A stretch of 64,000 bases of DNA, taken from an uncultured bacterium. Its GTDB lineage: Bacteria > Bacillota_I > Bacilli_A > RFN20 > CAG-826. The notes under the pieces were generated by a model. It did not search any database and was not told the origin of the DNA. It saw nothing but the letters and a program-made list of their open reading frames with translations. The DNA lies in NCBI GenBank assembly GCA_949290395.1, contig CASERQ010000001.1:124001-188000 (forward strand). Reading direction: 5' to 3'. Numbering within the stretch: position 1 is the stretch's first letter; every line of letters begins with the position of its first letter. This document shows, piece after piece, positions 1 through 64,000 of this stretch. A program made the translations under genes and the position numbers.

Positions 1-1
1 C

Positions 2-2230
2 AAAGGTGTTTATGTTGTTACTGTTAACGAATACTTAGCTCAAAGAGATGCTAACGAAATGGGCCAAATTTATCGTTGGTTAGGTTTAACGGTTGGCGTC
101 AACCTTCATAGTTTAACAACTCAAGAAAAGCAAAAAGCTCATCTTTGTGATGTTACTTACACAATTAACTCTGAATTAGGCTTTGATTACTTAAGAGACA
201 ATATGGCTCCAAGCAAAACTCAAAGAGTTTTAAGAGGTTTGAATTTCTGTATTGTTGACGAAGCTGATAGTGTTTTAATCGATGAATCTCGTACGCCTCT
301 TATTATTTCTGGTGGTGCTAAAGCTTCCATGTCTCAATATCAAATAGCTGATCGTTTTGTAAAAATGTTAAAGAAATCAACTGATGTTGATGAAGAATAC
401 AAAAGAAAACACCCAGAATATATTCCAGATGGTGACTTTGTCGTAGATGTTAAAACAAAATCTTGTACTTTAACCGATAAAGGCGTTGATAAAGCTGAAA
501 AGATGTTTGGAATTCCAAATCTTTATGCTCCACACCTTCAAGATTTAGTTCATAGAATTCACCAAGCCTTAAAAGCAAACTACATCATGACACGTGATGT
601 TGAATATTTAGTCGATCAAGATCAAACCATTCAACTTATTGACCAATTTACAGGCCGTGTTCTTAAAGGTAGAGAATATAGTGATGGTTTGCAACAAGCT
701 ATTCAAGCTAAAGAAGGCGTAAAAATTAAAGAAGAGACAGTTACTCTTGCTACTATTACGTATCAAAACTTCTTCAGATTGTTCAAGAAGATTTCTGGTA
801 TGACTGGTACTGCAAAGACAGAGGAAGAAGAATTTAGAAAGATTTACAACATGAAAGTTGTTTGTATTCCTCCAAATAGACCTGTTATCAGAAAAGATGA
901 ATTAGACTATATTTTCGCTACAAAAACAGCAAAAATTAGAGCTTTAGTTAAAGAAGTTGCTGAAAGACACGCTAAAGGACAACCAATCCTTATTGGTACT
1001 CCAAGTGTTGAAGCCAGTGAAGAAGTTGCAAAATATTTAGATGAAGCTGGCTTAAAATATGAAATGTTAAATGCCAAAAACCATGCTCGTGAAGCTGAAA
1101 TTATTTCTCATGCTGGCGAAAAAGACCACATTACTTTAGCTACTAACATGGCTGGTAGAGGTACTGATATTAAATTAACTGAGGAAACAAGAAACCTTGG
1201 TGGATTATGTGTTTTTGGTTTAGAAAGACACGAATCAAGACGTATTGATAACCAATTAAGAGGTAGATCTGGTAGACAAGGTGATCCTGGTTTCTCAAGA
1301 TTCTATGTCTCTTTAGAAGATGAATTAATGGTTCGTTTTGCTAGCGATAGTTTAAGAAAAACATTCGCAAGTTATGGTGATGAAGCTATTGAAAGTAGAA
1401 TGTTAACAAGCGCAATTACAAGTGCTCAAAAACGTATTGAAGGTCAAAACTTTGATATTCGTAAAAATTTACTTGATTACGATGATGTCTTAAGTAAACA
1501 AAGACAAATTATGTACGCAAAAAGAGACCAAATCTTATTTGCTTCTGATATTAACGAACTTTTAAGTGAAACATTTAAAGATTGTGGTGTCGCTCTTTGT
1601 AAGAGAAGCGTTTATGATGAACAATCTAATAAGATTGTTAGTGCTAAAAAACTTCATGATTTATCTGTTCCAAGATTCTTACAAGAAGATTCAATAAACT
1701 TTGATTTATTTGATGAAGCTATACCAGAAGAAGCTGGAGAAGATATTGCTGATGTTCTTGCTCATGCTTATAGACTTAAAAAGAACGAATGGGATGAAGC
1801 AACGGCTAACCAAATTGAAAGACAAATTACTTTAAGATGTATTGATAGAAACTGGACTCAACAAATTGATAATATGTCTCGTTTTAGAGAATCAGTTTCA
1901 TTGAGAAGTTATGGTCAAATTAACCCATTACAAGATTACGTTAATGAAGGTTGGGCAATGTTTAGAGAAATGCTTGAAACAATTTCTCTTGAAGTTGTTT
2001 TAAATCTTTTAAATGTCAAAGTTCAAAAGAAAGTTGATGAAAAAGATACATACGCTGTGAAAACAGATGCTCAAAATAAAGTTCATGAAGAACCTGCTTC
2101 TAAACCAGCTGAAGCTACAAATATGAAGGTTGTTGATAAACCAGTTGGAAAAGATTTCAATATTTCTGATATTGATAAAAACGCTAAAGCAGCAGTCGAT
2201 CATGAATATGATGATATTCATACAAACTAA
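2..2230 (+). CDS. secA: Preprotein translocase ATPase SecA (5' truncated by window edge)
   Basis: SecA is the cytosolic motor ATPase that pushes preproteins through SecYEG. The frame is open from base 2, where it reads GVYVVTVNEYLAQRDANE, a SecA signature, so the gene starts before the window and the ATG at 59 is internal. The N-terminal Walker A is missing. Visible are the Walker B region (IVDEADSVLIDESRTPLIISG-like, near base 255), the second helicase half with AGRGTDIKL and LRGRSGRQGDPG, and the helical scaffold/wing ending in NEGWAMFREML. The roughly 60-residue C-terminal tail is Lys/Glu rich and lacks the Cys-rich SEC-C zinc motif found in many SecAs. prfB follows 13 bases later, the secA-prfB order usual in Bacillota. 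The family call is near certain. Confidence 0.97.
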   Translation, partial: KGVYVVTVNEYLAQRDANEMGQIYRWLGLTVGVNLHSLTTQEKQKAHLCDVTYTINSELGFDYLRDNMAPSKTQRVLRGLNFCIVDEADSVLIDESRTPLIISGGAKASMSQYQIADRFVKMLKKSTDVDEEYKRKHPEYIPDGDFVVDVKTKSCTLTDKGVDKAEKMFGIPNLYAPHLQDLVHRIHQALKANYIMTRDVEYLVDQDQTIQLIDQFTGRVLKGREYSDGLQQAIQAKEGVKIKEETVTLATITYQNFFRLFKKISGMTGTAKTEEEEFRKIYNMKVVCIPPNRPVIRKDELDYIFATKTAKIRALVKEVAERHAKGQPILIGTPSVEASEEVAKYLDEAGLKYEMLNAKNHAREAEIISHAGEKDHITLATNMAGRGTDIKLTEETRNLGGLCVFGLERHESRRIDNQLRGRSGRQGDPGFSRFYVSLEDELMVRFASDSLRKTFASYGDEAIESRMLTSAITSAQKRIEGQNFDIRKNLLDYDDVLSKQRQIMYAKRDQILFASDINELLSETFKDCGVALCKRSVYDEQSNKIVSAKKLHDLSVPRFLQEDSINFDLFDEAIPEEAGEDIADVLAHAYRLKKNEWDEATANQIERQITLRCIDRNWTQQIDNMSRFRESVSLRSYGQINPLQDYVNEGWAMFREMLETISLEVVLNLLNVKVQKKVDEKDTYAVKTDAQNKVHEEPASKPAEATNMKVVDKPVGKDFNISDIDKNAKAAVDHEYDDIHTN

Positions 2231-2243
2231 TTTGGAGTTTTAA

Positions 2244-3354
2244 ATGATCGATTTATACGAATTTAAAAATGAATTAAAAGAGGCTACCGAGCAAATTGAA
2301 CAGCTTGGTAGTTCTCTTTGACCTTGAAAAATTATCTAAAAAAGCTCAGGAATTAGAAAATCTTTCATTAGATGAGCATTTTTGGGATAACCAAAGAGAA
2401 GCATCCAAAATAATTGATGAGAAAAACGACATCCTATATAAAATAGATCTTTTTAATAAACTTAAAAATAACGCTAAAGATTTAAATGAACTTGTTGATA
2501 CTCTTGATGTTAATGATCAAGAGATGGCTGAGTTAGCTAATTTAACTTTTAGCGACCTTAAAAAAGAACTTGATGAATTAAATACTTTAGTTCTTTTTAG
2601 TGGTGAATACGACAACCTTGATTGTGTTATTCAAATTCATCCTGGCGCAGGTGGAACCGAAGCTTGTGACTGGGCAAATATGCTTTTAAGAATGTATCAG
2701 CGTTTTTGCGATTTAAAGAATTTTAGTTATAAAATATTAGATTTCTTACCTGGTGAAGAAGCCGGATTAAAAAGTGTTACTCTTCTTGTTGAAGGTAAGT
2801 ATGCTTATGGAATGTTAAAAGGCGAAAAAGGTGTTCATAGACTTGTTAGAATTTCTCCTTTTGATGCTAACGCAAGAAGGCATACAAGTTTTGCTAGTGT
2901 AAATGTTATTCCACAATTTGATGATAGTATTAAAGTTGATATTAATCCTGTAGACTTAAAGATAGATACATATAGATCCGGAGGAGCTGGTGGTCAAAAT
3001 GTTAATAAAGTTGAGACTGCTGTAAGAATTACCCATATCCCAACTGGAATTGTTGTTTCCTGCCAGGTTGAAAGAACACAATTAAAAAACAGGGAATTAG
3101 CAATGAATATGCTTAAATCTCAACTTTTTGCTCGACAAGAAGAAGAGAGAAAAAACAAATTAAAAGGCATAGTTGGTGAACAAAAAAATATCGAGTGGGG
3201 TTCACAAATTAGAAGTTACGTTTTTTGTCCATACACTTTAGTAAAAGATAATAGAACTTCTTATGAAGATACTCAGATTAATAAAGTTATGGATGGCGAT
3301 TTGGAAGGATTCATATTCTCCTATCTAAAGATGGAGGCTAAGAAAAATGCCTAG
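2244..3354 (+). CDS. prfB: Peptide chain release factor 2 (RF2), made by programmed +1 frameshift
   Basis: RF2 reads UAA and UGA stops and triggers peptide release. The zero frame runs from ATG 2244 for 25 codons to CTT TGA C at 2316-2322. Skipping T2319 continues with GAC at 2320, giving 2244-2318 joined to 2320-3354, about 369 residues, the usual RF2 length. The RF2 anticodon-like tripeptide SPF lies near residue 203 and the catalytic GGQ ([10 protein letters not shown]) near residue 248. The TTG at 2296 in the downstream frame is not the true start. The frameshift site autoregulates RF2: when RF2 is scarce, ribosomes pause at UGA and shift. The strong internal Shine-Dalgarno usually found before the shift site is weak here (GGTAG). 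The gene overlaps the next one by 8 bases. Confidence 0.96.
2316..2322 (+). promoter_or_regulatory. RF2 programmed +1 frameshift site CTTTGAC
   Basis: CTT TGA C is the conserved RF2 recoding heptamer. The zero frame stops at TGA 2319-2321 and the long frame continues in +1 from GAC 2320. The shift reconstructs a full-length RF2, so this is regulation and not a sequencing error. Confidence 0.94.
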
Positions 3355-4438
3355 TTGGATTAAAGATTTTTTTAAGAAAGAAAACATTGTAAGAAATTTA
3401 AGAAACGTTTTACTCGTTCTTATTGGAACTTTTGTTGTTGCTGTTGGTAACTCTTTCTTTTTAATCCCTTTTTCTATCGTTAGTGGTGGCGTAAGTGGTA
3501 TTACAATTTTAACCGCTGAATTTATACCACCAGATATAATGGCGTATATTTTAAACTGGGTATTATTTGTAGTTGGTCTTATTTTATTAGGCTTAAGATT
3601 TACAATATCCTCGCTAATCTCAACTATTTTTTATCCAATTTTCTTATCTATTTTCTCAAGAACACCACTTGTTGAAAACTTTTTAAACTTGCTTTTAGGA
3701 AGTGAAGTTAATTATGAATTATCAAATGGAGTTATTACAAACCTTGTTGAACTCGCTAATAGCGGCACTGTAATTAATGGTGGTTTCTTGCTAATTATAG
3801 GATTATTAGGTGGAATGCTTGTTGGGGTTGGTTGCTCTATAACTTTCCATGGTGGAGGTTCGACAGGCGGACTTGATATCCTAACGTTTATTATTAGTAA
3901 ATTTACGGGTTTAAAAGAATCAATCCCATTCTTTATTCTTGATGGTGGCGTTGTTTTGATTGGTATTATTCTTGATCTTGAAGATGGAAATAGTATTGAA
4001 ATAATTGGCGGACTTGTTGGCATTATCTCGGCGTTTATTTGCTCACTTATGATAGAGATTGTTTATAATGGTCAAACTGGAGCATATTGCGTTGACATAG
4101 TTACCGATAAAGTTGATGAAGTTTGTAAATTTTCAATTGAAGAACTTGACCGCAGCGCAACTATATTAAATGTTAAAGGTGCTTATTCTAAAGGAGAAAA
4201 GCAAATGGTTCGAATTGTTTTTTCTAGAAGAGATTACACTAAAGTTAGAAACGGAATCGCTAAAATTGACAACAAAGCTTTCTGCACTTTCTATCAGACT
4301 TTATTCACTGGTGGCGAAGGCTTTGACAAGATTGAAGTTCATTCTACTAAAAAATATTTAAAGTTCTTTAAGAAAAGCCTTGAAAAAGAAGAAAAAGAAA
4401 CAGAGTCTAATAACGAAGTAAATAATGAACAACAGTAA
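3347..4438 (+). CDS. YitT/DUF2179 family integral membrane protein
   Basis: The protein has 363 residues. The N-terminal two thirds is a run of hydrophobic helices with the family's glycine-rich loops ([22 protein letters not shown] near residues 30-50; [13 protein letters not shown] near 165-178). The C-terminal 80 or so residues form a soluble DUF2179-like domain ([18 protein letters not shown]), followed by a charged Glu/Lys tail. These are widespread plasma-membrane proteins of unknown substrate. ATG 3347 lies inside the last codons of prfB, and the stop overlaps uvrB by 14 bases, so prfB, this gene and uvrB are probably translationally coupled. Family call firm, function unknown. Confidence 0.9.
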
Positions 4439-6401
4439 ACCATTTGTCATTCATAGTGAATATAAGCCAACTGGCGATCAACCTAAAGCTATTAAAGCGT
4501 TAGTTGAAGGATTAAACTCTGGAAAAAAATATCAAGTATTACTAGGAGCAACTGGTACCGGTAAAACTTTTACAATGGCTAACGTCATAGAAAAAGTACA
4601 AAAGCCAACCCTTATTTTGGTTCACAACAAAACTCTTGCGGGTCAGTTATATGCTGAAATGAAAGAGCTTTTCCCAGAAAATAGAGTTGAATATTTTGTT
4701 TCAAACTTTGATTTTTATCAACCTGAAGCTTACATTCCATCAACAGATACCTATATTGATAAGTCTGCACTTATGAATGAAGAGATTGAGATGATGAGAG
4801 TTAGTGCAATCAACTCAATTGTTAGCAGAAGGGATACGATTGTTGTCGCTTCTGTTGCCTCAATTTATGGTTTAACAGACCCGGATGAATACAAGAAATT
4901 AATTTTCGATGTTAGAGTTGGTGAAGAAATTAATAGAAAAGAGTTTTTCACTAAATTGCTCAACTCTCAATATAAGAGAAATGATATCGAATTAAGTAAT
5001 GGTCGCTTTAGAGTACATGGAGATATTATTGATATCATGCCTGTTAACAGCGATGATTGGTATATCAGAATAGATTGTTTTGGCGACGAGGTTGAAACTA
5101 TTGCTAAATGTAATTATTTAACCGGCGAAATTATTGAAAAATATCATTATTATGATCTTTTCCCTGCTTATGATCACGCAGCAACAAGGGAAAATATTTT
5201 AAGAGCTTGCGAAAATATCTTAAAGGAACTCGCTGATCGCATCGCTTATTATGAAAAAGAAGGTAAACCTCTTGAAAAAGAAAGAATTGAGATGCGCACA
5301 AAGCAAGACGTTGCTTCTTTACAAGAATTTGGCATGTGTCCTGGAATTGAAAATTATTCAAGACACATTGACGGAAGACAACCTGGTCAGAAACCATTTT
5401 GTTTGATGGATTATTTTCCTAAAGATTATTTACTTATTGTTGATGAAAGCCACGTTAGTTTTCCTCAAGTTCGTGGTATGTATAACGGAGATCATTCTCG
5501 TAAAGTAACTTTAGTAGATTATGGTTTTCGTTTGCCAAGCGCTTTAGATAATAGACCTCTTAATTTTGAAGAGTTCGAAGGTGAAATTAATCAAGTAATT
5601 TGTACAAGCGCCACACCAGGTGATTATGAACTAGAGAAATCAGGCGGAGTTTCGGCCGAACAAATCATTAGACCAACTGGACTTTTAGATCCAGAAATAG
5701 AAGTTCGACCAACCCTTGGTCAGATTGATGACTTAATTGCAGAAATTAAAGATAGAATCGCTAAAAACGAAAGAGTTATGGTTGTAACTCTTACTATAAA
5801 AACAGCCGAAGATTTAACTGCTTATTTAAAAGATAGAGATATAAAAACAGTTTATATGCATAGCGAATGTAAAACTTTAGAGAGAAGTGAAATTATTTAC
5901 CAATTAAGAAAAGGTAAATATGATGTTTTAGTTGGTATTAATCTCTTAAGAGAAGGCTTAGATATTCCTGAAGTTAGTTTAATCGCTATTTTAGATGCTG
6001 ACAAAGAGGGCTTTTTAAGAAGTACAAGAAGTTTGATTCAGGTTGTTGGAAGAGCAGCAAGAAATGCTCATGGAAAAGCTATTATGTATGCAGATTCTAT
6101 TACTAAATCAATGCAAGAATGTATTGATGAAACTAATAGAAGAAGAGAAATTCAAAATTCTTATAATGATGAAAATGGTATTATTCCAACAACAATTGTA
6201 AAAGCGATTCAAGCTCCAATTCATAACACTGAAACAGAAGCAGAAGAAACTCTCAATTCAAAAGCTAAAATGACAAAAACAGAGCTTAAGAGAAAAATAA
6301 AAGAAGTTGAAAAAGAAATGAATAAAGCGGCTAAAGAGTTTGACTTTGAAAAAGCTATTAAATTAAGAGATATTTTATTCGAATTAAAAGCAGAAGGTTA
6401 A
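4425..6401 (+). CDS. uvrB: UvrABC excision repair helicase subunit UvrB
   Basis: UvrB is the DNA-damage verification subunit of nucleotide excision repair; UvrA loads it and it recruits UvrC. The 658-residue length is typical. Walker [11 protein letters not shown] is at residues 41-50, the damage-probing beta-hairpin region with its tyrosines ([17 protein letters not shown]) near 95-112, the Walker B helicase motif DESH near 340, the helicase C motifs ([23 protein letters not shown]) near 505-545, and the C-terminal UVR coiled-coil ([20 protein letters not shown]) at the end, which contacts UvrC. uvrA and uvrC are not in the window. It starts inside the yitT-like gene with no clear ribosome site of its own, so translation is probably coupled. 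Confidence 0.97.
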
Positions 6402-6404
6402 AAA

Positions 6405-6438
6405 CCTTGCAAAAGTCCATTCTTTTTTTAGAAATTTG
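6405..6438 (+). repeat. Dispersed intergenic element, copy 1 (CCTTGCAAAA...TTCTTTTTT)
   Basis: Just after the uvrB stop lies CCTTGCAAAAGTCCATTC followed by a T run. Close relatives occur after other genes at 36433 (CCTTGCAAAACTCAATTC + T run) and 42630 (CCTGCAAAAGTTCAATTA), with a looser copy at 24409. The element is not an obvious hairpin or promoter. Function unknown. Confidence 0.4.
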
Positions 6439-6518
6439 TTATAAAATTATTTTAATTTAGAATTCTTTTCTTAAAAGCAATAGCGTTTTTCTTATAAATT
6501 AGCTTTATTGTGTTTTTT

Positions 6519-6542
6519 GTATATATGTTATAACATATATAC
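6519..6542. promoter_or_regulatory. 24-base perfect palindrome over the secG promoter
   Basis: Bases 6519-6530 (GTATATATGTTA) are exactly the reverse complement of 6531-6542. The centre holds a TATAAC -10-like box at 6529-6534, and TTGTGT at 6508-6513 could be a -35 with a short spacer. It lies 20 bases before the secG start. It could be an operator, or a hairpin at the 5' end of the message. AT-richness makes it less striking than its length suggests. Confidence 0.5.
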
Positions 6543-6561
6543 AGCTTTCGGAGGAAAACTT

Positions 6562-6879
6562 ATGCAATGGTATGATTATATATTCTGGGTAGTAGCCTTT
6601 ATTGTTATAGTACTTGGTCTCTTACAAGGTGGTAAGAGTGAAGGTGCTTCCGGTGCTATTACTGGTGGTGGATTAAATGTTTTTGTTAAAACCAAAGAAA
6701 GAGGTAGTGAAAAAATCGTTTCTTACCTTACTTTAGGTTTTGGTATTGTTTTCTTATTCTTGGCTTTATTATCAACTTCCTTAACTTCAGCTCCTGCAGC
6801 AGAAGGAACAACAGAAGAGGGAACAACAACGGCAATTAAAGTCTTCATTCAAACAATAGATTACTTAAAATTATTCTAA
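6562..6879 (+). CDS. secG: Preprotein translocase subunit SecG
   Basis: This is a small two-helix membrane protein of the SecYEG channel, 105 residues from ATG 6562, which has a strong GGAGG ribosome site at 6550-6554. An in-frame start at 6508 would add residues with no ribosome site and is rejected. The first helix is near residues 5-21 (FWVVAFIVIVLGLLQ), then the conserved Gly/Ser-rich loop (GGKSEGASGAITGGGLNVF) with the following basic stretch, and the second helix near 55-75. The C-terminal tail is Thr/Glu/Ala rich. It stands alone with its own promoter; secA is 4 kb upstream. Length and motif order fit SecG well. Confidence 0.9.
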   Translation: MQWYDYIFWVVAFIVIVLGLLQGGKSEGASGAITGGGLNVFVKTKERGSEKIVSYLTLGFGIVFLFLALLSTSLTSAPAAEGTTEEGTTTAIKVFIQTIDYLKLF

Positions 6880-6888
6880 TTTTTCATA

Positions 6889-6910
6889 TCGCTATTTAAC
6901 AAAATAGCGA
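6889..6910 (+). terminator. Hairpin after secG
   Basis: TCGCTATTT (6889-6897), loop AACA, then AAATAGCGA (6902-6910) form a perfect 9-bp stem only 9 bases after the secG stop. Only a mixed T-rich tail follows (GCTTAAATTTT), so it may be a weak terminator. folD starts 13 bases further on, so the hairpin may also tune read-through into folD. Confidence 0.55.
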
Positions 6911-6923
6911 GCTTAAATTTTAT

Positions 6924-7709
6924 ATGATTACTATCAAAGAGTATGTAAATATAAAGAAAAAAGAACTTTGCGAAAAAGTTTCTTTAGTGAGTAAAAAACC
7001 ACACATAACTATCGTTCAAGTTAACGATGATTATGCCTCAAATGCTTATATTAGAGGAAAACTTAAAGATGTTGAAGAAATAGGCGCTATTTCAGACCTT
7101 ATTAAGTTGCCTGTAACAACTACGGAAGAAGAACTTCTTAAATTAATAGATAAATTAAATAATGATTCTAGTGTCGATGGTTTTATCGTGCAACTTCCAC
7201 TTCCTAAAACAATAAATGAAGCAAAAGTTAAACTTGCTATAAATCCTCAAAAGGATCTTGATGGTTTTCATCCATTAAGTAAATTTTTACCAGCAACTCC
7301 AAAAGGAATACTAACCTTTTTGGAAGATGAACAATTTGATTTTGAAGGGAAAAATGCTCTTGTTATTGGAAGAAGTGAGATTGTTGGTAAACCAATGGCT
7401 AGACTTCTTTTAAATAAAAATATGACTGTTGCCATTGCTCACTCAAAAACGCCTAGTAATGTCTTAAAAGATCTTGTCGCAATGGCTGATTTAATAGTTG
7501 TGGCAGTTGGAAAAAGTAACTTTTTAACAAACGATTTTAATTTTAAAAAGAGTTGCTTCGTAATTGATGTAGGAATTAATAGAGATTCAGATAATAAATT
7601 GGTTGGAGATTGTGAGAAAGACTTAAAAGTAGCTTATCAATCGCCAGTCCCAGGGGGAGTTGGTTTACTTACTAGACTTGCTCTTTTAATAAATCTTTTG
7701 GAGGCATAA
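6924..7709 (+). CDS. folD: Bifunctional methylene-THF dehydrogenase / methenyl-THF cyclohydrolase FolD
   Basis: FolD interconverts 5,10-methylene- and 10-formyl-tetrahydrofolate, supplying one-carbon units in the cytosol. At 261 residues it is slightly short for the family (about 280-300). The substrate-site Tyr-x3-Lys is present (AYIRGK, near residues 38-43), as are VQLPLPK (about 88-95), DLDGFHP, the Rossmann-type VIGRSEIVGKPMARLLL (about 147-164), VIDVGINR and SPVPGGVGLLTR. The usual PCTP is PATP here and GVGPMT is GVGLLT, minor changes away from the catalytic Lys. No strong ribosome site precedes ATG 6924. A ThyX-like gene follows after 3 bases, so the pair may form a small folate/nucleotide unit. 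Confidence 0.94.
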   Translation: MITIKEYVNIKKKELCEKVSLVSKKPHITIVQVNDDYASNAYIRGKLKDVEEIGAISDLIKLPVTTTEEELLKLIDKLNNDSSVDGFIVQLPLPKTINEAKVKLAINPQKDLDGFHPLSKFLPATPKGILTFLEDEQFDFEGKNALVIGRSEIVGKPMARLLLNKNMTVAIAHSKTPSNVLKDLVAMADLIVVAVGKSNFLTNDFNFKKSCFVIDVGINRDSDNKLVGDCEKDLKVAYQSPVPGGVGLLTRLALLINLLEA

Positions 7710-7712
7710 GTT

Positions 7713-8306
7713 ATGGATTTTAACATTGGAAAAACTGAAGTTTATGGATTAGAGTTTGCTGTCAAAGCAAGTGGAAATCCTATGAGAACAGTTCTTGATA
7801 GAACTGATTGTGAAGAAAAAGATTTTAATAGAGCTGGAAAACTAGGCAAATGTCATCCAGGAGAAGGACACGATAATTTCCTTAAAGGTATTGTCGTTGA
7901 ATTTGATATTACAGCACCTTTATATTGGTGGAAACAAGCCCAAAGATATCATTTCTTTGAATATGTTTCTTCTCAATCAACAATGCATTGTTTATTGAAA
8001 TTTGATATAGCAAATCAATGTGTCAGCGAAACAAATAAAGAAGTTTTAAAGATAGTAGAAAAAATTAAAGATGAATATTTGGCAATTCCTGACGAAGAAA
8101 AAGAAAGAAAAGTTGCTAAACGGAGAGAACTTGTCGCATCGACTCCATGTGGTTTTTGTTTAGGTGCAACTATGGTAACCAATTATCAACAATTAAAGAC
8201 CATGTATCTTCAAAGACGATATCACAAGTTAAAAGAATGGCATGTTTTTTGTGATTGGTGTGAGAAATTACCTCACTTTGTAGAATTAACAGGTGTATCA
8301 CGATGA
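7713..8306 (+). CDS. ThyX-like protein of unknown activity (197 aa)
   Basis: The protein resembles a group of phage and Firmicutes proteins related to flavin-dependent thymidylate synthase. It has a core FDITAPLYWWKQAQRYHFFE (near residues 70-90) followed by VSSQSTMH, where true ThyX has RHR-x-SxN-x-SxR. The tail contains a LEEWHxFCDW-type segment (LKEWHVFCDWCEKLP). Several Cys pairs are present (CGFC, CDWC). The RHR signature is not intact, so thymidylate synthesis is not assured. It follows folD by 3 bases with a GGAGG site at the end of folD and overlaps the next gene through ATGA. The folate neighbour fits a nucleotide role, but that is inference. Confidence 0.55.
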   Translation: MDFNIGKTEVYGLEFAVKASGNPMRTVLDRTDCEEKDFNRAGKLGKCHPGEGHDNFLKGIVVEFDITAPLYWWKQAQRYHFFEYVSSQSTMHCLLKFDIANQCVSETNKEVLKIVEKIKDEYLAIPDEEKERKVAKRRELVASTPCGFCLGATMVTNYQQLKTMYLQRRYHKLKEWHVFCDWCEKLPHFVELTGVSR

Positions 8307-9256
8307 AAATAGTTTTATTAAAAGATCTTTTAATAAATCCTGGCTTATACGATGGAATCAAAAAAGATTTAGCTAGTTTAGGTCATGAATTAGTTTATTA
8401 TTTAAAAGCACCAAAAGATGATCTTGAAATAGTAAATAGAATAAAAGATGCAGATATTTTAATTGTTGATAACACTAAACTTAGTGAAGAAGTTTTAAAA
8501 CAAGCACCAAAAATTAAATATATTGATGTTGCTTTTACAGGCTATGATCATTTACCTACAAAATACTGTAAAGATCACAAAATTGAAGTTTCAAATTGTA
8601 GTGGATATGCAACTGAAGCAGTTGCTGAACTTAATTTAACTTTTATACTTAGTCTTTTAAGGGACATAAGAAATAACGACAACAAAGTTAGAAAGTGCAA
8701 AAAACCTGATTTTACATTAGCACAAGAATTAGATGATAAGATTGTTGGTGTAATTGGTACAGGAAAAATCGGAACAAGGCTTATCGAACTTTTAGATTGC
8801 TTTAATTTGAAAATTTTAGCTTATAGTAAAACCATCAAAAAGAATGTTGTTCAAAAAGGCGTAACCTACGTCGATTTAAAAGACATTATGTCCAAGAGTG
8901 ATTTTGTTTGTTTAACATTGCCATTAAACGAAGAAACAAAGGGCATGATTGGCAAAAAAGAACTTTCTTTAATGAAACCAAATTCTTATTTAATTAATAC
9001 TTCTAGAGGACCTATTGTAGATGAAGCAGCTTTAATTGAATGTTTAAAAGAAAAGAAGATCAAAGGCGCTGCTCTTGATGTTTTTGCAGTCGAGCCTCCT
9101 CTTAACAAAGATAATGAACTTTTAAAATTAAATAATGTTATACTTACTCCGCATGTTGCTTATTTAACAAAAGAAGCCATGAAAAAAAGAGCAGAGATTG
9201 CTTTCTCAAATCTCTACTCTTATTTAGATGGAAATATTAAAAACAAAGTTATTTAA
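8303..9256 (+). CDS. D-isomer specific 2-hydroxyacid dehydrogenase
   Basis: This is an NAD-dependent D-2-hydroxyacid dehydrogenase, 317 residues, the usual length. The nucleotide-binding motif GVIGTGKIGTRLIELL is near residues 149-164. Catalytic Arg is in NTSRGPIVDEAAL (about 232-245), Glu in DVFAVEPPL (about 260) and His in TPHVAYLTKEAM (about 282). It probably reduces a 2-oxoacid such as pyruvate or hydroxypyruvate; the exact substrate (lactate, glycerate, phosphoglycerate) cannot be read from sequence. There is no ACT domain, so it is not a classical long SerA. Start ATG 8303 overlaps the previous stop (ATGA), and the 3' end overlaps the convergent DUF308 gene by 8 bases. Confidence 0.9.
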   Translation: MKIVLLKDLLINPGLYDGIKKDLASLGHELVYYLKAPKDDLEIVNRIKDADILIVDNTKLSEEVLKQAPKIKYIDVAFTGYDHLPTKYCKDHKIEVSNCSGYATEAVAELNLTFILSLLRDIRNNDNKVRKCKKPDFTLAQELDDKIVGVIGTGKIGTRLIELLDCFNLKILAYSKTIKKNVVQKGVTYVDLKDIMSKSDFVCLTLPLNEETKGMIGKKELSLMKPNSYLINTSRGPIVDEAALIECLKEKKIKGAALDVFAVEPPLNKDNELLKLNNVILTPHVAYLTKEAMKKRAEIAFSNLYSYLDGNIKNKVI

Positions 9257-9980
9257 CTTCGGTTATTTCGTTTTTATCATTAATATCATTGCTATTCTCG
9301 CTTATTTTCTTTCTTTTTGATTTTTTGTTTCTTGCATAAACATCAGTTTTAACGACGGTTAATTTGCTTTTGCCATCTTCGGAATAGATGACTTTTTCAT
9401 CGATTTTGAATTTTGGATTTGCCGCATAATAGAAGATGAGTAAACAACCAGCAATAATAAGAATGATTCCAATCAATATGATTAAAGCAATTTTTAGGTA
9501 TTCGTTATTGTTAGAATAATTGAAGCAAATTGTTAATGTTCCTAAAGCAAGGAAAATAATTGATGCAATTATAAAGATAGTAAGAAGAAACTTGTTTCTA
9601 TTTTTTGAAGCAAGCGAAATTATTGTTTCAATAATAAAAATAAGAGCAAAGACAAGAAGCATAACACCTACAAAAAGTGCTATATATTCTAAAACAATTA
9701 AAGGGTTAACAAATATTAATACCGATAAAGCAATTAATGCCGCTCCGGTCACGTTTTCTATACTTAAAATTCCTTTAACAAAAATTAAACCAAAACCAAT
9801 TGTTAATGCCCCATATAAAAGAATAATACTAGCGGTAATATAACCTAGAGCGTCTTGGACCTCATTTGAACCAGAAAAAATACATAAAACAAGACCAAAG
9901 ATTATTAAAAGGGCTGATTGTATAATTTTTACCCATTTATAAGATGTAACATCTTTTTCAGAAACTAATTTTTTAGCCAT
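9249..9980 (-). CDS. DUF308/HdeD-like multi-pass membrane protein
   Basis: A 243-residue membrane protein with about six hydrophobic helices between residues 15 and 190 (for example IIQSALLIIFGLVLCIFSG and ILIGIILIIAGCLLIFYY), arranged as repeated helix pairs as in the HdeD/DUF308 family. A soluble basic tail follows, ending in a Lys/Arg/Asn/Asp-rich stretch. ATG 9978-9980 (minus) is preceded by AAAGGAT, a fair ribosome site. The family is linked to acid or envelope stress in enterobacteria; here function is unknown. It is divergent from the aminopeptidase gene with an AT-rich shared promoter region, and convergent with the dehydrogenase. Confidence 0.65.
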   Translation of the reverse strand: MAKKLVSEKDVTSYKWVKIIQSALLIIFGLVLCIFSGSNEVQDALGYITASIILLYGALTIGFGLIFVKGILSIENVTGAALIALSVLIFVNPLIVLEYIALFVGVMLLVFALIFIIETIISLASKNRNKFLLTIFIIASIIFLALGTLTICFNYSNNNEYLKIALIILIGIILIIAGCLLIFYYAANPKFKIDEKVIYSEDGKSKLTVVKTDVYARNKKSKRKKISENSNDINDKNEITEVK

Positions 9981-10043
9981 AGAACAAAATCCTTTCGGAT
10001 ATTATTATAATATAGTTTGAAAATATAAGGAGACGAGTTAGTT
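9981..10043. promoter_or_regulatory. Divergent promoter region, DUF308 gene / aminopeptidase
   Basis: This 63-base gap holds TATTATAATATAG around 10002-10015, which gives TATAAT-like boxes on both strands. AAGGAGAC at about 10028-10035 is the ribosome site for the rightward gene. No operator is recognised. Confidence 0.55.
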
Positions 10044-11273
10044 ATGGATCAAGTAAAAATTAGAAATTATGCTAGATTAATCGCTCGCGTTGGAGCAAAT
10101 ATACAAAAAGGACAAGAAGCAAATATAATTGCTAATATTGAAACCGCACCTTTTGTAAGAATATTAGTTGAAGAATTATATGATGCGGGAGCTAGTTTTG
10201 TCGACGTAAGTTGGCAAGATAATGAACTTTCGATTTTAACAACAAATAAAGCTGATTTTGAGAAAATCTCACATTTAAATGAAATCGAAAAAGCCCGTCA
10301 TGAACATAATATAAAAGTACATCCAGCTCGTATTTGGATTGATAGCGATGACCCTCATGCAATGGATGGAATTGATTTAGAAAGACAAAGTAAAATACGT
10401 TCGATCAAAGGCAAAGAAATAAGATTTTATAGAGATCAATATGATGATGAATGCCAATGGTGTATAGCAGGCGTTCCTTCTTTAAAATGGGCAAAATCAG
10501 TTTTCCCAGAATTAAGTGATGATGAAGCCATTGAGAAACTTTGGGAATATATTTTAAAAACAAGTAGAGCCTTTGATGGGGATCCAATGAAAAACTGGGA
10601 TGAACACGATAAAAACTTAGTTAACCACATGACTTTACTTAATAATTTAAAGTTGAAAAGTTTACATTATGTTTCTAAAAAGGGAACGGATTTATATGTA
10701 GAACTTTTGGAAAATGTTATTTGGGAAGCGGGCGGAGAAAATACAAAAACAGAAAAAATTAGATTCCAACCAAATATTCCAACCGAAGAATGTTTTACTT
10801 CTCCAAATAAATTTAAAACTCATGGAATTGTCTATTCCACCAAACCTTTAAATTATAATGGTATTCTAATTGAAGATTTTTCTATTAGATTTGAAGAAGG
10901 AAAAGCAGTTGAAGTCCATGCTAAAAAAGGTGAAGAAGCTCTTAAGAAAATGATCGCGTTAGATGAAAATGCATGTTATTTAGGCGAATGTGCTCTAGTT
11001 GCCTATCATTCTCCAATTAATAACTTGAATACAATCTTTTTCTCAACTTTATATGATGAAAATGCTTCATGTCACCTTGCTTTAGGAGACTCATTTCAAA
11101 ACTTAATTATTGGATATGAAAATACGCCTAAAGAAGACATAGAAAAACTTCCATTAAATAAATCAATTGTTCACACTGATTTCATGATTGGGGATGAAAC
11201 TTTAAATATCTTTGGGACAACAGTTGACGGAAAAGAAATTCAAATCTTTAAGGATGGAGATTGGTGTATCTAA
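10044..11273 (+). CDS. M29 family aminopeptidase (aminopeptidase T/PepS type)
   Basis: A 409-residue cytosolic metallo-aminopeptidase of the thermophilic aminopeptidase family, which frees N-terminal residues from peptides. Family metal-binding regions are visible: PTEECFTSP (near residues 250-258), GECALVAYHSPINN (about 314-327), a FFSTLYDENASCHLALGDSF stretch, and VHTDFMIGDETLNIFG near the C-terminus, supplying the usual Glu, His, Tyr and Asp ligands. The N-terminal half matches the family in length and position. A good AAGGAG ribosome site precedes the ATG. It is monocistronic: the next gene begins after a 140-base gap with no strong terminator. Confidence 0.92.
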   Translation: MDQVKIRNYARLIARVGANIQKGQEANIIANIETAPFVRILVEELYDAGASFVDVSWQDNELSILTTNKADFEKISHLNEIEKARHEHNIKVHPARIWIDSDDPHAMDGIDLERQSKIRSIKGKEIRFYRDQYDDECQWCIAGVPSLKWAKSVFPELSDDEAIEKLWEYILKTSRAFDGDPMKNWDEHDKNLVNHMTLLNNLKLKSLHYVSKKGTDLYVELLENVIWEAGGENTKTEKIRFQPNIPTEECFTSPNKFKTHGIVYSTKPLNYNGILIEDFSIRFEEGKAVEVHAKKGEEALKKMIALDENACYLGECALVAYHSPINNLNTIFFSTLYDENASCHLALGDSFQNLIIGYENTPKEDIEKLPLNKSIVHTDFMIGDETLNIFGTTVDGKEIQIFKDGDWCI

Positions 11274-11416
11274 ACTTAAATTACTATCTTTTTAAAAAGC
11301 TTAAAAAATGAGATAATTTTAGTAATGAAGAAAAGCCTTCTTACTTTGAAAAAGTTTTAAAAAATAATCAAGTTTTGCGGTTTATTTTCAAGATAAGCAG
11401 GTTAAGAGGTGATGAT

Positions 11417-12034
11417 ATGTGGTGGGTTTATGTGTTAATGTGTTCCGTGTTTATTGTAATTTTGTTAATTAAAATTATTTATCATTATTACAAAACAAGA
11501 AAAATTATTAAGATGGAAGCAAAAAATGAGTTTAAGCATAATTCGAAACTCACCTTTGTTAAAGTAGCTGATAATAGAAGCGTTATTTATTATTCTCAAG
11601 GCCCAATTAACATGAAGACTGATCCAGGCGATTTTAGTCTTTATAAAACTAGAATGATGGATGTTCCAATGTATGTTGGCACTACTAAAAAATTAAACAG
11701 AGTACGTAATGCTTGGACTGGTGTTTATGCATTTTTCTTTATACTTTTCTTACTGGTGTTCTTATTAACAGCAACAGGTATTTTGTTAGAAGAATTTTAT
11801 CCACAAGGTTTAGAATTTTTAAATGGTGAAGCAGGAAATTACATCAGACAATTCTTTACATCATATTACGTTGGTGTCTTTGCTTTATTGTTAACTATCC
11901 TCGCCTTAATATTTATGCTTTGTGAAATAAGCATCAAGAAACTTTTAAATTACTATTTACCAGTTTATCTTAAACAAGTTAACGCAGAATGTTACCAAGA
12001 ATCTATGAAACCAATCTACGTTAAGCTTGGATAA
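11417..12034 (+). CDS. Small membrane protein, unknown
   Basis: I do not recognise this family. From ATG 11417, preceded by AGAGGTGAT, the protein is 205 residues; the TTG at 11375 in the same frame lacks a ribosome site and is rejected. There is an N-terminal hydrophobic helix (residues 3-22), a basic soluble segment, then two more helices (about 98-125 and 150-176), giving three predicted membrane segments. The segment between helix 1 and 2 contains VKVADNRSVIYYSQGPINM, possibly a small beta domain. The next gene starts 2 bases after the stop, so the two are probably co-transcribed. Confidence 0.7.
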   Translation: MWWVYVLMCSVFIVILLIKIIYHYYKTRKIIKMEAKNEFKHNSKLTFVKVADNRSVIYYSQGPINMKTDPGDFSLYKTRMMDVPMYVGTTKKLNRVRNAWTGVYAFFFILFLLVFLLTATGILLEEFYPQGLEFLNGEAGNYIRQFFTSYYVGVFALLLTILALIFMLCEISIKKLLNYYLPVYLKQVNAECYQESMKPIYVKLG

Positions 12035-12036
12035 AT

Positions 12037-12513
12037 ATGAAATTAGAAAAACTTAAATTAACAGATATTGATAAAGTCTCTGATTTTGTTAAGGTTAATA
12101 AAAATTTAGTCCTTGATTTTGATAATGTCATAACAACTGAATTTAAAAACTTACTTAAAAATTTTGCTACTTCAAGAGCAAAGATGTTTGAAAATTTTGC
12201 TTGTTATGTTTTAAAAGATGAAAATAAGGAAATTAAATCAGTTCTTGTTTTTGATGGAAATAAAGAAATTAAAGTTTTGGTTTACGATAAGATTGTTGAT
12301 AATAGTGAACTAGTTATTATTTTTGATCAATTAAATAATCTTATTAAAGCAGAAAAAGGTTTCTTCTTAACCGCAAAAGTTAATGAAAATAATATCCTTC
12401 TTTTTAATAATGCGGGCTTTAAAAGTGTCTCGTTTGTTAAGACAACTGAGGAGACAAATAAGTACGATAGCTATTACTTTTTAGTAAGAAAGGAATTTGA
12501 AAAATCACTATAA
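12037..12513 (+). CDS. Hypothetical protein, possibly degenerate GNAT-like
   Basis: A 158-residue soluble protein with alternating helices and strands. The C-terminal segment ILLFNNAGFKSVSFVK resembles the end of a GNAT acyltransferase domain (FYxxxGF), and the opening MKLEKLKLTDIDKVSDFV also looks like a GNAT N-terminus. However, the acetyl-CoA-binding Q/RxxGxG/A loop is not visible, so any activity is doubtful. It is 2 bases after the preceding membrane protein and is followed by the enolase promoter. Function unknown; the gene is real judging by its codon use and tight spacing. Confidence 0.6.
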   Translation: MKLEKLKLTDIDKVSDFVKVNKNLVLDFDNVITTEFKNLLKNFATSRAKMFENFACYVLKDENKEIKSVLVFDGNKEIKVLVYDKIVDNSELVIIFDQLNNLIKAEKGFFLTAKVNENNILLFNNAGFKSVSFVKTTEETNKYDSYYFLVRKEFEKSL

Positions 12514-12540
12514 AATCTTTTTATTAGTGTTGTAATTTTG

Positions 12541-12569
12541 TTTATACCTTTAATTAATTAAGGTATAAT
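12541..12569 (+). promoter_or_regulatory. Enolase promoter with inverted repeat over the -10 box
   Basis: TATAAT at 12564-12569 with TTTATA at 12541-12546 (17-base spacer) forms a plausible promoter. TTATACCTT (12542-12550) and AAGGTATAA (12560-12568) are a perfect 9-bp inverted repeat with a 9-base centre, overlapping the -10 box. This is a good place for a repressor, or it may be chance in AT-rich DNA. Confidence 0.55.
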
Positions 12570-12598
12570 TATTTCGGTCGCAAAGGAGATTTAAATAA

Positions 12599-13903
<1,305 letters not shown>

Positions 13904-13927
13904 TTTAAACTTTAAAATCTAATTTTG

Positions 13928-13955
13928 AGCAGGGCGTTTGCCCTGCTTTTTTCTT
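13928..13955 (+). terminator. Rho-independent terminator of eno
   Basis: AGCAGGGC (13928-13935), loop GTTT, GCCCTGCT (13940-13947), then a T run. The stem is perfect and GC-rich and lies 24 bases after the stop codon: a textbook terminator. Confidence 0.93.
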
Positions 13956-14005
13956 AAAAAGCTCGCAAAAATGCCACTAATTTAAAATTTAAAAAGTTTA
14001 TTCTA

Positions 14006-14047
14006 TATAATTTAAATCTTTTAAAGTATAATATTTTTAAGAGGTTT
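14006..14047 (+). promoter_or_regulatory. Promoter region of the oligosaccharide operon
   Basis: Two TATAAT boxes (14006-14011 and 14027-14032) lie in very AT-rich DNA before the transporter gene, with AGAGG at about 14040 as ribosome site. -35 boxes are not clear. I see no cre site or operator. Confidence 0.45.
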
Positions 14048-14053
14048 TTTATT

Positions 14054-15592
14054 ATGTTTAAAAACAAAACATTCGAAGGCGAAAATGTGCCAAAAGCTAC
14101 GAAATGGCTTTTTTGTAGTAGTGGCATGTTCCGTGATTTAGTCTACCAATTTGTGAGCATGTTTTTGTTAATGTATGCTCAATATTGTGGTATTGGCGGA
14201 CAAGAAAGTACGGAAGAATTTGTCGCTATGTATAGCGTCATCACAGTTATAATCATCGTTTTAAGAGTTTGGGATGGTTTTAATGATCCAATCATGGGCT
14301 TTATTGTAGAAAAAGCTCATTTTAAATGGGGAAAATATCGTCCTTGGATTTTTTTAGGAGCACTTTTAAGTAGTATTGTAACTATCTTGATGTTCTGGCT
14401 TCCAGTTCATGGATGGGCATATGTTGCATGTTTTGCTATTTTCTATTTCTTATGGGATTTTACCTACACAATGAATGATATAGCTTTCTGGAGTGTCTTG
14501 CCTTCATTGTCTCAAAAAGAAAAAGTTAGGGCTAATCTTACTACACTTTTGTCAATTTTTGTTTCAATTGGTAGTTTCACAGCAGGTGGTCTAGTTCCAA
14601 TTTTATCTTCTAGTTTGGGCTACACAATTTCCTATCAAATGTTCTCGATAGTGGCCTCGGTTTTATATTTTGCTTCTCAATTAATCTTAGTTATCTTTAT
14701 GAAAGAAAGAAAACGTGATGAGGAGACCGAACAAACTAGTGAAAATATGAAATTTAGGGATATTTTCACTGTATTAGTTAAGAATAGCCAAGTAAGAAGT
14801 TCGATTGTTGGAATTTTACTTTATTATACTGGTGCAAGTATCCTTGTTACTCTTGGTTTAAATTATTTCTATTTTAATTTTGGTTATTCTGAAGCGGGAA
14901 CTTATCAATTAATCTTCACTGTTGTTTATGCAGTTGCTACTTTACTCGGCCAATTTGTTTATCCTCTTTTAGTAAATAAATTTAAATTCCATAAAATGCA
15001 AATCTTTACAGTTGCATCTATTCTTACAGTAATTGGTTATGGATTTCTTTTCTTATATATCTTCCTAAATCCTGTAATTTATTTCCCATTATTATGTATC
15101 TTAGGTTTGGTTGTTTTCTTTAATCAAACCCTGATTAGCATGGTTTTATATATTTTTATCCAGGATTCTATTGAATATAATGAGTATCATTTTAAAGAAA
15201 GAAGAGAAAGTGCTGTCTTCTCTTTAAGAGCGTTTACTGCAAAACTTGGAAGCTCGTTACAACAAATTGTTTTATACGTTTCACTTCTTGCTGGCTCACT
15301 TTATGCTATATCAAATCAAATAAGTGGGGCTGAGATGGAAGCTATTAAAATGTTTGGAGATAATGCAGCAGAAGTTGGAAAATACGTTTCAACAATTGCT
15401 AATTCGATTACAGGTTATGAAAATGTCGAATTTTGGCAAAGACTTGTTTATCAAATCGGTTTTACAATTATTCCAGGATTATTAATGTTGGGTTGTTTTA
15501 TTTGGACGAAATGTACCTACAAAATAACTGAAGAAAATCATGAAATTATGGTTTTAGAAATCGAAAGAAGAAAAAACAATGAAACAAAGTAA
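14054..15592 (+). CDS. GPH-family sugar:cation symporter (MFS)
   Basis: A 512-residue inner-membrane transporter with about 12 helices. The glycoside-pentoside-hexuronide signature is clear near residues 74-100: WDGFNDPIMGFIVEK then KWGKYRPWIFLG. The cytoplasmic loop after helix 6 (KERKRDEETEQTSENMKF) and the C-terminal half have family layout. It lacks an appended EIIA-like regulatory domain seen in LacS. Members import melibiose, raffinose, lactose or related glycosides with Na+ or H+. Its stop overlaps the GH13 gene by 14 bases and the operon goes on to alpha- and beta-galactosidase, so it probably brings in galactosides or mixed plant/milk oligosaccharides. Substrate is inferred from context. 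Confidence 0.9.
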   Translation: MFKNKTFEGENVPKATKWLFCSSGMFRDLVYQFVSMFLLMYAQYCGIGGQESTEEFVAMYSVITVIIIVLRVWDGFNDPIMGFIVEKAHFKWGKYRPWIFLGALLSSIVTILMFWLPVHGWAYVACFAIFYFLWDFTYTMNDIAFWSVLPSLSQKEKVRANLTTLLSIFVSIGSFTAGGLVPILSSSLGYTISYQMFSIVASVLYFASQLILVIFMKERKRDEETEQTSENMKFRDIFTVLVKNSQVRSSIVGILLYYTGASILVTLGLNYFYFNFGYSEAGTYQLIFTVVYAVATLLGQFVYPLLVNKFKFHKMQIFTVASILTVIGYGFLFLYIFLNPVIYFPLLCILGLVVFFNQTLISMVLYIFIQDSIEYNEYHFKERRESAVFSLRAFTAKLGSSLQQIVLYVSLLAGSLYAISNQISGAEMEAIKMFGDNAAEVGKYVSTIANSITGYENVEFWQRLVYQIGFTIIPGLLMLGCFIWTKCTYKITEENHEIMVLEIERRKNNETK

Positions 15593-17228
15593 TGAATTTA
15601 AAAATAGAGTTGTTTATCAAATTTATCCATCGAGTTTTTGTGATAGTAATAACGATGGATGGGGCGATATAAATGGTATTACTAGTAAGCTTGATTATTT
15701 AAAAGATTTGGGTATTGGAATAATTTGGCTTTCTCCAGTTTATGTTTCTCCAATGGATGATATGGGTTATGATATCGCCGATTATAAAAACATTAATCCT
15801 CGTTTTGGAACAATGGAGGATTTTGATAATTTATTAAAAGAAGCTGAAAAACGCGATATCAAAATTGTAATGGATTTAGTTATAAATCATACTTCCACTG
15901 AACATAAATGGTTTAAAGAAGCGATTAAAGGACCTGAAAGTGAGTATTTTGATTACTATTATATAAAAGAGGGAAAAGGGAAAAAGCACAAAAAGCTTCC
16001 TAACAATTGGCAAAGTTGTTTCACAGGAGATGCTTGGAAAAAGGTAGATTCTTTACCAGGTTATTACTACATGCATCTTTTTTGTGATACTCAAGCTGAT
16101 TTAAATTATCACAATGAAAAAGTTATTGAAGAAGTTAAAGAAATTCTAAAATTCTGGCTCGATAAAGGAGTTTATGGATTTAGGTGTGATGTTATAAATA
16201 ATATTTGGAAATCATCACTTAAAAACGACTTCCCATTAATGATTTATAACCGTGGTTTAAAATATTATGCCAATCAAGATGGTATGTTTAAAACTCTAAC
16301 AAGATTTAGAACAGAAGTTTTGGATAATTATGATTGCTTTTTAGTTGGTGAAACTGGTGTTTTAAATAAAGAAGTCGGGAACAGATTCCTTAATGAAAGA
16401 TGCTTAGATATGTTCTTTGAATTTGATCATATTTATGCCGACAAAAGTAAATTAATCCCTGTTTTTAAGAGAAAATTTGATGCAAGGCGTCTCGTTAAAC
16501 CAATTTTTAAGTGGCAAAAAGATGTTCCTTGGATTGCAAATTATTTAGAAAACCACGATCAATTACGTAGTGTTAATAGGTATGGAAATACTGGTAAGTA
16601 TTATAAAGAAAGCGCTAAGTTGCTTTCCTTATTCTTACTTACTTTAAAAGGAACACCTTTCATTTATCAAGGGGAAGAAATTGGAACTTTAAATAATCCA
16701 AATGCAAGTTTAAAAAACTGTAAAGACATTGCTGCAATTACAACAACTGATACATTCAGTAAATTAACTAAATTAAATAAAGAAAAATCATTTAAGTTTA
16801 TCAACGAAACCATTAATAGAGATCATGCAAGAACACCAATGCAATGGTCTAACGATGTTAATGGTGGTTTTAATAGTGGCACTGAAACTTGGATCAATGT
16901 TAATGAAGGTTACAAGAATATTAATGTTGCTAATGAATTGAGTGATGAAAAATCAATTTTAAGTTTCTATAAGAAGCTGATTAAATTTAGAAACGAGAGT
17001 GACGTTCTTAAAAAAGGCGATTTTAAAGAAGAATTTGTTTCAAAATATATCGTTAGTTATTTTAGAAGTTTTGAAGATAAAACTTATCAAATAATTCTTA
17101 ACTTTTCTGATAAAAAACATCAGTTTAACGAGGTTTTAAACATAAAACAAGTTTTTGCTAACTACGATGAAGAGATAAATTTAAAAGAAATTCCACCTTA
17201 TTTTGCAGGTATTTTTGAGGTTAAATAA
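15579..17228 (+). CDS. GH13 alpha-glucosidase, oligo-1,6-glucosidase type
   Basis: A 549-residue cytoplasmic GH13 enzyme (subfamily-31 type), hydrolysing terminal alpha-glucosidic bonds. The barrel begins with VYQIYPSSFCDSNNDGWGD and contains DLVINHTS (about 98-105), the nucleophile Asp in GFRCDVIN (about 198-205), the acid/base Glu in LVGETGV (about 255), and ENHDQLR (about 323). The Val right after the nucleophile Asp is, in studied members, associated with alpha-1,6 specificity, where Ala goes with alpha-1,4. The usual QPDLN is QADLN. The product of its action would be glucose from isomaltose or melibiose-like and raffinose-family breakdown fragments. It sits between transporter and GH36 with no gaps. 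Confidence 0.9.
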   Translation: MKQSNEFKNRVVYQIYPSSFCDSNNDGWGDINGITSKLDYLKDLGIGIIWLSPVYVSPMDDMGYDIADYKNINPRFGTMEDFDNLLKEAEKRDIKIVMDLVINHTSTEHKWFKEAIKGPESEYFDYYYIKEGKGKKHKKLPNNWQSCFTGDAWKKVDSLPGYYYMHLFCDTQADLNYHNEKVIEEVKEILKFWLDKGVYGFRCDVINNIWKSSLKNDFPLMIYNRGLKYYANQDGMFKTLTRFRTEVLDNYDCFLVGETGVLNKEVGNRFLNERCLDMFFEFDHIYADKSKLIPVFKRKFDARRLVKPIFKWQKDVPWIANYLENHDQLRSVNRYGNTGKYYKESAKLLSLFLLTLKGTPFIYQGEEIGTLNNPNASLKNCKDIAAITTTDTFSKLTKLNKEKSFKFINETINRDHARTPMQWSNDVNGGFNSGTETWINVNEGYKNINVANELSDEKSILSFYKKLIKFRNESDVLKKGDFKEEFVSKYIVSYFRSFEDKTYQIILNFSDKKHQFNEVLNIKQVFANYDEEINLKEIPPYFAGIFEVK

Positions 17229-22489
<5,261 letters not shown>

Positions 22490-22497
22490 GGTTAATT

Positions 22498-23157
22498 ATG
22501 GATTTTAATGAAATTAAAAATAAAGTAAGTAGGAAATTACGCAATTTCCATATTGGAACGCTTGGCGCAATAGTTTGTACAGCTCAATTACTTTTAGAGT
22601 TATACTCTTTTGCTATTGCCCTATTTATTTTCAATTCGCCATCTTTTCCAGATATATTTTTCCTTGTTATCAACTGTATTTTTGACTTATATCTTGTTAG
22701 ATATTTTATTACTTCAAAAGAAAACAATTCTTTAAACCCTGCACGAACTGCAATTGTCCTTCTTCTTATTTCTTTTTATGTACTTCCATCTATTGAAAGC
22801 GCAATTTTAGGAATATTTACAACCGGTTTAGGTGCAACCCTTTTAGGAATTCTTCTTTCTGGAGTTGTCCTTGGAATTGCTTATTTTATCTTCTTAATTT
22901 TGGAATATAGACATAAAGGCAAAAGAAATCATTTAGCAATGATAATTCTTGGATCAATTATGACTTTAATTGGAATTGCTCAGGGCGCTTTGTCTTTAAC
23001 AATGGGCGTAATTTCTTTTATTTCATCAACTAATATTCTTTATGATTCTTTAATGCTTGTTTATTATTGCTTAGGTCTAATTGTTACGGTTGGAATGCCT
23101 GTTATTTTCTTGCTTTACCCAATATACGCAATCAGACAAGAAAGAAGAGGATTTTAA
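22498..23157 (+). CDS. Hypothetical multi-pass membrane protein
   Basis: I do not recognise a family. From ATG 22498 with GAGG at 22488-22491 the protein is 219 residues; the earlier in-frame TTG at 22486 lies in the ribosome site and is rejected. About six hydrophobic helices are visible between residues 20 and 210, and the ends are basic (RQERRGF). The ribosome site overlaps the lacZ stop codon, so it may be the last gene of the sugar operon, but nothing in the protein suggests sugar transport. It ends convergently, overlapping the YolD-like gene by 4 bases. Confidence 0.7.
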   Translation: MDFNEIKNKVSRKLRNFHIGTLGAIVCTAQLLLELYSFAIALFIFNSPSFPDIFFLVINCIFDLYLVRYFITSKENNSLNPARTAIVLLLISFYVLPSIESAILGIFTTGLGATLLGILLSGVVLGIAYFIFLILEYRHKGKRNHLAMIILGSIMTLIGIAQGALSLTMGVISFISSTNILYDSLMLVYYCLGLIVTVGMPVIFLLYPIYAIRQERRGF

Positions 23158-23483
23158 CAAATATCGGAAAAAGGATTTGGATTTTCAATATCAATAATGT
23201 CCTTAATCGGAAGGAAAAAGTCGTCAAAATAGACGATTTTTTTATTTTTATCAAGTTTTAGAATTTTTCCTTTATAAGTATAAAGATAGCCATCAATATA
23301 AAGTTTAAAGCTTAAAAAAGAGTCTAGATAATATTTTAAAATGTAGTCAATTTTTCTAGCTTGTTCAACGCTCACTAAAGGTCTAGACACTTTATATTTT
23401 TCATAAAGCATCTTATCTAAATAATCCTGTTGCTCAACAAGTGAAGCAAAAGGAAGCCATTTCTTCATACCTCTGTCTGCCAT
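23154..23483 (-). CDS. YolD-like family protein
   Basis: A 109-residue protein opening with ADRGMKKWLPFASLVEQQ, the hallmark of the YolD-like family (DRGM-x-KW-x-PFA). In Bacillus and relatives such genes usually sit beside a Y-family DNA polymerase (UvrX/YqjW); here none is next to it, so it is an orphan copy. The rest is a small beta-rich domain ending in IKDIIDIEN. The -10 box TATAAT (minus strand, 23492-23497) lies only 8 bases from the ATG with no ribosome site, suggesting a leaderless message. Molecular function of the family is not settled. Confidence 0.75.
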   Translation of the reverse strand: MADRGMKKWLPFASLVEQQDYLDKMLYEKYKVSRPLVSVEQARKIDYILKYYLDSFLSFKLYIDGYLYTYKGKILKLDKNKKIVYFDDFFLPIKDIIDIENPNPFSDIC

Positions 23484-23583
23484 GTGTTGAAATTATATAG
23501 CAAAATTTTTCGAAAGTTTAGACTTGAAAATTCTTAAGCTAAGCTTTTAAAAAACATGGCCTTTTATATTATAATTTTGGCGT
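23484..23583. promoter_or_regulatory. Divergent leaderless-type promoters (yolD-like / cof-like)
   Basis: Leftward, TATAAT on the minus strand at 23492-23497 ends 8 bases before the YolD-like ATG. Rightward, TATAAT at 23570-23575 ends 8 bases before the HAD gene ATG. Neither start has a Shine-Dalgarno sequence, and with transcription starting about 7 bases after a -10 box both messages would begin at or next to the AUG. Confidence 0.6.
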
Positions 23584-24393
23584 ATGAAATTATTTGCTTT
23601 TGATATTGATGGTACTTTAATTTACAACCATAACATTAAACTTAAAGAAAACTTAGTTAATAAATTAAACGAGATATTAGAAAGAGGCGACGTTCTTGCT
23701 ATTGCTAGTGGTAGACCTTATTCAGGCATCATGCAAATTATGGAACAACTAAAAGATGGCAAGAAATATTGTCTTTGTGGAAACGGAAATCTAGTGACTG
23801 ATATAAGCGGGAAGGAACTTTATAGTTCTGGACTTACTCTTGCTGATTATTATGATTTTATCGATAGATATCCAGAAATTTTTAAACATCGCACATCAAA
23901 CATTTATTGTTACACTCTCCATCGACTTGGTTACTTAAAGAAAAATATTTGGATTGATTTTGAACTTAAGGCTAATGGGAAATTTGAAGCCGTTAATTTA
24001 AAGAAAGAAAACTTTCCTCTTGATAAAATAATCTTAAAATTCATGATTGCAAGCACTCCAAGAAGAAGTAAAAACTTTGATGAAAAAATCATCAAAGAAG
24101 AAGACAAAGAAAAATATAACGTTATGAGAACGAGCGAATATTTTATTGAATTTGTTAATAAAAACGGCGACAAGGCTTATGGTGTAAAATTTTTAAGTGA
24201 ATATCTTGGAATTAAAAAAGAAGATGTCTTTACTTTTGGTGATAGCGGAAATGATGTCAAAATGATTAAGGAATTTAATGGCATTGCAATGGGGAACGCT
24301 AGCGAAGACTGTAAAAAAGTTGCAAAGTTTGTCACAAAAAGAGTAGATGAAGATGGCGTAATTTATGCTCTTGATAACTTTGTAAAATATTGA
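23584..24393 (+). CDS. Cof-type HAD-superfamily sugar-phosphate phosphatase
   Basis: A 269-residue cytosolic HAD phosphatase of the Cof/IIB type. Motif I is FAFDIDGTLI (residues 4-13) with nucleophile Asp, motif II ASGRPYSG (about 41-48), and motif III/IV GDSGNDVKMI (about 219-228). The cap inserts between motifs II and III, as in the Cof group. Such enzymes dephosphorylate sugar phosphates, flavin precursors or pyridoxal phosphate; the substrate cannot be told. The gene is monocistronic, reads from a leaderless-type promoter, and ends before a bidirectional terminator shared with the convergent DegV gene. Confidence 0.9.
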   Translation: MKLFAFDIDGTLIYNHNIKLKENLVNKLNEILERGDVLAIASGRPYSGIMQIMEQLKDGKKYCLCGNGNLVTDISGKELYSSGLTLADYYDFIDRYPEIFKHRTSNIYCYTLHRLGYLKKNIWIDFELKANGKFEAVNLKKENFPLDKIILKFMIASTPRRSKNFDEKIIKEEDKEKYNVMRTSEYFIEFVNKNGDKAYGVKFLSEYLGIKKEDVFTFGDSGNDVKMIKEFNGIAMGNASEDCKKVAKFVTKRVDEDGVIYALDNFVKY

Positions 24394-24408
24394 TATTTTT
24401 CTAAAAAC

Positions 24409-24437
24409 CATGCAAAACTAAACTATTTTAAGTTTTG
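24409..24437 (+). repeat. TGCAAAA element with inverted repeat
   Basis: CCATGCAAAACTAAACTA at 24408-24425 resembles the dispersed CCTTGCAAAA element. Here GCAAAACT (24412-24419) and AGTTTTGC (24431-24438) also form an 8-bp inverted repeat. It lies just after the HAD gene stop. Confidence 0.35.
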
Positions 24438-24457
24438 CGTTCAAAAAATTGGACTAA

Positions 24458-24502
24458 AAAAGCTAGATATTTTAAGAATAGAACTTAATTTATCTAGCTT
24501 TT
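24458..24502. terminator. Bidirectional terminator between HAD and degV genes
   Basis: AAAAGCTAGATA (24458-24469) and TATCTAGCTTTT (24491-24502) form a perfect 12-bp stem with A/T tails on both sides, placed between two convergent genes, so it can stop transcription both ways. The 21-base loop is longer than usual. Confidence 0.8.
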
Positions 24503-24515
24503 ATTTTTGATTGAA

Positions 24516-25379
24516 TTAAAGAATTTTACTTAATGCTACTGCTAAGATTCCAGGACCAACGTGAGTTGAAATGGATAAAGAGAGTGCATCAGCTTTAACT
24601 TTTTCAGGATCTAAATTGAAACGAGCAACAAATTCTTTTCTGAATTCAAGAGCTTCTTCTAGGTTGTGTGAATAAGCAACATCAAACATTAAATTTTCTC
24701 TTGGGACATCTTTGAATTTTGTATTTAAATCGTTTTCGATTGCTTCAAACATAATTTGTTTAGCTTTTTTAGTCCCAAGTGCCTTTTTATAAGCATCAAG
24801 TTTTTCACCAAAAATACTTAAAACAGGTTTGATGTGAAGTGCGCCACCTAAAGCAGCGCCGGCTGGAGTAACTCTTCCGCCTCTTTTAAGGTATTTTAAA
24901 GTATCAACCATAATATAAATTGAAGAATTGTGTGCTTCGCTTTCAAGAATTTTAACGATTTCTTCAGCGGTTTTTCCTTCGTTTATTAATTTAATAGCAT
25001 CATAAACAGAGTCTTTTAAAGTAACGCTAATTCTATGGTTATCAACAATAAAAACTTTACCAGGATAAGATGTAGCTAAACTTTTTGCGTTATTACATTC
25101 TTCACTAAGTCCGCTAGACATAGGAATTTGAATAACTTGATCATAAGTTTTGAGTAATTCTTCCCACATTTCAATAAGTTGACCTGGAGCAGGTTGAGAT
25201 GTTTTTACATCTGCATTGCTTTCAAGTAACTTAAAAAATTCTTCTTCTTCAAGATTCTCGCCTTGGAATCTTGTTTCTCCGTTTATAATAACTGGCATTT
25301 TAATGATATGAAGATTTAATTTTTTTATTTCTCCTAAGCTAAAGCCAGCGTTATCATCAGTAATAAGTGCAATTTTCAT
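24516..25379 (-). CDS. DegV family fatty-acid-binding protein
   Basis: A 287-residue DegV-fold protein starting at MKIALITDDNAGFS (ATG at 25377-25379 on the minus strand). A longer frame reaching 25412 adds residues lying inside the promoter and is rejected. DegV/FakB proteins bind an acyl chain and present it to the kinase FakA for phosphorylation and membrane lipid synthesis. Visible are the N-terminal TDDNAGF, TSQPAPGQ (about 82-89), the lipid-pocket SSGLS (about 113-117), and a DTLKYLKRGGRVTP segment (about 158-171) typical of the family. No fakA is adjacent, but a lone FakA-like C-terminal domain occurs at 28201. Family call firm; ligand unknown. Confidence 0.9.
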   Translation of the reverse strand: MKIALITDDNAGFSLGEIKKLNLHIIKMPVIINGETRFQGENLEEEEFFKLLESNADVKTSQPAPGQLIEMWEELLKTYDQVIQIPMSSGLSEECNNAKSLATSYPGKVFIVDNHRISVTLKDSVYDAIKLINEGKTAEEIVKILESEAHNSSIYIMVDTLKYLKRGGRVTPAGAALGGALHIKPVLSIFGEKLDAYKKALGTKKAKQIMFEAIENDLNTKFKDVPRENLMFDVAYSHNLEEALEFRKEFVARFNLDPEKVKADALSLSISTHVGPGILAVALSKIL

Positions 25380-25394
25380 GGTTCCTAACCCCCA

Positions 25395-25415
25395 TGTGTG
25401 AGAGTATATCACACA
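25395..25415. promoter_or_regulatory. Inverted repeat around the degV -10 box
   Basis: TGTGTGA (25395-25401), 7-base centre, TCACACA (25409-25415). On the minus strand the centre carries TATACT (25403-25408), a good -10 for degV with a 23-base leader. A protein bound here would block the promoter. The binding factor is unknown. Confidence 0.5.
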
Positions 25416-25430
25416 AAAAAATAAATATAA

Positions 25431-25451
25431 ATCTAGTATAAAACACTAGAT
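25431..25451. promoter_or_regulatory. Second 7-7-7 inverted repeat in the degV/macro divergent region
   Basis: ATCTAGT (25431-25437), centre ATAAAAC, ACTAGAT (25445-25451). It has the same 7-7-7 layout as the repeat at 25395 but different arms. It could serve either divergent gene. No known regulator is matched. Confidence 0.35.
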
Positions 25452-25496
25452 AGAAGAAAAAATCGTAAAAAATAGATACTCGCACTAATTTTACAA

Positions 25497-25505
25497 TGCT
25501 ATAAT
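25497..25505 (+). promoter_or_regulatory. Extended -10 promoter of the macro-domain gene
   Basis: TGC followed by TATAAT (25500-25505) is an extended -10 element, followed by AAAAGGAG at about 25516-25523 as ribosome site for ATG 25533. No good -35 is seen, as expected for an extended -10 promoter. Confidence 0.6.
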
Positions 25506-25532
25506 TTTCGAGAGCAAAAAGGAGTTATATTC

Positions 25533-26438
25533 ATGCCATTTTATTTTAAAAGAGGAGATTTAGTCGAAACTAAATGCGATGCAATCGTAAACGCTAGCAA
25601 TATCAACTTAAAAATGGTTGAGGGTGTAGGTCGTGCTATTTTTCATAAAGCTGGCGATAAAGAATTAACCAATGCTTGTAAAGCTATCGGACACTGCGAT
25701 GTTGGACACGCCGTTTTAACACCAAGTTTTAATTTAACAAGTGCTAAAGCAATAATTCACGCTGTTGGACCAATTTATATTAATGGAAAACATGGTGAAG
25801 AAGCCGCTTTAAGAAAAACATATCGTTCTGTTTTTAAAATTGCACTCGAAAATGATTTCAAGACTCTTGCTTTCCCTCTTTTAAGCGGGGAATTTAACTA
25901 TCCGTTAAGAGAATGTTATGAAATTGCTGAAAGTGAAATTCGTTTATTTTTAAAAGATCATCCTGATTTCAGAATTTACATGGTTTTATTTAAAAATTTC
26001 CCAGAGAATTTAAGTGAAGATGAACAAGTTAAACTTTCAAAATTTGTTATGAATAATTTCAAATCAACAGTGCATTCTGTAGAAGAAAAAGTAACAAACG
26101 AGGAATTTGTAAAACTTGTTAAAGAACTTCAAGCAAAAAAGAACATTAGTGATTTAGAATTGGCCTTAAATAGCAACTTAACTCCAGAGGATTTAAAATC
26201 TTTCTTAGAAGTAAAAGAAGGAACGCCATCTAAGAATGAAGTTTTTGCTTTAGCTGTCGGATTAAAAGCAAGCAAAACTGAGCTCACGAATCTTTTAAAA
26301 TCAATTAAGATGGATTCACTTAATGACGATATGACGGGTCTTGTCACTTTATTCTATTTAGAAAAAGGTATCTACGATATATATAAGATAAATAGAGCGT
26401 TATTTAATTATGGAGTTAAACCTTTAGGACTTTTATAA
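25533..26438 (+). CDS. Macro-domain protein with C-terminal helical domain
   Basis: A 301-residue protein. Residues 1-150 form a macro domain binding ADP-ribose or its derivatives: CDAIVNASN (about 14-22), VGRAIFHKAG (about 31-40), GHAVLTPSFNL (about 57-67) and LAFPLLSGEFNYPL (about 110-123). The segment usually written GVDGAIH appears as GVGRAIF. A helical linker leads to a C-terminal domain (about 185-301) with helix-turn-helix-like spacing, ending in FYLEKGIYDIYKINRALFNYG. Similar tails are fused to other macro-domain and regulatory proteins in Bacillota, as I recall. It may remove or read ADP-ribose marks, with the tail acting as a protein or DNA contact. Likely cytosolic and monocistronic. 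Confidence 0.8.
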   Translation: MPFYFKRGDLVETKCDAIVNASNINLKMVEGVGRAIFHKAGDKELTNACKAIGHCDVGHAVLTPSFNLTSAKAIIHAVGPIYINGKHGEEAALRKTYRSVFKIALENDFKTLAFPLLSGEFNYPLRECYEIAESEIRLFLKDHPDFRIYMVLFKNFPENLSEDEQVKLSKFVMNNFKSTVHSVEEKVTNEEFVKLVKELQAKKNISDLELALNSNLTPEDLKSFLEVKEGTPSKNEVFALAVGLKASKTELTNLLKSIKMDSLNDDMTGLVTLFYLEKGIYDIYKINRALFNYGVKPLGLL

Positions 26439-26470
26439 AGAAAAACTTCAAAGATATAAAGTTAATTTTT

Positions 26471-26505
26471 AAAGCAAGTCACAAAAATATGGAAACTTGC
26501 TTTTT
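26471..26505 (+). terminator. Terminator of the macro-domain gene
   Basis: AAAGCAAGT (26471-26479) and ACTTGCTTT (26495-26503) form a perfect 9-bp stem with a 15-base loop, followed by T residues, 33 bases after the stop codon. Confidence 0.82.
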
Positions 26506-26546
26506 ATACATAATAGAGATTAAGTAAGAATCGCTATAAATAGTGA

Positions 26547-26560
26547 TGAAAACGTTATAA
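26547..26560. promoter_or_regulatory. cre-like site upstream of the alcohol dehydrogenase
   Basis: TGAAAACGTTATAA matches the CcpA cre consensus TGWAANCGNTNWCA at 13 of 14 positions (A instead of C at position 13). It lies 134 bases before the adh start, upstream of the promoter. A carbon-control role for this fermentative gene is plausible but inferred. Confidence 0.45.
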
Positions 26561-26579
26561 ATAATAATAAAATCGCTAT

Positions 26580-26659
26580 TTTTTACCATATTTAGGTAAA
26601 AATTACTGCCAATTTTTTGCTGGTAGTTTATTAACAAACTAAAGACTGTTTGATAAAAT
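26580..26659 (+). promoter_or_regulatory. Promoter and inverted repeats of the alcohol dehydrogenase gene
   Basis: TTAACA (26631-26636), 17-base spacer, TAAAAT (26654-26659) with an extended TG at 26651-26652 makes a good promoter. Two inverted repeats precede it: TTTTACC/GGTAAAA (26581-26587, 26595-26601, centre 7) and ACTGCCA/TGGTAGT (26605-26611, 26621-26627, one G-T pair). A TTAACAA sequence overlaps the -35 and resembles half of a Rex site, but the other half is poor. A strong AGGAGG lies at 26683-26688. Confidence 0.55.
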
Positions 26660-26693
26660 ATTTATTGCCAAAAGGTTTTTATAGGAGGATATT

Positions 26694-27878
26694 ATGGCAA
26701 GATTTACATTACCTAGAGATATCTACTATGGAGCAGGTTCCATTGCAGAACTCAAAAATTTAAAAGGTAAAAGAGCAATCGTCGTTTGTGGCGGTCATGC
26801 TATGAAAGCAAGTGGCTTCTTAGACAAAACAGTTGCATACTTAAAAGAAGCAGGAATGGAAGTTGAAACATTTGAAGGTGTTGAACCAGATCCATCCATC
26901 GAAACAGTTATGAAAGGTGCTGAAGCAATGAGAAAATTCAACCCAGATTGGATCGTTGCTATTGGTGGTGGTTCCCCAATTGATGCTGCAAAAGCTATGT
27001 GGGCATTCTATGAACACCCAGATACAACTTTTGAAACACTTTGCACACCATTCTCATTCCCACACTTAAGAGAAAAAGCAAGATTCTGTGCTATTCCTTC
27101 AACAAGTGGTACAGCTACTGAAGTTACAGCATTCTCAGTTATCACAGACTATGCAAAAGGTATCAAATATCCATTAGCAGACTTCGAAATTACACCAGAT
27201 GTCGCTATCGTTGATCCAGATATCGTCAGAGGTTTACCAGCAAAACAAGTCGCATTCACAGGTATGGATGCTATGACACACGCTATTGAAGCTTATGTTT
27301 CTACAATGGCTACATCATTCACAGATCCATTAGCTCTCAAAGCTATCAAAATGATTAACACTTCTTTAGTTGATTCTTACAACAATCCAAATGGAAAAGG
27401 CAGAGAAGATATGCACTATGCTCAATGTTTAGCAGGTATGGCATTCTCCAATGCTTTACTTGGTATTGTCCATAGTATGGCTCACAAAACAGGTGCTGCT
27501 TTCTCAACAGGACATATTCCACACGGATGTGCTAACGCAATGTATCTCCCACACGTTATTGAATATAATGCAAATAACGAAAGAGCAAGAGATAGATATG
27601 CTCAGATCGCTCAAGAATTAGGTATTGAAGGTACTGATGCTAGAGAACAAACACAAGGTTTAATCAACAGAATCCACGAATTAAATACCTTACTCAACAT
27701 TCCACATTCAATGAAAGAATTTGGTGTTAAAGAAGATGAATTCAAAGCAAAACTTAAAGATATCGCTCATAACGCTGTCGGTGATGCTTGTACAGGAACA
27801 AACCCAAATCCAATCGATGATGCTAAGATGGCAGATCTCTTTGAATGCTGCTACTACAACAAACCATATAAATTCTAA
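26694..27878 (+). CDS. Iron-containing alcohol dehydrogenase
   Basis: A 394-residue group-III NAD(P)-dependent dehydrogenase of cytosolic fermentation, probably reducing acetaldehyde, butyraldehyde or a related aldehyde. Cofactor-binding GGGSPIDAAKAM is at about 98-109 and the family signature STSGTATEVTAFSVI at about 138-152. The metal-binding stretch contains DAMTHAIEAY (about 196), LGIVHSMAHKTGAAF (about 258-272) and GHIPHGCANAMYLP (about 276-289), giving the usual Asp and three His. Many C-ending codons and the strong AGGAGG site point to high expression. The gene is monocistronic, bounded by a good promoter and a terminator. The substrate is not certain; butanol-, lactaldehyde- and ethanol-type enzymes are alike in sequence. 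Confidence 0.93.
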   Translation: MARFTLPRDIYYGAGSIAELKNLKGKRAIVVCGGHAMKASGFLDKTVAYLKEAGMEVETFEGVEPDPSIETVMKGAEAMRKFNPDWIVAIGGGSPIDAAKAMWAFYEHPDTTFETLCTPFSFPHLREKARFCAIPSTSGTATEVTAFSVITDYAKGIKYPLADFEITPDVAIVDPDIVRGLPAKQVAFTGMDAMTHAIEAYVSTMATSFTDPLALKAIKMINTSLVDSYNNPNGKGREDMHYAQCLAGMAFSNALLGIVHSMAHKTGAAFSTGHIPHGCANAMYLPHVIEYNANNERARDRYAQIAQELGIEGTDAREQTQGLINRIHELNTLLNIPHSMKEFGVKEDEFKAKLKDIAHNAVGDACTGTNPNPIDDAKMADLFECCYYNKPYKF

Positions 27879-27896
27879 TTTTAAAGTTTGTTAATT

Positions 27897-27928
27897 AAAG
27901 GACTGGAATGAAATCCCAGTCCTTTTTT
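27897..27928 (+). terminator. Terminator of the alcohol dehydrogenase gene
   Basis: AAAGGACTGG (27897-27906), 9-base loop, CCAGTCCTTT (27916-27925), then T residues. Perfect stem, 19 bases after the stop. Confidence 0.93.
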
Positions 27929-27942
27929 ATCAATTGAAATTT

Positions 27943-28146
27943 ATGCAAAAGAAAACAGTAAAAGTTGGTAATATCGTTGAAGTTTTTAATGATGATGGCG
28001 AAAACAAAATCGCTAGAGTCTTAAATATTAATTTTCGTAATGAAGAAGTTGTTGTTATGTATTTAGACGAACTTCTCAACGATTTATATATTGATACTGT
28101 TTCTTTATTGAATTGTAAAATTTATGAAAAACGCAGCAATGACTAA
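27943..28146 (+). CDS. Small protein, unknown (67 aa)
   Basis: A 67-residue soluble protein from ATG 27943 (an in-frame TTG at 27934 is less likely). It begins MQKKTVKVGNIVEVFNDDGE and looks like a small beta-barrel of the SH3/KOW type, with alternating hydrophobic strands (KIARVLNINFRNEEVVVMYL). I do not recognise a named family. It lies between two terminators, so it is a separate unit, but no ribosome site is evident before the ATG. The 3' end forms the left arm of the following terminator. Confidence 0.6.
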   Translation: MQKKTVKVGNIVEVFNDDGENKIARVLNINFRNEEVVVMYLDELLNDLYIDTVSLLNCKIYEKRSND

Positions 28147-28176
28147 AAATAGTTGAGTTTTGCAGCGTTTTTTATT
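28129..28176 (+). terminator. Terminator of the 67-residue protein gene
   Basis: AACGCAGCAA (28130-28139) pairs with TTGCAGCGTT (28160-28169) with one A-A mismatch, and the loop can pair further (TGACTA/TAGTTG). A T-rich tail follows. The left arm lies inside the end of the coding region. Confidence 0.75.
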
Positions 28177-28200
28177 TTATGAAAGGGGTAAATATTAATT

Positions 28201-28452
28201 ATGATTGAATACAGATATGATACTCAACTTTTAATTGAAGGAAAAAATCTTAGTGAAGATGCAATAAACGATTACTTTAATAATAATTTTAAAGGCGATT
28301 GTTTACTTGCTGTTGGTGATGATACATTAATCAAAATTCATTTCCATACAAACGAACCTTGGAAGGTTCTTGAATATTGCGCTAGCTTAGGCGAAATTTA
28401 TGATATTGTCGTTGAAGATATGGACCGCCAAGCTAGAGGTTTAAAAGGATAA
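28201..28452 (+). CDS. Stand-alone FakA-like C-terminal (DAK phosphatase-type) domain
   Basis: The 83-residue protein matches the C-terminal domain of FakA/DhaK-like fatty acid kinases: YRYDTQLLIEG, GDCLLAVGDDTLIKIHFHTNEP (middle) and WKVLEYCASLGEIYDIVVEDM. In full proteins this domain follows a DAK2 (DhaL) kinase domain and is about 250-350 residues into the chain. Here it is alone with its own AAAGGGG ribosome site, and no kinase domain lies upstream or downstream. It may be a degenerate remnant or a genuine small regulatory subunit. A DegV-type FakB partner is encoded at 24516-25379. Stop TAA at 28450-28452. Confidence 0.7.
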   Translation: MIEYRYDTQLLIEGKNLSEDAINDYFNNNFKGDCLLAVGDDTLIKIHFHTNEPWKVLEYCASLGEIYDIVVEDMDRQARGLKG

Positions 28453-28466
28453 TTATTTTTAGCAAG

Positions 28467-28498
28467 TTATTTATTTACAATAAATAAAAGTTTATACT
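28467..28498 (+). promoter_or_regulatory. Promoter region of nfnAB with inverted repeat
   Basis: TTATTTATT (28467-28475) and AATAAATAA (28479-28487) are a perfect inverted repeat with a 3-base centre. TATACT at 28493-28498 is a probable -10. AAGGAGAAGG near 28511-28520 is the ribosome site. The repeat covers the spacer and could bind a regulator or be chance. Confidence 0.4.
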
Positions 28499-28522
28499 TT
28501 TGGGGTAGATAAGGAGAAGGAT

Positions 28523-29368
28523 ATGTATAAAATTGTTAGAAAACATGTATTCAATCCAACCGAAACATTACTCGAAATTGAAGCTCCTGCTGTTGCTAAA
28601 AAAGCACAACCTGGGCAATTTATCATTTTAAGAGTTGATGAGAATGGTGAAAGAATACCTTTAACCGTTGGAGGCTATGATAGAGAAAAAGGTACAGTCA
28701 CTATCATTTTCCAAATTGTTGGCGCTTCAACATACAAATTAAATCAATTAGAAGAAGGCGATTGCTTACACGATTTTGTCGGACCACTTGGTAGACCAAC
28801 TGAACTTACAGGCGAAAAAGTTTGTGTCGTTGGCGGTGGTTTAGGTACTGCAATTGCTTACCCAATTGCAAAAGCCTTCCATGATGAAGGAAAAAATGTT
28901 ACTGCAATTGCTGGTTTTAGAAATAGCGATTTAATTATTTTACATGATGAATTTTCTGCAGCTAGTGATAAATATATTGAAATGACAGACGATGGAAGTA
29001 ATGGAAACAAAGGTAACGTTGTTGTACCACTTGAAAAATTACTTTCCGAAGGTGAAAAATTCGATAAAGTCATCTGTATTGGACCAGTCATCATGATGAA
29101 GTTTGTTACAGAATGCTGCAAAAAATATAATGTTCCAGAATGTGTTTGTTCAATGAACCCAATCATGATCGATGGTACAGGTATGTGTGGTTGCTGCAGA
29201 CTCACAGTTGGTGGCGAAACAAAGTTTGCTTGTGTTGATGGTCCTGATTTCGATGCTTACAAAGTTGACTTTGATGAAGCAATGCAAAGAGGAACAATGT
29301 ATAAAGCTTTTGAAAAGAAAGCTTATGAAGAAGCAAAGTGTAATCTCTTTAAAAAGGAGGCTAAATAA
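28523..29368 (+). CDS. nfnA: NfnA-type FAD/NAD-binding subunit of ferredoxin:NADP oxidoreductase
   Basis: A 281-residue ferredoxin-NADP reductase-like protein: an FAD-binding barrel (QPGQFIILRVDENGERIPLT, about 31-50), NAD-binding Rossmann half (VVGGGLGTAIAYPIA, about 104-118), and a C-terminal [2Fe-2S] loop (GMCGCCRLTVGG ... FACVDGPDF, about 220-245). With the next gene it matches NfnAB, which couples NADH and reduced ferredoxin to NADP reduction by electron bifurcation; the same pair is also annotated as sulfide dehydrogenase or dihydroorotate-type reductase. It is 2 bases from the next gene, which uses an AAAAAGGAGG site. Cytosolic. Confidence 0.88.
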   Translation: MYKIVRKHVFNPTETLLEIEAPAVAKKAQPGQFIILRVDENGERIPLTVGGYDREKGTVTIIFQIVGASTYKLNQLEEGDCLHDFVGPLGRPTELTGEKVCVVGGGLGTAIAYPIAKAFHDEGKNVTAIAGFRNSDLIILHDEFSAASDKYIEMTDDGSNGNKGNVVVPLEKLLSEGEKFDKVICIGPVIMMKFVTECCKKYNVPECVCSMNPIMIDGTGMCGCCRLTVGGETKFACVDGPDFDAYKVDFDEAMQRGTMYKAFEKKAYEEAKCNLFKKEAK

Positions 29369-29370
29369 TT

Positions 29371-30786
29371 ATGTGGCAAGAATATAAACCAAACATGGCT
29401 CCTAAAAAGAACCCAATGCCAAGTCAAGATCCAAAAGTAAGAGCTCATAATTTTAAAGAAGTTGCTGAAGGCTACACAGCTGAAATGGCAATCGACGAAG
29501 CAAAAAGATGTTTAGGATGCCCTACAAAACCATGTGTTGCACATTGTCCTGTTAATATTAATATTCCAGATTTCATTCACGAAGTTGCTTTAGGAAATTT
29601 CGAAAAAGCTTATGAAATTATTTCTGAATCAAGTTCTTTACCAGCAGTTTGTGGTAGAGTCTGTCCTCAAGAAACTCAATGTGAAATGAAATGTACCAGA
29701 GGTCTTAGACCTGGAAGCGAACCAGTTGCTATTGGTAGACTTGAAAGATTCGTTGCTGATTGGCACAATGCAAACTTCAAAGGTGAAGTTACAAAACCAA
29801 CTCCAAACGGACACAAAGTTGCTGTCATTGGTTCAGGCCCATCTGGACTTACATGTGCTGGTGACCTTGCTAAAAAAGGTTATGATGTTACAATTTTTGA
29901 AGCATTACATTTAGCAGGTGGCGTCTTAGTTTATGGTATTCCTGAATTCAGATTACCAAAATCTATCGTTCAAAAAGAAGTCGATGGTTTAAAAGCACTT
30001 GGTGTTAAAGTTGAAACCAATATGGTTATTGGTAGAGTTATTACAATTGATGAACTCTTAAAAGAATATCATTTTGAAGCTGTCTTTATCGGAAGTGGCG
30101 CTGGCTTACCAAGATTCCTTGGAATTCCTGGTGAAAACTTAAAAGGAGTTTATTCAGCCAACGAATACCTCACAAGAACCAACTTAATGAAAGCTTATAG
30201 AGAAGATAGCGATACTCCAATTGAACACGCTAAGAATGTTGCTGTTGTTGGTGGTGGAAACGTCGCAATGGATGCTGCAAGATGTGCATTAAGACTTGGT
30301 GCTGAACACGTTTATGTTGTTTATCGTAGAAGTCTTGAAGAACTTCCTGCAAGAAAAGAAGAAGTTGAACACGCAATGGAAGAAGGCGTTGATTTCCAAA
30401 TCTTAAATAATCCTGTTGAACTTATTGGCGATCCAGAAACTGGACTTGTTTCTAAGATGAAAGTTGAAAAAATGGTTCTTGGAGAACCTGATGCAAGTGG
30501 TAGAAGAAGACCAGTTGGAACAGGTGAATTTAGAGAAATCGAAGTTGACTGTGTTATCGATGCAATTGGTACAACTCCAAACCCATTAATCAAACACACA
30601 ACAGAAGGTCTTGAAACAAATTCACACGGTTGTATTGTTGTTAAAGGTGAATCCGGATTAACTTCAAGAGATCACGTCTATGCTGGTGGTGATGCTGTTA
30701 CTGGTGCTGCAACTGTTATTCTTGCAATGGGCGCTGGGAAGCATGCTGCTAAAGCTATTGACGAAGAATTAATGGGAAAGAACTAA
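29371..30786 (+). CDS. nfnB: NfnB-type / glutamate synthase small-subunit-like flavoprotein
   Basis: A 471-residue NADPH- and FAD-binding iron-sulfur flavoprotein. The N-terminal part has two [4Fe-4S] Cys sets: CLGCPTKPCVAHCPVNINIP (about 48-67) and CGRVCPQETQCEMKC (about 93-107). FAD- and NAD-binding Rossmann motifs follow: VAVIGSGPSGLTCAGDL (about 149-165) and VAVVGGGNVAMDAAR (about 288-302), with GIPEFRLPK between. The final GGDAVTGAATVILAMGAGK is the second FAD contact. It fits NfnB or the homotetrameric gltA family; position just after the NfnA-like gene favours NfnAB. It would move electrons between NADH, NADPH and ferredoxin in fermentation. A strong terminator follows. Confidence 0.9.
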   Translation: MWQEYKPNMAPKKNPMPSQDPKVRAHNFKEVAEGYTAEMAIDEAKRCLGCPTKPCVAHCPVNINIPDFIHEVALGNFEKAYEIISESSSLPAVCGRVCPQETQCEMKCTRGLRPGSEPVAIGRLERFVADWHNANFKGEVTKPTPNGHKVAVIGSGPSGLTCAGDLAKKGYDVTIFEALHLAGGVLVYGIPEFRLPKSIVQKEVDGLKALGVKVETNMVIGRVITIDELLKEYHFEAVFIGSGAGLPRFLGIPGENLKGVYSANEYLTRTNLMKAYREDSDTPIEHAKNVAVVGGGNVAMDAARCALRLGAEHVYVVYRRSLEELPARKEEVEHAMEEGVDFQILNNPVELIGDPETGLVSKMKVEKMVLGEPDASGRRRPVGTGEFREIEVDCVIDAIGTTPNPLIKHTTEGLETNSHGCIVVKGESGLTSRDHVYAGGDAVTGAATVILAMGAGKHAAKAIDEELMGKN

Positions 30787-30807
30787 TAAAAAGAAAATAA
30801 TAAATTC

Positions 30808-30840
30808 AGAAAAGTGGCCTTTATGGGCTACTTTTCTTTT
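30808..30840 (+). terminator. Terminator of the nfnAB operon
   Basis: AGAAAAGTGGCC (30808-30819), 6-base loop, GGCTACTTTTCT (30826-30837), one G-T pair, followed by T residues. It sits 22 bases after the stop codon. Confidence 0.9.
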
Positions 30841-30964
30841 GCACAAAAAAGAATTTAATTTGGTATTATTTTAATAGTGAAATACTTCGACAAAAGTTAT
30901 GAACAAGAAAAATAGTGTGCTTTTGCAAGGTTTTTCGACATTTAATAAGGTTTAGGGACGTTTT
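30841..30964 (+). promoter_or_regulatory. Intergenic region before the SGNH lipoprotein; possible short leader ORF
   Basis: AT-rich with a possible extended -10 near 30863-30875. An ORF of 18 codons (ATG 30899 to TAG 30953-30955) ends 9 bases before the lipoprotein ATG, but it has no ribosome site, so I do not call it as a gene. TTTTGCAAGG at about 30920 resembles the dispersed TGCAAAA element. TAGGGA at 30953-30958 may act as the lipoprotein ribosome site. Confidence 0.3.
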
Positions 30965-33241
30965 ATGGGAAAATTTAAATTGTTTTTATCACTTTGTTTC
31001 ACGTTAGTACTATCTTCATGTACGGTATATTCCAATCAAAAAGGAGTAACTGATATAAAGCTTATTAGCACGGAAGGACTGGTTGATACTTATCAAATTA
31101 CTTATTCTGATGGATCAACATCAAAATTTACTATTAAAAATGGAGAAAAAGGCGAGCAAGGAATTGAAGGAAAACCTGGAAATGACGGTCACACTCCAAA
31201 CATAACAATTGGTGAGAATGGAAACTGGTTTATTGATGGCGTTGATTCAGGAGTGAGCGCAAAAGGCAGTGTGGGAGAAAAAGGTGAAACAGGTGGAACC
31301 GGTTTAGATGGAAATGGAATTTCTAAAATCGAATATTCGCATTCAGATGGGGAAACAGATTTTTATATTATTTATTTTACGGATGGAACGGAATTTGAAT
31401 TTTCTTTAAAAAACGGAAACGATGGAGAGAATGGCTTAACACCTTTTATTGGTGAGAACGGAAATTGGTGGATTGGCGAAAAAGATACCAATATAAAAGC
31501 TAGTGGTAAGGATGGAGAGACACCAACTATATCGATTAGTGAAGATGGATTCTGGATTATAAATGATATTAAAACTGATTATGAAATAGGTATTTCAATA
31601 AATGCTTTAAAGAATTACTTAGCTGATTATTTTGTTTTAGAAGATTCGTTTATTGTTGAAAAAGAAACATTAAAAAATCCAAGTTTTAGTTATACTACAT
31701 CAACTTTTAGCGGCCGGACTGGAAGCATAGGAAATCCAGAAAAAGTTAATACAATAAATTTTAAAGTTCGTGCAAGAGATGAAGGAATTTCAACTATTAA
31801 AGTTTATCTTCAAGATGAAAATAAAAATGGCGAACTTATTGCTTCTGATCTTTTAACTGTTGATATAACTCCTTTTGAAGAAAAAGAAATTTTTTGGACA
31901 TTAGATGAAGAATATCTAAACTTACAAAATAAGTATTTATATTTTGGATATGCTTGTGATGAGTTTTGTGATGTCTATTCAACCTTTGGAGATGCTGCGA
32001 AGATTCCAGAAAACGAACCTCAAAGTATCCAAGCTTATATCACAAACGGCAAACAACCAGAAAATATGTCTAGTTTTATTGATGTTTTTTGCTCTCCTTC
32101 AAGATATATCTACGCAAAACTCGGACGAATTGAAAAAAGATTTGTACCTACAGAATATCTAGATAGTGTTTTAAATGAGAAAGTTAATATATTTCTTCCT
32201 GACGAATATTATCTAGCAGTTAATGATAACTTTCAGTTATTTTTTAGAGGAGTTGTGCAAGCAGTTAATCCATATAACTATTACATAGAAGTTAAAACTA
32301 GGTATGGAAAAGTTTTTCCAAGATACTATGAATGGAAACCAGCGATAGACCAAATAGGAACGTATGATTTAACTCTAAGTGTTTACGACAACAATAGAAA
32401 ACTTTTAGGAAGTGACACGACAAAATTGATTGTTAATGATTCGTTAAAAGAAAATGAAACGCAAAACGTTCTTTGTATTGGAGACAGTCTAACAGCAGGG
32501 GGAATTTGGGTAAACGAGGCTTATCGAAGATATACGATGAGTGGAGGAAAACCAGAGGGCGACTCAAAATCTTATTTAAATTTTGTCGGAACTCATTCAA
32601 CAAGTTCATATCCAGATGTTGGCTTTGAAGGAAATGGGGGCTGGACTTGGCAAAAATATATGAGTGAAGCATCACCTTTCTATGATAGTGAAACAAAGAA
32701 AATAGATTTTAAATCGTATTGTGGCAGAAATAATTATGATGATATTGACTATGTTTATATCTTATTAACATGGAATGGGATGACTGAGAAATTTAAAAAA
32801 GATTTTAACCTAAAAGAAGGTCATTTTAAATATGCACAAGAAATGCTCGATGCAATTCATGAAAGTTATCCTCAAGCAAAAATTAGATTAATGGGAATCC
32901 AAATGCCAAGTCAAAATGGCGGAATGGGCACAAATTATGATGTGAGCAGCCCTTATGGGGACGCCTATGGAATGCTTGTAACTGCAATGAACTATAATAA
33001 AACGTTAGAAAAATTATCTAACTTAGATAAGTATTCATCTTTTGTGAATTACGTTGATATTGCTGGTCAATTTGATACCGATTACAATATGCCAACTGCA
33101 GAAAAACCTGTTAACAATCGAAATGATGAAACTGAAATTATAGGAACAAATGGAGTTCATCCTTCAATTAGTGGTTATTATCAAATTGCAGATGCTGTTT
33201 ATAGATCTTTCTATAATGATTTTAGAGTTAACCTTTTGTGA
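30965..33241 (+). CDS. Lipoprotein with collagen-like Gly repeats and C-terminal SGNH/GDSL esterase
   Basis: A 758-residue secreted lipoprotein. The signal peptide ends in a lipobox LSSC with Cys19. Residues about 55-190 carry G-x-y repeats (GEKGEQGIEGKPGNDG, GEKGETGGTGLDGNG) alternating with short domains containing GENGNWFIDG or GENGNWWIGE, reminiscent of collagen-like linkers in gut-bacterial surface proteins. A beta-rich middle follows. The C-terminal 260 residues form an SGNH hydrolase: nucleophile Ser in CIGDSLTAGG (about 503), and a DxxH-type end TNGVHPSISGYYQIADAV (about 731) with catalytic His. It probably deacetylates polysaccharides at the cell surface, and the substrate is unknown. 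It has no close co-transcribed partner. Confidence 0.85.
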   Translation: MGKFKLFLSLCFTLVLSSCTVYSNQKGVTDIKLISTEGLVDTYQITYSDGSTSKFTIKNGEKGEQGIEGKPGNDGHTPNITIGENGNWFIDGVDSGVSAKGSVGEKGETGGTGLDGNGISKIEYSHSDGETDFYIIYFTDGTEFEFSLKNGNDGENGLTPFIGENGNWWIGEKDTNIKASGKDGETPTISISEDGFWIINDIKTDYEIGISINALKNYLADYFVLEDSFIVEKETLKNPSFSYTTSTFSGRTGSIGNPEKVNTINFKVRARDEGISTIKVYLQDENKNGELIASDLLTVDITPFEEKEIFWTLDEEYLNLQNKYLYFGYACDEFCDVYSTFGDAAKIPENEPQSIQAYITNGKQPENMSSFIDVFCSPSRYIYAKLGRIEKRFVPTEYLDSVLNEKVNIFLPDEYYLAVNDNFQLFFRGVVQAVNPYNYYIEVKTRYGKVFPRYYEWKPAIDQIGTYDLTLSVYDNNRKLLGSDTTKLIVNDSLKENETQNVLCIGDSLTAGGIWVNEAYRRYTMSGGKPEGDSKSYLNFVGTHSTSSYPDVGFEGNGGWTWQKYMSEASPFYDSETKKIDFKSYCGRNNYDDIDYVYILLTWNGMTEKFKKDFNLKEGHFKYAQEMLDAIHESYPQAKIRLMGIQMPSQNGGMGTNYDVSSPYGDAYGMLVTAMNYNKTLEKLSNLDKYSSFVNYVDIAGQFDTDYNMPTAEKPVNNRNDETEIIGTNGVHPSISGYYQIADAVYRSFYNDFRVNLL

Positions 33242-33302
33242 TAAGTTAAAAAAGAATAAATTCTATTAAAAGAAGCCGAAAAAACTTAAAATATAGATAA
33301 AA

Positions 33303-36300
33303 ATGAAACAATCCATTAAAAATGCAATATATCAAGCAATAAGTGAGGGGAAGCGGCTTGATGTTACTTATCAAAACGCAAAAGGCGAAGTAACAAAGTA
33401 TAATATTGGAATTTTAGATTTAGATATTAAAAATAATCGAATATATTGCGACATATTTAATTCTTATAAAAATAGCTTAATCATAAATGGTAGGAAAGGG
33501 ACGCCTTATATTTTTATAGATAAGATTAAGTCAGCGAGTGTTATTGAACAATCTTATTATGATGTTCCAAAAGATTTACTAGATAAAATTAATACCGATA
33601 AGAATATCTTACAATTCTTAGATACTATTAAATTTGATAACAATATATTAGCTTATCTTTCTGATTCTTATCGTTATGACAACGATCCATTTTTAAAGGA
33701 AGTTGTAATGATAAATGGAATTGATTTACATCAACTTTCAAGATGTGAATACTATAAGTTGAGTGATGAACAATTTAACGAACTATTAAACAAAGTATTT
33801 AAAAAAGATCCGATTCATGCCGAAGAATTTTATCGTTATCAAACATTAGCCATCAATAAATTTTCGATAGATTTTAATGATAAACAATATGTAGTTGCTT
33901 TTCGTATTTTACATTTGAACTTTAAGAATAAGACTTTGAAAGTAGATAGAAAATCATCAATTAATAAATCCTTTTTAATTAAAGAAAGTAAAAAAGTTGT
34001 TTTAAGTTCATATTTAGATATTGATCCAAATTATTTTGCTGAAAAGTTTGATGAAAAAGAAGAAGAGTTTATCAATTTGATTAAAGAGAATTTTCATCAC
34101 AATGAAAAAGTAAATACTAGGCCAACAATTTTTACTTTAAAACGAAATGCGTTTTCTGGAGTTGATGAAGCCTTTGAATCAATTCTTGAAATGGACAAAA
34201 CAGGTAAGTTGACTGTCCCATTAAAAGCGTTTTTTGGAAGAAATAAAAGTAAAAACAACGCAAAACTAAATTCAAATTTAATTATTTTTGATAAATACAA
34301 AATTAATATTGACCAATTAAGAGTTGTTTATAACTCTATGGTAAATCACGTTACCTACGTAAAAGGACCACCTGGAACAGGTAAAACTGAAACCATTTTT
34401 AATGTAATTTTATCTGCTTATTTTAGCGATAAAACTGTTTTAGTGTGTTCGAATAATAATCATCCTGTAAATGATATTTTTAAAAAGATGGAAAACTCAA
34501 TTAAGTTTGCTAATAAGTATGGAAATGTGAGAGTAATATTCCCAATTATTAGACTTGGCAATCTCTTAGAAAGCCAGGAAACTATCGTGAGAATTCGTGA
34601 TGTGCTTGAATATATTAAAGAGAAGGATAAAATTAAAACGAATGAATGGTTAACAAAAGGAAGTAAAGATTCTTCTTTAAATGTTTATGAAGAATTGAAA
34701 AACTATTTGGTTAGTTATGAGAGTAAATTAAATACGTTAGAAAAAGTTGATAAACTTCAAAAAATTAGAATGTTAACAACTATAAATCAAGTAATTGATA
34801 AAATTGATACAGAAATTAATACATCAAAAGAAGAAATTAGAGAATTAAATAAAAACTTAGAGAAAGATGTATTTAATTATTTAGTATCCGCCTCAGAAGA
34901 TAAAAATTTCCAGAACTTTATATTCTTCTCGAGTATTAATAAGTATAAAAAATTATTAAGTAATGTTTATAAAGAATTAAGAGACATCGTATTAATCGAA
35001 AACCTTGAGAAAGCAGCTTTAAGCTTTAATAAATGGATAAAGGATGATGAAAATCTAAAAAAACTTCTTAATGTTTTTCCGATTATTTTGACAACGAATC
35101 TTTCTTCGGCAAAACTTGGTTCTCCAAGACCACATTTTGATCTAGTTGTAATGGATGAAGCAGGACAATGTAATATAGCAGCCTCGCTTATACCTATTGT
35201 TAGAGGCGTTAATTTGCTTTTGATTGGCGACACTAACCAACTTCAACCAGTTACCGTAATTGAAGAACATATTAATGAGAAATTGCGAAGGAAATACAAC
35301 ATAAAAGACGAATATGATTATGTTCATAATTCAATTCTTTCAACAATGTTAAAAAAGGATAATAATTCAAAGAACATTCTTTTAAGATATCATTACCGTT
35401 GCGGGTCAAAAATTGCTGAATTCGTTAACAAAAGGTTTTATGAAGAACAGCTTAAACTTTTAAATAAAAATCCTGGCGCTTTAGAGTTTATTGACATTAA
35501 AAACGATTACTTCGCTACAAATAAAAACTCATATATTGAAGAAGCAGATCAAATTGTGAAAACGATTAAGGAAAATAACTATAAAGATGTTGGGATAGTC
35601 ACGCCTTTTGTTAATCAAGCTTACTTAATCAATCTTCTTTTAAAAAGAGAAGGAATCCAAGATGTTAAAGCAGGTACTATCCACTCTCTACAAGGGTCTG
35701 AAAAATCAGTTATTATTTTTTCATCTGCTCTTTCTTTAAAAACTAGCAAGAAGACAATGGATTGGATTAAAAATGCCCATGAATTAATAAATGTTGCAGT
35801 AACTAGGGCCAAACAAAAATTTATATTTGTCGGAGACAAAGAGGCTATCGATAAACTATGCGGTGATGATAACAGCGATATTAAAGTTTTGGCTGATTAT
35901 GTATTTAAAAACGGAGATGTTACGGTTCCAAAATGTGAAAAGATAATGGTCTTTGATTTTTCAAATGAATCTAAAAACGAAAAAGATTTCTTTGTAACTA
36001 TTCAGCCATATTTTAATAGAAGAGGTTCGAAGTTTAGAATCTTAAGAAATGTTAAAGTAAAGGATGCTATCAAAAATATATATGATGATGATTATGCAAA
36101 AATCTCTAAAAAAGAATTTGATATTGTTATACAAGTTGGAGCCGGTTTATTAAGAAAAAAATACGAAACCATTGTTGTTTTTGAAATTGATGGCGGAGAG
36201 CATATTGGAGATAAAAGGACGGCCCTAAGAGATAGAATAAAAGAAGAAGTTTGTGCTAAATATAATATTAAACTTATTCGCATTCCTAACAGCGCGGTTA

Positions 36301-36401
36301 AGGATTATGAACTCATTATTAACTTGTTTGAAAAGGTTACAAATATTGGAAACAGATTTGGTTCTCAATATGAACAAATAAGTCTTCTAGAAGATGCATA
36401 G
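33303..36401 (+). CDS. Large SF1 helicase with WYL-like N-terminus and DUF2726-like nuclease C-terminus
   Basis: A 1032-residue protein. Residues 1-85 look like a WYL domain (AISEGKRLDVTYQNAKGE ... YIFIDKIKSASVIEQSYYD), with a second similar beta-rich block near 190-245. An UPF1/Dna2-like SF1 helicase follows: Walker A GPPGTGKTET near 355, Walker B VVMDEAGQCN near 615, LIGDTNQLQPV near 641, YRCG near 698, TIHSLQGSEK near 793 and VAVTRAKQKFIFVGD near 833. Residues about 880-1010 resemble DUF2726, a PD-(D/E)XK-like fold, with FEIDGGEH and a later K/R-I segment (IKLIRIPNS). Such helicase-nuclease fusions are common in phage-defence genes, so a single-gene defence role is possible. No partner gene is adjacent; tRNA-Ser lies just downstream. 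Confidence 0.75.
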   Translation: MKQSIKNAIYQAISEGKRLDVTYQNAKGEVTKYNIGILDLDIKNNRIYCDIFNSYKNSLIINGRKGTPYIFIDKIKSASVIEQSYYDVPKDLLDKINTDKNILQFLDTIKFDNNILAYLSDSYRYDNDPFLKEVVMINGIDLHQLSRCEYYKLSDEQFNELLNKVFKKDPIHAEEFYRYQTLAINKFSIDFNDKQYVVAFRILHLNFKNKTLKVDRKSSINKSFLIKESKKVVLSSYLDIDPNYFAEKFDEKEEEFINLIKENFHHNEKVNTRPTIFTLKRNAFSGVDEAFESILEMDKTGKLTVPLKAFFGRNKSKNNAKLNSNLIIFDKYKINIDQLRVVYNSMVNHVTYVKGPPGTGKTETIFNVILSAYFSDKTVLVCSNNNHPVNDIFKKMENSIKFANKYGNVRVIFPIIRLGNLLESQETIVRIRDVLEYIKEKDKIKTNEWLTKGSKDSSLNVYEELKNYLVSYESKLNTLEKVDKLQKIRMLTTINQVIDKIDTEINTSKEEIRELNKNLEKDVFNYLVSASEDKNFQNFIFFSSINKYKKLLSNVYKELRDIVLIENLEKAALSFNKWIKDDENLKKLLNVFPIILTTNLSSAKLGSPRPHFDLVVMDEAGQCNIAASLIPIVRGVNLLLIGDTNQLQPVTVIEEHINEKLRRKYNIKDEYDYVHNSILSTMLKKDNNSKNILLRYHYRCGSKIAEFVNKRFYEEQLKLLNKNPGALEFIDIKNDYFATNKNSYIEEADQIVKTIKENNYKDVGIVTPFVNQAYLINLLLKREGIQDVKAGTIHSLQGSEKSVIIFSSALSLKTSKKTMDWIKNAHELINVAVTRAKQKFIFVGDKEAIDKLCGDDNSDIKVLADYVFKNGDVTVPKCEKIMVFDFSNESKNEKDFFVTIQPYFNRRGSKFRILRNVKVKDAIKNIYDDDYAKISKKEFDIVIQVGAGLLRKKYETIVVFEIDGGEHIGDKRTALRDRIKEEVCAKYNIKLIRIPNSAVKDYELIINLFEKVTNIGNRFGSQYEQISLLEDA

Positions 36402-36432
36402 AATAAAAAAAGATTTTGTATTAAACCAAAAT

Positions 36433-36464
36433 CCTTGCAAAACTCAATTCTTTTTAAAAATAAG
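36433..36464 (+). repeat. Dispersed intergenic element, copy 2
   Basis: CCTTGCAAAACTCAATTC plus a T run at 36433-36455, a near match to the copy after uvrB (6405). It lies between the helicase stop and the tRNA-Ser gene. Just before it, AAAGATTTTG and CAAAATCCTT (36408-36436) form an imperfect hairpin that may end the helicase message. Confidence 0.4.
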
Positions 36465-36555
36465 TGGCGGAGAAAAGGGGATTTGAACCCCTGCTAGGCG
36501 TAAACCTACTATCAGTTTTCGAAACTGACCCCTTCAGCCGCTTGGGTATTTCTCC
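36465..36555 (-). tRNA. tRNA-Ser(CGA)
   Basis: On the minus strand a 91-base tRNA with encoded CCA (36465-36467). The acceptor stem is GGAGAAA pairing with TTTCTCC. The anticodon loop reads TTTCGAAA with anticodon CGA at 36519-36521, decoding UCG. A long variable arm (about TAGTAGGTTTACGCCTA) marks a type II tRNA, and the T-arm contains GGTTCAAAT. A TATAAT -10 box on the minus strand lies at 36565-36570, 9 bases before the tRNA. Confidence 0.95.
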
Positions 36556-36645
36556 GTGAGTTTTATTATACATATTGAACTATTCTTTTTCTAGTTTTAA
36601 TGAAATGGCTCAAAGTTCCATAATCTTTAAACTATTTATTTGGTT

Positions 36646-36670
36646 TACTTTAGTATAAAATACTAAAGTA
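36646..36670. promoter_or_regulatory. 11-bp inverted repeat over the -10 box and start codon of the 36670 gene
   Basis: TACTTTAGTAT (36646-36656), centre AAA, ATACTAAAGTA (36660-36670). The right arm ends on the A of the ATG, and the centre overlaps TATAAA/TAAAAT -10 candidates. The gene has no ribosome site. This is a strong candidate operator or RNA hairpin. Confidence 0.55.
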
Positions 36671-38517
36671 TGAAAAGACCTCTTTTTATTGTGCTTGTTG
36701 ATAACTGGGATGCAAAACTATTTGCCCTTGTTTTTGGCATAATTCTTTTGTGCTTTATTGCGTTTGCAATTGCTCTTTATATTTTTATTGCAATTAAGAG
36801 CAAAAAACTTGGCAAAAAAATTTATTTTGAGTTAAACGCAGAAAATGCCCTTGTTATTAATTATGCAGAACAAAAAGCTAAAATTATAAACTTTAAAAAG
36901 TTAGAAGATTTAGATGAATTGCCTTATGAAGAATTTATTAAACGCTTTTATAAAGGTGATTTAACTCGTTTTGATAATTGGATTAAAGATCTTTTAACCG
37001 GACAAGTTTTAGCAGATAGCGAAGATACAGTTAAAGTTTTTAACTATACAAAATGTGATTTAAAGAGGAAAGATTTAGAAAAATATACATTTAATTTGAT
37101 GCTTTGTTGCACAAAAATTAATAAAAAGACAAAAATTTTATATTTCAATACACACTTTTTATTTAATTTACCTCTAGTAAAAGAGAATGAACTAGGAAGT
37201 ATGATTTCTGATGTTTATTCCGTCAAGGACATCAATCATCTTTATATGCAAAATAAATTTAAATATGGAGCAATGTATTTACTTAAATTTTATAAGAAAA
37301 ATAATGTCCCATCTTCTCATAATGAATATGAAATTCGTTATCAAATACTAAATTCGATTTACTCTAAGAAAATTTCTAAATCAAAAGTCAAACAAAATTA
37401 CTATGTTTTTAGTGATAATGAGGCTTTAGAAATTGCTCTTATCACTTGTAGAAGTAATGATCTTACTTTGAATACAAAAAACATTTCAACGATTGGAAAA
37501 ATAACAAACGATATTAAAAAGAAAGTTACAAAGATTGATACTTTGTTGGAAATTAAAGGACTAGCTAACTATTATGATTACTGCATAAGCGCTGGTCAGA
37601 TTAACAAACTTGATAAGGATTTCTTAAAAAGTGTTGATATATTAAAACGCCTTAATCATCTTGCTTATGAAGGAAATAAAAAGTATTTAGTTTATAAAGA
37701 TGAGTTTGGTAAAAATAGCAACATAGAAGATTCATATAAAGCTGAAGTTGCTAAAATCATCAGATTAAATTTGATAAACGTAAATTTCTTGCCGATTTAT
37801 AGAATTGCAAATGTCAGAGTTATGAACCCGGCATTTATAGCTCTTGTCGGACCGAGACAATCAATATTTAAAAGCATTCATGAAGTTAAAACTTATGCTC
37901 AAAAATATGATCTTGAAAAAGAACTTTATTCGCTTTTAGTAAGAGACGTTATCCCAGTATTTAACGATGAAAAAGAAAATATCACCACAAAACTTGCATA
38001 TTTTATTTCATTTAATGAACTGGAATTTATGGTTAGAAGTTTCCCTCATATGAGTGGAATTGATAATCTTAACTTGATTCTTATCTTAAGAAATAACGAT
38101 TTAATTCAAATTGATAACGATAAAGAAAGCGACGCAATTAAAGAAAAATTCATGCGTCATATTAATCTTTTAAAAGATAGAGGGTATGAGATTTATCTTG
38201 ATGTAACTCTAGGTGATTTTATATTAAGAGAAAAAACTTACACGATATTTGATGGTTTCTTTATTACTTCGAATTTACCAGCGAATTTTAAAACAGATAT
38301 AAAAGATGTCCAAGATATGTACGCTTTGTATAACAAGATTATGAAATTTAACAAGCCAGTCATATCTTATAAAGCTAAAAGCTGGCAAGAGATCGAACTT
38401 CTTGTTAAAAAAGGAATTTATAACTTTGCAAGTAATGTTATTGCTGAACCATCAAGTATTCTCGTTCCAATCAAAAAGAAAACAAGTAAAAAATTATCAA
38501 ATATGTATAAAAAGTAG
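36670..38517 (+). CDS. Membrane-anchored protein with degenerate GGDEF- and EAL-like domains
   Basis: A 615-residue protein with one strong membrane helix at about 16-45, then a soluble part. Residues about 190-320 have GGDEF-like spacing, but the active site reads YVFSDNEALEIAL where GGDEF should be. Residues about 365-600 follow the EAL order: FLPIYRIANVRVMNPAFIAL in place of YQPI...EALxR, FISFNELEFM like NxS, YLDVTLGDF in place of DDFGTG, and VISYKAKSWQEIELLVKKG for the VIAEGVE region. Key catalytic Glu, Asp and Lys residues are missing, so it probably cannot make or break c-di-GMP. It may be a nucleotide receptor or a decayed enzyme. Distant similarity, not proven. Confidence 0.45.
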   Translation: MKRPLFIVLVDNWDAKLFALVFGIILLCFIAFAIALYIFIAIKSKKLGKKIYFELNAENALVINYAEQKAKIINFKKLEDLDELPYEEFIKRFYKGDLTRFDNWIKDLLTGQVLADSEDTVKVFNYTKCDLKRKDLEKYTFNLMLCCTKINKKTKILYFNTHFLFNLPLVKENELGSMISDVYSVKDINHLYMQNKFKYGAMYLLKFYKKNNVPSSHNEYEIRYQILNSIYSKKISKSKVKQNYYVFSDNEALEIALITCRSNDLTLNTKNISTIGKITNDIKKKVTKIDTLLEIKGLANYYDYCISAGQINKLDKDFLKSVDILKRLNHLAYEGNKKYLVYKDEFGKNSNIEDSYKAEVAKIIRLNLINVNFLPIYRIANVRVMNPAFIALVGPRQSIFKSIHEVKTYAQKYDLEKELYSLLVRDVIPVFNDEKENITTKLAYFISFNELEFMVRSFPHMSGIDNLNLILILRNNDLIQIDNDKESDAIKEKFMRHINLLKDRGYEIYLDVTLGDFILREKTYTIFDGFFITSNLPANFKTDIKDVQDMYALYNKIMKFNKPVISYKAKSWQEIELLVKKGIYNFASNVIAEPSSILVPIKKKTSKKLSNMYKK

Positions 38518-38528
38518 GAGTATAGAAT

Positions 38529-39956
38529 ATGGATATTAAAAACAAATCAATCACAAGTAGAGATGAAGATTTTGCTCAATGGTACACTGATGTTTGTAAA
38601 AAAGCAGAATTAATGGATTATAGCAACATCAAAGGTTTTATTATTTATAGACCTTATGGCTATGCAATATGGGAACAAATTCAAAACTTTTTAGATAAAG
38701 AATTTAAGAAAACCGGTCACGAAAACGTATATATGCCAATGGTTATTTCTGAATCTTTATTCCAAAAAGAAAAAGATCACGTTAGTGGTTTTGCTCCAGA
38801 ATGTTTAGTTGCTACTCAAGGCGGCGGACAAGAATTACAAGATAAATTAATTATTAGACCAACTAGTGAATGTGTTTTTACAGATCACTATTCACACATC
38901 ATTAAAAGTTATAGAGATTTACCAAAACTTTATAACCAATGGTGTTCTGTTGTTAGATGGGAAAAAACAACTAGACCATTTTTAAGAGGAAGCGAATTCT
39001 TATGGCAAGAGGGTCACACAATGCATGCTTCTGAACATGAAGCTCGTCAAGAGACCTTAAGAATGCTTGAAATTTATGATAAATGTGGAAGAGATTTACT
39101 TGCTATTCCTTTTGTTAAAGGAAGAAAAACTGAAAAAGAAAAATTTGCTGGAGCTTTAGAAACTTATTCAATCGAAGCTTTGATGCACGATGGTAAAGCT
39201 TTACAAAGTGGTACATCTCACTATTTCGGAGATGGTTTCTCAAAAGCATTTGGTGTCCAATATCTTGATAAAGATGGAAAAATTAAATATCCATATCAAA
39301 CAAGCTGGGGAGTTTCTACGAGACTTCTTGGTGCCATTATCATGGTTCATGGCGATGATAATGGACTTGTTTTGCCTCCATTTGTTGCACCAATTCAAGT
39401 TGCTATTGTACCAATTAAGATGAATGAACCAGGTGTTATTGCTAAATGTAAAGAAGTAAAAGAAGCACTTGAAAATGCAGGAATTAGAGTAAAACTTGAT
39501 GCAAGCGACAAAACTCCAGGATGGAAGTTCTCTGAATATGAAATGAAGGGTGTCCCATTAAGAATTGAAATCGGACCAAAAGATTTAACTCAAAATTCTT
39601 GTATGATTCATAAGAGAAATGATGGAACAAAAGATCGCTATTCTTTAGATAACATTGTGGATACATGTAAGAAATTATTTGAGAAAGTTCATAGCGAAAT
39701 GTATAACAGCGCATTACATAACTTACTCGATAACATTAAAGAAGCTCATACTTATGATGAAGTCAAAGCAATCGTTTCAAAAGGTGGCTACGCCAAGATG
39801 ATGTGGTGTGGCGATGAAGCTTGTGAGAACAAGATTAAAGAAGATACAAATGCTACCGCTAGATGTATGCCTTTTGATCAAGTTGCTTTTGATGAAGTCT
39901 GTCCAGTATGTGGTAAAAAAGCAAAATACGTTGTCTATTTTGCAAAAGCTTATTAA
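38529..39956 (+). CDS. proS: Prolyl-tRNA synthetase (short, archaeal/eukaryal type)
   Basis: A 475-residue class II synthetase charging tRNA-Pro. It lacks the INS editing insertion of the long bacterial type and has the extra C-terminal zinc-binding domain of the short type. Class II motifs are seen: YRPYGYAIWEQIQNF (about 40-54), LIIRPTSECVFTDHY (motif 2 region, about 114-128), and the VRWEKTTRPFLRGSEFLWQEGHTM stretch. The C-terminal domain has Cys in WCGDEACENKIK and CPVCGKKAKYVVYF. A weak AGGAG lies at 38516-38520. Only 11 bases separate it from the previous stop. This type is found in Mollicutes and some Bacilli and Clostridia. Confidence 0.95.
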   Translation: MDIKNKSITSRDEDFAQWYTDVCKKAELMDYSNIKGFIIYRPYGYAIWEQIQNFLDKEFKKTGHENVYMPMVISESLFQKEKDHVSGFAPECLVATQGGGQELQDKLIIRPTSECVFTDHYSHIIKSYRDLPKLYNQWCSVVRWEKTTRPFLRGSEFLWQEGHTMHASEHEARQETLRMLEIYDKCGRDLLAIPFVKGRKTEKEKFAGALETYSIEALMHDGKALQSGTSHYFGDGFSKAFGVQYLDKDGKIKYPYQTSWGVSTRLLGAIIMVHGDDNGLVLPPFVAPIQVAIVPIKMNEPGVIAKCKEVKEALENAGIRVKLDASDKTPGWKFSEYEMKGVPLRIEIGPKDLTQNSCMIHKRNDGTKDRYSLDNIVDTCKKLFEKVHSEMYNSALHNLLDNIKEAHTYDEVKAIVSKGGYAKMMWCGDEACENKIKEDTNATARCMPFDQVAFDEVCPVCGKKAKYVVYFAKAY

Positions 39957-39968
39957 TCAATATCAAAT

Positions 39969-39984
39969 GTTAATTATTACTAAC
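39969..39984. promoter_or_regulatory. Metalloregulator-type palindrome upstream of mntP
   Basis: GTTAAT-TATT-ACTAAC differs by one base from GTTAGT-N4-ACTAAC, the form found before the ECF locus and the DtxR/MntR-like gene. It lies 30-45 bases before the mntP start, after the proS stop. Confidence 0.55.
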
Positions 39985-40024
39985 TCATAGTAAAGGTTTA
40001 AAATCCTTTTACTATGAGTTTTTT
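39982..40024 (+). terminator. Terminator-like hairpin enclosing the mntP start codon
   Basis: AACTCATAGTAAAGG (39982-39996) pairs with CCTTTTACTATGAGTT (40005-40020) with one bulged base, loop 8, followed by six T (40019-40024). It would terminate proS transcription. The right arm contains ATGAG, the first codons of mntP (ATG 40014), so an mRNA with this hairpin hides the start. Confidence 0.75.
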
Positions 40025-40622
40025 AGAAAGTCTTGTTTTATCAATAACCATGGCAGCTGATGCAATGTGTGTTGGCGCAAGCGATGGTATAAAAGAATAT
40101 AATATTAAAATAACAAAATGCTTAGTAATTGCTTTAGCTTTCGGCTTTGCTCAATTTTTAATGCCTTTAATAGGTTATTTTGTTGGCTTTGCTATTTATG
40201 AATACATAAAAGTAGCGATACCTTGGATTGCTTTCTCTGTTTTGCTTTTGCTTGGCGTTAAATCTATTTGGGAGGGTATTAAAAAGTTTAAGGAAAGAAA
40301 GAAACAAAAAGAAGATGAAGAAAAAGTAGGCGAAACAATTATTAAAGTAAAACCTTTTGAAATTTTTGTTCAAAGCATTGCAACCTCAATTGATGCGCTC
40401 TCAGTTGGCTTTTCACTAGTTGGCGTTTTAAATGTAATTTCAGAGGCAATTATTGTTTTTGTAATAATTGGCATAGTTACATTCTTATTAACATTTTTAA
40501 CTACCTTTTTTGGAAAACAAATTGGGAAATACGTTGAAAAATATGCCCCATTTATTAGTGGCTTAATTTTTGTTGCTCTAGCTATTAAGTTCTTAGTTGA
40601 TGCAATCAAGCTTATAATTTAA
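40014..40622 (+). CDS. mntP: Manganese efflux pump MntP family
   Basis: A 202-residue six-helix membrane protein of the MntP (DUF204) family, exporting Mn2+. Family motifs are the N-terminal ITMAADAMCVGASDG (about 11-25) and the repeated half ATSIDALSVGFSLVG (about 123-137), whose Asp residues are thought to bind metal. The lysine/glutamate-rich loop between halves is as expected. The start follows from the MSFLES... reading, although ATG 40014 lies in the right arm of a terminator-like hairpin and has no ribosome site. A DtxR/MntR-type palindrome at 39969 suggests metal control, as known for mntP genes elsewhere. Family call good; Mn specificity from family knowledge. Confidence 0.88.
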   Translation: MSFLESLVLSITMAADAMCVGASDGIKEYNIKITKCLVIALAFGFAQFLMPLIGYFVGFAIYEYIKVAIPWIAFSVLLLLGVKSIWEGIKKFKERKKQKEDEEKVGETIIKVKPFEIFVQSIATSIDALSVGFSLVGVLNVISEAIIVFVIIGIVTFLLTFLTTFFGKQIGKYVEKYAPFISGLIFVALAIKFLVDAIKLII

Positions 40623-40634
40623 TGAATGCAAAAT

Positions 40635-40657
40635 CCTTTATTATGATAAAATAAAGG
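40635..40657. promoter_or_regulatory. Inverted repeat over the -10 box of the 40662 gene
   Basis: CCTTTATT (40635-40642), 7-base centre, AATAAAGG (40650-40657). TGATAAAAT (extended -10; TAAAAT at 40647-40652) lies within, and the ATG is 9 bases after it with no ribosome site. Preceding TGCAAAATCC resembles the dispersed TGCAAAA element. Confidence 0.45.
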
Positions 40658-40661
40658 CGTA

Positions 40662-41621
40662 ATGAATAAAGATAAAAACGTACCATTTACACTTGAAGAA
40701 GAGAAAAAACTTGCAAAACCACGCTATTTAGCAAATTTTTTTCCTCTCTTTTTGATACTTGGATTCTTTATGGGGTTTGGTGGTTTTGTAGTTTTATTAA
40801 TTGGTCTTGTTCAGATAGAAGAAAATTTAATCTTAGTTTATATAGGTTCGCCTCTTCTTGTGGTTGGAATCTTTTTGTTTGTGCTAGCTTTTTTAACACA
40901 AAGCATTAATAAAAAAGTATATGAAAAAATGTGTTATCGACTATTAAAAGATAATTTTAAAAACTGTGATATTACTCTTTTAGATTTTTCAAAAAAGAGA
41001 AATACTTTTTTGAAGGACGCAAACATAATTAATGTAAAAGTCGACAGTCTAAATAAAGAGAACTTTTTACTTAAAAAGGTAAATACTGAAATTGAAGTTT
41101 ATAACGTCGAAAAATCTACAGCGCAAGAGACAAGTCAAAGTTTTTTAAATGATTTATTCACTGTGTCAAGTAATGCTGTGGTTGGGGAAAAGAAACTGGA
41201 TCTCTCTCTTAGCTTTAAAGGTGTAGTCCTTAAAGTTTGTAAGACAAAATTTAATTTATCTAATCCGATTGAGATTAGAACTCATTCGGCTAATTTTGGT
41301 GCATCAATGAATTTTGACGAGAGCAATCTTTTAAAGTTAAAAGATTACTTTGGAAAATTGTTTGATGTTTACGTTGCAAGAGACAGATTCTATGAATTAC
41401 TCACTGAAGAGTTAAAAGAAGCTTTAATTAAGTTTTCTAACACTAAGTTATCTCTGCTTTTAATTATCAAAAATTCTGAGGCTTATATATTGATTAAAGA
41501 TTTAAGTGTCGCTCCTCATACTTTATTAAGAAGAGATGATAAAAAAATATACGAAGCTTTCTCAAAATATTCCCATATTTATTTTTTAATAGATCAAATT
41601 ATTGATAGTTTAATTAGTTAA
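40662..41621 (+). CDS. DUF3137-like membrane protein, first of a tandem pair
   Basis: A 319-residue protein with two N-terminal membrane helices (about 27-52 and 60-83) and a long soluble part. The next gene has the same layout, so the pair looks like an old tandem duplication, though the two have diverged strongly. Similarity to DUF3137 is weaker here than in the neighbour. Possible hallmarks are the block LSLSFKGVVLKVCK (about 180-193) and the order helix pair, soluble beta/alpha domain, C-terminal LSVAPHTLLR. Function unknown. It starts from a leaderless-type promoter and is 2 bases from the next gene, so they are co-transcribed. Confidence 0.55.
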   Translation: MNKDKNVPFTLEEEKKLAKPRYLANFFPLFLILGFFMGFGGFVVLLIGLVQIEENLILVYIGSPLLVVGIFLFVLAFLTQSINKKVYEKMCYRLLKDNFKNCDITLLDFSKKRNTFLKDANIINVKVDSLNKENFLLKKVNTEIEVYNVEKSTAQETSQSFLNDLFTVSSNAVVGEKKLDLSLSFKGVVLKVCKTKFNLSNPIEIRTHSANFGASMNFDESNLLKLKDYFGKLFDVYVARDRFYELLTEELKEALIKFSNTKLSLLLIIKNSEAYILIKDLSVAPHTLLRRDDKKIYEAFSKYSHIYFLIDQIIDSLIS

Positions 41622-41623
41622 TT

Positions 41624-42628
41624 ATGAAAAAGATTTATACTAAAGAAGAGATTGATGCTTTACCTGATTCATTTAAACTTTCAAATGGCACAAAAATTTT
41701 AATTGTTTTTATGATTGTTCTTTTTGTGCTTGGTTTAAGTGGAATAGTTGTTGGGTCAATTTTTATCGCTTTATATGGCGCAGTAGAATGGGTAATTCTT
41801 ATTACTTTCGCTGTGATGGGTTTGATTTTTTCTTTAATGTCTCCAATTTTTGTTAATGTAGATAAAAGTAAAAACAAAAAAATAAAGATTGAATTGATAC
41901 ATCAAGCATTAAATGAAGTTTTTAATGGCAAAGTTATTTATGACCCAATAAGTAGAATAAATTCTGCTTTTTTAAAAGAGACTGATATTTGTCCTTTTTT
42001 AGTTAAAGGAAGTGGTGAAAAAATAATCGTCCAAAAGGGAAAGCAAAGCGTTTCAATATTGGAAATTGAAAGTCTTTCCAATATGGATGATCTTATTAGT
42101 TTTCTTTTAGCCGCTCCAGAACTTGGTGTTGTTGGTTCAGCTTTTTTAGGAACAGCCAGTTTGATTAGTAAGATTGCTGATAAAAGTATTGCTAGTTCTA
42201 AGTTTAAAGGAACTGTGATGGTTTTCCCTAACTTGAGCAAAAAAATTAATAGTATTGTAGAAGTGAGAAGTAAAAAGTTCTTAACCCCACTTTCTAGCTT
42301 GTTAAATTCTAAAGATAAATTTGAGACTGAATCGATAAAGGTTAACGAAAAATACAATTTTTATGCAACGAATCCTCAAGATGGTTTTGAAATTATTAAG
42401 CCGACAATGATTGAAGTGATTGATAAAGTAGATGAAACTTTAAAGAATGGATTTGTAATGGTTTTTAAAGAAGACTATATGATTATTGGGTTTAGTGAAA
42501 AGAAAATAATCATTAAAGATTTAATTAAAAACAATAATGTGATGGCTAAAAAAGCCTATTACGATGTTAAAAATTCACTTAATAAATATGAAAATATAGT
42601 TGATTTATTTACTTATTTATTCAAATAA
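41624..42628 (+). CDS. DUF3137-like membrane protein, second of a tandem pair
   Basis: A 334-residue protein with two N-terminal helices (about 24-50 and 53-76), then a soluble part. The stretch SKFKGTVMVFPNL (about 190-202), KDKFETESIKVNEKYNFYATNP (about 229-250, shown in part) and IIKPTMIEVIDKVDE, then a hydrophobic VMVFKEDYMIIGF, follow the DUF3137 pattern (FKGr...fEkeFkVy...iLtp.mme.l). Members often occur near LemA proteins; no lemA is here. Function unknown. It is translated just after its tandem neighbour. The ECF/ABC locus follows after an operator-rich gap. Confidence 0.6.
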   Translation: MKKIYTKEEIDALPDSFKLSNGTKILIVFMIVLFVLGLSGIVVGSIFIALYGAVEWVILITFAVMGLIFSLMSPIFVNVDKSKNKKIKIELIHQALNEVFNGKVIYDPISRINSAFLKETDICPFLVKGSGEKIIVQKGKQSVSILEIESLSNMDDLISFLLAAPELGVVGSAFLGTASLISKIADKSIASSKFKGTVMVFPNLSKKINSIVEVRSKKFLTPLSSLLNSKDKFETESIKVNEKYNFYATNPQDGFEIIKPTMIEVIDKVDETLKNGFVMVFKEDYMIIGFSEKKIIIKDLIKNNNVMAKKAYYDVKNSLNKYENIVDLFTYLFK

Positions 42629-42629
42629 A

Positions 42630-42660
42630 CCTGCAAAAGTTCAATTAATTTTAATTTTTG
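42630..42660 (+). repeat. Dispersed intergenic element, copy 3
   Basis: CCTGCAAAAGTTCAATTA directly after the stop of the DUF3137-like gene, a shorter-C version of the copies at 6405 and 36433, followed by T-rich sequence. Confidence 0.35.
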
Positions 42661-42691
42661 TTCGTTTTAAACGCTTTAAGTGGTTAATATA

Positions 42692-42707
42692 GTTAGTTAG
42701 TACTAAT
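42692..42707. promoter_or_regulatory. Metalloregulator-type palindrome, ECF locus site 1
   Basis: GTTAGT-TAGT-ACTAAT matches GTTAGT-N4-ACTAA(C/T). Next to it, GTTTGA-CTTA-ACTAAC (42712-42727) is a weaker copy with a damaged left half. They lie 60-75 bases before the first gene of the ABC/ECF operon. Confidence 0.6.
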
Positions 42708-42747
42708 TTTAGTTTGACTTAACTAACTACTTTTAATATGATTATAA

Positions 42748-42763
42748 GTTAGTGAATACTAAT
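42748..42763. promoter_or_regulatory. Metalloregulator-type palindrome, ECF locus site 2
   Basis: GTTAGT-GAAT-ACTAAT, same form as site 1, ending 4 bases before the ATG at 42768 and overlapping any -10 there. A repressor bound here would block transcription. Confidence 0.6.
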
Positions 42764-42767
42764 TTAT

Positions 42768-43112
42768 ATGAATTTAAGCAAAGAGAAAGAAATTGAAGTT
42801 GTCGAACTAATGATTAGGAAGTTCTGTAAAAAGAAACACAAACACAAAAAGGGAGAGTTATGCCCTGAATGTGTAGAACTTTTAGAATACGTAAAATACC
42901 GCAGATCTTTGTGTCCTTGGAAAACTAATAAACCATTTTGTTCTAATTGCAAGATTCATTGTTATAAACCTGAAATGAGAGAAAAGATTAGAGAAGTCAT
43001 GAGATTTAGTGGTCCAAGAATGATTTTTACTAATCCAATTTTAGCTATTTCTCATGTTATTGAAACAAAAAGAGAAAAAAGCAAACTTTCAAGAAAAGAG
43101 GGCAAAAAGTGA
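42768..43112 (+). CDS. YgbA_NO-type (nitrous oxide-stimulated promoter) family protein
   Basis: A 114-residue Cys/His-rich protein. It has the family pattern: VELMIRKFCKKKH, ELCPECVELLEYVKYRRSLCP, CSNCKIHCYKPEMREKIREVMRFSGPRM and a hydrophobic ISHV end. The spaced CxxC/CP/CxxCxxHC sets suggest bound metal, probably zinc or an iron-sulfur centre. The family was named from an E. coli gene induced by nitrogen oxides; its molecular role is not established. Here it heads the operon of two ABC half-transporters and an ECF transporter and has metalloregulator-type operators at its promoter, so a metal or nitrosative stress link is plausible. Confidence 0.75.
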   Translation: MNLSKEKEIEVVELMIRKFCKKKHKHKKGELCPECVELLEYVKYRRSLCPWKTNKPFCSNCKIHCYKPEMREKIREVMRFSGPRMIFTNPILAISHVIETKREKSKLSRKEGKK

Positions 43113-44857
43113 TAGATATTGAACTATTTAAACTTATAGGAAAGAACAAAAAATATATTTTTATAGTTGTACTTTTAATGGTATTGTCTTTAGCTTTTAC
43201 TTTGGGAATAACATCAACAATTTGTGCAACGCTATATGTTGCTTTAAATAATCTTGAAAGTATTAATTATCTTTATCTTGCTATTGCTGCAATAGTTTTT
43301 TTAGATGGTAAATTTTTAATTACATATATTGTTGGAAAATTAAAAGACAAAATTGGTAGAGAAGTTAAAAAAGATATAAGAAGTAGAACTTATAACAAGA
43401 TTCTTAAACTTGGAACAAGGAGTCATGGGGACGTCAAGTTAGCTGGGTTGACTCAGATTTCTGTTGAAGGAATTGAACAACTCGACCTTTATTATTCAAT
43501 TTATTTACCACAATTTTTTTATTCTCTTTTAGCTCCAATTATCCTATTTATTTTAACTTCCTTTATTTCTTTTAATGTTTCAATTGTTTTACTTTGTTGT
43601 GTTCCTTTAATTCCAATATCAATAGTTTTGGTCAGCAAATACGCTAAAAAAATATTTGCAAAATATTGGGGAAAATATATTTCAATGGGCGATAGTTTTT
43701 TAGATACAATCCAAGGTCTTAAAGAATTAAAACTTTATAAAGCTGATGAGGCTTACGAAAAGAAGATGCTTGATAAAAGTGAAGAATTTAGAAAAATTAC
43801 AATGAAAGTTTTAATCATGCAACTTGCTTCAACAACTATTATGGATCTTGTTGCTTTTGGTGGGGCTGGAATTGGTGTATCAATTGCGTTGAGTGAAGCT
43901 ATTAATGGAACTTTAACTCCTATTTCCGCTTTATTTTTAATGCTAATTGCTGTTGAATTTTTCTTGCCTTTAAGAAGTTTAGGAAGTGCATTCCATGTTG
44001 CGATGAATGGAGTAAGTGCTGGTAAAAAAATCATGACTTTATTAAAAGAAAAAGAAACTTCTTGGGGTGATAAAGCTTTTGAAGGCGGAGATATTGCCTT
44101 TAAAAATGTTTCTTTTAAATACGAAGATGGTAATAAATTTGTGCTTTCAAATGTTAATTTGAACTTTGAGTCAAACAAATTTACAGCAATCGTTGGGGTT
44201 TCTGGAAGTGGCAAATCCACAATTGTAAGTTTACTTACAAGACAGAACTTAGAGACAAGTGGTGAAGTATTAGCGAATAATCATAAAATTGAAGATTATT
44301 CTAGAGAATCCTTTTATAAAAATTTTGTTGTGTTAAGTTCCAATACTTATGTTTTTAACGACACCATCAGAAATAATTTTAAAATGGCTAATGAAAATGT
44401 AAGCGATGAAGAAATAATTAAAGCTTTAAAAGAAGTGAAACTTGAAAACTTAGTTAGCCAAGAAAAAGGACTAGACAGCATTATTAATGAAGATGCAAAC
44501 AATATATCCGGAGGAGAAAAGCAGAGACTTGCTTTAGCGATAAATTTAACGCAAGAAAAGAAAATTTATATTTTTGATGAAGCAACTTCAAACATCGATA
44601 TTGAAAGTGAGGCCATCATTATGAAAAAAGTTGGCGAACTTTCAAAAGATCATACTGTAATTTTGATTTCACATCGTTTAGAAAATGTTAAAAATGCCGA
44701 TAAAATTTACTTTCTTGAAAATGGAAGAATTATTGAGGAAGGCAATCATAAAAAATTAATTAACCAAAATGGTGCATATTCTAAACTTTATAAAACCCAA
44801 AAAGATTTAGAAAACGCTTATAAAGATATTCATGAGGTATTAACTTATGCAAAATAG
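43109..44857 (+). CDS. ABC transporter half (exporter fold), first of a pair, SiaD/CydD-like
   Basis: A 582-residue half-transporter: six membrane helices (about 1-300) then an ATPase. Walker A GVSGSGKSTIV (about 365-375), ABC signature ISGGEKQRL (about 467-475), Walker B IFDEATSNID (about 487-496) and the H-loop SHRLENV are intact. Start is GTG 43109 overlapping the previous stop (GTGA). With the next gene it makes a heterodimer, followed directly by a complete ECF transporter. Automatic pipelines might call it CydD (thiol exporter), but no cydAB is seen. In Streptococcus siaDE precede siaFGH in a heme operon, a better match to this gene order. Some exporter-fold pairs import siderophores. 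Confidence 0.8.
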   Translation: MIDIELFKLIGKNKKYIFIVVLLMVLSLAFTLGITSTICATLYVALNNLESINYLYLAIAAIVFLDGKFLITYIVGKLKDKIGREVKKDIRSRTYNKILKLGTRSHGDVKLAGLTQISVEGIEQLDLYYSIYLPQFFYSLLAPIILFILTSFISFNVSIVLLCCVPLIPISIVLVSKYAKKIFAKYWGKYISMGDSFLDTIQGLKELKLYKADEAYEKKMLDKSEEFRKITMKVLIMQLASTTIMDLVAFGGAGIGVSIALSEAINGTLTPISALFLMLIAVEFFLPLRSLGSAFHVAMNGVSAGKKIMTLLKEKETSWGDKAFEGGDIAFKNVSFKYEDGNKFVLSNVNLNFESNKFTAIVGVSGSGKSTIVSLLTRQNLETSGEVLANNHKIEDYSRESFYKNFVVLSSNTYVFNDTIRNNFKMANENVSDEEIIKALKEVKLENLVSQEKGLDSIINEDANNISGGEKQRLALAINLTQEKKIYIFDEATSNIDIESEAIIMKKVGELSKDHTVILISHRLENVKNADKIYFLENGRIIEEGNHKKLINQNGAYSKLYKTQKDLENAYKDIHEVLTYAK

Positions 44858-46532
44858 TTTAAAAAGAGGTGGTCTTTTAATAATTGCCAAACTTATATCT
44901 TTATTAGGTGGTTTTGGAGTAGTAATTATTCTTGCAGTACTTAATGGATATCTTGGTTTTATTAGTTCAATGTCTGTAACTCTTTTTGGAGCTCTTGGCA
45001 TTGCTAAGTTACTTGGCGCCGATATTGCTATGAGTTATGAAGTAATTATTACTTTAGTAGTTCTATCGGGGGTTTTAAGAGGTGTATTGCGTTATTTTGA
45101 ACAATATTCTAATCATTATATTGCTTTCAAACTTTTAGAGATTATTAGGGTGAAAGTCTTTCATAAACTCAGAGAACTTGTTCCTGCAAAATTAGAAGGA
45201 AAACAAAAGGGCGATTTAATCTCGATGCTTACGGCAGGCATAGAAACTTTAGAGGTTTTTTACGCTCATACAATTTCACCATCTTTAATAGCTTTTTTAG
45301 TTTCGTTAACTGTAATTTTATTTGTTGGATTTTTCTCAAGCTGGTATTTGGCTTTATTAGCCTTTCTTGGATATGTAATAGTTGGTATTATCCTCCCATT
45401 ATTCTTTTTTAAAGTAGTTAAAAAAGAAGGCAGAGAATATAGAAAATCGCTTGCTGATTTTAATTCGTATTTTCTAGATTCGATTAAAGGAATTAAAGAG
45501 ATTGTCTTTCATAATAATGAAATAGAAAGGGAAGAAAAAGTTTCTCAAAAAAGTGAAAACCTTCTAAAAACTACAAAAAATATTAAAAACAAAGTTTCAG
45601 CTTCTAGCGCAATTACAGATTTAACTGTTACTTTATTTATCCTTTTATCTTTAATTTTAGGTGTTGTTCTTTATGTTAATGAACTTCTTGAATTTGGATC
45701 AATGCTTGTTGGTGTTGTTGCAATTTTTGGAAGTTTTGGGCCTGTTCTTGCTTTAGCTAACCTTCCATCAAACTTAACACAAACTTTTGCTAGCGGAGAT
45801 AGAGTTTTAGATTTACTTGAAGAAGAACCTCTAGTCTTAGAAATTAAAGACAAAAATGATATTACCTTTAATAGTCTTGAGGTTAAAAATTTAAGTTTTG
45901 GCTATAACAACAATGATCCTATTTTAGAGAATGTTAATTTTTCTGTTAAAAAAGGAGAAATTGTTGGAATTGTGGGGCCTAGTGGAAGTGGGAAATCAAC
46001 GATTTTAAATCTCTTGCTTAGAGTCTATCAAAAAAATAGTGGCGAAATACTTTTTGATGGGCAAGAAATTGAAGAGATTAATAGTAAATCTTTGTTAGAG
46101 AACGTCACTCTTGTTAGTCAATCTACTTATTTATTTAACGAATCAATAATGGAAAATATTAAAGTTTCAAAATTAAATGCAACTTCTAAAGAAGTTGTTG
46201 AAGCTACGAGTAAAGCAAATATTCATTCTTATATCGAATCACTAGAAAATGGATATAAAACCGAAGTCAAAGTAATGGGTGATAATCTTTCAAGTGGGGA
46301 AAAACAAAGAATTGGAATCTCTAGAGCATTTTTAAAGAACTCCCCTTTAATTCTTTTAGATGAACCAACAAGCAATGTTGATTCAATGAATGAAGGAATT
46401 ATTCTTAGTTCCATTAAGGAAGCAAAAAAAGATCACGCTATAATCCTTGTTTCCCATAGGGAATCAACAATGGCGATAGCAGATAGAATTTATAGATTTG
46501 ATAAAAAAACACTTAGCGAGGTGAAAAAATGA
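44847..46532 (+). CDS. ABC transporter half (exporter fold), second of a pair, SiaE/CydC-like
   Basis: A 561-residue half-transporter overlapping the first by 11 bases. Six helices fill about 1-310. The ATPase has Walker A GPSGSGKSTILNLL (about 377-390), signature LSSGEKQRIGIS (about 478-489), Walker B ILLDEPTSNVD (about 499-509) and H-loop SHRESTMA. A slightly changed H-loop neighbour (SHRES) is unremarkable. The ATPase looks competent, so the pair is a two-site heterodimer. The S component follows after a 4-base overlap (ATGA), so translation is coupled. Substrate unknown; see the first half for alternatives. Confidence 0.8.
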   Translation: MQNSLKRGGLLIIAKLISLLGGFGVVIILAVLNGYLGFISSMSVTLFGALGIAKLLGADIAMSYEVIITLVVLSGVLRGVLRYFEQYSNHYIAFKLLEIIRVKVFHKLRELVPAKLEGKQKGDLISMLTAGIETLEVFYAHTISPSLIAFLVSLTVILFVGFFSSWYLALLAFLGYVIVGIILPLFFFKVVKKEGREYRKSLADFNSYFLDSIKGIKEIVFHNNEIEREEKVSQKSENLLKTTKNIKNKVSASSAITDLTVTLFILLSLILGVVLYVNELLEFGSMLVGVVAIFGSFGPVLALANLPSNLTQTFASGDRVLDLLEEEPLVLEIKDKNDITFNSLEVKNLSFGYNNNDPILENVNFSVKKGEIVGIVGPSGSGKSTILNLLLRVYQKNSGEILFDGQEIEEINSKSLLENVTLVSQSTYLFNESIMENIKVSKLNATSKEVVEATSKANIHSYIESLENGYKTEVKVMGDNLSSGEKQRIGISRAFLKNSPLILLDEPTSNVDSMNEGIILSSIKEAKKDHAIILVSHRESTMAIADRIYRFDKKTLSEVKK

Positions 46533-47227
46533 GCGAACAAGAGAAGAACATTGAAGAACTAATTGCCGATCTTGATAGTAATCAAAAAGTCGAAATTAAA
46601 GAGGAACCAAAAAAACTCAAAAAGAAAGCAGCAAAACAATCTAAAGTAGAAGACGAAAACAAGATTTTTCAAAAATATAAAATCAAAGATATTGTCTTTC
46701 TTGCAATAATTTCGGCAATCATGCTTTTAACTGGTGCGTTTATGCCACTTGTCTCTAATATTCCTATTTTTGGAATTATTGAAATTTGCCTTGGTTTACA
46801 ATTTTCACTTTTTCCAGCAATTGGAATGATGAAGGTTAGAAAGCCTGGAGCCTTATTATTTATGGCTTTTTTCAGTGGCATTGTCTTAATTTTCATGAAT
46901 ACAATCATGTTCTTTTGCTTACTTTTGTGCGCACTAATTTGTGAAGTTTTAGTTCTTGTTATTTTTAGAGGTTATAAATCAAACCTTGCTAGTTGGCTTG
47001 CTGGAACTTTATATATGCCTCTTACTCTCCCTTTCCTCTATGTTTGGTATTCGTTCTTCTATACATTTACTGGTGAAGAAGGCGAAGCAGTGAGTGCATT
47101 TATTGGTAGTGATCCATGGATGGCTGTTGGGATGAGCGTTGCTGTAGTTTGTTTATGCGCACTAGGATCTTTGGGTGGCGTTTTAATAGCAAAAGAATTA
47201 AAGAAAGCTGGAGTAATAAAGAAGTAA
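46529..47227 (+). CDS. ECF transporter S component, MptD/Trep_Strep-like
   Basis: A 232-residue membrane protein with a charged N-terminal tail (residues 1-50, Lys/Glu rich) and six helices between about 53 and 225. The pattern FLAIISAIMLLTGAFMPLV, IFGIIEICLGLQFSLFPAIGM and LFMAFFSGIVLIFMNT follows the Trep_Strep/MptD S-component family rather than a biotin, riboflavin or thiamine type. S components bind the substrate and toggle in the membrane with the T and A modules. It is followed at once by T and A genes. In S. pyogenes this family member (SiaF, as I recall) belongs to an ECF heme importer. Substrate here is inferred, not shown. Confidence 0.8.
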   Translation: MSEQEKNIEELIADLDSNQKVEIKEEPKKLKKKAAKQSKVEDENKIFQKYKIKDIVFLAIISAIMLLTGAFMPLVSNIPIFGIIEICLGLQFSLFPAIGMMKVRKPGALLFMAFFSGIVLIFMNTIMFFCLLLCALICEVLVLVIFRGYKSNLASWLAGTLYMPLTLPFLYVWYSFFYTFTGEEGEAVSAFIGSDPWMAVGMSVAVVCLCALGSLGGVLIAKELKKAGVIKK

Positions 47228-47905
47228 ATGGACTTTTTAAGATATAAATATAATAATTTATATCCAGTTTTTGCGATCTTTTCTGGATTATTAATATGTA
47301 TTTTTGCACTCGTTTATGCAAATCACGTTGAGTGTTTATACTTTTTAATATCAGTTTATTTGTTTTCGTTTTTCTTTATTGATTATAAGAAGTGTATAAA
47401 GGTTTTACTTTTTAGTTTTGTGCTAGGTGCAATATTTTTTGTGGTTGCCTTTTTAGTTTCTGGCGTCTATGAACAAGGCATTTTTATGGTAAATAGAATA
47501 TTGGCTTTTTCGATTGGAATGCTACCTGGCGTTAGTATAGGCGCAGAAAGACTTGCAAGAAATTTATCTAGCTTAAGAGCCCCAAGATCATTAACTATTG
47601 GCATGTTAATTGCTTTTTCTTTTATGCCAATACTTGCTAAAGAAGTAAAAAGAGTAAAGGAAGCAATGAAGACTAGAGGTAGTTTTAACTTTTTAAATCC
47701 TAAAATTATATATCGCGCTTTTTTAATTCCTTTTATAACAAGAATTGTCGATATCAGCGATACCTTATCTTTAAGCATTGAAACAAGAGGTTTTTCTTTA
47801 GAAGATAAAAATTACACTGTTTATAAAAAGGAACATTTAAGAATTTTTGATTTTATTTACTTTGTAGGAATAGTTTTAGCAATGGTTTTGGTGATTGTTT
47901 TATGA
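47228..47905 (+). CDS. ECF transporter T component
   Basis: A 225-residue membrane protein of the EcfT (CbiQ-like) family. Five or so helices: the first pair at about 12-60, then about 65-110 and 200-222. The coupling helices carry the sequence SFMPILAKEVKRVKEAMKTRGSF (about 135-157), which has the Ala/Arg-Gly pattern that docks on the ATPases. It starts immediately after the S component stop (no gap) and overlaps the A gene by ATGA. Dedicated T genes next to one S component suggest a group I ECF unit, not a shared module. Confidence 0.87.
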   Translation: MDFLRYKYNNLYPVFAIFSGLLICIFALVYANHVECLYFLISVYLFSFFFIDYKKCIKVLLFSFVLGAIFFVVAFLVSGVYEQGIFMVNRILAFSIGMLPGVSIGAERLARNLSSLRAPRSLTIGMLIAFSFMPILAKEVKRVKEAMKTRGSFNFLNPKIIYRAFLIPFITRIVDISDTLSLSIETRGFSLEDKNYTVYKKEHLRIFDFIYFVGIVLAMVLVIVL

Positions 47906-49314
47906 GTAGTGTAATCGATGTAAAAGATTTAAGTTTTAAATACGAAGATGATGTTATCTTAGAAAATATTAATTTTTCTATCAATAAAGGCGAATTCGTC
48001 CTTTTTTCTGGTCCAAGTGGTCAAGGGAAATCGACCTTGATCTATCTACTTTGCGGAATAATTCCTCATATTATTTATGGTAAAGCTAAAGGAGAGATTC
48101 TTGTAAACGGCGAAAATATTTTAGATAAAAAAGTTGCTGAAATTTCTAAAGAAATTGGAATAACTCTTCAAAATGCTGAAAATCAAATTATTCAAAAATA
48201 TGTTGAAGATGAATTAGCATTTGGAGCTGAAAACATTGGCTTAAAGAAAGAACAAATTAAGAAGCAACTAGAGACAATTTCTAAAATTTTTAAGCTTAAC
48301 TTGAAAGATGAATGTAGAACACTTTCCGGCGGACAAAAACAAAAATTAATTACTGGCTCAACTTTAATGATGGGTCAAAAAATTATTGTTCTTGATGAAC
48401 CTTTAGCAAATTTGGATAAAACCTCATCCATTGAACTAATCAAAATTTTAAAAGGATTAACTAAAGCAGGATTTACTATTTTGATTGCCGAACACAGGCT
48501 TGATTTTTTAATGTCTAGTGCAGATAGAGTTTTTAAAGTAAGCGATAAAAAATGCGTTGAGATCTATGATTTTTCAACTTTTATTAAAGATGAATTGAAT
48601 CAAATAAGTGTTAAAAAGAGAGAAAAACCTTGCAAAAACTTATTATTTTCTCTAAAAAATGTAAGTTTCAAAGTTGGAAAGCAATCCATATTAAATGATA
48701 TTAATTTAGATATTTATGCCGGCGAGAAGGTTTTGTTGTTAGGAGAAAATGGTGCTGGTAAAACTACTCTTTTAAGAATACTTGCAAGATTGAATAAAAT
48801 TAAGGAAGGAGAATTTAATACTTTTGTAATTTATAAAAACAAAACAATTAAAAGAGCAAACAAGCACTGGTTTAAAAAAGTTGGAGTGGTCTATCAAAAT
48901 CCTAATTATCAGCTTTTTATGAAAACTGTTTTTGATGAAATAAATTTTCAAGCTTACTCACCAGAATATCGAGATTATATTATCTCTTTATTTAATTTAG
49001 AGAATCTTTTAACAAGACATCCTCAATCCTTATCTGAAGGACAAAAACGTAAAGTTACAATTGCAGCCATTCTTGCAATGAAACCTGAAGTTTTGCTTCT
49101 TGATGAACCAACAGTTGGTCAAGATTTTGATTCTTTGAAAAATCTAATAGAAATTCTAGAAACAATTCATAAAGAAACAAATAATACGATGATTTCTATT
49201 ACCCATGATGCTAGATGTGCAAATGCTTTATGCGAAAAGAGCATATATATAAAGGATAAGACAATTTCAGAGATTGGTTCTGAAGAATTAGTTAATAAGT
49301 TCTTTAATCTTTAA
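47902..49314 (+). CDS. ECF transporter A component, two fused ATPase domains
   Basis: A 470-residue protein with two ABC ATPase domains in one chain. First: Walker A GPSGQGKSTLIYLL (about 35-48), signature LSGGQKQKL (about 140-148), Walker B IIVLDEPLANLD (about 160-171). Second: GENGAGKTTLLRIL (about 286-299), signature LSEGQKRKV (about 375-383), Walker B LLLDEPTVGQD (about 397-407). The fused A1-A2 form replaces the usual separate EcfA1/EcfA2. It powers the S/T pair encoded just before. It ends at a strong terminator. Confidence 0.9.
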   Translation: MSSVIDVKDLSFKYEDDVILENINFSINKGEFVLFSGPSGQGKSTLIYLLCGIIPHIIYGKAKGEILVNGENILDKKVAEISKEIGITLQNAENQIIQKYVEDELAFGAENIGLKKEQIKKQLETISKIFKLNLKDECRTLSGGQKQKLITGSTLMMGQKIIVLDEPLANLDKTSSIELIKILKGLTKAGFTILIAEHRLDFLMSSADRVFKVSDKKCVEIYDFSTFIKDELNQISVKKREKPCKNLLFSLKNVSFKVGKQSILNDINLDIYAGEKVLLLGENGAGKTTLLRILARLNKIKEGEFNTFVIYKNKTIKRANKHWFKKVGVVYQNPNYQLFMKTVFDEINFQAYSPEYRDYIISLFNLENLLTRHPQSLSEGQKRKVTIAAILAMKPEVLLLDEPTVGQDFDSLKNLIEILETIHKETNNTMISITHDARCANALCEKSIYIKDKTISEIGSEELVNKFFNL

Positions 49315-49318
49315 AATT

Positions 49319-49350
49319 AAAAAATGGCTTTTTCAGGAAGCCATTTTTTA
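49319..49350 (+). terminator. Terminator of the ABC/ECF operon
   Basis: AAAAAATGGCTT (49319-49330), 7-base loop, AAGCCATTTTTT (49338-49349). Perfect 12-bp stem with T-rich end, 5 bases after the stop. Confidence 0.9.
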
Positions 49351-49420
49351 AATAGATAATTCTATAAATAGTAATTTAATAGATAAGGAGAATTAAGGAT
49401 AGGATAATTAAATTACTATG

Positions 49421-49436
49421 GTTAGTATAAACTAAC
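49421..49436. promoter_or_regulatory. Metalloregulator-type palindrome upstream of a tiny ORF and lipoprotein
   Basis: GTTAGT-ATAA-ACTAAC is the most perfect copy of this palindrome in the window. TATAAA at 49426-49431, inside it, could be a -10 for the tiny ORF at 49446. It is 94 bases before the lipoprotein gene. Confidence 0.65.
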
Positions 49437-49445
49437 TATTTATAT

Positions 49446-49484
49446 ATGGCAAGGAAAACGATAAAAGAATATGATGTTTTTTAA
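49446..49484 (+). CDS. Possible 12-residue leader ORF (MARKTIKEYDVF)
   Basis: ATG 49446 to TAA 49482-49484 encodes 12 residues directly downstream of the palindrome at 49421, with the TATAAA box 14 bases before it and no ribosome site. It could be a leader peptide, the head of a lost gene, or chance. No family is recognised. Low confidence that it is translated. Confidence 0.25.
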   Translation: MARKTIKEYDVF

Positions 49485-49529
49485 TTTAATCTATGTGCTA
49501 ATATATTTACATAAAAAGGAATAAAAAAT

Positions 49530-50558
49530 ATGAAGAAAAAATTTATTAAAGCTCTTGCTTTAGGCTTTCTCGTTTTTGGGTTGGTTGGTTGTGAAAATGA
49601 TGGACCAGAAATAATAGATCCAGATCCAACAGTTGATGATACTCCAAATGATGACAAACCAAATGATGATAAACCATCAACAGATGAAGAAGATCCTGAG
49701 GAGACTCCAGAGCCTGAAGAGGAAAAGTTTGAAATTCAACTTAAAGATAATGGATTAACAGTTGGACAAGAACTTTATGAATTTAGTGCTGGAAATAAGG
49801 AAGAAACTTATGTTCCAAGCTTTGAAATAACTATCAATACTGATAATAGTTGGAATCTTGTTACTGGTATCTATAAAGACAGAGTGGAACTTAAAGCTGA
49901 GGATGAAAAAGTAGTTCCTAAAGAAGCGCTTAGTTATTCTATCGTTAAAAACTCCGATCTTGTTGGTGCAAGTGGAAGTAACGAAATTGAACGATTTAAA
50001 ATTAGAATTGACAGAAGTTTGATTTCAAGCGGCGAAACAAAGATCAAATTCGTTGTTCAACCATCAAATGGCAGTTCTAGTGTTAGTAAACTTACAACAA
50101 TATGTTTTGGTGTAAAAGTTCATGAATATGGAACCATGCCAATCGAAACTTGTAACCTTAATTTTACTTTAGATTTAACTGAATTCTATGAGGTTTTACC
50201 TCAAATTGTAGATCCAAAAAGCGCAACTTTCTCCCTTACCGATAATGATGATGAACTCTTCTATGGATATGATTATGATGCTAGATATAACTTCGAAATT
50301 CCTTTTGATGTTCATCTTAACGAAATAAAAATAGAAAATCTAAAAGTTGCTAAAGACCATTCCTATAATGTCCAAATTTTTGTCGAAGCGGAAGAAACTG
50401 AAAATAGAACATGGTTCTATATGGATAGAGATAGAGGAAATTCAGACTATGAAATCGAAGTTGAAGGCAGGTCTTCAACATTAATAGTTTATGATGATGC
50501 AACTGTCGAAGCAAAAATTGGTGACCATTACTCTCTCAAAGATATACGTGGGTATTAG
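49530..50558 (+). CDS. Lipoprotein, unknown function
   Basis: A 342-residue secreted lipoprotein. Signal peptide residues 1-20 with lipobox LVGC and Cys21. A low-complexity Asp/Pro/Glu/Thr linker (about 24-68) tethers a C-terminal domain of about 270 residues that looks beta-rich (EIQLKDNGLTVGQELYEFS, LVTGIYKDRVELKAEDEKV). No catalytic motif is seen. AAGGAATAAAAAAT before the ATG is a fair ribosome site, and TGCTAATAT at 49496-49504 a possible extended -10. Its position between a metalloregulator-type palindrome and the regulator gene suggests it may take part in metal or heme capture, but this is speculation. Confidence 0.7.
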   Translation: MKKKFIKALALGFLVFGLVGCENDGPEIIDPDPTVDDTPNDDKPNDDKPSTDEEDPEETPEPEEEKFEIQLKDNGLTVGQELYEFSAGNKEETYVPSFEITINTDNSWNLVTGIYKDRVELKAEDEKVVPKEALSYSIVKNSDLVGASGSNEIERFKIRIDRSLISSGETKIKFVVQPSNGSSSVSKLTTICFGVKVHEYGTMPIETCNLNFTLDLTEFYEVLPQIVDPKSATFSLTDNDDELFYGYDYDARYNFEIPFDVHLNEIKIENLKVAKDHSYNVQIFVEAEETENRTWFYMDRDRGNSDYEIEVEGRSSTLIVYDDATVEAKIGDHYSLKDIRGY

Positions 50559-50591
50559 ACACATTATTTGAACTATTTTAACGCTTGTGAT

Positions 50592-50640
50592 TTGCCTATT
50601 TTTTAATAAACAAGTATTATATAAGTTAGTTTTAACAAAC
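50592..50640 (+). promoter_or_regulatory. Promoter and operator of the DtxR/MntR-like gene
   Basis: TTGCCT (50592-50597), 17-base spacer, TATTAT (50615-50620). Immediately after lies GTTAGT-TTTA-ACAAAC (50625-50640), one base from the palindrome seen at other sites. This layout suits autorepression. GAGG at 50644-50647 is the ribosome site. Confidence 0.65.
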
Positions 50641-50653
50641 AACGAGGTATTTT

Positions 50654-51019
50654 ATGAAAAATAACCAATCACTTGAAGACTACTTAGAGAGAATATTAAT
50701 TTTGAAAAATAAAAAAGGCAATGTAAGATCGATTGACTTAGCTCATGATATGAATTTTAGTAAACCTTCCATTTCGATAGCTATGAAAAAGTTAGAGGAA
50801 AAAGGTCTTGTTATCGTAAACAAAGATAATGGTTTCCTTGAACTTACTAAAGAAGGTTTAGCGATAGCTACTAAAACTTATGAGAAACACTGTACGCTTC
50901 GCGATTTATTTATATCAATTGGGGTTAGTCCTGAAGTAGCTAGCGAAGATGCTTGTAAAATTGAGCATGATTTAAGCGATGAAACATTTGATTGCTTAAG
51001 AAAATATCTTAATAAATAA
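50654..51019 (+). CDS. DtxR/MntR-family metal-dependent transcriptional regulator
   Basis: A 121-residue protein with the N-terminal winged helix (SLEDYLERILILKNKKG..., helix-turn-helix near VRSIDLAHDMNFSKPSISIAMKKLEEKG, residues 22-49, shown in part) and the dimerisation helices with the family motif EHDLSDETFDCLRKYL (about 103-118), preceded by VASEDACKIE. In the family this segment holds metal ligands such as Cys/Glu and His. It lacks the SH3-like third domain, as in short MntR proteins. It probably represses metal-uptake genes and may activate efflux when Mn2+ or Fe2+ is high. Palindromes matching its own promoter occur before mntP and the ABC/ECF locus. Confidence 0.85.
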   Translation: MKNNQSLEDYLERILILKNKKGNVRSIDLAHDMNFSKPSISIAMKKLEEKGLVIVNKDNGFLELTKEGLAIATKTYEKHCTLRDLFISIGVSPEVASEDACKIEHDLSDETFDCLRKYLNK

Positions 51020-51066
51020 ACCAAAAGATTAAAGTATTCAAAGCAATAAAATTAAAACTAGAGGTT

Positions 51067-51099
51067 AAAAAGATGGGGGCGTTGGCTACCTGTCTTTTT
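51067..51099 (+). terminator. Terminator-like hairpin after the regulator gene
   Basis: AAAAAGA (51067-51073) and TCTTTTT (51093-51099) enclose a GC-rich centre with further G-C pairing (GG/CC). The T-rich right side continues (CTTTTAAAAG). Stop is 48 bases upstream. Confidence 0.6.
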
Positions 51100-51197
51100 C
51101 TTTTAAAAGAACTTAAACAAATATCATAAAATATGATTCTTATCGTATTTTTTGGTTATTTGTATAACTTTTCGCTTCCATTTAAGTGAGAAAAAAA

Positions 51198-51206
51198 TGC
51201 TATAAT
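51198..51206 (+). promoter_or_regulatory. Extended -10 promoter of the 51247 gene
   Basis: TGC plus TATAAT (51201-51206) is an extended -10. A leader of about 35 bases follows, with AGAGGTGG at about 51236-51243 as ribosome site. The region 51120-51200 contains an imperfect ATCATA/TATGAT repeat but nothing recognisable. Confidence 0.65.
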
Positions 51207-51246
51207 AATTTTGGCGTTCATAGATGAATTTTGTGAGAGGTGGATA

Positions 51247-51423
51247 ATGAAACTTAAAGTAAACCAGACCGTCAAGGTGCTTCCTTTTGGGGAATATGGA
51301 GGCTCAAATGGCTTCATTTATAAACTTGACCGTTTTGCAAGAACCTATTCAATTTCAACTGGTGATGGAAGATTTTTTGAATTCTCAGAAGACGAACTAG
51401 GAGAAAAATTTGAATTGATTTAA
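51247..51423 (+). CDS. Small protein, unknown (58 aa)
   Basis: From ATG 51247, supported by the AGAGGTGG site; an in-frame TTG at 51211 lies near the transcription start and is rejected. The 58-residue protein MKLKVNQTVKVLPFGEYGG... has a beta-strand-rich pattern, possibly a small SH3- or KOW-like barrel (VKVLPFGEYGGSNGFIYKL). The C-terminus is acidic (SEDELGEKFELI). I recognise no named family. It has its own extended -10 promoter and is followed by the GH32 gene with a separate promoter. Confidence 0.65.
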   Translation: MKLKVNQTVKVLPFGEYGGSNGFIYKLDRFARTYSISTGDGRFFEFSEDELGEKFELI

Positions 51424-51466
51424 AGTGATATTAAGTATTAATTAATTTAGTGATAAAATACCTAAT

Positions 51467-52807
51467 ATGAAAGAGGACAATAAAATTTTTAATATGCAAA
51501 GCGAGAAGATTTCTTCTTACCATTTTAGTGTTCCAGAGGGTTGGATCAACGATCCAAATGGCATTATTTTTTATAATGATTCTTATAAAATATTCTATCA
51601 ATATAATCCTTTTGAAAATCATCGGAACAATATTTCAATTGGTGTTGCAACAAGTTCTGACCTCTTAAAATTCGATAATTATAAAGTAGCACTTGCACCA
51701 ACTAAAGAAGTTGATGGTATTTTTAGTGGTTCTGTATCTAGCGACGATGAAGGACTGCATTTAATCTTTACAAAACATATTGAAAGACAAAATTATAGAA
51801 AAGAGAGCGTTTCTGCAGGTATTTCTCTTGATGGAGACGATTTTTATACTAATTTTGAAGATATTATTATTGAAAAAAGTTTACCAGAATACGACCCAGA
51901 GAACTTTAGAGATCCATATATTTATTTTGAAGATGGCTATTATTACATGCTTGTCGCGAGCAAAGATAAAGAACTTGATTTAGGAAAAGTCATTGTCTTA
52001 AGAAGTGAGAGTTTATCAAATTTTGAATATTTCTTTGAGATTGGACCATTACAAGTTTTCGGAAATATGGTTGAGTGTCCTGCAATTGGAAAAATTGGTA
52101 ATGACTATGTCCTAGTTTATTCATATATTAAGAAAATTAGAGATGATAAAGAAGAGCACAAAACAGCTTATTTGATATTAAGAATAGATTTAGAAGTAGG
52201 AACTTTTGCTGTTTTAAAACATGGTCAACTTGATAATTCCATCGATTTTTATGCTCCTACTCTATTTAAAACCGCAAATGATGATTTGGCTTTAATTTCT
52301 TGGTTTAACTCTTGGGACTATACACCTATTGAGCAAGTTAATGGCCTTAAGAAGTGTGGGATTTTTTCTTATCCAAGAATTTTAGATATTGAACATGGCG
52401 ATCTTATTCAAAAACCTTATAGAGGAATTTTAGGAAAAGTAACTAAGCAGTTTAAGTACGATGGAAGTTACATTAAAACTAACTCTTTACTTAAAATCGT
52501 TGCAAAAGGCGAGTGTAAAATTAATTTTATCGATGAGAAATCTAATATTGTCATTGAAATGCTTTACTTTAAAAATAAACTTTCTTTAAAGGCAAATGAG
52601 CATATTGATACAAGTATCTTTGAATATAAAGATAATATTACTCTACTTGTTTTAATTGATTACTCGAGTGTTGAAGTTTTTATTAATCATGGCAAAGAAA
52701 CATTAAGTAGAAGAGTTTATTTTAATAGCGAAACGATTAAGTTAGATGTTCAAAGAAAAGATAACGTTAACTCCTTAGTAGTGGCTTTGGTAGATTTGGA
52801 TGATTGA
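51467..52807 (+). CDS. GH32 beta-fructosidase / sucrose-6-phosphate hydrolase type
   Basis: A 446-residue cytosolic GH32 enzyme cleaving beta-fructosides such as sucrose or sucrose-6-phosphate. The nucleophile Asp is in WINDPNGI (about 26-33), the RDP motif in FRDPYIYFEDG (about 146-156), and the acid/base Glu in MVECPAIG (about 203-210). A C-terminal beta-sandwich ends the protein. There is no signal peptide. The start ATG 51467 has an extended -10 (TGATAAAAT) 7 bases before it and no ribosome site. Its stop overlaps the P-type ATPase start. No PTS or fructokinase gene is near, so the physiological substrate and route of entry are open. Confidence 0.9.
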   Translation: MKEDNKIFNMQSEKISSYHFSVPEGWINDPNGIIFYNDSYKIFYQYNPFENHRNNISIGVATSSDLLKFDNYKVALAPTKEVDGIFSGSVSSDDEGLHLIFTKHIERQNYRKESVSAGISLDGDDFYTNFEDIIIEKSLPEYDPENFRDPYIYFEDGYYYMLVASKDKELDLGKVIVLRSESLSNFEYFFEIGPLQVFGNMVECPAIGKIGNDYVLVYSYIKKIRDDKEEHKTAYLILRIDLEVGTFAVLKHGQLDNSIDFYAPTLFKTANDDLALISWFNSWDYTPIEQVNGLKKCGIFSYPRILDIEHGDLIQKPYRGILGKVTKQFKYDGSYIKTNSLLKIVAKGECKINFIDEKSNIVIEMLYFKNKLSLKANEHIDTSIFEYKDNITLLVLIDYSSVEVFINHGKETLSRRVYFNSETIKLDVQRKDNVNSLVVALVDLDD

Positions 52808-55253
52808 TTATAAAGTTGGACTTACAACTGATGAAATAGAAAAGCTAAAAAAAGAAGGTAAAAATAATAAAAGAGATAGAGTTAAGTCAAAATCTCATTT
52901 AAGAATTATCTTTGAAAGCTTCTTTAGCTTTTTTAATATTGTCCTTTATCTAGTTGCTTTAGTTTTCTTGTTTTTCCAATTTTTTTATCCAAATGGAATC
53001 AAGTTTATTCCCATAACAAAGTATGGGTTTTTAATTGTCATTTTCTTCAATGCAATGTGTGGAATTATTTCGCAAGAAGCTTCTAAACATGTAATTGAAA
53101 AAATGAAACTTATAACAGATCCTCTTTTTACTGTTGTAAGAAATGCTCAAGAAACAAGAATAAAAATTGAAGAAGTGGTTTTAGGTGAAACGATTATCTT
53201 AAAATCCGGAAATGAAGTTCCTTGCGACCTTGTATTAAAAGAAGGTGAACTTTATTTAAACGAAAGTAATTTAACTGGTGAAAGTAAATTAATTAAGAAA
53301 GTCCCTGGCGATACTGTTTATTCTGGTAGTTTTGTTGCTGCTGGATATGGTTATTTAACAGCTACAAAAGTTGGGAAAGACACATATATAGCAAAGTTAG
53401 AAAATAAAATTTCATCAATAACAAAGAAAGACTCTGAGTTACTTATAAATATTAGAAAAATAATTAAAGTTTTAATTGTTACTTTAATTCCTATAACAAT
53501 TATAGTTGCTATTAAGATGCTTTATGTGGGCAATTCTCTTGAGGGAGGTGAACACTGGACTTTTAATTCTCAAATAATTACAAAATGTGCTGCAACAATA
53601 GTTGGTATGATTCCAATTGGTATGATGTTACTTTCATCTATTACCTTATCTTTATCTATTATTAAGTTATATAAACATAAAACAATGGTTCAAGAGTTAT
53701 ATGCTGTTGAAGACTTGAGTAAGGTTGATACACTATGTTTAGATAAGACCGGCACACTCACAACACAGCACTTTTTATTTAAAAACCTTGTAAAATTCAA
53801 AGAATTTGATGAAAAAATTATTTTATCATCCTACATGAGCGCAATGAATGATACTAACAAAACTGGCCTTGCTGTTGCAAAAGAATTTGGCAATCAAGAG
53901 CTTATTAAAGTTAAAGATAAAAAACTTTTTTCTTCGACTACAAAATATAGCGAAGTGACTTTTGAAGATGGAAACATCTATAGACTTGGCGCTCCAGAAT
54001 TTGTTTTTCATGATGAAAAAAGCAAAATAAAGGCACGCGAACTTTCAAAAAAGGGTTACCGTGTTTTGGGTTTCGTCAGTAAAGAAGATGATTTAGCTTT
54101 AATTGTTTTGGAAGATGAATTAAGGAAAGGCATCAAAGAGACTCTCAAATATTTCTATAACCTAAATATAGATATAAAGATAATAAGCGGCGACAATACA
54201 TTAACTGTTAAAGAAGTTGCTTCAATGGCTGGTATAAATGGTTCTGATAGATTTATATCTATGGAAAATGTAAAACTAGAAGAGATTAAAGATATTGCTG
54301 ATAAATACACAATTTTTGGAAGAACAACTCCTGAACAAAAACATGAAATAATTAGAGTTCTTCAAGAAAAGGGCCATAGAGTAGGTTTTGTTGGCGATGG
54401 CGTTAATGATACCACGAGTTTAAGACAAGCGGATTGTTCTATTGCTTTAAATAGTGGAGCCGATAGCGCGAAAGCAGTAAGTGATGCTGTTTTACTAGAT
54501 GATGATTTTTCTCATCTTCCTTTAGTTTTTGAAGAAGGTAGACGAGTAGTTTCAAACATTATGAGATCTTTAATGCTCTTTACGACAAAATCATTTTTTA
54601 TTGGCTTGTTCTCATTCTTGAGTGTATTTATGTCAGCAGGACTTCCAATAGAAATTGAATCAATTTATATCTACGAAATGATCTCAATCGCACTTTGCGG
54701 ATTCCTTTTATCTATTCAAAAAACATCGCCAGAGCCAGTTAAAGGCGATTTTGTAACAAACGTTTTATCAAAATCGTTTGTTTTTGGCTCTTTGCTTACA
54801 ATTTCAGCAGTAATTCCACCTATATTAAGAGCGATTTTCCCGGATCACTTTATTCATTGGGAGTCATTAATCGTCTTTAATATCACGGTTAGCGGACTTT
54901 ATGTTCTTTTATCAATTTGCAAACCATTTTCAAAATACACAACCTTTGTTGCTGTGGTTGGAGTTGCTTGTTCTTTATTGGCTTCGCTAGCTTTACCAGA
55001 TGTTTTCTTTAATCCAGGATATTTAAAAACTGCAAATAATATAACTGAACAACTTAATCTTATCTTCAATGATTTCTTTAATATGAATCTTTATAAATCT
55101 ATTGATTATGCTGAATGGATCACGTTTGCTATTTACCTTGTCTTATGTCCATTTATCCTTTATGGATTGATTAAAATCAAAGACTTAATCATAAAAAATA
55201 AAGCAGTTATAATTTCGACATTTAAAAAGATATTTAAGAGTAAAAAAGCTTAA
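52800..55253 (+). CDS. Cation-translocating P-type ATPase, CtpE-like
   Basis: An 817-residue P-type ATPase. The actuator motif LTGESKLI (about 156-163), phosphorylation site CLDKTGTLTT (about 312-321) and hinge GDGVNDTTSLRQADCSIAL (about 527-545) are intact. The M4 segment before the phosphorylation site reads GMIPIGMMLLSSITLSLSII, and the layout with ELYAVEDLSKVD resembles CtpE-type pumps, which move Ca2+. About eight to ten membrane helices. Other P-type cations (Mg, K) cannot be excluded. It overlaps the GH32 gene by 8 bases, though no functional link is obvious. A duplicated regulatory region follows its stop. Confidence 0.87.
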   Translation: MIDYKVGLTTDEIEKLKKEGKNNKRDRVKSKSHLRIIFESFFSFFNIVLYLVALVFLFFQFFYPNGIKFIPITKYGFLIVIFFNAMCGIISQEASKHVIEKMKLITDPLFTVVRNAQETRIKIEEVVLGETIILKSGNEVPCDLVLKEGELYLNESNLTGESKLIKKVPGDTVYSGSFVAAGYGYLTATKVGKDTYIAKLENKISSITKKDSELLINIRKIIKVLIVTLIPITIIVAIKMLYVGNSLEGGEHWTFNSQIITKCAATIVGMIPIGMMLLSSITLSLSIIKLYKHKTMVQELYAVEDLSKVDTLCLDKTGTLTTQHFLFKNLVKFKEFDEKIILSSYMSAMNDTNKTGLAVAKEFGNQELIKVKDKKLFSSTTKYSEVTFEDGNIYRLGAPEFVFHDEKSKIKARELSKKGYRVLGFVSKEDDLALIVLEDELRKGIKETLKYFYNLNIDIKIISGDNTLTVKEVASMAGINGSDRFISMENVKLEEIKDIADKYTIFGRTTPEQKHEIIRVLQEKGHRVGFVGDGVNDTTSLRQADCSIALNSGADSAKAVSDAVLLDDDFSHLPLVFEEGRRVVSNIMRSLMLFTTKSFFIGLFSFLSVFMSAGLPIEIESIYIYEMISIALCGFLLSIQKTSPEPVKGDFVTNVLSKSFVFGSLLTISAVIPPILRAIFPDHFIHWESLIVFNITVSGLYVLLSICKPFSKYTTFVAVVGVACSLLASLALPDVFFNPGYLKTANNITEQLNLIFNDFFNMNLYKSIDYAEWITFAIYLVLCPFILYGLIKIKDLIIKNKAVIISTFKKIFKSKKA

Positions 55254-55299
55254 CAAATGTAACCACTTTCATAAAAATTTTTCTTTAGACTAAATAGAG

Positions 55300-55363
55300 C
55301 GATAGTTATCGAAAAAATTTTATTTTCATAAATTTTGAAAGCGTTTTCACTCGATTGTTATCG
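55300..55363. repeat. Duplicated module upstream of the 38-residue ORF
   Basis: CGATAGTTATCG (55300-55311) and CGATTGTTATCG (55352-55363) differ by one base and are 52 bases apart. Each is preceded by TTTCATAAA-type sequence (55267 and 55325). The first copy is an exact inverted repeat. The cre site lies between them. The copies may be binding sites for one regulator on the same face of the helix. Confidence 0.6.
55336..55349. promoter_or_regulatory. Perfect CcpA cre site
   Basis: TGAAAGCGTTTTCA matches all 14 positions of TGWAANCGNTNWCA. It lies 27 bases before a TTTACA/TATTAT promoter, with the 38-residue ORF about 80 bases downstream of the site. This implies carbon catabolite control of that gene. 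Confidence 0.8.
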
Positions 55364-55376
55364 CGTTTTTTAACTC

Positions 55377-55404
55377 TTTACAAAAATCATTTTCATTTTA
55401 TTAT
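55377..55404 (+). promoter_or_regulatory. Promoter of the 38-residue ORF
   Basis: TTTACA (55377-55382), 16-base spacer, TATTAT (55399-55404). A 27-base leader with AAAGGAGGA (55416-55423) leads to ATG 55432. Confidence 0.6.
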
Positions 55405-55431
55405 GTAGTTGTTCAAAGGAGGAACAACGAT

Positions 55432-55548
55432 ATGGAAAAAGAAAGAAAAGAATTCTTAGAAGAAGTAAAAGATTCAAAGTATATTAAAGAAGAAGAAAGT
55501 GAAGAAAATGGTAGATTTTTTCCAGACTTCCGTAATTTCTTAAGATAG
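55432..55548 (+). CDS. Small charged protein (38 aa), catabolite-controlled
   Basis: ATG 55432 to TAG 55546-55548 encodes 38 residues rich in Glu, Lys and Phe, with an acidic middle (EEESEEN) and a Phe/Arg C-terminus (RFFPDFRNFLR). A strong AAAGGAGG site lies 8 bases before the ATG, a terminator follows, and a perfect cre site sits upstream, so it is a real expression unit even though short. No family is recognised. Possibilities are a regulator of a membrane or metabolic partner, or a protein whose main role is in carbon response. Confidence 0.7.
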   Translation: MEKERKEFLEEVKDSKYIKEEESEENGRFFPDFRNFLR

Positions 55549-55586
55549 TTAACAAGTTTATTATTTTTATCCTTCTATATAAAACT

Positions 55587-55612
55587 AGCAGCGCTTCGTC
55601 GTTGCTTTTTTT
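55587..55612 (+). terminator. Terminator of the 38-residue ORF
   Basis: AGCAGCG (55587-55593), 6-base loop, CGTTGCT (55600-55606), one G-T pair, followed by a T run. Confirms the small ORF is an independent unit. Confidence 0.85.
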
Positions 55613-55635
55613 ATTTATTTTTCTGTGTATCCATA

Positions 55636-55641
55636 TATAAT
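55636..55641 (+). promoter_or_regulatory. -10 box of a leaderless-type promoter for hemolysin III
   Basis: TATAAT lies at 55636-55641, only 7 bases (AAAGGGC) before ATG 55649. The GGG could act as a weak ribosome site but would be at the very 5' end. Confidence 0.5.
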
Positions 55642-55648
55642 AAAGGGC

Positions 55649-56365
55649 ATGGCAGTTAGAGATATAGAATTACCAAATTATAGATTATCCCATGAACTTT
55701 GGAATTCCATAAGTCATGGACTTACAGGCGTATTTGGAATAATCGCTTTCATTTTAATGATGCTTAAAATAAGTGGAGTTTATGCTCCTGGAGACATGCA
55801 CATTGCTTTTAATGATCCTTATGCTTATGTAAGTTGTGCAATTTATGGATTTGCAATTATAGTTTGCATGACTATATCTTGTATTTATCATGCACTTGCA
55901 AAAAATAACGGCAAAAGAGTTCTTAGAGTTTTAGATCACGATTTTGTCTTCTTTTTAGTTGCGGGAACTTATACACCGTTTTGTTTAATTACAATGCGCG
56001 AACTTCCATTATGGGGATTAAGCGGAAGCGAATGGAGTGGCTGGCTTATTTTCGCTCTTGTTTGGGCACTTATTGCTTTAGGAATTACGATGAACTCTAT
56101 AAATATTAAAAAGTTTGGTGCTCTTTCAATGAGTATTTATATCTGCGCTGGTTGGATGATTATTTTTAACTGTGTTGAATTATTTAATGCTTTAAGTCTT
56201 CCTGGTTTTATTTTGCTTCTTGTAGGAGGAGTATCTTTCTCGATTGGTGCAATTTTATATGGAATTGGCAAAAAACATAGTGTTTGGTGGCATACAGTTT
56301 TCCATTTCTTTGTATCCGCTGGCATAGTTTTACAATTTTTAAGTGTTTATTTATACGTTCTTTAA
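55649..56365 (+). CDS. Hemolysin III / PAQR-family membrane protein
   Basis: A 238-residue seven-helix membrane protein of the hemolysin III (YqfA/PAQR) family. Metal-site residues appear in the usual places: SHGLTG (about 22-27), ISCIYHAL (about 79-86), LDHDFVFFLVAGTYTPF (about 98-114) and, near the C-terminus, WWHTVFHFFVSAG (about 213-225), giving His, Asp and His ligands. An earlier GTG at 55625 in the same frame is less likely because it lies over the -10 box. Members influence membrane lipids or zinc-dependent hydrolysis; true haemolysis is not implied. The PHP gene follows 5 bases after the stop. Confidence 0.88.
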   Translation: MAVRDIELPNYRLSHELWNSISHGLTGVFGIIAFILMMLKISGVYAPGDMHIAFNDPYAYVSCAIYGFAIIVCMTISCIYHALAKNNGKRVLRVLDHDFVFFLVAGTYTPFCLITMRELPLWGLSGSEWSGWLIFALVWALIALGITMNSINIKKFGALSMSIYICAGWMIIFNCVELFNALSLPGFILLLVGGVSFSIGAILYGIGKKHSVWWHTVFHFFVSAGIVLQFLSVYLYVL

Positions 56366-56370
56366 TCGAT

Positions 56371-57189
56371 ATGGAGAAGCTTCATTCTAACTATCATACA
56401 CATACTTTTAGATGTGGACATGCTTTGCCAAATCCTGACGAAGATTACGTTTTAAAGGCAATAGAACTTGGTTATAAAAATCTTGGTTTTTCTGATCATG
56501 CTCCTTTTAAATACATTCAACATCCTTCAATGAGAATGGATTTTGATAATGGATTCTTTGATTATTTAAAGTCTATAAATACCTTAAAAGAAAAATATAA
56601 AGATAAAATAAATATTTATATTGGACTTGAAATCGAATACATGAAAGATCAAGAAGACTACTATAAAGAACTACTTACACAATATAAATTAGATTATTTA
56701 ATTTTAGGCCAGCATTGCATTTATAAATATGGTGAACCAATTTACTATTACAATGGGTATGACAACATTCAAGACTTTAAAAGGTATACTAATGATTTAA
56801 TTGCAGGAATTAAATCAGGATTTTTTAGCTATGTTTGTCATCCGGATATTTTCCTTAACCATGTTCATGAAATTACTCCTGAAATTAATGAACTCATCGA
56901 CCAAATTTGTTTAACAGCAAAAGAGTATGATATTCCATTAGAATTGAATATTAATGGAGAAACTAATAACAAGTTTTGGGCTATAAAACATGGCTGTTAC
57001 CATTATCCTTGCGAACATTTCTTTAAAAAAGCTATTAAACACGGCAACAAGATAATCTTTGGAGTAGACGCTCATGCTCCATTTGATTTTGATAAAATTG
57101 ACTACGATTATTTTTCCAAATTCTCTGCAGAAATTGGATTAAATGAACATAATCTTTTAAAAGAACTTGGCTTTAAAAAAGTAAAATAA
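56371..57189 (+). CDS. PHP-family phosphoesterase (histidinol-phosphatase HisK-like)
   Basis: A 272-residue protein from ATG 56371; an upstream start would lie inside the hemolysin III gene. PHP metal motifs are YHTHTFRCGHA (residues 8-18), FSDHAPF (about 43-49), GLEIEYM (about 91-97), GQHCIY (about 116-121), YVCHPDIFL (about 151-159) and GVDAHAP (about 230-236). These bind a trinuclear metal centre and hydrolyse phosphate esters. Histidinol phosphate is the classical substrate, but no other his genes are here, so the true substrate may differ. Probably translated from the hemolysin III message. Confidence 0.88.
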   Translation: MEKLHSNYHTHTFRCGHALPNPDEDYVLKAIELGYKNLGFSDHAPFKYIQHPSMRMDFDNGFFDYLKSINTLKEKYKDKINIYIGLEIEYMKDQEDYYKELLTQYKLDYLILGQHCIYKYGEPIYYYNGYDNIQDFKRYTNDLIAGIKSGFFSYVCHPDIFLNHVHEITPEINELIDQICLTAKEYDIPLELNINGETNNKFWAIKHGCYHYPCEHFFKKAIKHGNKIIFGVDAHAPFDFDKIDYDYFSKFSAEIGLNEHNLLKELGFKKVK

Positions 57190-57269
57190 ACTTGCAAATT
57201 TTTCGCTCCTTCTTTTTTTGTCTTTTATAAAAAGGCATTTTTTATTGTTTTTACACTATCAAAAACTTT

Positions 57270-57296
57270 TTAGCACTCTCTACTTGCAATTGCTAA
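57270..57296. promoter_or_regulatory. CIRCE element (HrcA operator) of groESL
   Basis: TTAGCACTC (57270-57278), 9-base spacer, AATTGCTAA (57288-57296), versus consensus TTAGCACTC-N9-GAGTGCTAA: the left arm is perfect and the right has two changes. It overlaps the -35 box. Implies HrcA control by heat or misfolded protein. Confidence 0.85.
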
Positions 57297-57311
57297 AATC
57301 TGTTCTACAAT
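57284..57311 (+). promoter_or_regulatory. groESL promoter
   Basis: TTGCAA (57284-57289), 16-base spacer, TACAAT (57306-57311). GGAGG at 57323-57327 is the ribosome site for groES. Transcription would start a few bases after 57311. Confidence 0.7.
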
Positions 57312-57336
57312 ATTAGTTAATCGGAGGTAATCAAGA

Positions 57337-59237
<1,901 letters not shown>

Positions 59238-59260
59238 TCTTAGTTTCTTGGAAAAAATTA

Positions 59261-59290
59261 CCCTGTCCTATTTAAGAGGATGGGGTTTTT
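59261..59290 (+). terminator. Terminator of groESL
   Basis: CCCTGTCCT (59261-59269), 7-base loop, AGGATGGGG (59277-59285) with G-T pairs, then TTTTT. Clear Rho-independent terminator. Confidence 0.88.
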
Positions 59291-59352
59291 ATGTTGGAAA
59301 AAGTTTAAATTAGATGAAAGTAATCACCTCCTTATAATATATAAGTAAAGAA

Positions 59353-59358
59353 AAAGGA
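59353..59358 (+). promoter_or_regulatory. -10 box of the second ABC exporter operon
   Basis: TATAAT at 59353-59358 gives a leader of about 15 bases before ATG 59379, with AAAAAGGAAAAA as a weak ribosome site. Immediately upstream is ATCACCTCCTT, which has the 16S 3'-end (anti-Shine-Dalgarno) sequence. Confidence 0.5.
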
Positions 59359-59378
59359 AAAATGTTAAAATTATTTCA

Positions 59379-61181
59379 ATGTTTAGGAAAAAATTTGGAA
59401 CACTATCGAATATTAAGTTTGTCTATAAGTTTTTGTTTGAAAAATCCAAACATTCTTTTTTCTTTTTGCTGAGCTTTATTTTAACAACAATAATTGCATC
59501 AGTTTTAATTACGTATTTTCCTTCTTTAATTGTTTTTATAATTGAGAATAATTTTGGAATTCCTATACTTATTGCAACAGTAATTGCTATTGCAATAGCT
59601 TATGCTATTTTTCAATTTATTATTGTTTATCTTTCTAATTATCTAAGATTGGAATATTCCTTGGTTCGTGCTAATTTTCCAATAATTGAACTTCAAAGAC
59701 ATTCTTTAGAAATGGATTATGAAGTTTATGAAAAGAAAGAAACTAAGGATGCATTAGCTAAAGCAATGGAAGCAGTAGGATCAGACTGGCAAGGTTTCCA
59801 AGGAATTTACCAATATTTTCCAGAGATTGTAATAGCTATAATTGGTTTATTAATTTTTGGAATAACATCAATTTTTGTTTCTTGGTATATCTTTTTAATA
59901 GTTCTTGCGATGTTCTTTATTAATCTTTTTGTTTTATATTTTGTAACTAAAAAAGATATAAAGATTAATGAAGATATTTCTAAATATCAAAATAAATTAA
60001 CCTATTTATCTCACGTGTCAAGACTTGAGAAAGAAGGAAAAGACATAAGAAATTATTCTTTAAAAAATAAGTTTATAAATATAATGGATTCTTATTATAG
60101 AGTTTTAAAGAAACACGTTTTTAAACTTGAGTTATTTTGGTTCTTGCCTGATATTGAAGTTTCAGTTTTTACTCTGATTCGTGATTTATTAGCTTACGCA
60201 ATTTTAATTGCTGAAATTATCGCAGGACAAATAGGAGTAAGTGAATTTGTCGCTTTGATTGCCACAATTACCGCTTTTAATTCTTATATAGATAGAATAG
60301 TTTTAAATTTAGATGCAACTTATAAAAGTTCGGTTGAAACAAGCTACTATAGAGAATATTTTGAGATCGGAAAAGAGAATAATAAAACAAATTGTCTTGA
60401 TTCAAAAATTCTAGATGAAGCTTTTGAAATTGAAATTAAAAATCTTTCTTTTAAATATGATGGAAGTGAAAAATATATTTTTCGAAATTTTTCTTTGAAG
60501 ATTAAAAGAGGCGAAAAAATAGCGTTTGTTGGATTAAATGGAGCTGGTAAAACAACGCTTGCCAAACTTTTAACTGGTTTATATAAGCCAACTGAAGGTG
60601 AAATTTTAGTAAATGGAAATAATATAAAAGATTTTAAGAAGGAAGATTACTTTAAATATGTTTCAATTGTTAATCAGGACGTCATTCCTTTTGCTTTTAC
60701 AATAAAAGAAAATATTATTGGATCTCTTCCTTTTGACAAAACTAAATTTGAAAATGTTTTAAACGATTCAGGGCTATTAGAAAAAGTTAACTCACTTATT
60801 AAAAAAGAAGAAACTTATCTTACACAAAACTTAAGTGAAGATGGAATTAATCTAAGTGGAGGCGAAACTCAAAAAATGCTTTTAGCAAGAGCACTTTATA
60901 AAAATTCTCCATTTTTGATTTTAGATGAACCAACTGCTGCTTTAGACCCTTTAGCAGAAGAAGAACTTTATATGAATTATAATTCGTTGATGAAAAATAA
61001 AACTTCTATTTTTATTTCTCACAGACTTTCTTCAACGCAGTTTTGTGACAAAATTTATTATTTAGAAGATGGAAGAATAATAGAAGAAGGAACACACGCT
61101 GAACTTATGAATCTAAAAGGAAAATATTTCGAAGTTTTTAATGTTCAAGCAAAATACTATAGAGAAAAGGAGGAAGAGTAA
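59379..61181 (+). CDS. ABC exporter half, first of a heterodimer
   Basis: A 600-residue half-transporter with six helices (about 20-330) and an ATPase. Walker A GLNGAGKTTLAKLL (about 386-399), signature LSGGETQKML (about 491-500), Walker B LILDEPTAALD (about 511-521) and H-loop ISHRLSSTQ are intact. The last base of the stop is the first of the next ATG, so the pair is translated together. Heterodimers of this type export peptides, lipids or drugs. A competing ATG at 59362 is out of frame. No processing peptidase or lantibiotic gene is near, so the cargo is unknown. Confidence 0.87.
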   Translation: MFRKKFGTLSNIKFVYKFLFEKSKHSFFFLLSFILTTIIASVLITYFPSLIVFIIENNFGIPILIATVIAIAIAYAIFQFIIVYLSNYLRLEYSLVRANFPIIELQRHSLEMDYEVYEKKETKDALAKAMEAVGSDWQGFQGIYQYFPEIVIAIIGLLIFGITSIFVSWYIFLIVLAMFFINLFVLYFVTKKDIKINEDISKYQNKLTYLSHVSRLEKEGKDIRNYSLKNKFINIMDSYYRVLKKHVFKLELFWFLPDIEVSVFTLIRDLLAYAILIAEIIAGQIGVSEFVALIATITAFNSYIDRIVLNLDATYKSSVETSYYREYFEIGKENNKTNCLDSKILDEAFEIEIKNLSFKYDGSEKYIFRNFSLKIKRGEKIAFVGLNGAGKTTLAKLLTGLYKPTEGEILVNGNNIKDFKKEDYFKYVSIVNQDVIPFAFTIKENIIGSLPFDKTKFENVLNDSGLLEKVNSLIKKEETYLTQNLSEDGINLSGGETQKMLLARALYKNSPFLILDEPTAALDPLAEEELYMNYNSLMKNKTSIFISHRLSSTQFCDKIYYLEDGRIIEEGTHAELMNLKGKYFEVFNVQAKYYREKEEE

Positions 61182-62998
61182 TGTTTAAGAATTTCATTAA
61201 AACATTAAAAGTTGCTGTTTTATCTAAAAGCGGACTTATAACTTCCATTCTTTTTGGAATTTTAACTTCCCTTGTTTCTTTTATTCCTCTATTTTTTGGG
61301 GAACTTATATTAAATAAGATATATGAAACGAGTTCTTTAGAATTTTGGGATGTATTTATTATTGCTTTAGTTCAAGTTTTATCTCTTTTTATAATTGGAT
61401 TATTAAGAAGCCGGATTGATAAATATAATCAATACATTCATCAAAATTTATGGGTAAAAAATAATATTGTTATTGCCAAAAAATCTTTAGATTTAGATTA
61501 TGACTTGCTTGAAAGCGATAAAGCCAAAGAATCATTAAGTAGAGCTCAACAAGGGAGAAACGCTTTTGGTGGTTTTGCGGCTTTCTTTGTTGATATTAGC
61601 CAAGTTATCTCTTCGTTTATATCTTTAATAATTGGGTCTTTCTATATTTCGAGGCTATTTGAAGTTAGTCAAACCATAAGTAATGATGGTCTATTTAACT
61701 TTTTAAATAGCTATTGGTGTGGAATAGTAATTATTTTAGTTATTTTGCTAGCTGTTTTAATTAACTTATTTATATTTAAAAAGATTAAAAAAGTAGAAGA
61801 AGATACTTTTAATAATGTTCTTTCTTTTAATAGAAGTTTTTCTTATTACTTTGAAGTAATGAGTGATTATCGACTTGGAAAAGATGTAAGAATATATGGT
61901 TTAAAAGACACAATTCTTAATAATATGAAGAATGAAAACGATAAAATTAACTCTTTTTATGTAAAATCAAACAGAAAAACTTCTTTATATTATGCTTTAA
62001 CTGGTCTCACGGTCGCCTTAATCTATCTTTTCTCCTATCTTTTTGTTTCATTAAAAGCTTATTATGGGTTAATTGCTGTCGGAAGCATTATTTCTGTTGT
62101 TGGGTCTATAACAAATATTGCCAATGCTTTGCTCTCTTTAATTAATTCTTTAAATGGAATGAGAATTAAATCGACATATTTAAGTTATTATTTTGATTAT
62201 CTCGATATTAAAAATAAAAAAGTTAATGTTAAAAATTACTCTAAGGATATAACAGGAAACTATGTAATCGAATTTAAAAATGTTTCTTTTAAATATCCAA
62301 ATACTGAAGATTATATATTTAAAGGATTTAATCTAAAGTTTGGAGAGAAGAATAAAACTGCTTTAGTTGGCAAAAACGGGAGTGGTAAAACAACTTTAAT
62401 TAAATTACTTTCTAGACTTTATAAACCTGAAAGCGGAGAGATATTGATAAACGGCAAAGACATATGGTCTTTTGAATATGGAGATTATCAAAAACTACTA
62501 TCAATTGTTTTCCAAGATTTCAGCCTTTTCCCATTTACAATTAAAGAAAATGTTGCTTGTGACAAAGAAATTAACGAGCACGAGATAGAAAAAGATCTAG
62601 ACGACGTCCATTTTGATTATAAGAAGTTTGATAAAGGAATAAATACTTATGTTTATAAATATCTTGAAGAAGGCGTTGAGTTAAGTGGTGGTGAAAGTCA
62701 AAAAGTTGCTATTGCAAGAGCTTTATATAAGAAAAGTAACTTAGTTTTGCTTGATGAGCCAACTAGTGCTTTAGACCCTATTAGTGAAGCCGAAATATAT
62801 AAACTATTTGATAAGCTTGTAAGTGATAAACAAGCAATTTACATATCTCACAGAATGTCTTCGACAAGATTTTGTGATGATATAATTGTTTTAGATAATG
62901 GTCAAGTTATTGAAAGAGGTAGTCACGAGTCTTTAATGAAGAGTGAAAATGGTTTATACAAGCAAATGTTTGAAGCACAAGCTAAGTATTATAAATAA
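61181..62998 (+). CDS. ABC exporter half, second of a heterodimer
   Basis: A 605-residue partner, overlapping the first stop by one base (TAATG). Six helices fill about 15-335. Walker A GKNGSGKTTLIKLL (about 395-408), signature LSGGESQKVAIA (about 500-511), Walker B LVLLDEPTSALD (about 520-531), H-loop ISHRMSSTR. The two halves are paralogues with 30-40 matched motif residues, typical of heterodimers made by duplication. Nothing in the neighbourhood names a substrate. Confidence 0.87.
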   Translation: MFKNFIKTLKVAVLSKSGLITSILFGILTSLVSFIPLFFGELILNKIYETSSLEFWDVFIIALVQVLSLFIIGLLRSRIDKYNQYIHQNLWVKNNIVIAKKSLDLDYDLLESDKAKESLSRAQQGRNAFGGFAAFFVDISQVISSFISLIIGSFYISRLFEVSQTISNDGLFNFLNSYWCGIVIILVILLAVLINLFIFKKIKKVEEDTFNNVLSFNRSFSYYFEVMSDYRLGKDVRIYGLKDTILNNMKNENDKINSFYVKSNRKTSLYYALTGLTVALIYLFSYLFVSLKAYYGLIAVGSIISVVGSITNIANALLSLINSLNGMRIKSTYLSYYFDYLDIKNKKVNVKNYSKDITGNYVIEFKNVSFKYPNTEDYIFKGFNLKFGEKNKTALVGKNGSGKTTLIKLLSRLYKPESGEILINGKDIWSFEYGDYQKLLSIVFQDFSLFPFTIKENVACDKEINEHEIEKDLDDVHFDYKKFDKGINTYVYKYLEEGVELSGGESQKVAIARALYKKSNLVLLDEPTSALDPISEAEIYKLFDKLVSDKQAIYISHRMSSTRFCDDIIVLDNGQVIERGSHESLMKSENGLYKQMFEAQAKYYK

Positions 62999-63111
62999 TA
63001 AAGTTTTCATTAGTTATAGTTCTAAATTAGTATTTAATTAGTAGTAAAACAAGTAGAAAACTAGTACTAGAAAATTAAGATATTTTTGCTTTTTTAGTGT
63101 ATACTTTTCTT
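62999..63111 (+). promoter_or_regulatory. AT-rich region with TAGT repeats and leaderless-type promoter
   Basis: Several TAGT/ATTAGT repeats (63009-63046), a palindrome CTAGTACTAG (63061-63070), then TATACT at 63100-63105, six bases before ATG 63112. No ribosome site. Confidence 0.45.
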
Positions 63112-63969
63112 ATGAAACCATTATTAAACATTGGACCTTTTAAATTATATCGTCAAAGGCCAAATACAATATCAAAAGGATTTTTATATACAGCAACTTT
63201 GGAATTTGATGTACCTAACGTTGATAGAAAGAGATTGGTTAGAGTTTATCTTCCAAGTGAATATGACTTTAATAATCCAGAAAAGCGTTTTGCTGTTATG
63301 TATATGATGGATGGCAAAAATCTTTTTGATGATTACACATCTTATGTTGGTGAGTGGCATGTAGATGAAGCGATTGAAGATAGAATTAAAAACAAAAAAG
63401 AATCCTGTATAGTTGTTGGAATTGATTCGGCAAAGAAAGATATCGATAGAAGTTTAGAAATGACTCCTGAAAGCGATCACCTTGCTTATCATGATGATGA
63501 TGTTGTTTTAGGCTATGCCGAAGACCTTGCTGATTCTATTGTTAATTTTTTAAAGCCTTTAATTGATGCAACTTTCTTTACGCTTTCTGATTATTTAAAT
63601 ACGGCAATTGGCGGCTCGTCAATGGGCGGTTTAATGGCCTTTTATATGGGTATGAAGCACAAAGATATTTTCAGTTATTCTTTATGTTTCTCACCAGCTT
63701 TTTTAGTTTATCAAAAGGAATTTTTCAAAAAATCTTTAAATAAACACGAATTTAACCATGAAGAATATGGAAGATTTCTTTTATATACAGGTGGAGTTGA
63801 GTTTGAAAGAAGATTCGAGGAACTTACTTTTTATACCTTTAAATTTCTTAGAAGAAAGCATTTTAAAGAAAATCAATTACGTTTGATTTATGATTCTAAA
63901 ATGAAACATCATGAATCTGCCTGGGCAAAATATTATCCAGATGCTTTATCTTATTGGTTGGATGAATAG
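63112..63969 (+). CDS. Esterase D/EstA-like alpha/beta hydrolase
   Basis: A 285-residue alpha/beta hydrolase of the PF00756 (esterase) family. An upstream GTG at 63097 is in frame, but lies over the -10 box, so ATG 63112 is preferred. The family block RVYLPSEYDF then RFAVMYMMDGKNLFDDYTSY (about 42-75) leads to the nucleophile Ser in IGGSSMGGLMAFY (about 175-187), and the catalytic His is in KMKHHESAWAKYY (about 263-275). There is no signal peptide, so it is cytosolic, unlike xylan esterases. Possible substrates are ferulate/acetyl esters or siderophore lactones, none shown. Confidence 0.85.
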   Translation: MKPLLNIGPFKLYRQRPNTISKGFLYTATLEFDVPNVDRKRLVRVYLPSEYDFNNPEKRFAVMYMMDGKNLFDDYTSYVGEWHVDEAIEDRIKNKKESCIVVGIDSAKKDIDRSLEMTPESDHLAYHDDDVVLGYAEDLADSIVNFLKPLIDATFFTLSDYLNTAIGGSSMGGLMAFYMGMKHKDIFSYSLCFSPAFLVYQKEFFKKSLNKHEFNHEEYGRFLLYTGGVEFERRFEELTFYTFKFLRRKHFKENQLRLIYDSKMKHHESAWAKYYPDALSYWLDE

Positions 63970-63971
63970 TT

Positions 63972-64000
63972 ATGAATTTGGTTAATTTCTTAACAAGTCT
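63972..64000 (+). CDS. Start of a further gene (runs off the window)
   Basis: ATG 63972, two bases after the esterase stop, opens MNLVNFLTS and continues past the edge. Too short for any family call. The tight spacing suggests it is co-transcribed with the esterase gene. Confidence 0.35.

Follow-up and report, generated by a model that had tools for sequence, protein, structure and literature searches.

Shared palindromes around a short DtxR-family gene of an uncultured bacterium are very probably its operators and point to a circuit most likely under iron control

Results

The 16-base palindromes that recur around one transport locus of this bacterium very probably serve as the binding places of the neighbouring DtxR-family repressor, and the circuit they mark is most likely one of mainly iron control, of a known type and present in many gut bacteria. 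In the full explanation that we favour and regard as probable, an Fe(II)-activated DtxR repressor acts on GTTAG-N6-CTAAC sites, with the manganese efflux gene mntP as a possible secondary member of its regulon.

The window is the whole stretch of 64,000 nucleotides analysed, and mismatches are counted against the 16-base palindrome GTTAGTN4ACTAAC. The five palindromes listed in the earlier note are all present where it placed them, in intergenic DNA, and so is the weaker sixth copy that it reported at 42712:

39969-39984: degenerate operator-like site GTTAATTATTACTAAC, 1 mismatch; 29 bp separate it from the mntP start
42692-42707: predicted operator GTTAGTTAGTACTAAT, 1 mismatch; immediately 5' of the -35 in the promoter of the ygbA operon
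42712-42727: weak predicted operator GTTTGACTTAACTAAC, 2 mismatches; overlaps the -35 hexamer of the ygbA promoter
42748-42763: predicted operator GTTAGTGAATACTAAT, 1 mismatch; 5 bp past the -10, where transcription is expected to start
49421-49436: perfect predicted operator GTTAGTATAAACTAAC, 0 mismatches; within an ancestral dtxR promoter block, now preceding a lipoprotein gene
50625-50640: predicted operator GTTAGTTTTAACAAAC, 1 mismatch; 4 bp past the -10 of the dtxR promoter

An order-2 Markov model predicts 0.0 sites with 0 mismatches and 0.1 with 1 mismatch per 64 kb; the window holds one and four, respectively, all in gaps of the regulator locus. Patterns with 2-3 mismatches show no real excess in the window (31 matches vs 32 expected), so the palindrome claim stands on the near-perfect copies. 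The proposal that all sites lie in gaps next to promoters holds for the three at the ygbA operon (TTGACT-17-TATGAT) and for 50625 (TTGCCT-17-TATTAT); at mntP, the + strand gave no match to sigma-70 that scored 9/12 or better.

The strongest evidence for the motif comes from relatives, whose loci (29 from relatives and 80 mostly clostridial) were picked by the regulator protein and not by the motif. Among the 29 orthologue loci, GTTAGT is the top palindrome of 6-4-6 form, with 16 copies in 13 loci (runner-up, 4), and GTTAG-N6-CTAAC occurs 25 times vs 0-1 at each other spacing. Around the 80 homologues it occurs 39 times, whereas no other spacing gives more than 6 copies and the control gives 0, a preference which indicates that it is probably the operator of a whole DtxR subfamily. 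The motif thus tracks the gene at 50654 across both samples, which bears out the suggestion that the palindrome is a shared regulatory site linked to that gene. Across 59 related genomes there are 57 exact sites vs 8 for the reversed control; 50 of the 56 examined are intergenic and 26 adjoin feoA/feoB, the other neighbours being dtxR, the ygbA-ABC operon, ZIP transporters, PFOR, HoxE/NuoE, hydrogenase, ferredoxin and NrdI. Sites in relatives therefore precede feoAB and iron-sulfur genes, as in an Fe-specific regulon. One relative (G013) was dropped as a candidate regulator-less genome, since its contig ends inside ecfA and it is uninformative on this point.

We also searched the organism's own genome (1.37 Mb) by pattern, retrieving only the stretches that flank matches. 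The genome-wide scan that had been called for gave eight matches with 0-1 mismatch: five at the locus, one before a tetR-ABC operon and two inside genes. The last two 1-mismatch matches, in a permease-like gene and ldh (genes named by eye), are taken as chance. At 2 mismatches 35 of 41 matches fall within genes, and two intergenic sites are clearly informative, one before feoAAB and one at 42712. Allowing 2-3 mismatches removes the discrimination (49 matches vs 86 for the reversed control), and GTTAGN6CTAAC gives no further exact site (2 vs 3 for the control), so the motif alone is weak within one genome and the relatives supply its strength. The tetR-ABC operon, on another contig, has an exact site 61 bp upstream, whose arms are kept in two relatives (G002 and G010) with different spacers and unchanged distance. 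The feoAAB operon has a weaker copy, GTTAGTTATATTTAAC, with 2 mismatches, 10 bp after a perfect promoter (TTGACA-16-TATAAT). The regulon is thus not only the local one first described, but reaches feoAAB and the tetR-ABC operon elsewhere in the genome. The feoAAB site, at 2 mismatches, stands at the level where chance accounts for most genome matches.

The regulator and the gene inserted before it are as follows:

49530-50558, + strand: lipoprotein of unknown function, separating dtxR from its old promoter
50592-50620: dtxR promoter, TTGCCT-17-TATTAT
50654-51019, + strand: DtxR-family metalloregulator, 121 aa, with winged-helix and metal-binding/dimerisation domains and no SH3 domain

As had been noted, one site (50625) falls in the promoter of the regulator gene, and many relatives likewise have sites upstream of dtxR. 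The perfect site at 49421 had been assigned to the lipoprotein gene; the block 49380-49440 around it can be aligned with two gaps before dtxR, ecfA-dtxR in G001 and h2-dtxR in G011, which identifies it as the ancestral dtxR promoter. Judged by this alignment, the lipoprotein gene is an insertion behind that promoter. The lipoprotein matches nothing in Pfam or NCBIfam. Its homologues in G011, G013 and G045 are located elsewhere and two to three of them lack a site, and we rejected it as a conserved regulon member.

The regulator is matched by Pfam Fe_dep_repress and Fe_dep_repr_C, both above gathering score, and is the sole member of its family in the genome. The folds nearest to its AlphaFold2 model (pLDDT 92.9) are those of MntR, then IdeR/DtxR, and its nearest sequence matches are MntR proteins. 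Alignment to MntR, together with a published ligand list (PMC4805248), gives D9, E12, H79, C101, E104 and H105 as predicted metal ligands, of which H79, C101, E104 and H105 are invariant across 30 orthologues. The protein departs from a Mn-specific MntR: the Asp8 equivalent is kept, but Glu99 is replaced by Cys101, as in all 30 orthologues, and the scores fall short of the NCBIfam MntR equivalog models (84.6 bits vs a cut-off of 153; 63 vs 138). It departs equally from a Fe-specific DtxR/IdeR, with the Cys kept, Met10 replaced by Asp and the third domain absent. The metal site appears to be a hybrid of Fe-type Cys and Mn-type Asp, and this composition, with the iron-gene targets in relatives, makes Fe(II) the likelier effector. 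Of the original description as DtxR/MntR-like, the DtxR part stands, whereas MntR is the less likely label. The genome also encodes a Fur-family gene, which could be the chief iron regulator.

The promoter with three sites belongs to an operon of transport genes:

42714-42742, + strand: sigma-70 type promoter TTGACT-17-TATGAT, 10/12 consensus, kept in G001
42768-43112, + strand: ygbA, YgbA_NO family protein, first gene (Pfam PF11756, E 2.4e-40)
43109-44857, + strand: type IV (exporter-fold) ABC half-transporter, permease-ATPase fusion (Pfam ABC_membrane and ABC_tran)
44847-46532, + strand: second type IV ABC half-transporter (Pfam ABC_membrane and ABC_tran)
46529-47227, + strand: ECF S component, Trep_Strep/MptD family (Pfam PF09605, E 3.2e-7)
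47228-47905, + strand: ECF T component, CbiQ family (Pfam PF02361, E 1.1e-13)
47902-49314, + strand: ECF ATPase, two fused ATPase domains (Pfam ABC_tran, 2 stretches)

Its triple site is kept in G001, with steps of 20 and 38 bp there and 20 and 36 here. When the ABC pair was compared with YbtPQ/IrtAB, the 60 PDB matches listed by phmmer were general type IV exporters (P-gp, MsbA); its best NCBIfam matches, CydD/CydC, were under cut-off, and the ECF S component had no match in the PDB. The substrate and direction of these ABC/ECF transporters may be iron and uptake.

The remaining site lies before mntP:

40014-40622, + strand: mntP, manganese efflux pump family (Pfam Mntp, E 3.5e-36)

A homologous site, ATTAGTN4TCTAAC, stands at the same place in G001, G013 and G025 (2 mismatches each), and TTAnT-N5-CTAAC is among the best-kept parts of the otherwise diverged proS-mntP gap of the four species. 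Of 30 regions examined upstream of mntP, most lack the site, that of G011 included. A hairpin with a T run is predicted to overlap the mntP start, and searches of the window and of 20 mntP loci gave no Mn riboswitch or other Rfam RNA before mntP. On sequence grounds the mntP site appears the weakest of all, being degenerate and conserved in only four close species, and the manganese exporter has possibly been attached to the iron circuit in this lineage. The earlier note had metal efflux tied to uptake; a site does exist at mntP, but the link hangs on that degenerate copy.

Discussion

The mechanism we propose runs as follows. The product of gene 50654 would be a two-domain DtxR-family repressor activated by Fe(II), and, when iron-loaded, one dimer would bind each GTTAG-N6-CTAAC palindrome. 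The sites lie around the -35 or shortly past the -10 of the ygbA-ABC-ECF operon, feoAAB and dtxR, and a short way upstream of the tetR-ABC operon, and a dimer bound there would block RNA polymerase under plentiful iron. At low iron the repressor would leave the DNA, allowing expression of Feo ferrous uptake, of the ABC/ECF transporter linked to iron and of the repressor's own gene. With its degenerate site, mntP may be a secondary member here and in three close relatives.

It is instructive to compare this circuit with known systems. Literature searches for GTTAG-N6-CTAAC in DtxR proteins of Firmicutes turned up one alone, EqbA of Streptococcus equi ICESe2, an SH3-less family member which in gel shifts binds with Fe2+ and Zn2+ and less with Mn2+ (PMC3672683). 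Its Cys104 is at the DtxR C102 position, as is the Cys here (proteins not aligned), its operator includes the same motif (GTTAGATGTATCTAAC), and its locus, which includes an ABC iron importer, likewise has fused permease-ATPase ABC genes (PMC3672683). EqbA differs in having Asn in place of Asp9, a longer, 36-bp palindrome, and a locus that makes a siderophore (PMC3672683); the stretch examined here showed no genes for such synthesis. Bacillus subtilis MntR shares the two-domain fold, control of metal genes and equivalents of Asp8, Glu11, His77, Glu102 and His103, but has Glu99 where Cys occurs here, and other target genes. DtxR/IdeR shares equivalents of Cys102, Glu105 and His106, and its 19-bp box, TTAGGTTAGSCTAACCTAA, contains the same TTAG-N6-CTAA unit, each CCTAA arm being read by one monomer (PMC8464063); unlike it, the protein here has no SH3 domain and has Asp instead of Met10, and the sites look single-dimer, whereas that box is an overlapping two-dimer one. 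PgMntR of Porphyromonas gingivalis has an identical Asp/Cys/Glu/His metal set, with two FeoA domains that the regulator here does not have (PMC4805248). By description, the heme transporter LhaSTA of S. lugdunensis is likewise an iron-regulated ECF system, although under a Fur box (PMC7299338).

Could the regulator instead be an MntR, sensing Mn(II), repressing the ABC/ECF operon as a Mn uptake system and activating or derepressing mntP? Its nearest folds and sequence matches, the Asp at the D8 position, the site at mntP, the placement of mntP directly 5' of dtxR in G009 and G015, and the weak MntR site over the -35 that takes part in activating B. subtilis mneP (PMC11275975) would all suit such a protein. 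We nevertheless consider this improbable, given the Cys at the E99 position in 30/30 orthologues, conserved targets (feoAB, PFOR, ferredoxin, hydrogenase, NrdI) among which no Mn importer was recognised, and the absence of the site from most mntP upstream regions. A two-metal scheme, in which iron represses uptake via the strong sites and the weak mntP site answers a higher metal load by activating Mn (or Fe/Mn) export, is possible though rather unlikely. PgMntR, with its hybrid ligands, binds Fe(II) as well as Mn(II) (PMC4805248), so the regulator here may sense Mn too; the mntP site is weak where the others are strong, and MntR offers a precedent for cooperative activation from weak sites (PMC11275975). 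However, mneP activation requires an array of four MntR sites (PMC11275975), compared with a single weak one at mntP, and there is no promoter match there by which to place it.

For mntP alone, a reading in which its site is a remnant kept by chance and the gene lies outside the regulator's control falls only somewhat short of even odds: the mismatches of the site (1 here, 2 in three relatives), its absence from G011 and nearly all other mntP loci examined, and the predicted hairpin over the start agree with this, while the preserved TTAnT-N5-CTAAC in four species argues against it. It is very improbable, in contrast, that the palindromes serve another factor, such as a Fur-family protein or TetR, with dtxR nearby by accident. 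The genome does have a Fur-family gene, and a perfect site precedes a tetR gene, but the motif follows dtxR orthologues through Bacilli and Clostridia, its TTAG/CTAA arms are those of the DtxR family, most motif-bearing genomes have no close TetR orthologue, and the operator gel-shifted with EqbA has identical arms and spacing (PMC3672683).

With Fe(II)-dependent repression as the preferred reading, an operator consensus and target list are now at hand for a DtxR subfamily that is common in uncultured gut bacteria and whose nearest database names are MntR, and iron regulons become predictable across many genomes. The natural Asp/Cys hybrid site allows a clean test of the metal sensed. More tentatively, and at less than even odds, short DtxR proteins with this hybrid site may form a large and little-studied subfamily that is the main iron regulator in many gut Bacilli and Clostridia, acting through single-dimer GTTAG-N6-CTAAC operators, with mntP drawn into the iron regulon in this lineage. 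If so, iron starvation (or metal load) would set the Mn level too, via mntP, and the mntP link, if real, would be a simple case of Fe/Mn cross-control by one repressor.

Results

The locus comprises the following genes (window coordinates; assignments by Pfam except for the lipoprotein-like gene):

38529, proS
40014, mntP
42768, ygbA (YgbA_NO protein)
43109 and 44847, two ABC half-transporters, permease-ATPase fusions
46529, ECF S component (Trep_Strep)
47228, CbiQ
47902, ECF ATPase, a fused double
49530, lipoprotein-like protein by appearance, without Pfam assignment
50654, DtxR-family regulator (dtxR)

We confirmed the exact positions of all five palindromes: relative to GTTAGTN4ACTAAC, the copy at 49421 is perfect, those at 39969, 42692, 42748 and 50625 carry one mismatch, and an extra copy at 42712 carries two. 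For sites with no more than one mismatch, a Markov model of the window predicts 0.1 per 64 kb, versus 5 observed (5/5 intergenic). Genome-wide, only eight such sites occur in 1.37 Mb: five within a 10.7-kb stretch of the window, one on another contig (C8), 61 bp upstream of a tetR gene, and two within genes. At two mismatches the pattern is useless by itself, since coding sequence holds 35 of the 41 extra matches and the reversed control yields more matches than the motif.

The strongest evidence that motif and regulator belong together was not drawn from the window. We searched 59 genomes for orthologues of the regulator and found them in 52, from which we picked 29 loci solely by the protein. 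Among perfect 6-4-6 palindromes there, GTTAGT ranks first (16 copies, spread over 13 loci; runner-up, 4), and GTTAG-Nx-CTAAC occurs 25 times at x = 6, versus 0 or 1 at each other x (0-13). In 80 further loci, mostly from Clostridia, GTTAGT and GTTAGC are the two commonest palindromes, with 39 occurrences at x = 6 and 0-2 elsewhere (control 0), except for 6 at x = 10. This second form, found in clostridial dtxR loci (L207, L231, L253, L257), perhaps represents two overlapping half sites.

The regulator is the sole DtxR-family member in its genome, which has one Fur-family gene. Its AlphaFold2 model (pLDDT 92.9) best matches MntR in the PDB, then IdeR and DtxR; against NCBIfam MntR models it scores far under cut-off. 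Using the ligand positions listed in PMC4805248, we predict a set of Asp9 (like MntR Asp8), Cys101 (like DtxR Cys102), Glu104 and His105; all 30 orthologues compared retain Cys101, Glu104, His105 and His79. PgMntR, with the same ligand set, binds both Fe(II) and Mn(II) (PMC4805248).

A close parallel is EqbA of S. equi, a DtxR-like protein with Cys104 and without an SH3 domain, whose gel-shift operator includes GTTAGATGTATCTAAC, whose binding is enhanced by Fe2+ and Zn2+ and less by Mn2+, and whose locus encodes permease-ATPase fusion ABC genes and an ABC importer required for iron uptake (PMC3672683). Both GTTAG-N6-CTAAC and the fused ABC genes are common to the two systems. The IdeR box TTAGGTTAGSCTAACCTAA, in which each monomer reads one CCTAA and a half site can hold one dimer (PMC8464063), contains TTAG-N6-CTAA; on this basis our palindrome may be a single-dimer DtxR site.

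Probable operator layout

The ygbA promoter, TTGACT-17-TATGAT, is bracketed by three sites (just upstream, over the -35, and at the expected start), which recur in the close relative G001 despite diverged sequence, with steps of 20 and 38 bp versus 20 and 36 in the window; the dtxR site begins 4 bp past TATTAT. These placements suggest repressor architecture. Where feo-dtxR or operon promoters carry two sites (L086, L089, L114, L128), the spacing is often 57-58 bp, near the 56 bp between 42692 and 42748.

The earlier note placed one of the palindromes before the lipoprotein gene; we reject this gene as a conserved member of the regulon. The block around site 49421 can be aligned both to the ecfA-dtxR gap in G001 and to the h2-dtxR gap in G011, marking it as the ancestral dtxR promoter, behind which the lipoprotein gene was inserted; lipoprotein homologues in G011 and G013 are located elsewhere, without a site.

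mntP, whose efflux function the note tied to an uptake locus, is a plausible but unproven member. Its site at 39969 departs from the motif, and ATTAGTN4TCTAAC stands at the equivalent place in G001, G013 and G025, the arms being among the best-conserved stretches of that gap. The palindrome is absent from G011 and nearly all other mntP loci examined. In G009 and G015 (L079, L080), mntP is the gene immediately before dtxR, on the same strand; no palindrome with up to two mismatches is present between the two genes or just ahead of the pair. mntP may be repressed when iron is bound, or else activated from a weak site at the -35, as happens for mneP in B. subtilis (PMC11275975); we found neither a promoter match nor a riboswitch before the gene. 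A strong predicted hairpin followed by T6 (39980-40024; -17.2 kcal/mol, z -3.5) covers the start codon, and by eye a different stem occupies this place in G013 and G025. TAnAAT lies 7-9 nt upstream of the mntP start in four species. The hairpin may be the proS terminator, and the mntP mRNA may be leaderless. Two adjacent genes at 40662-42628 encode proteins of 319 and 334 aa with apparent membrane segments, the second matching DUF3137; close relatives keep this pair in place, with mntP on one side and the ygbA operon or dtxR on the other.

Predicted targets across genomes

The 59 genomes hold 57 exact motif copies, versus 8 for the reversed pattern. Outside the window, 50 of 56 are intergenic and 26 adjoin feoA or feoB; further copies precede dtxR, the ygbA-ABC operon, ZIP transporters, pyruvate:ferredoxin oxidoreductase, HoxE/NuoE, ferredoxin and NrdI. 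One perfect site sits between divergent nrdI and ferredoxin genes (L117, 3549-4320), an arrangement that would suit an iron-sparing switch.

The genome that the window comes from encodes FeoB on contig C1, where the feoA-feoA-feoB operon has GTTAGTTATATTTAAC 10 bp downstream of a 12/12 promoter, TTGACA-16-TATAAT. Immediately upstream of this operon, on the same strand, is a gene for cation efflux (CDF; L010, 1675-2853), and a CDF gene in L084 has a site with one mismatch. On C8 there is:

G000:C8:50673-51724 (L078/L283), a tetR-ABC operon that runs off the contig end and is preceded by a perfect palindrome, whose arms the relatives G002 and G010 retain at an equal distance but with other spacers

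The metal regulon that the note described as local is thus only partly so, since feoAAB and tetR-ABC also carry sites. Its outline was right; the metal was likely wrong, as the targets across relatives are iron genes. Judged from these sequences, this is a real regulatory circuit of a known kind, most likely an iron regulon under a short DtxR protein.
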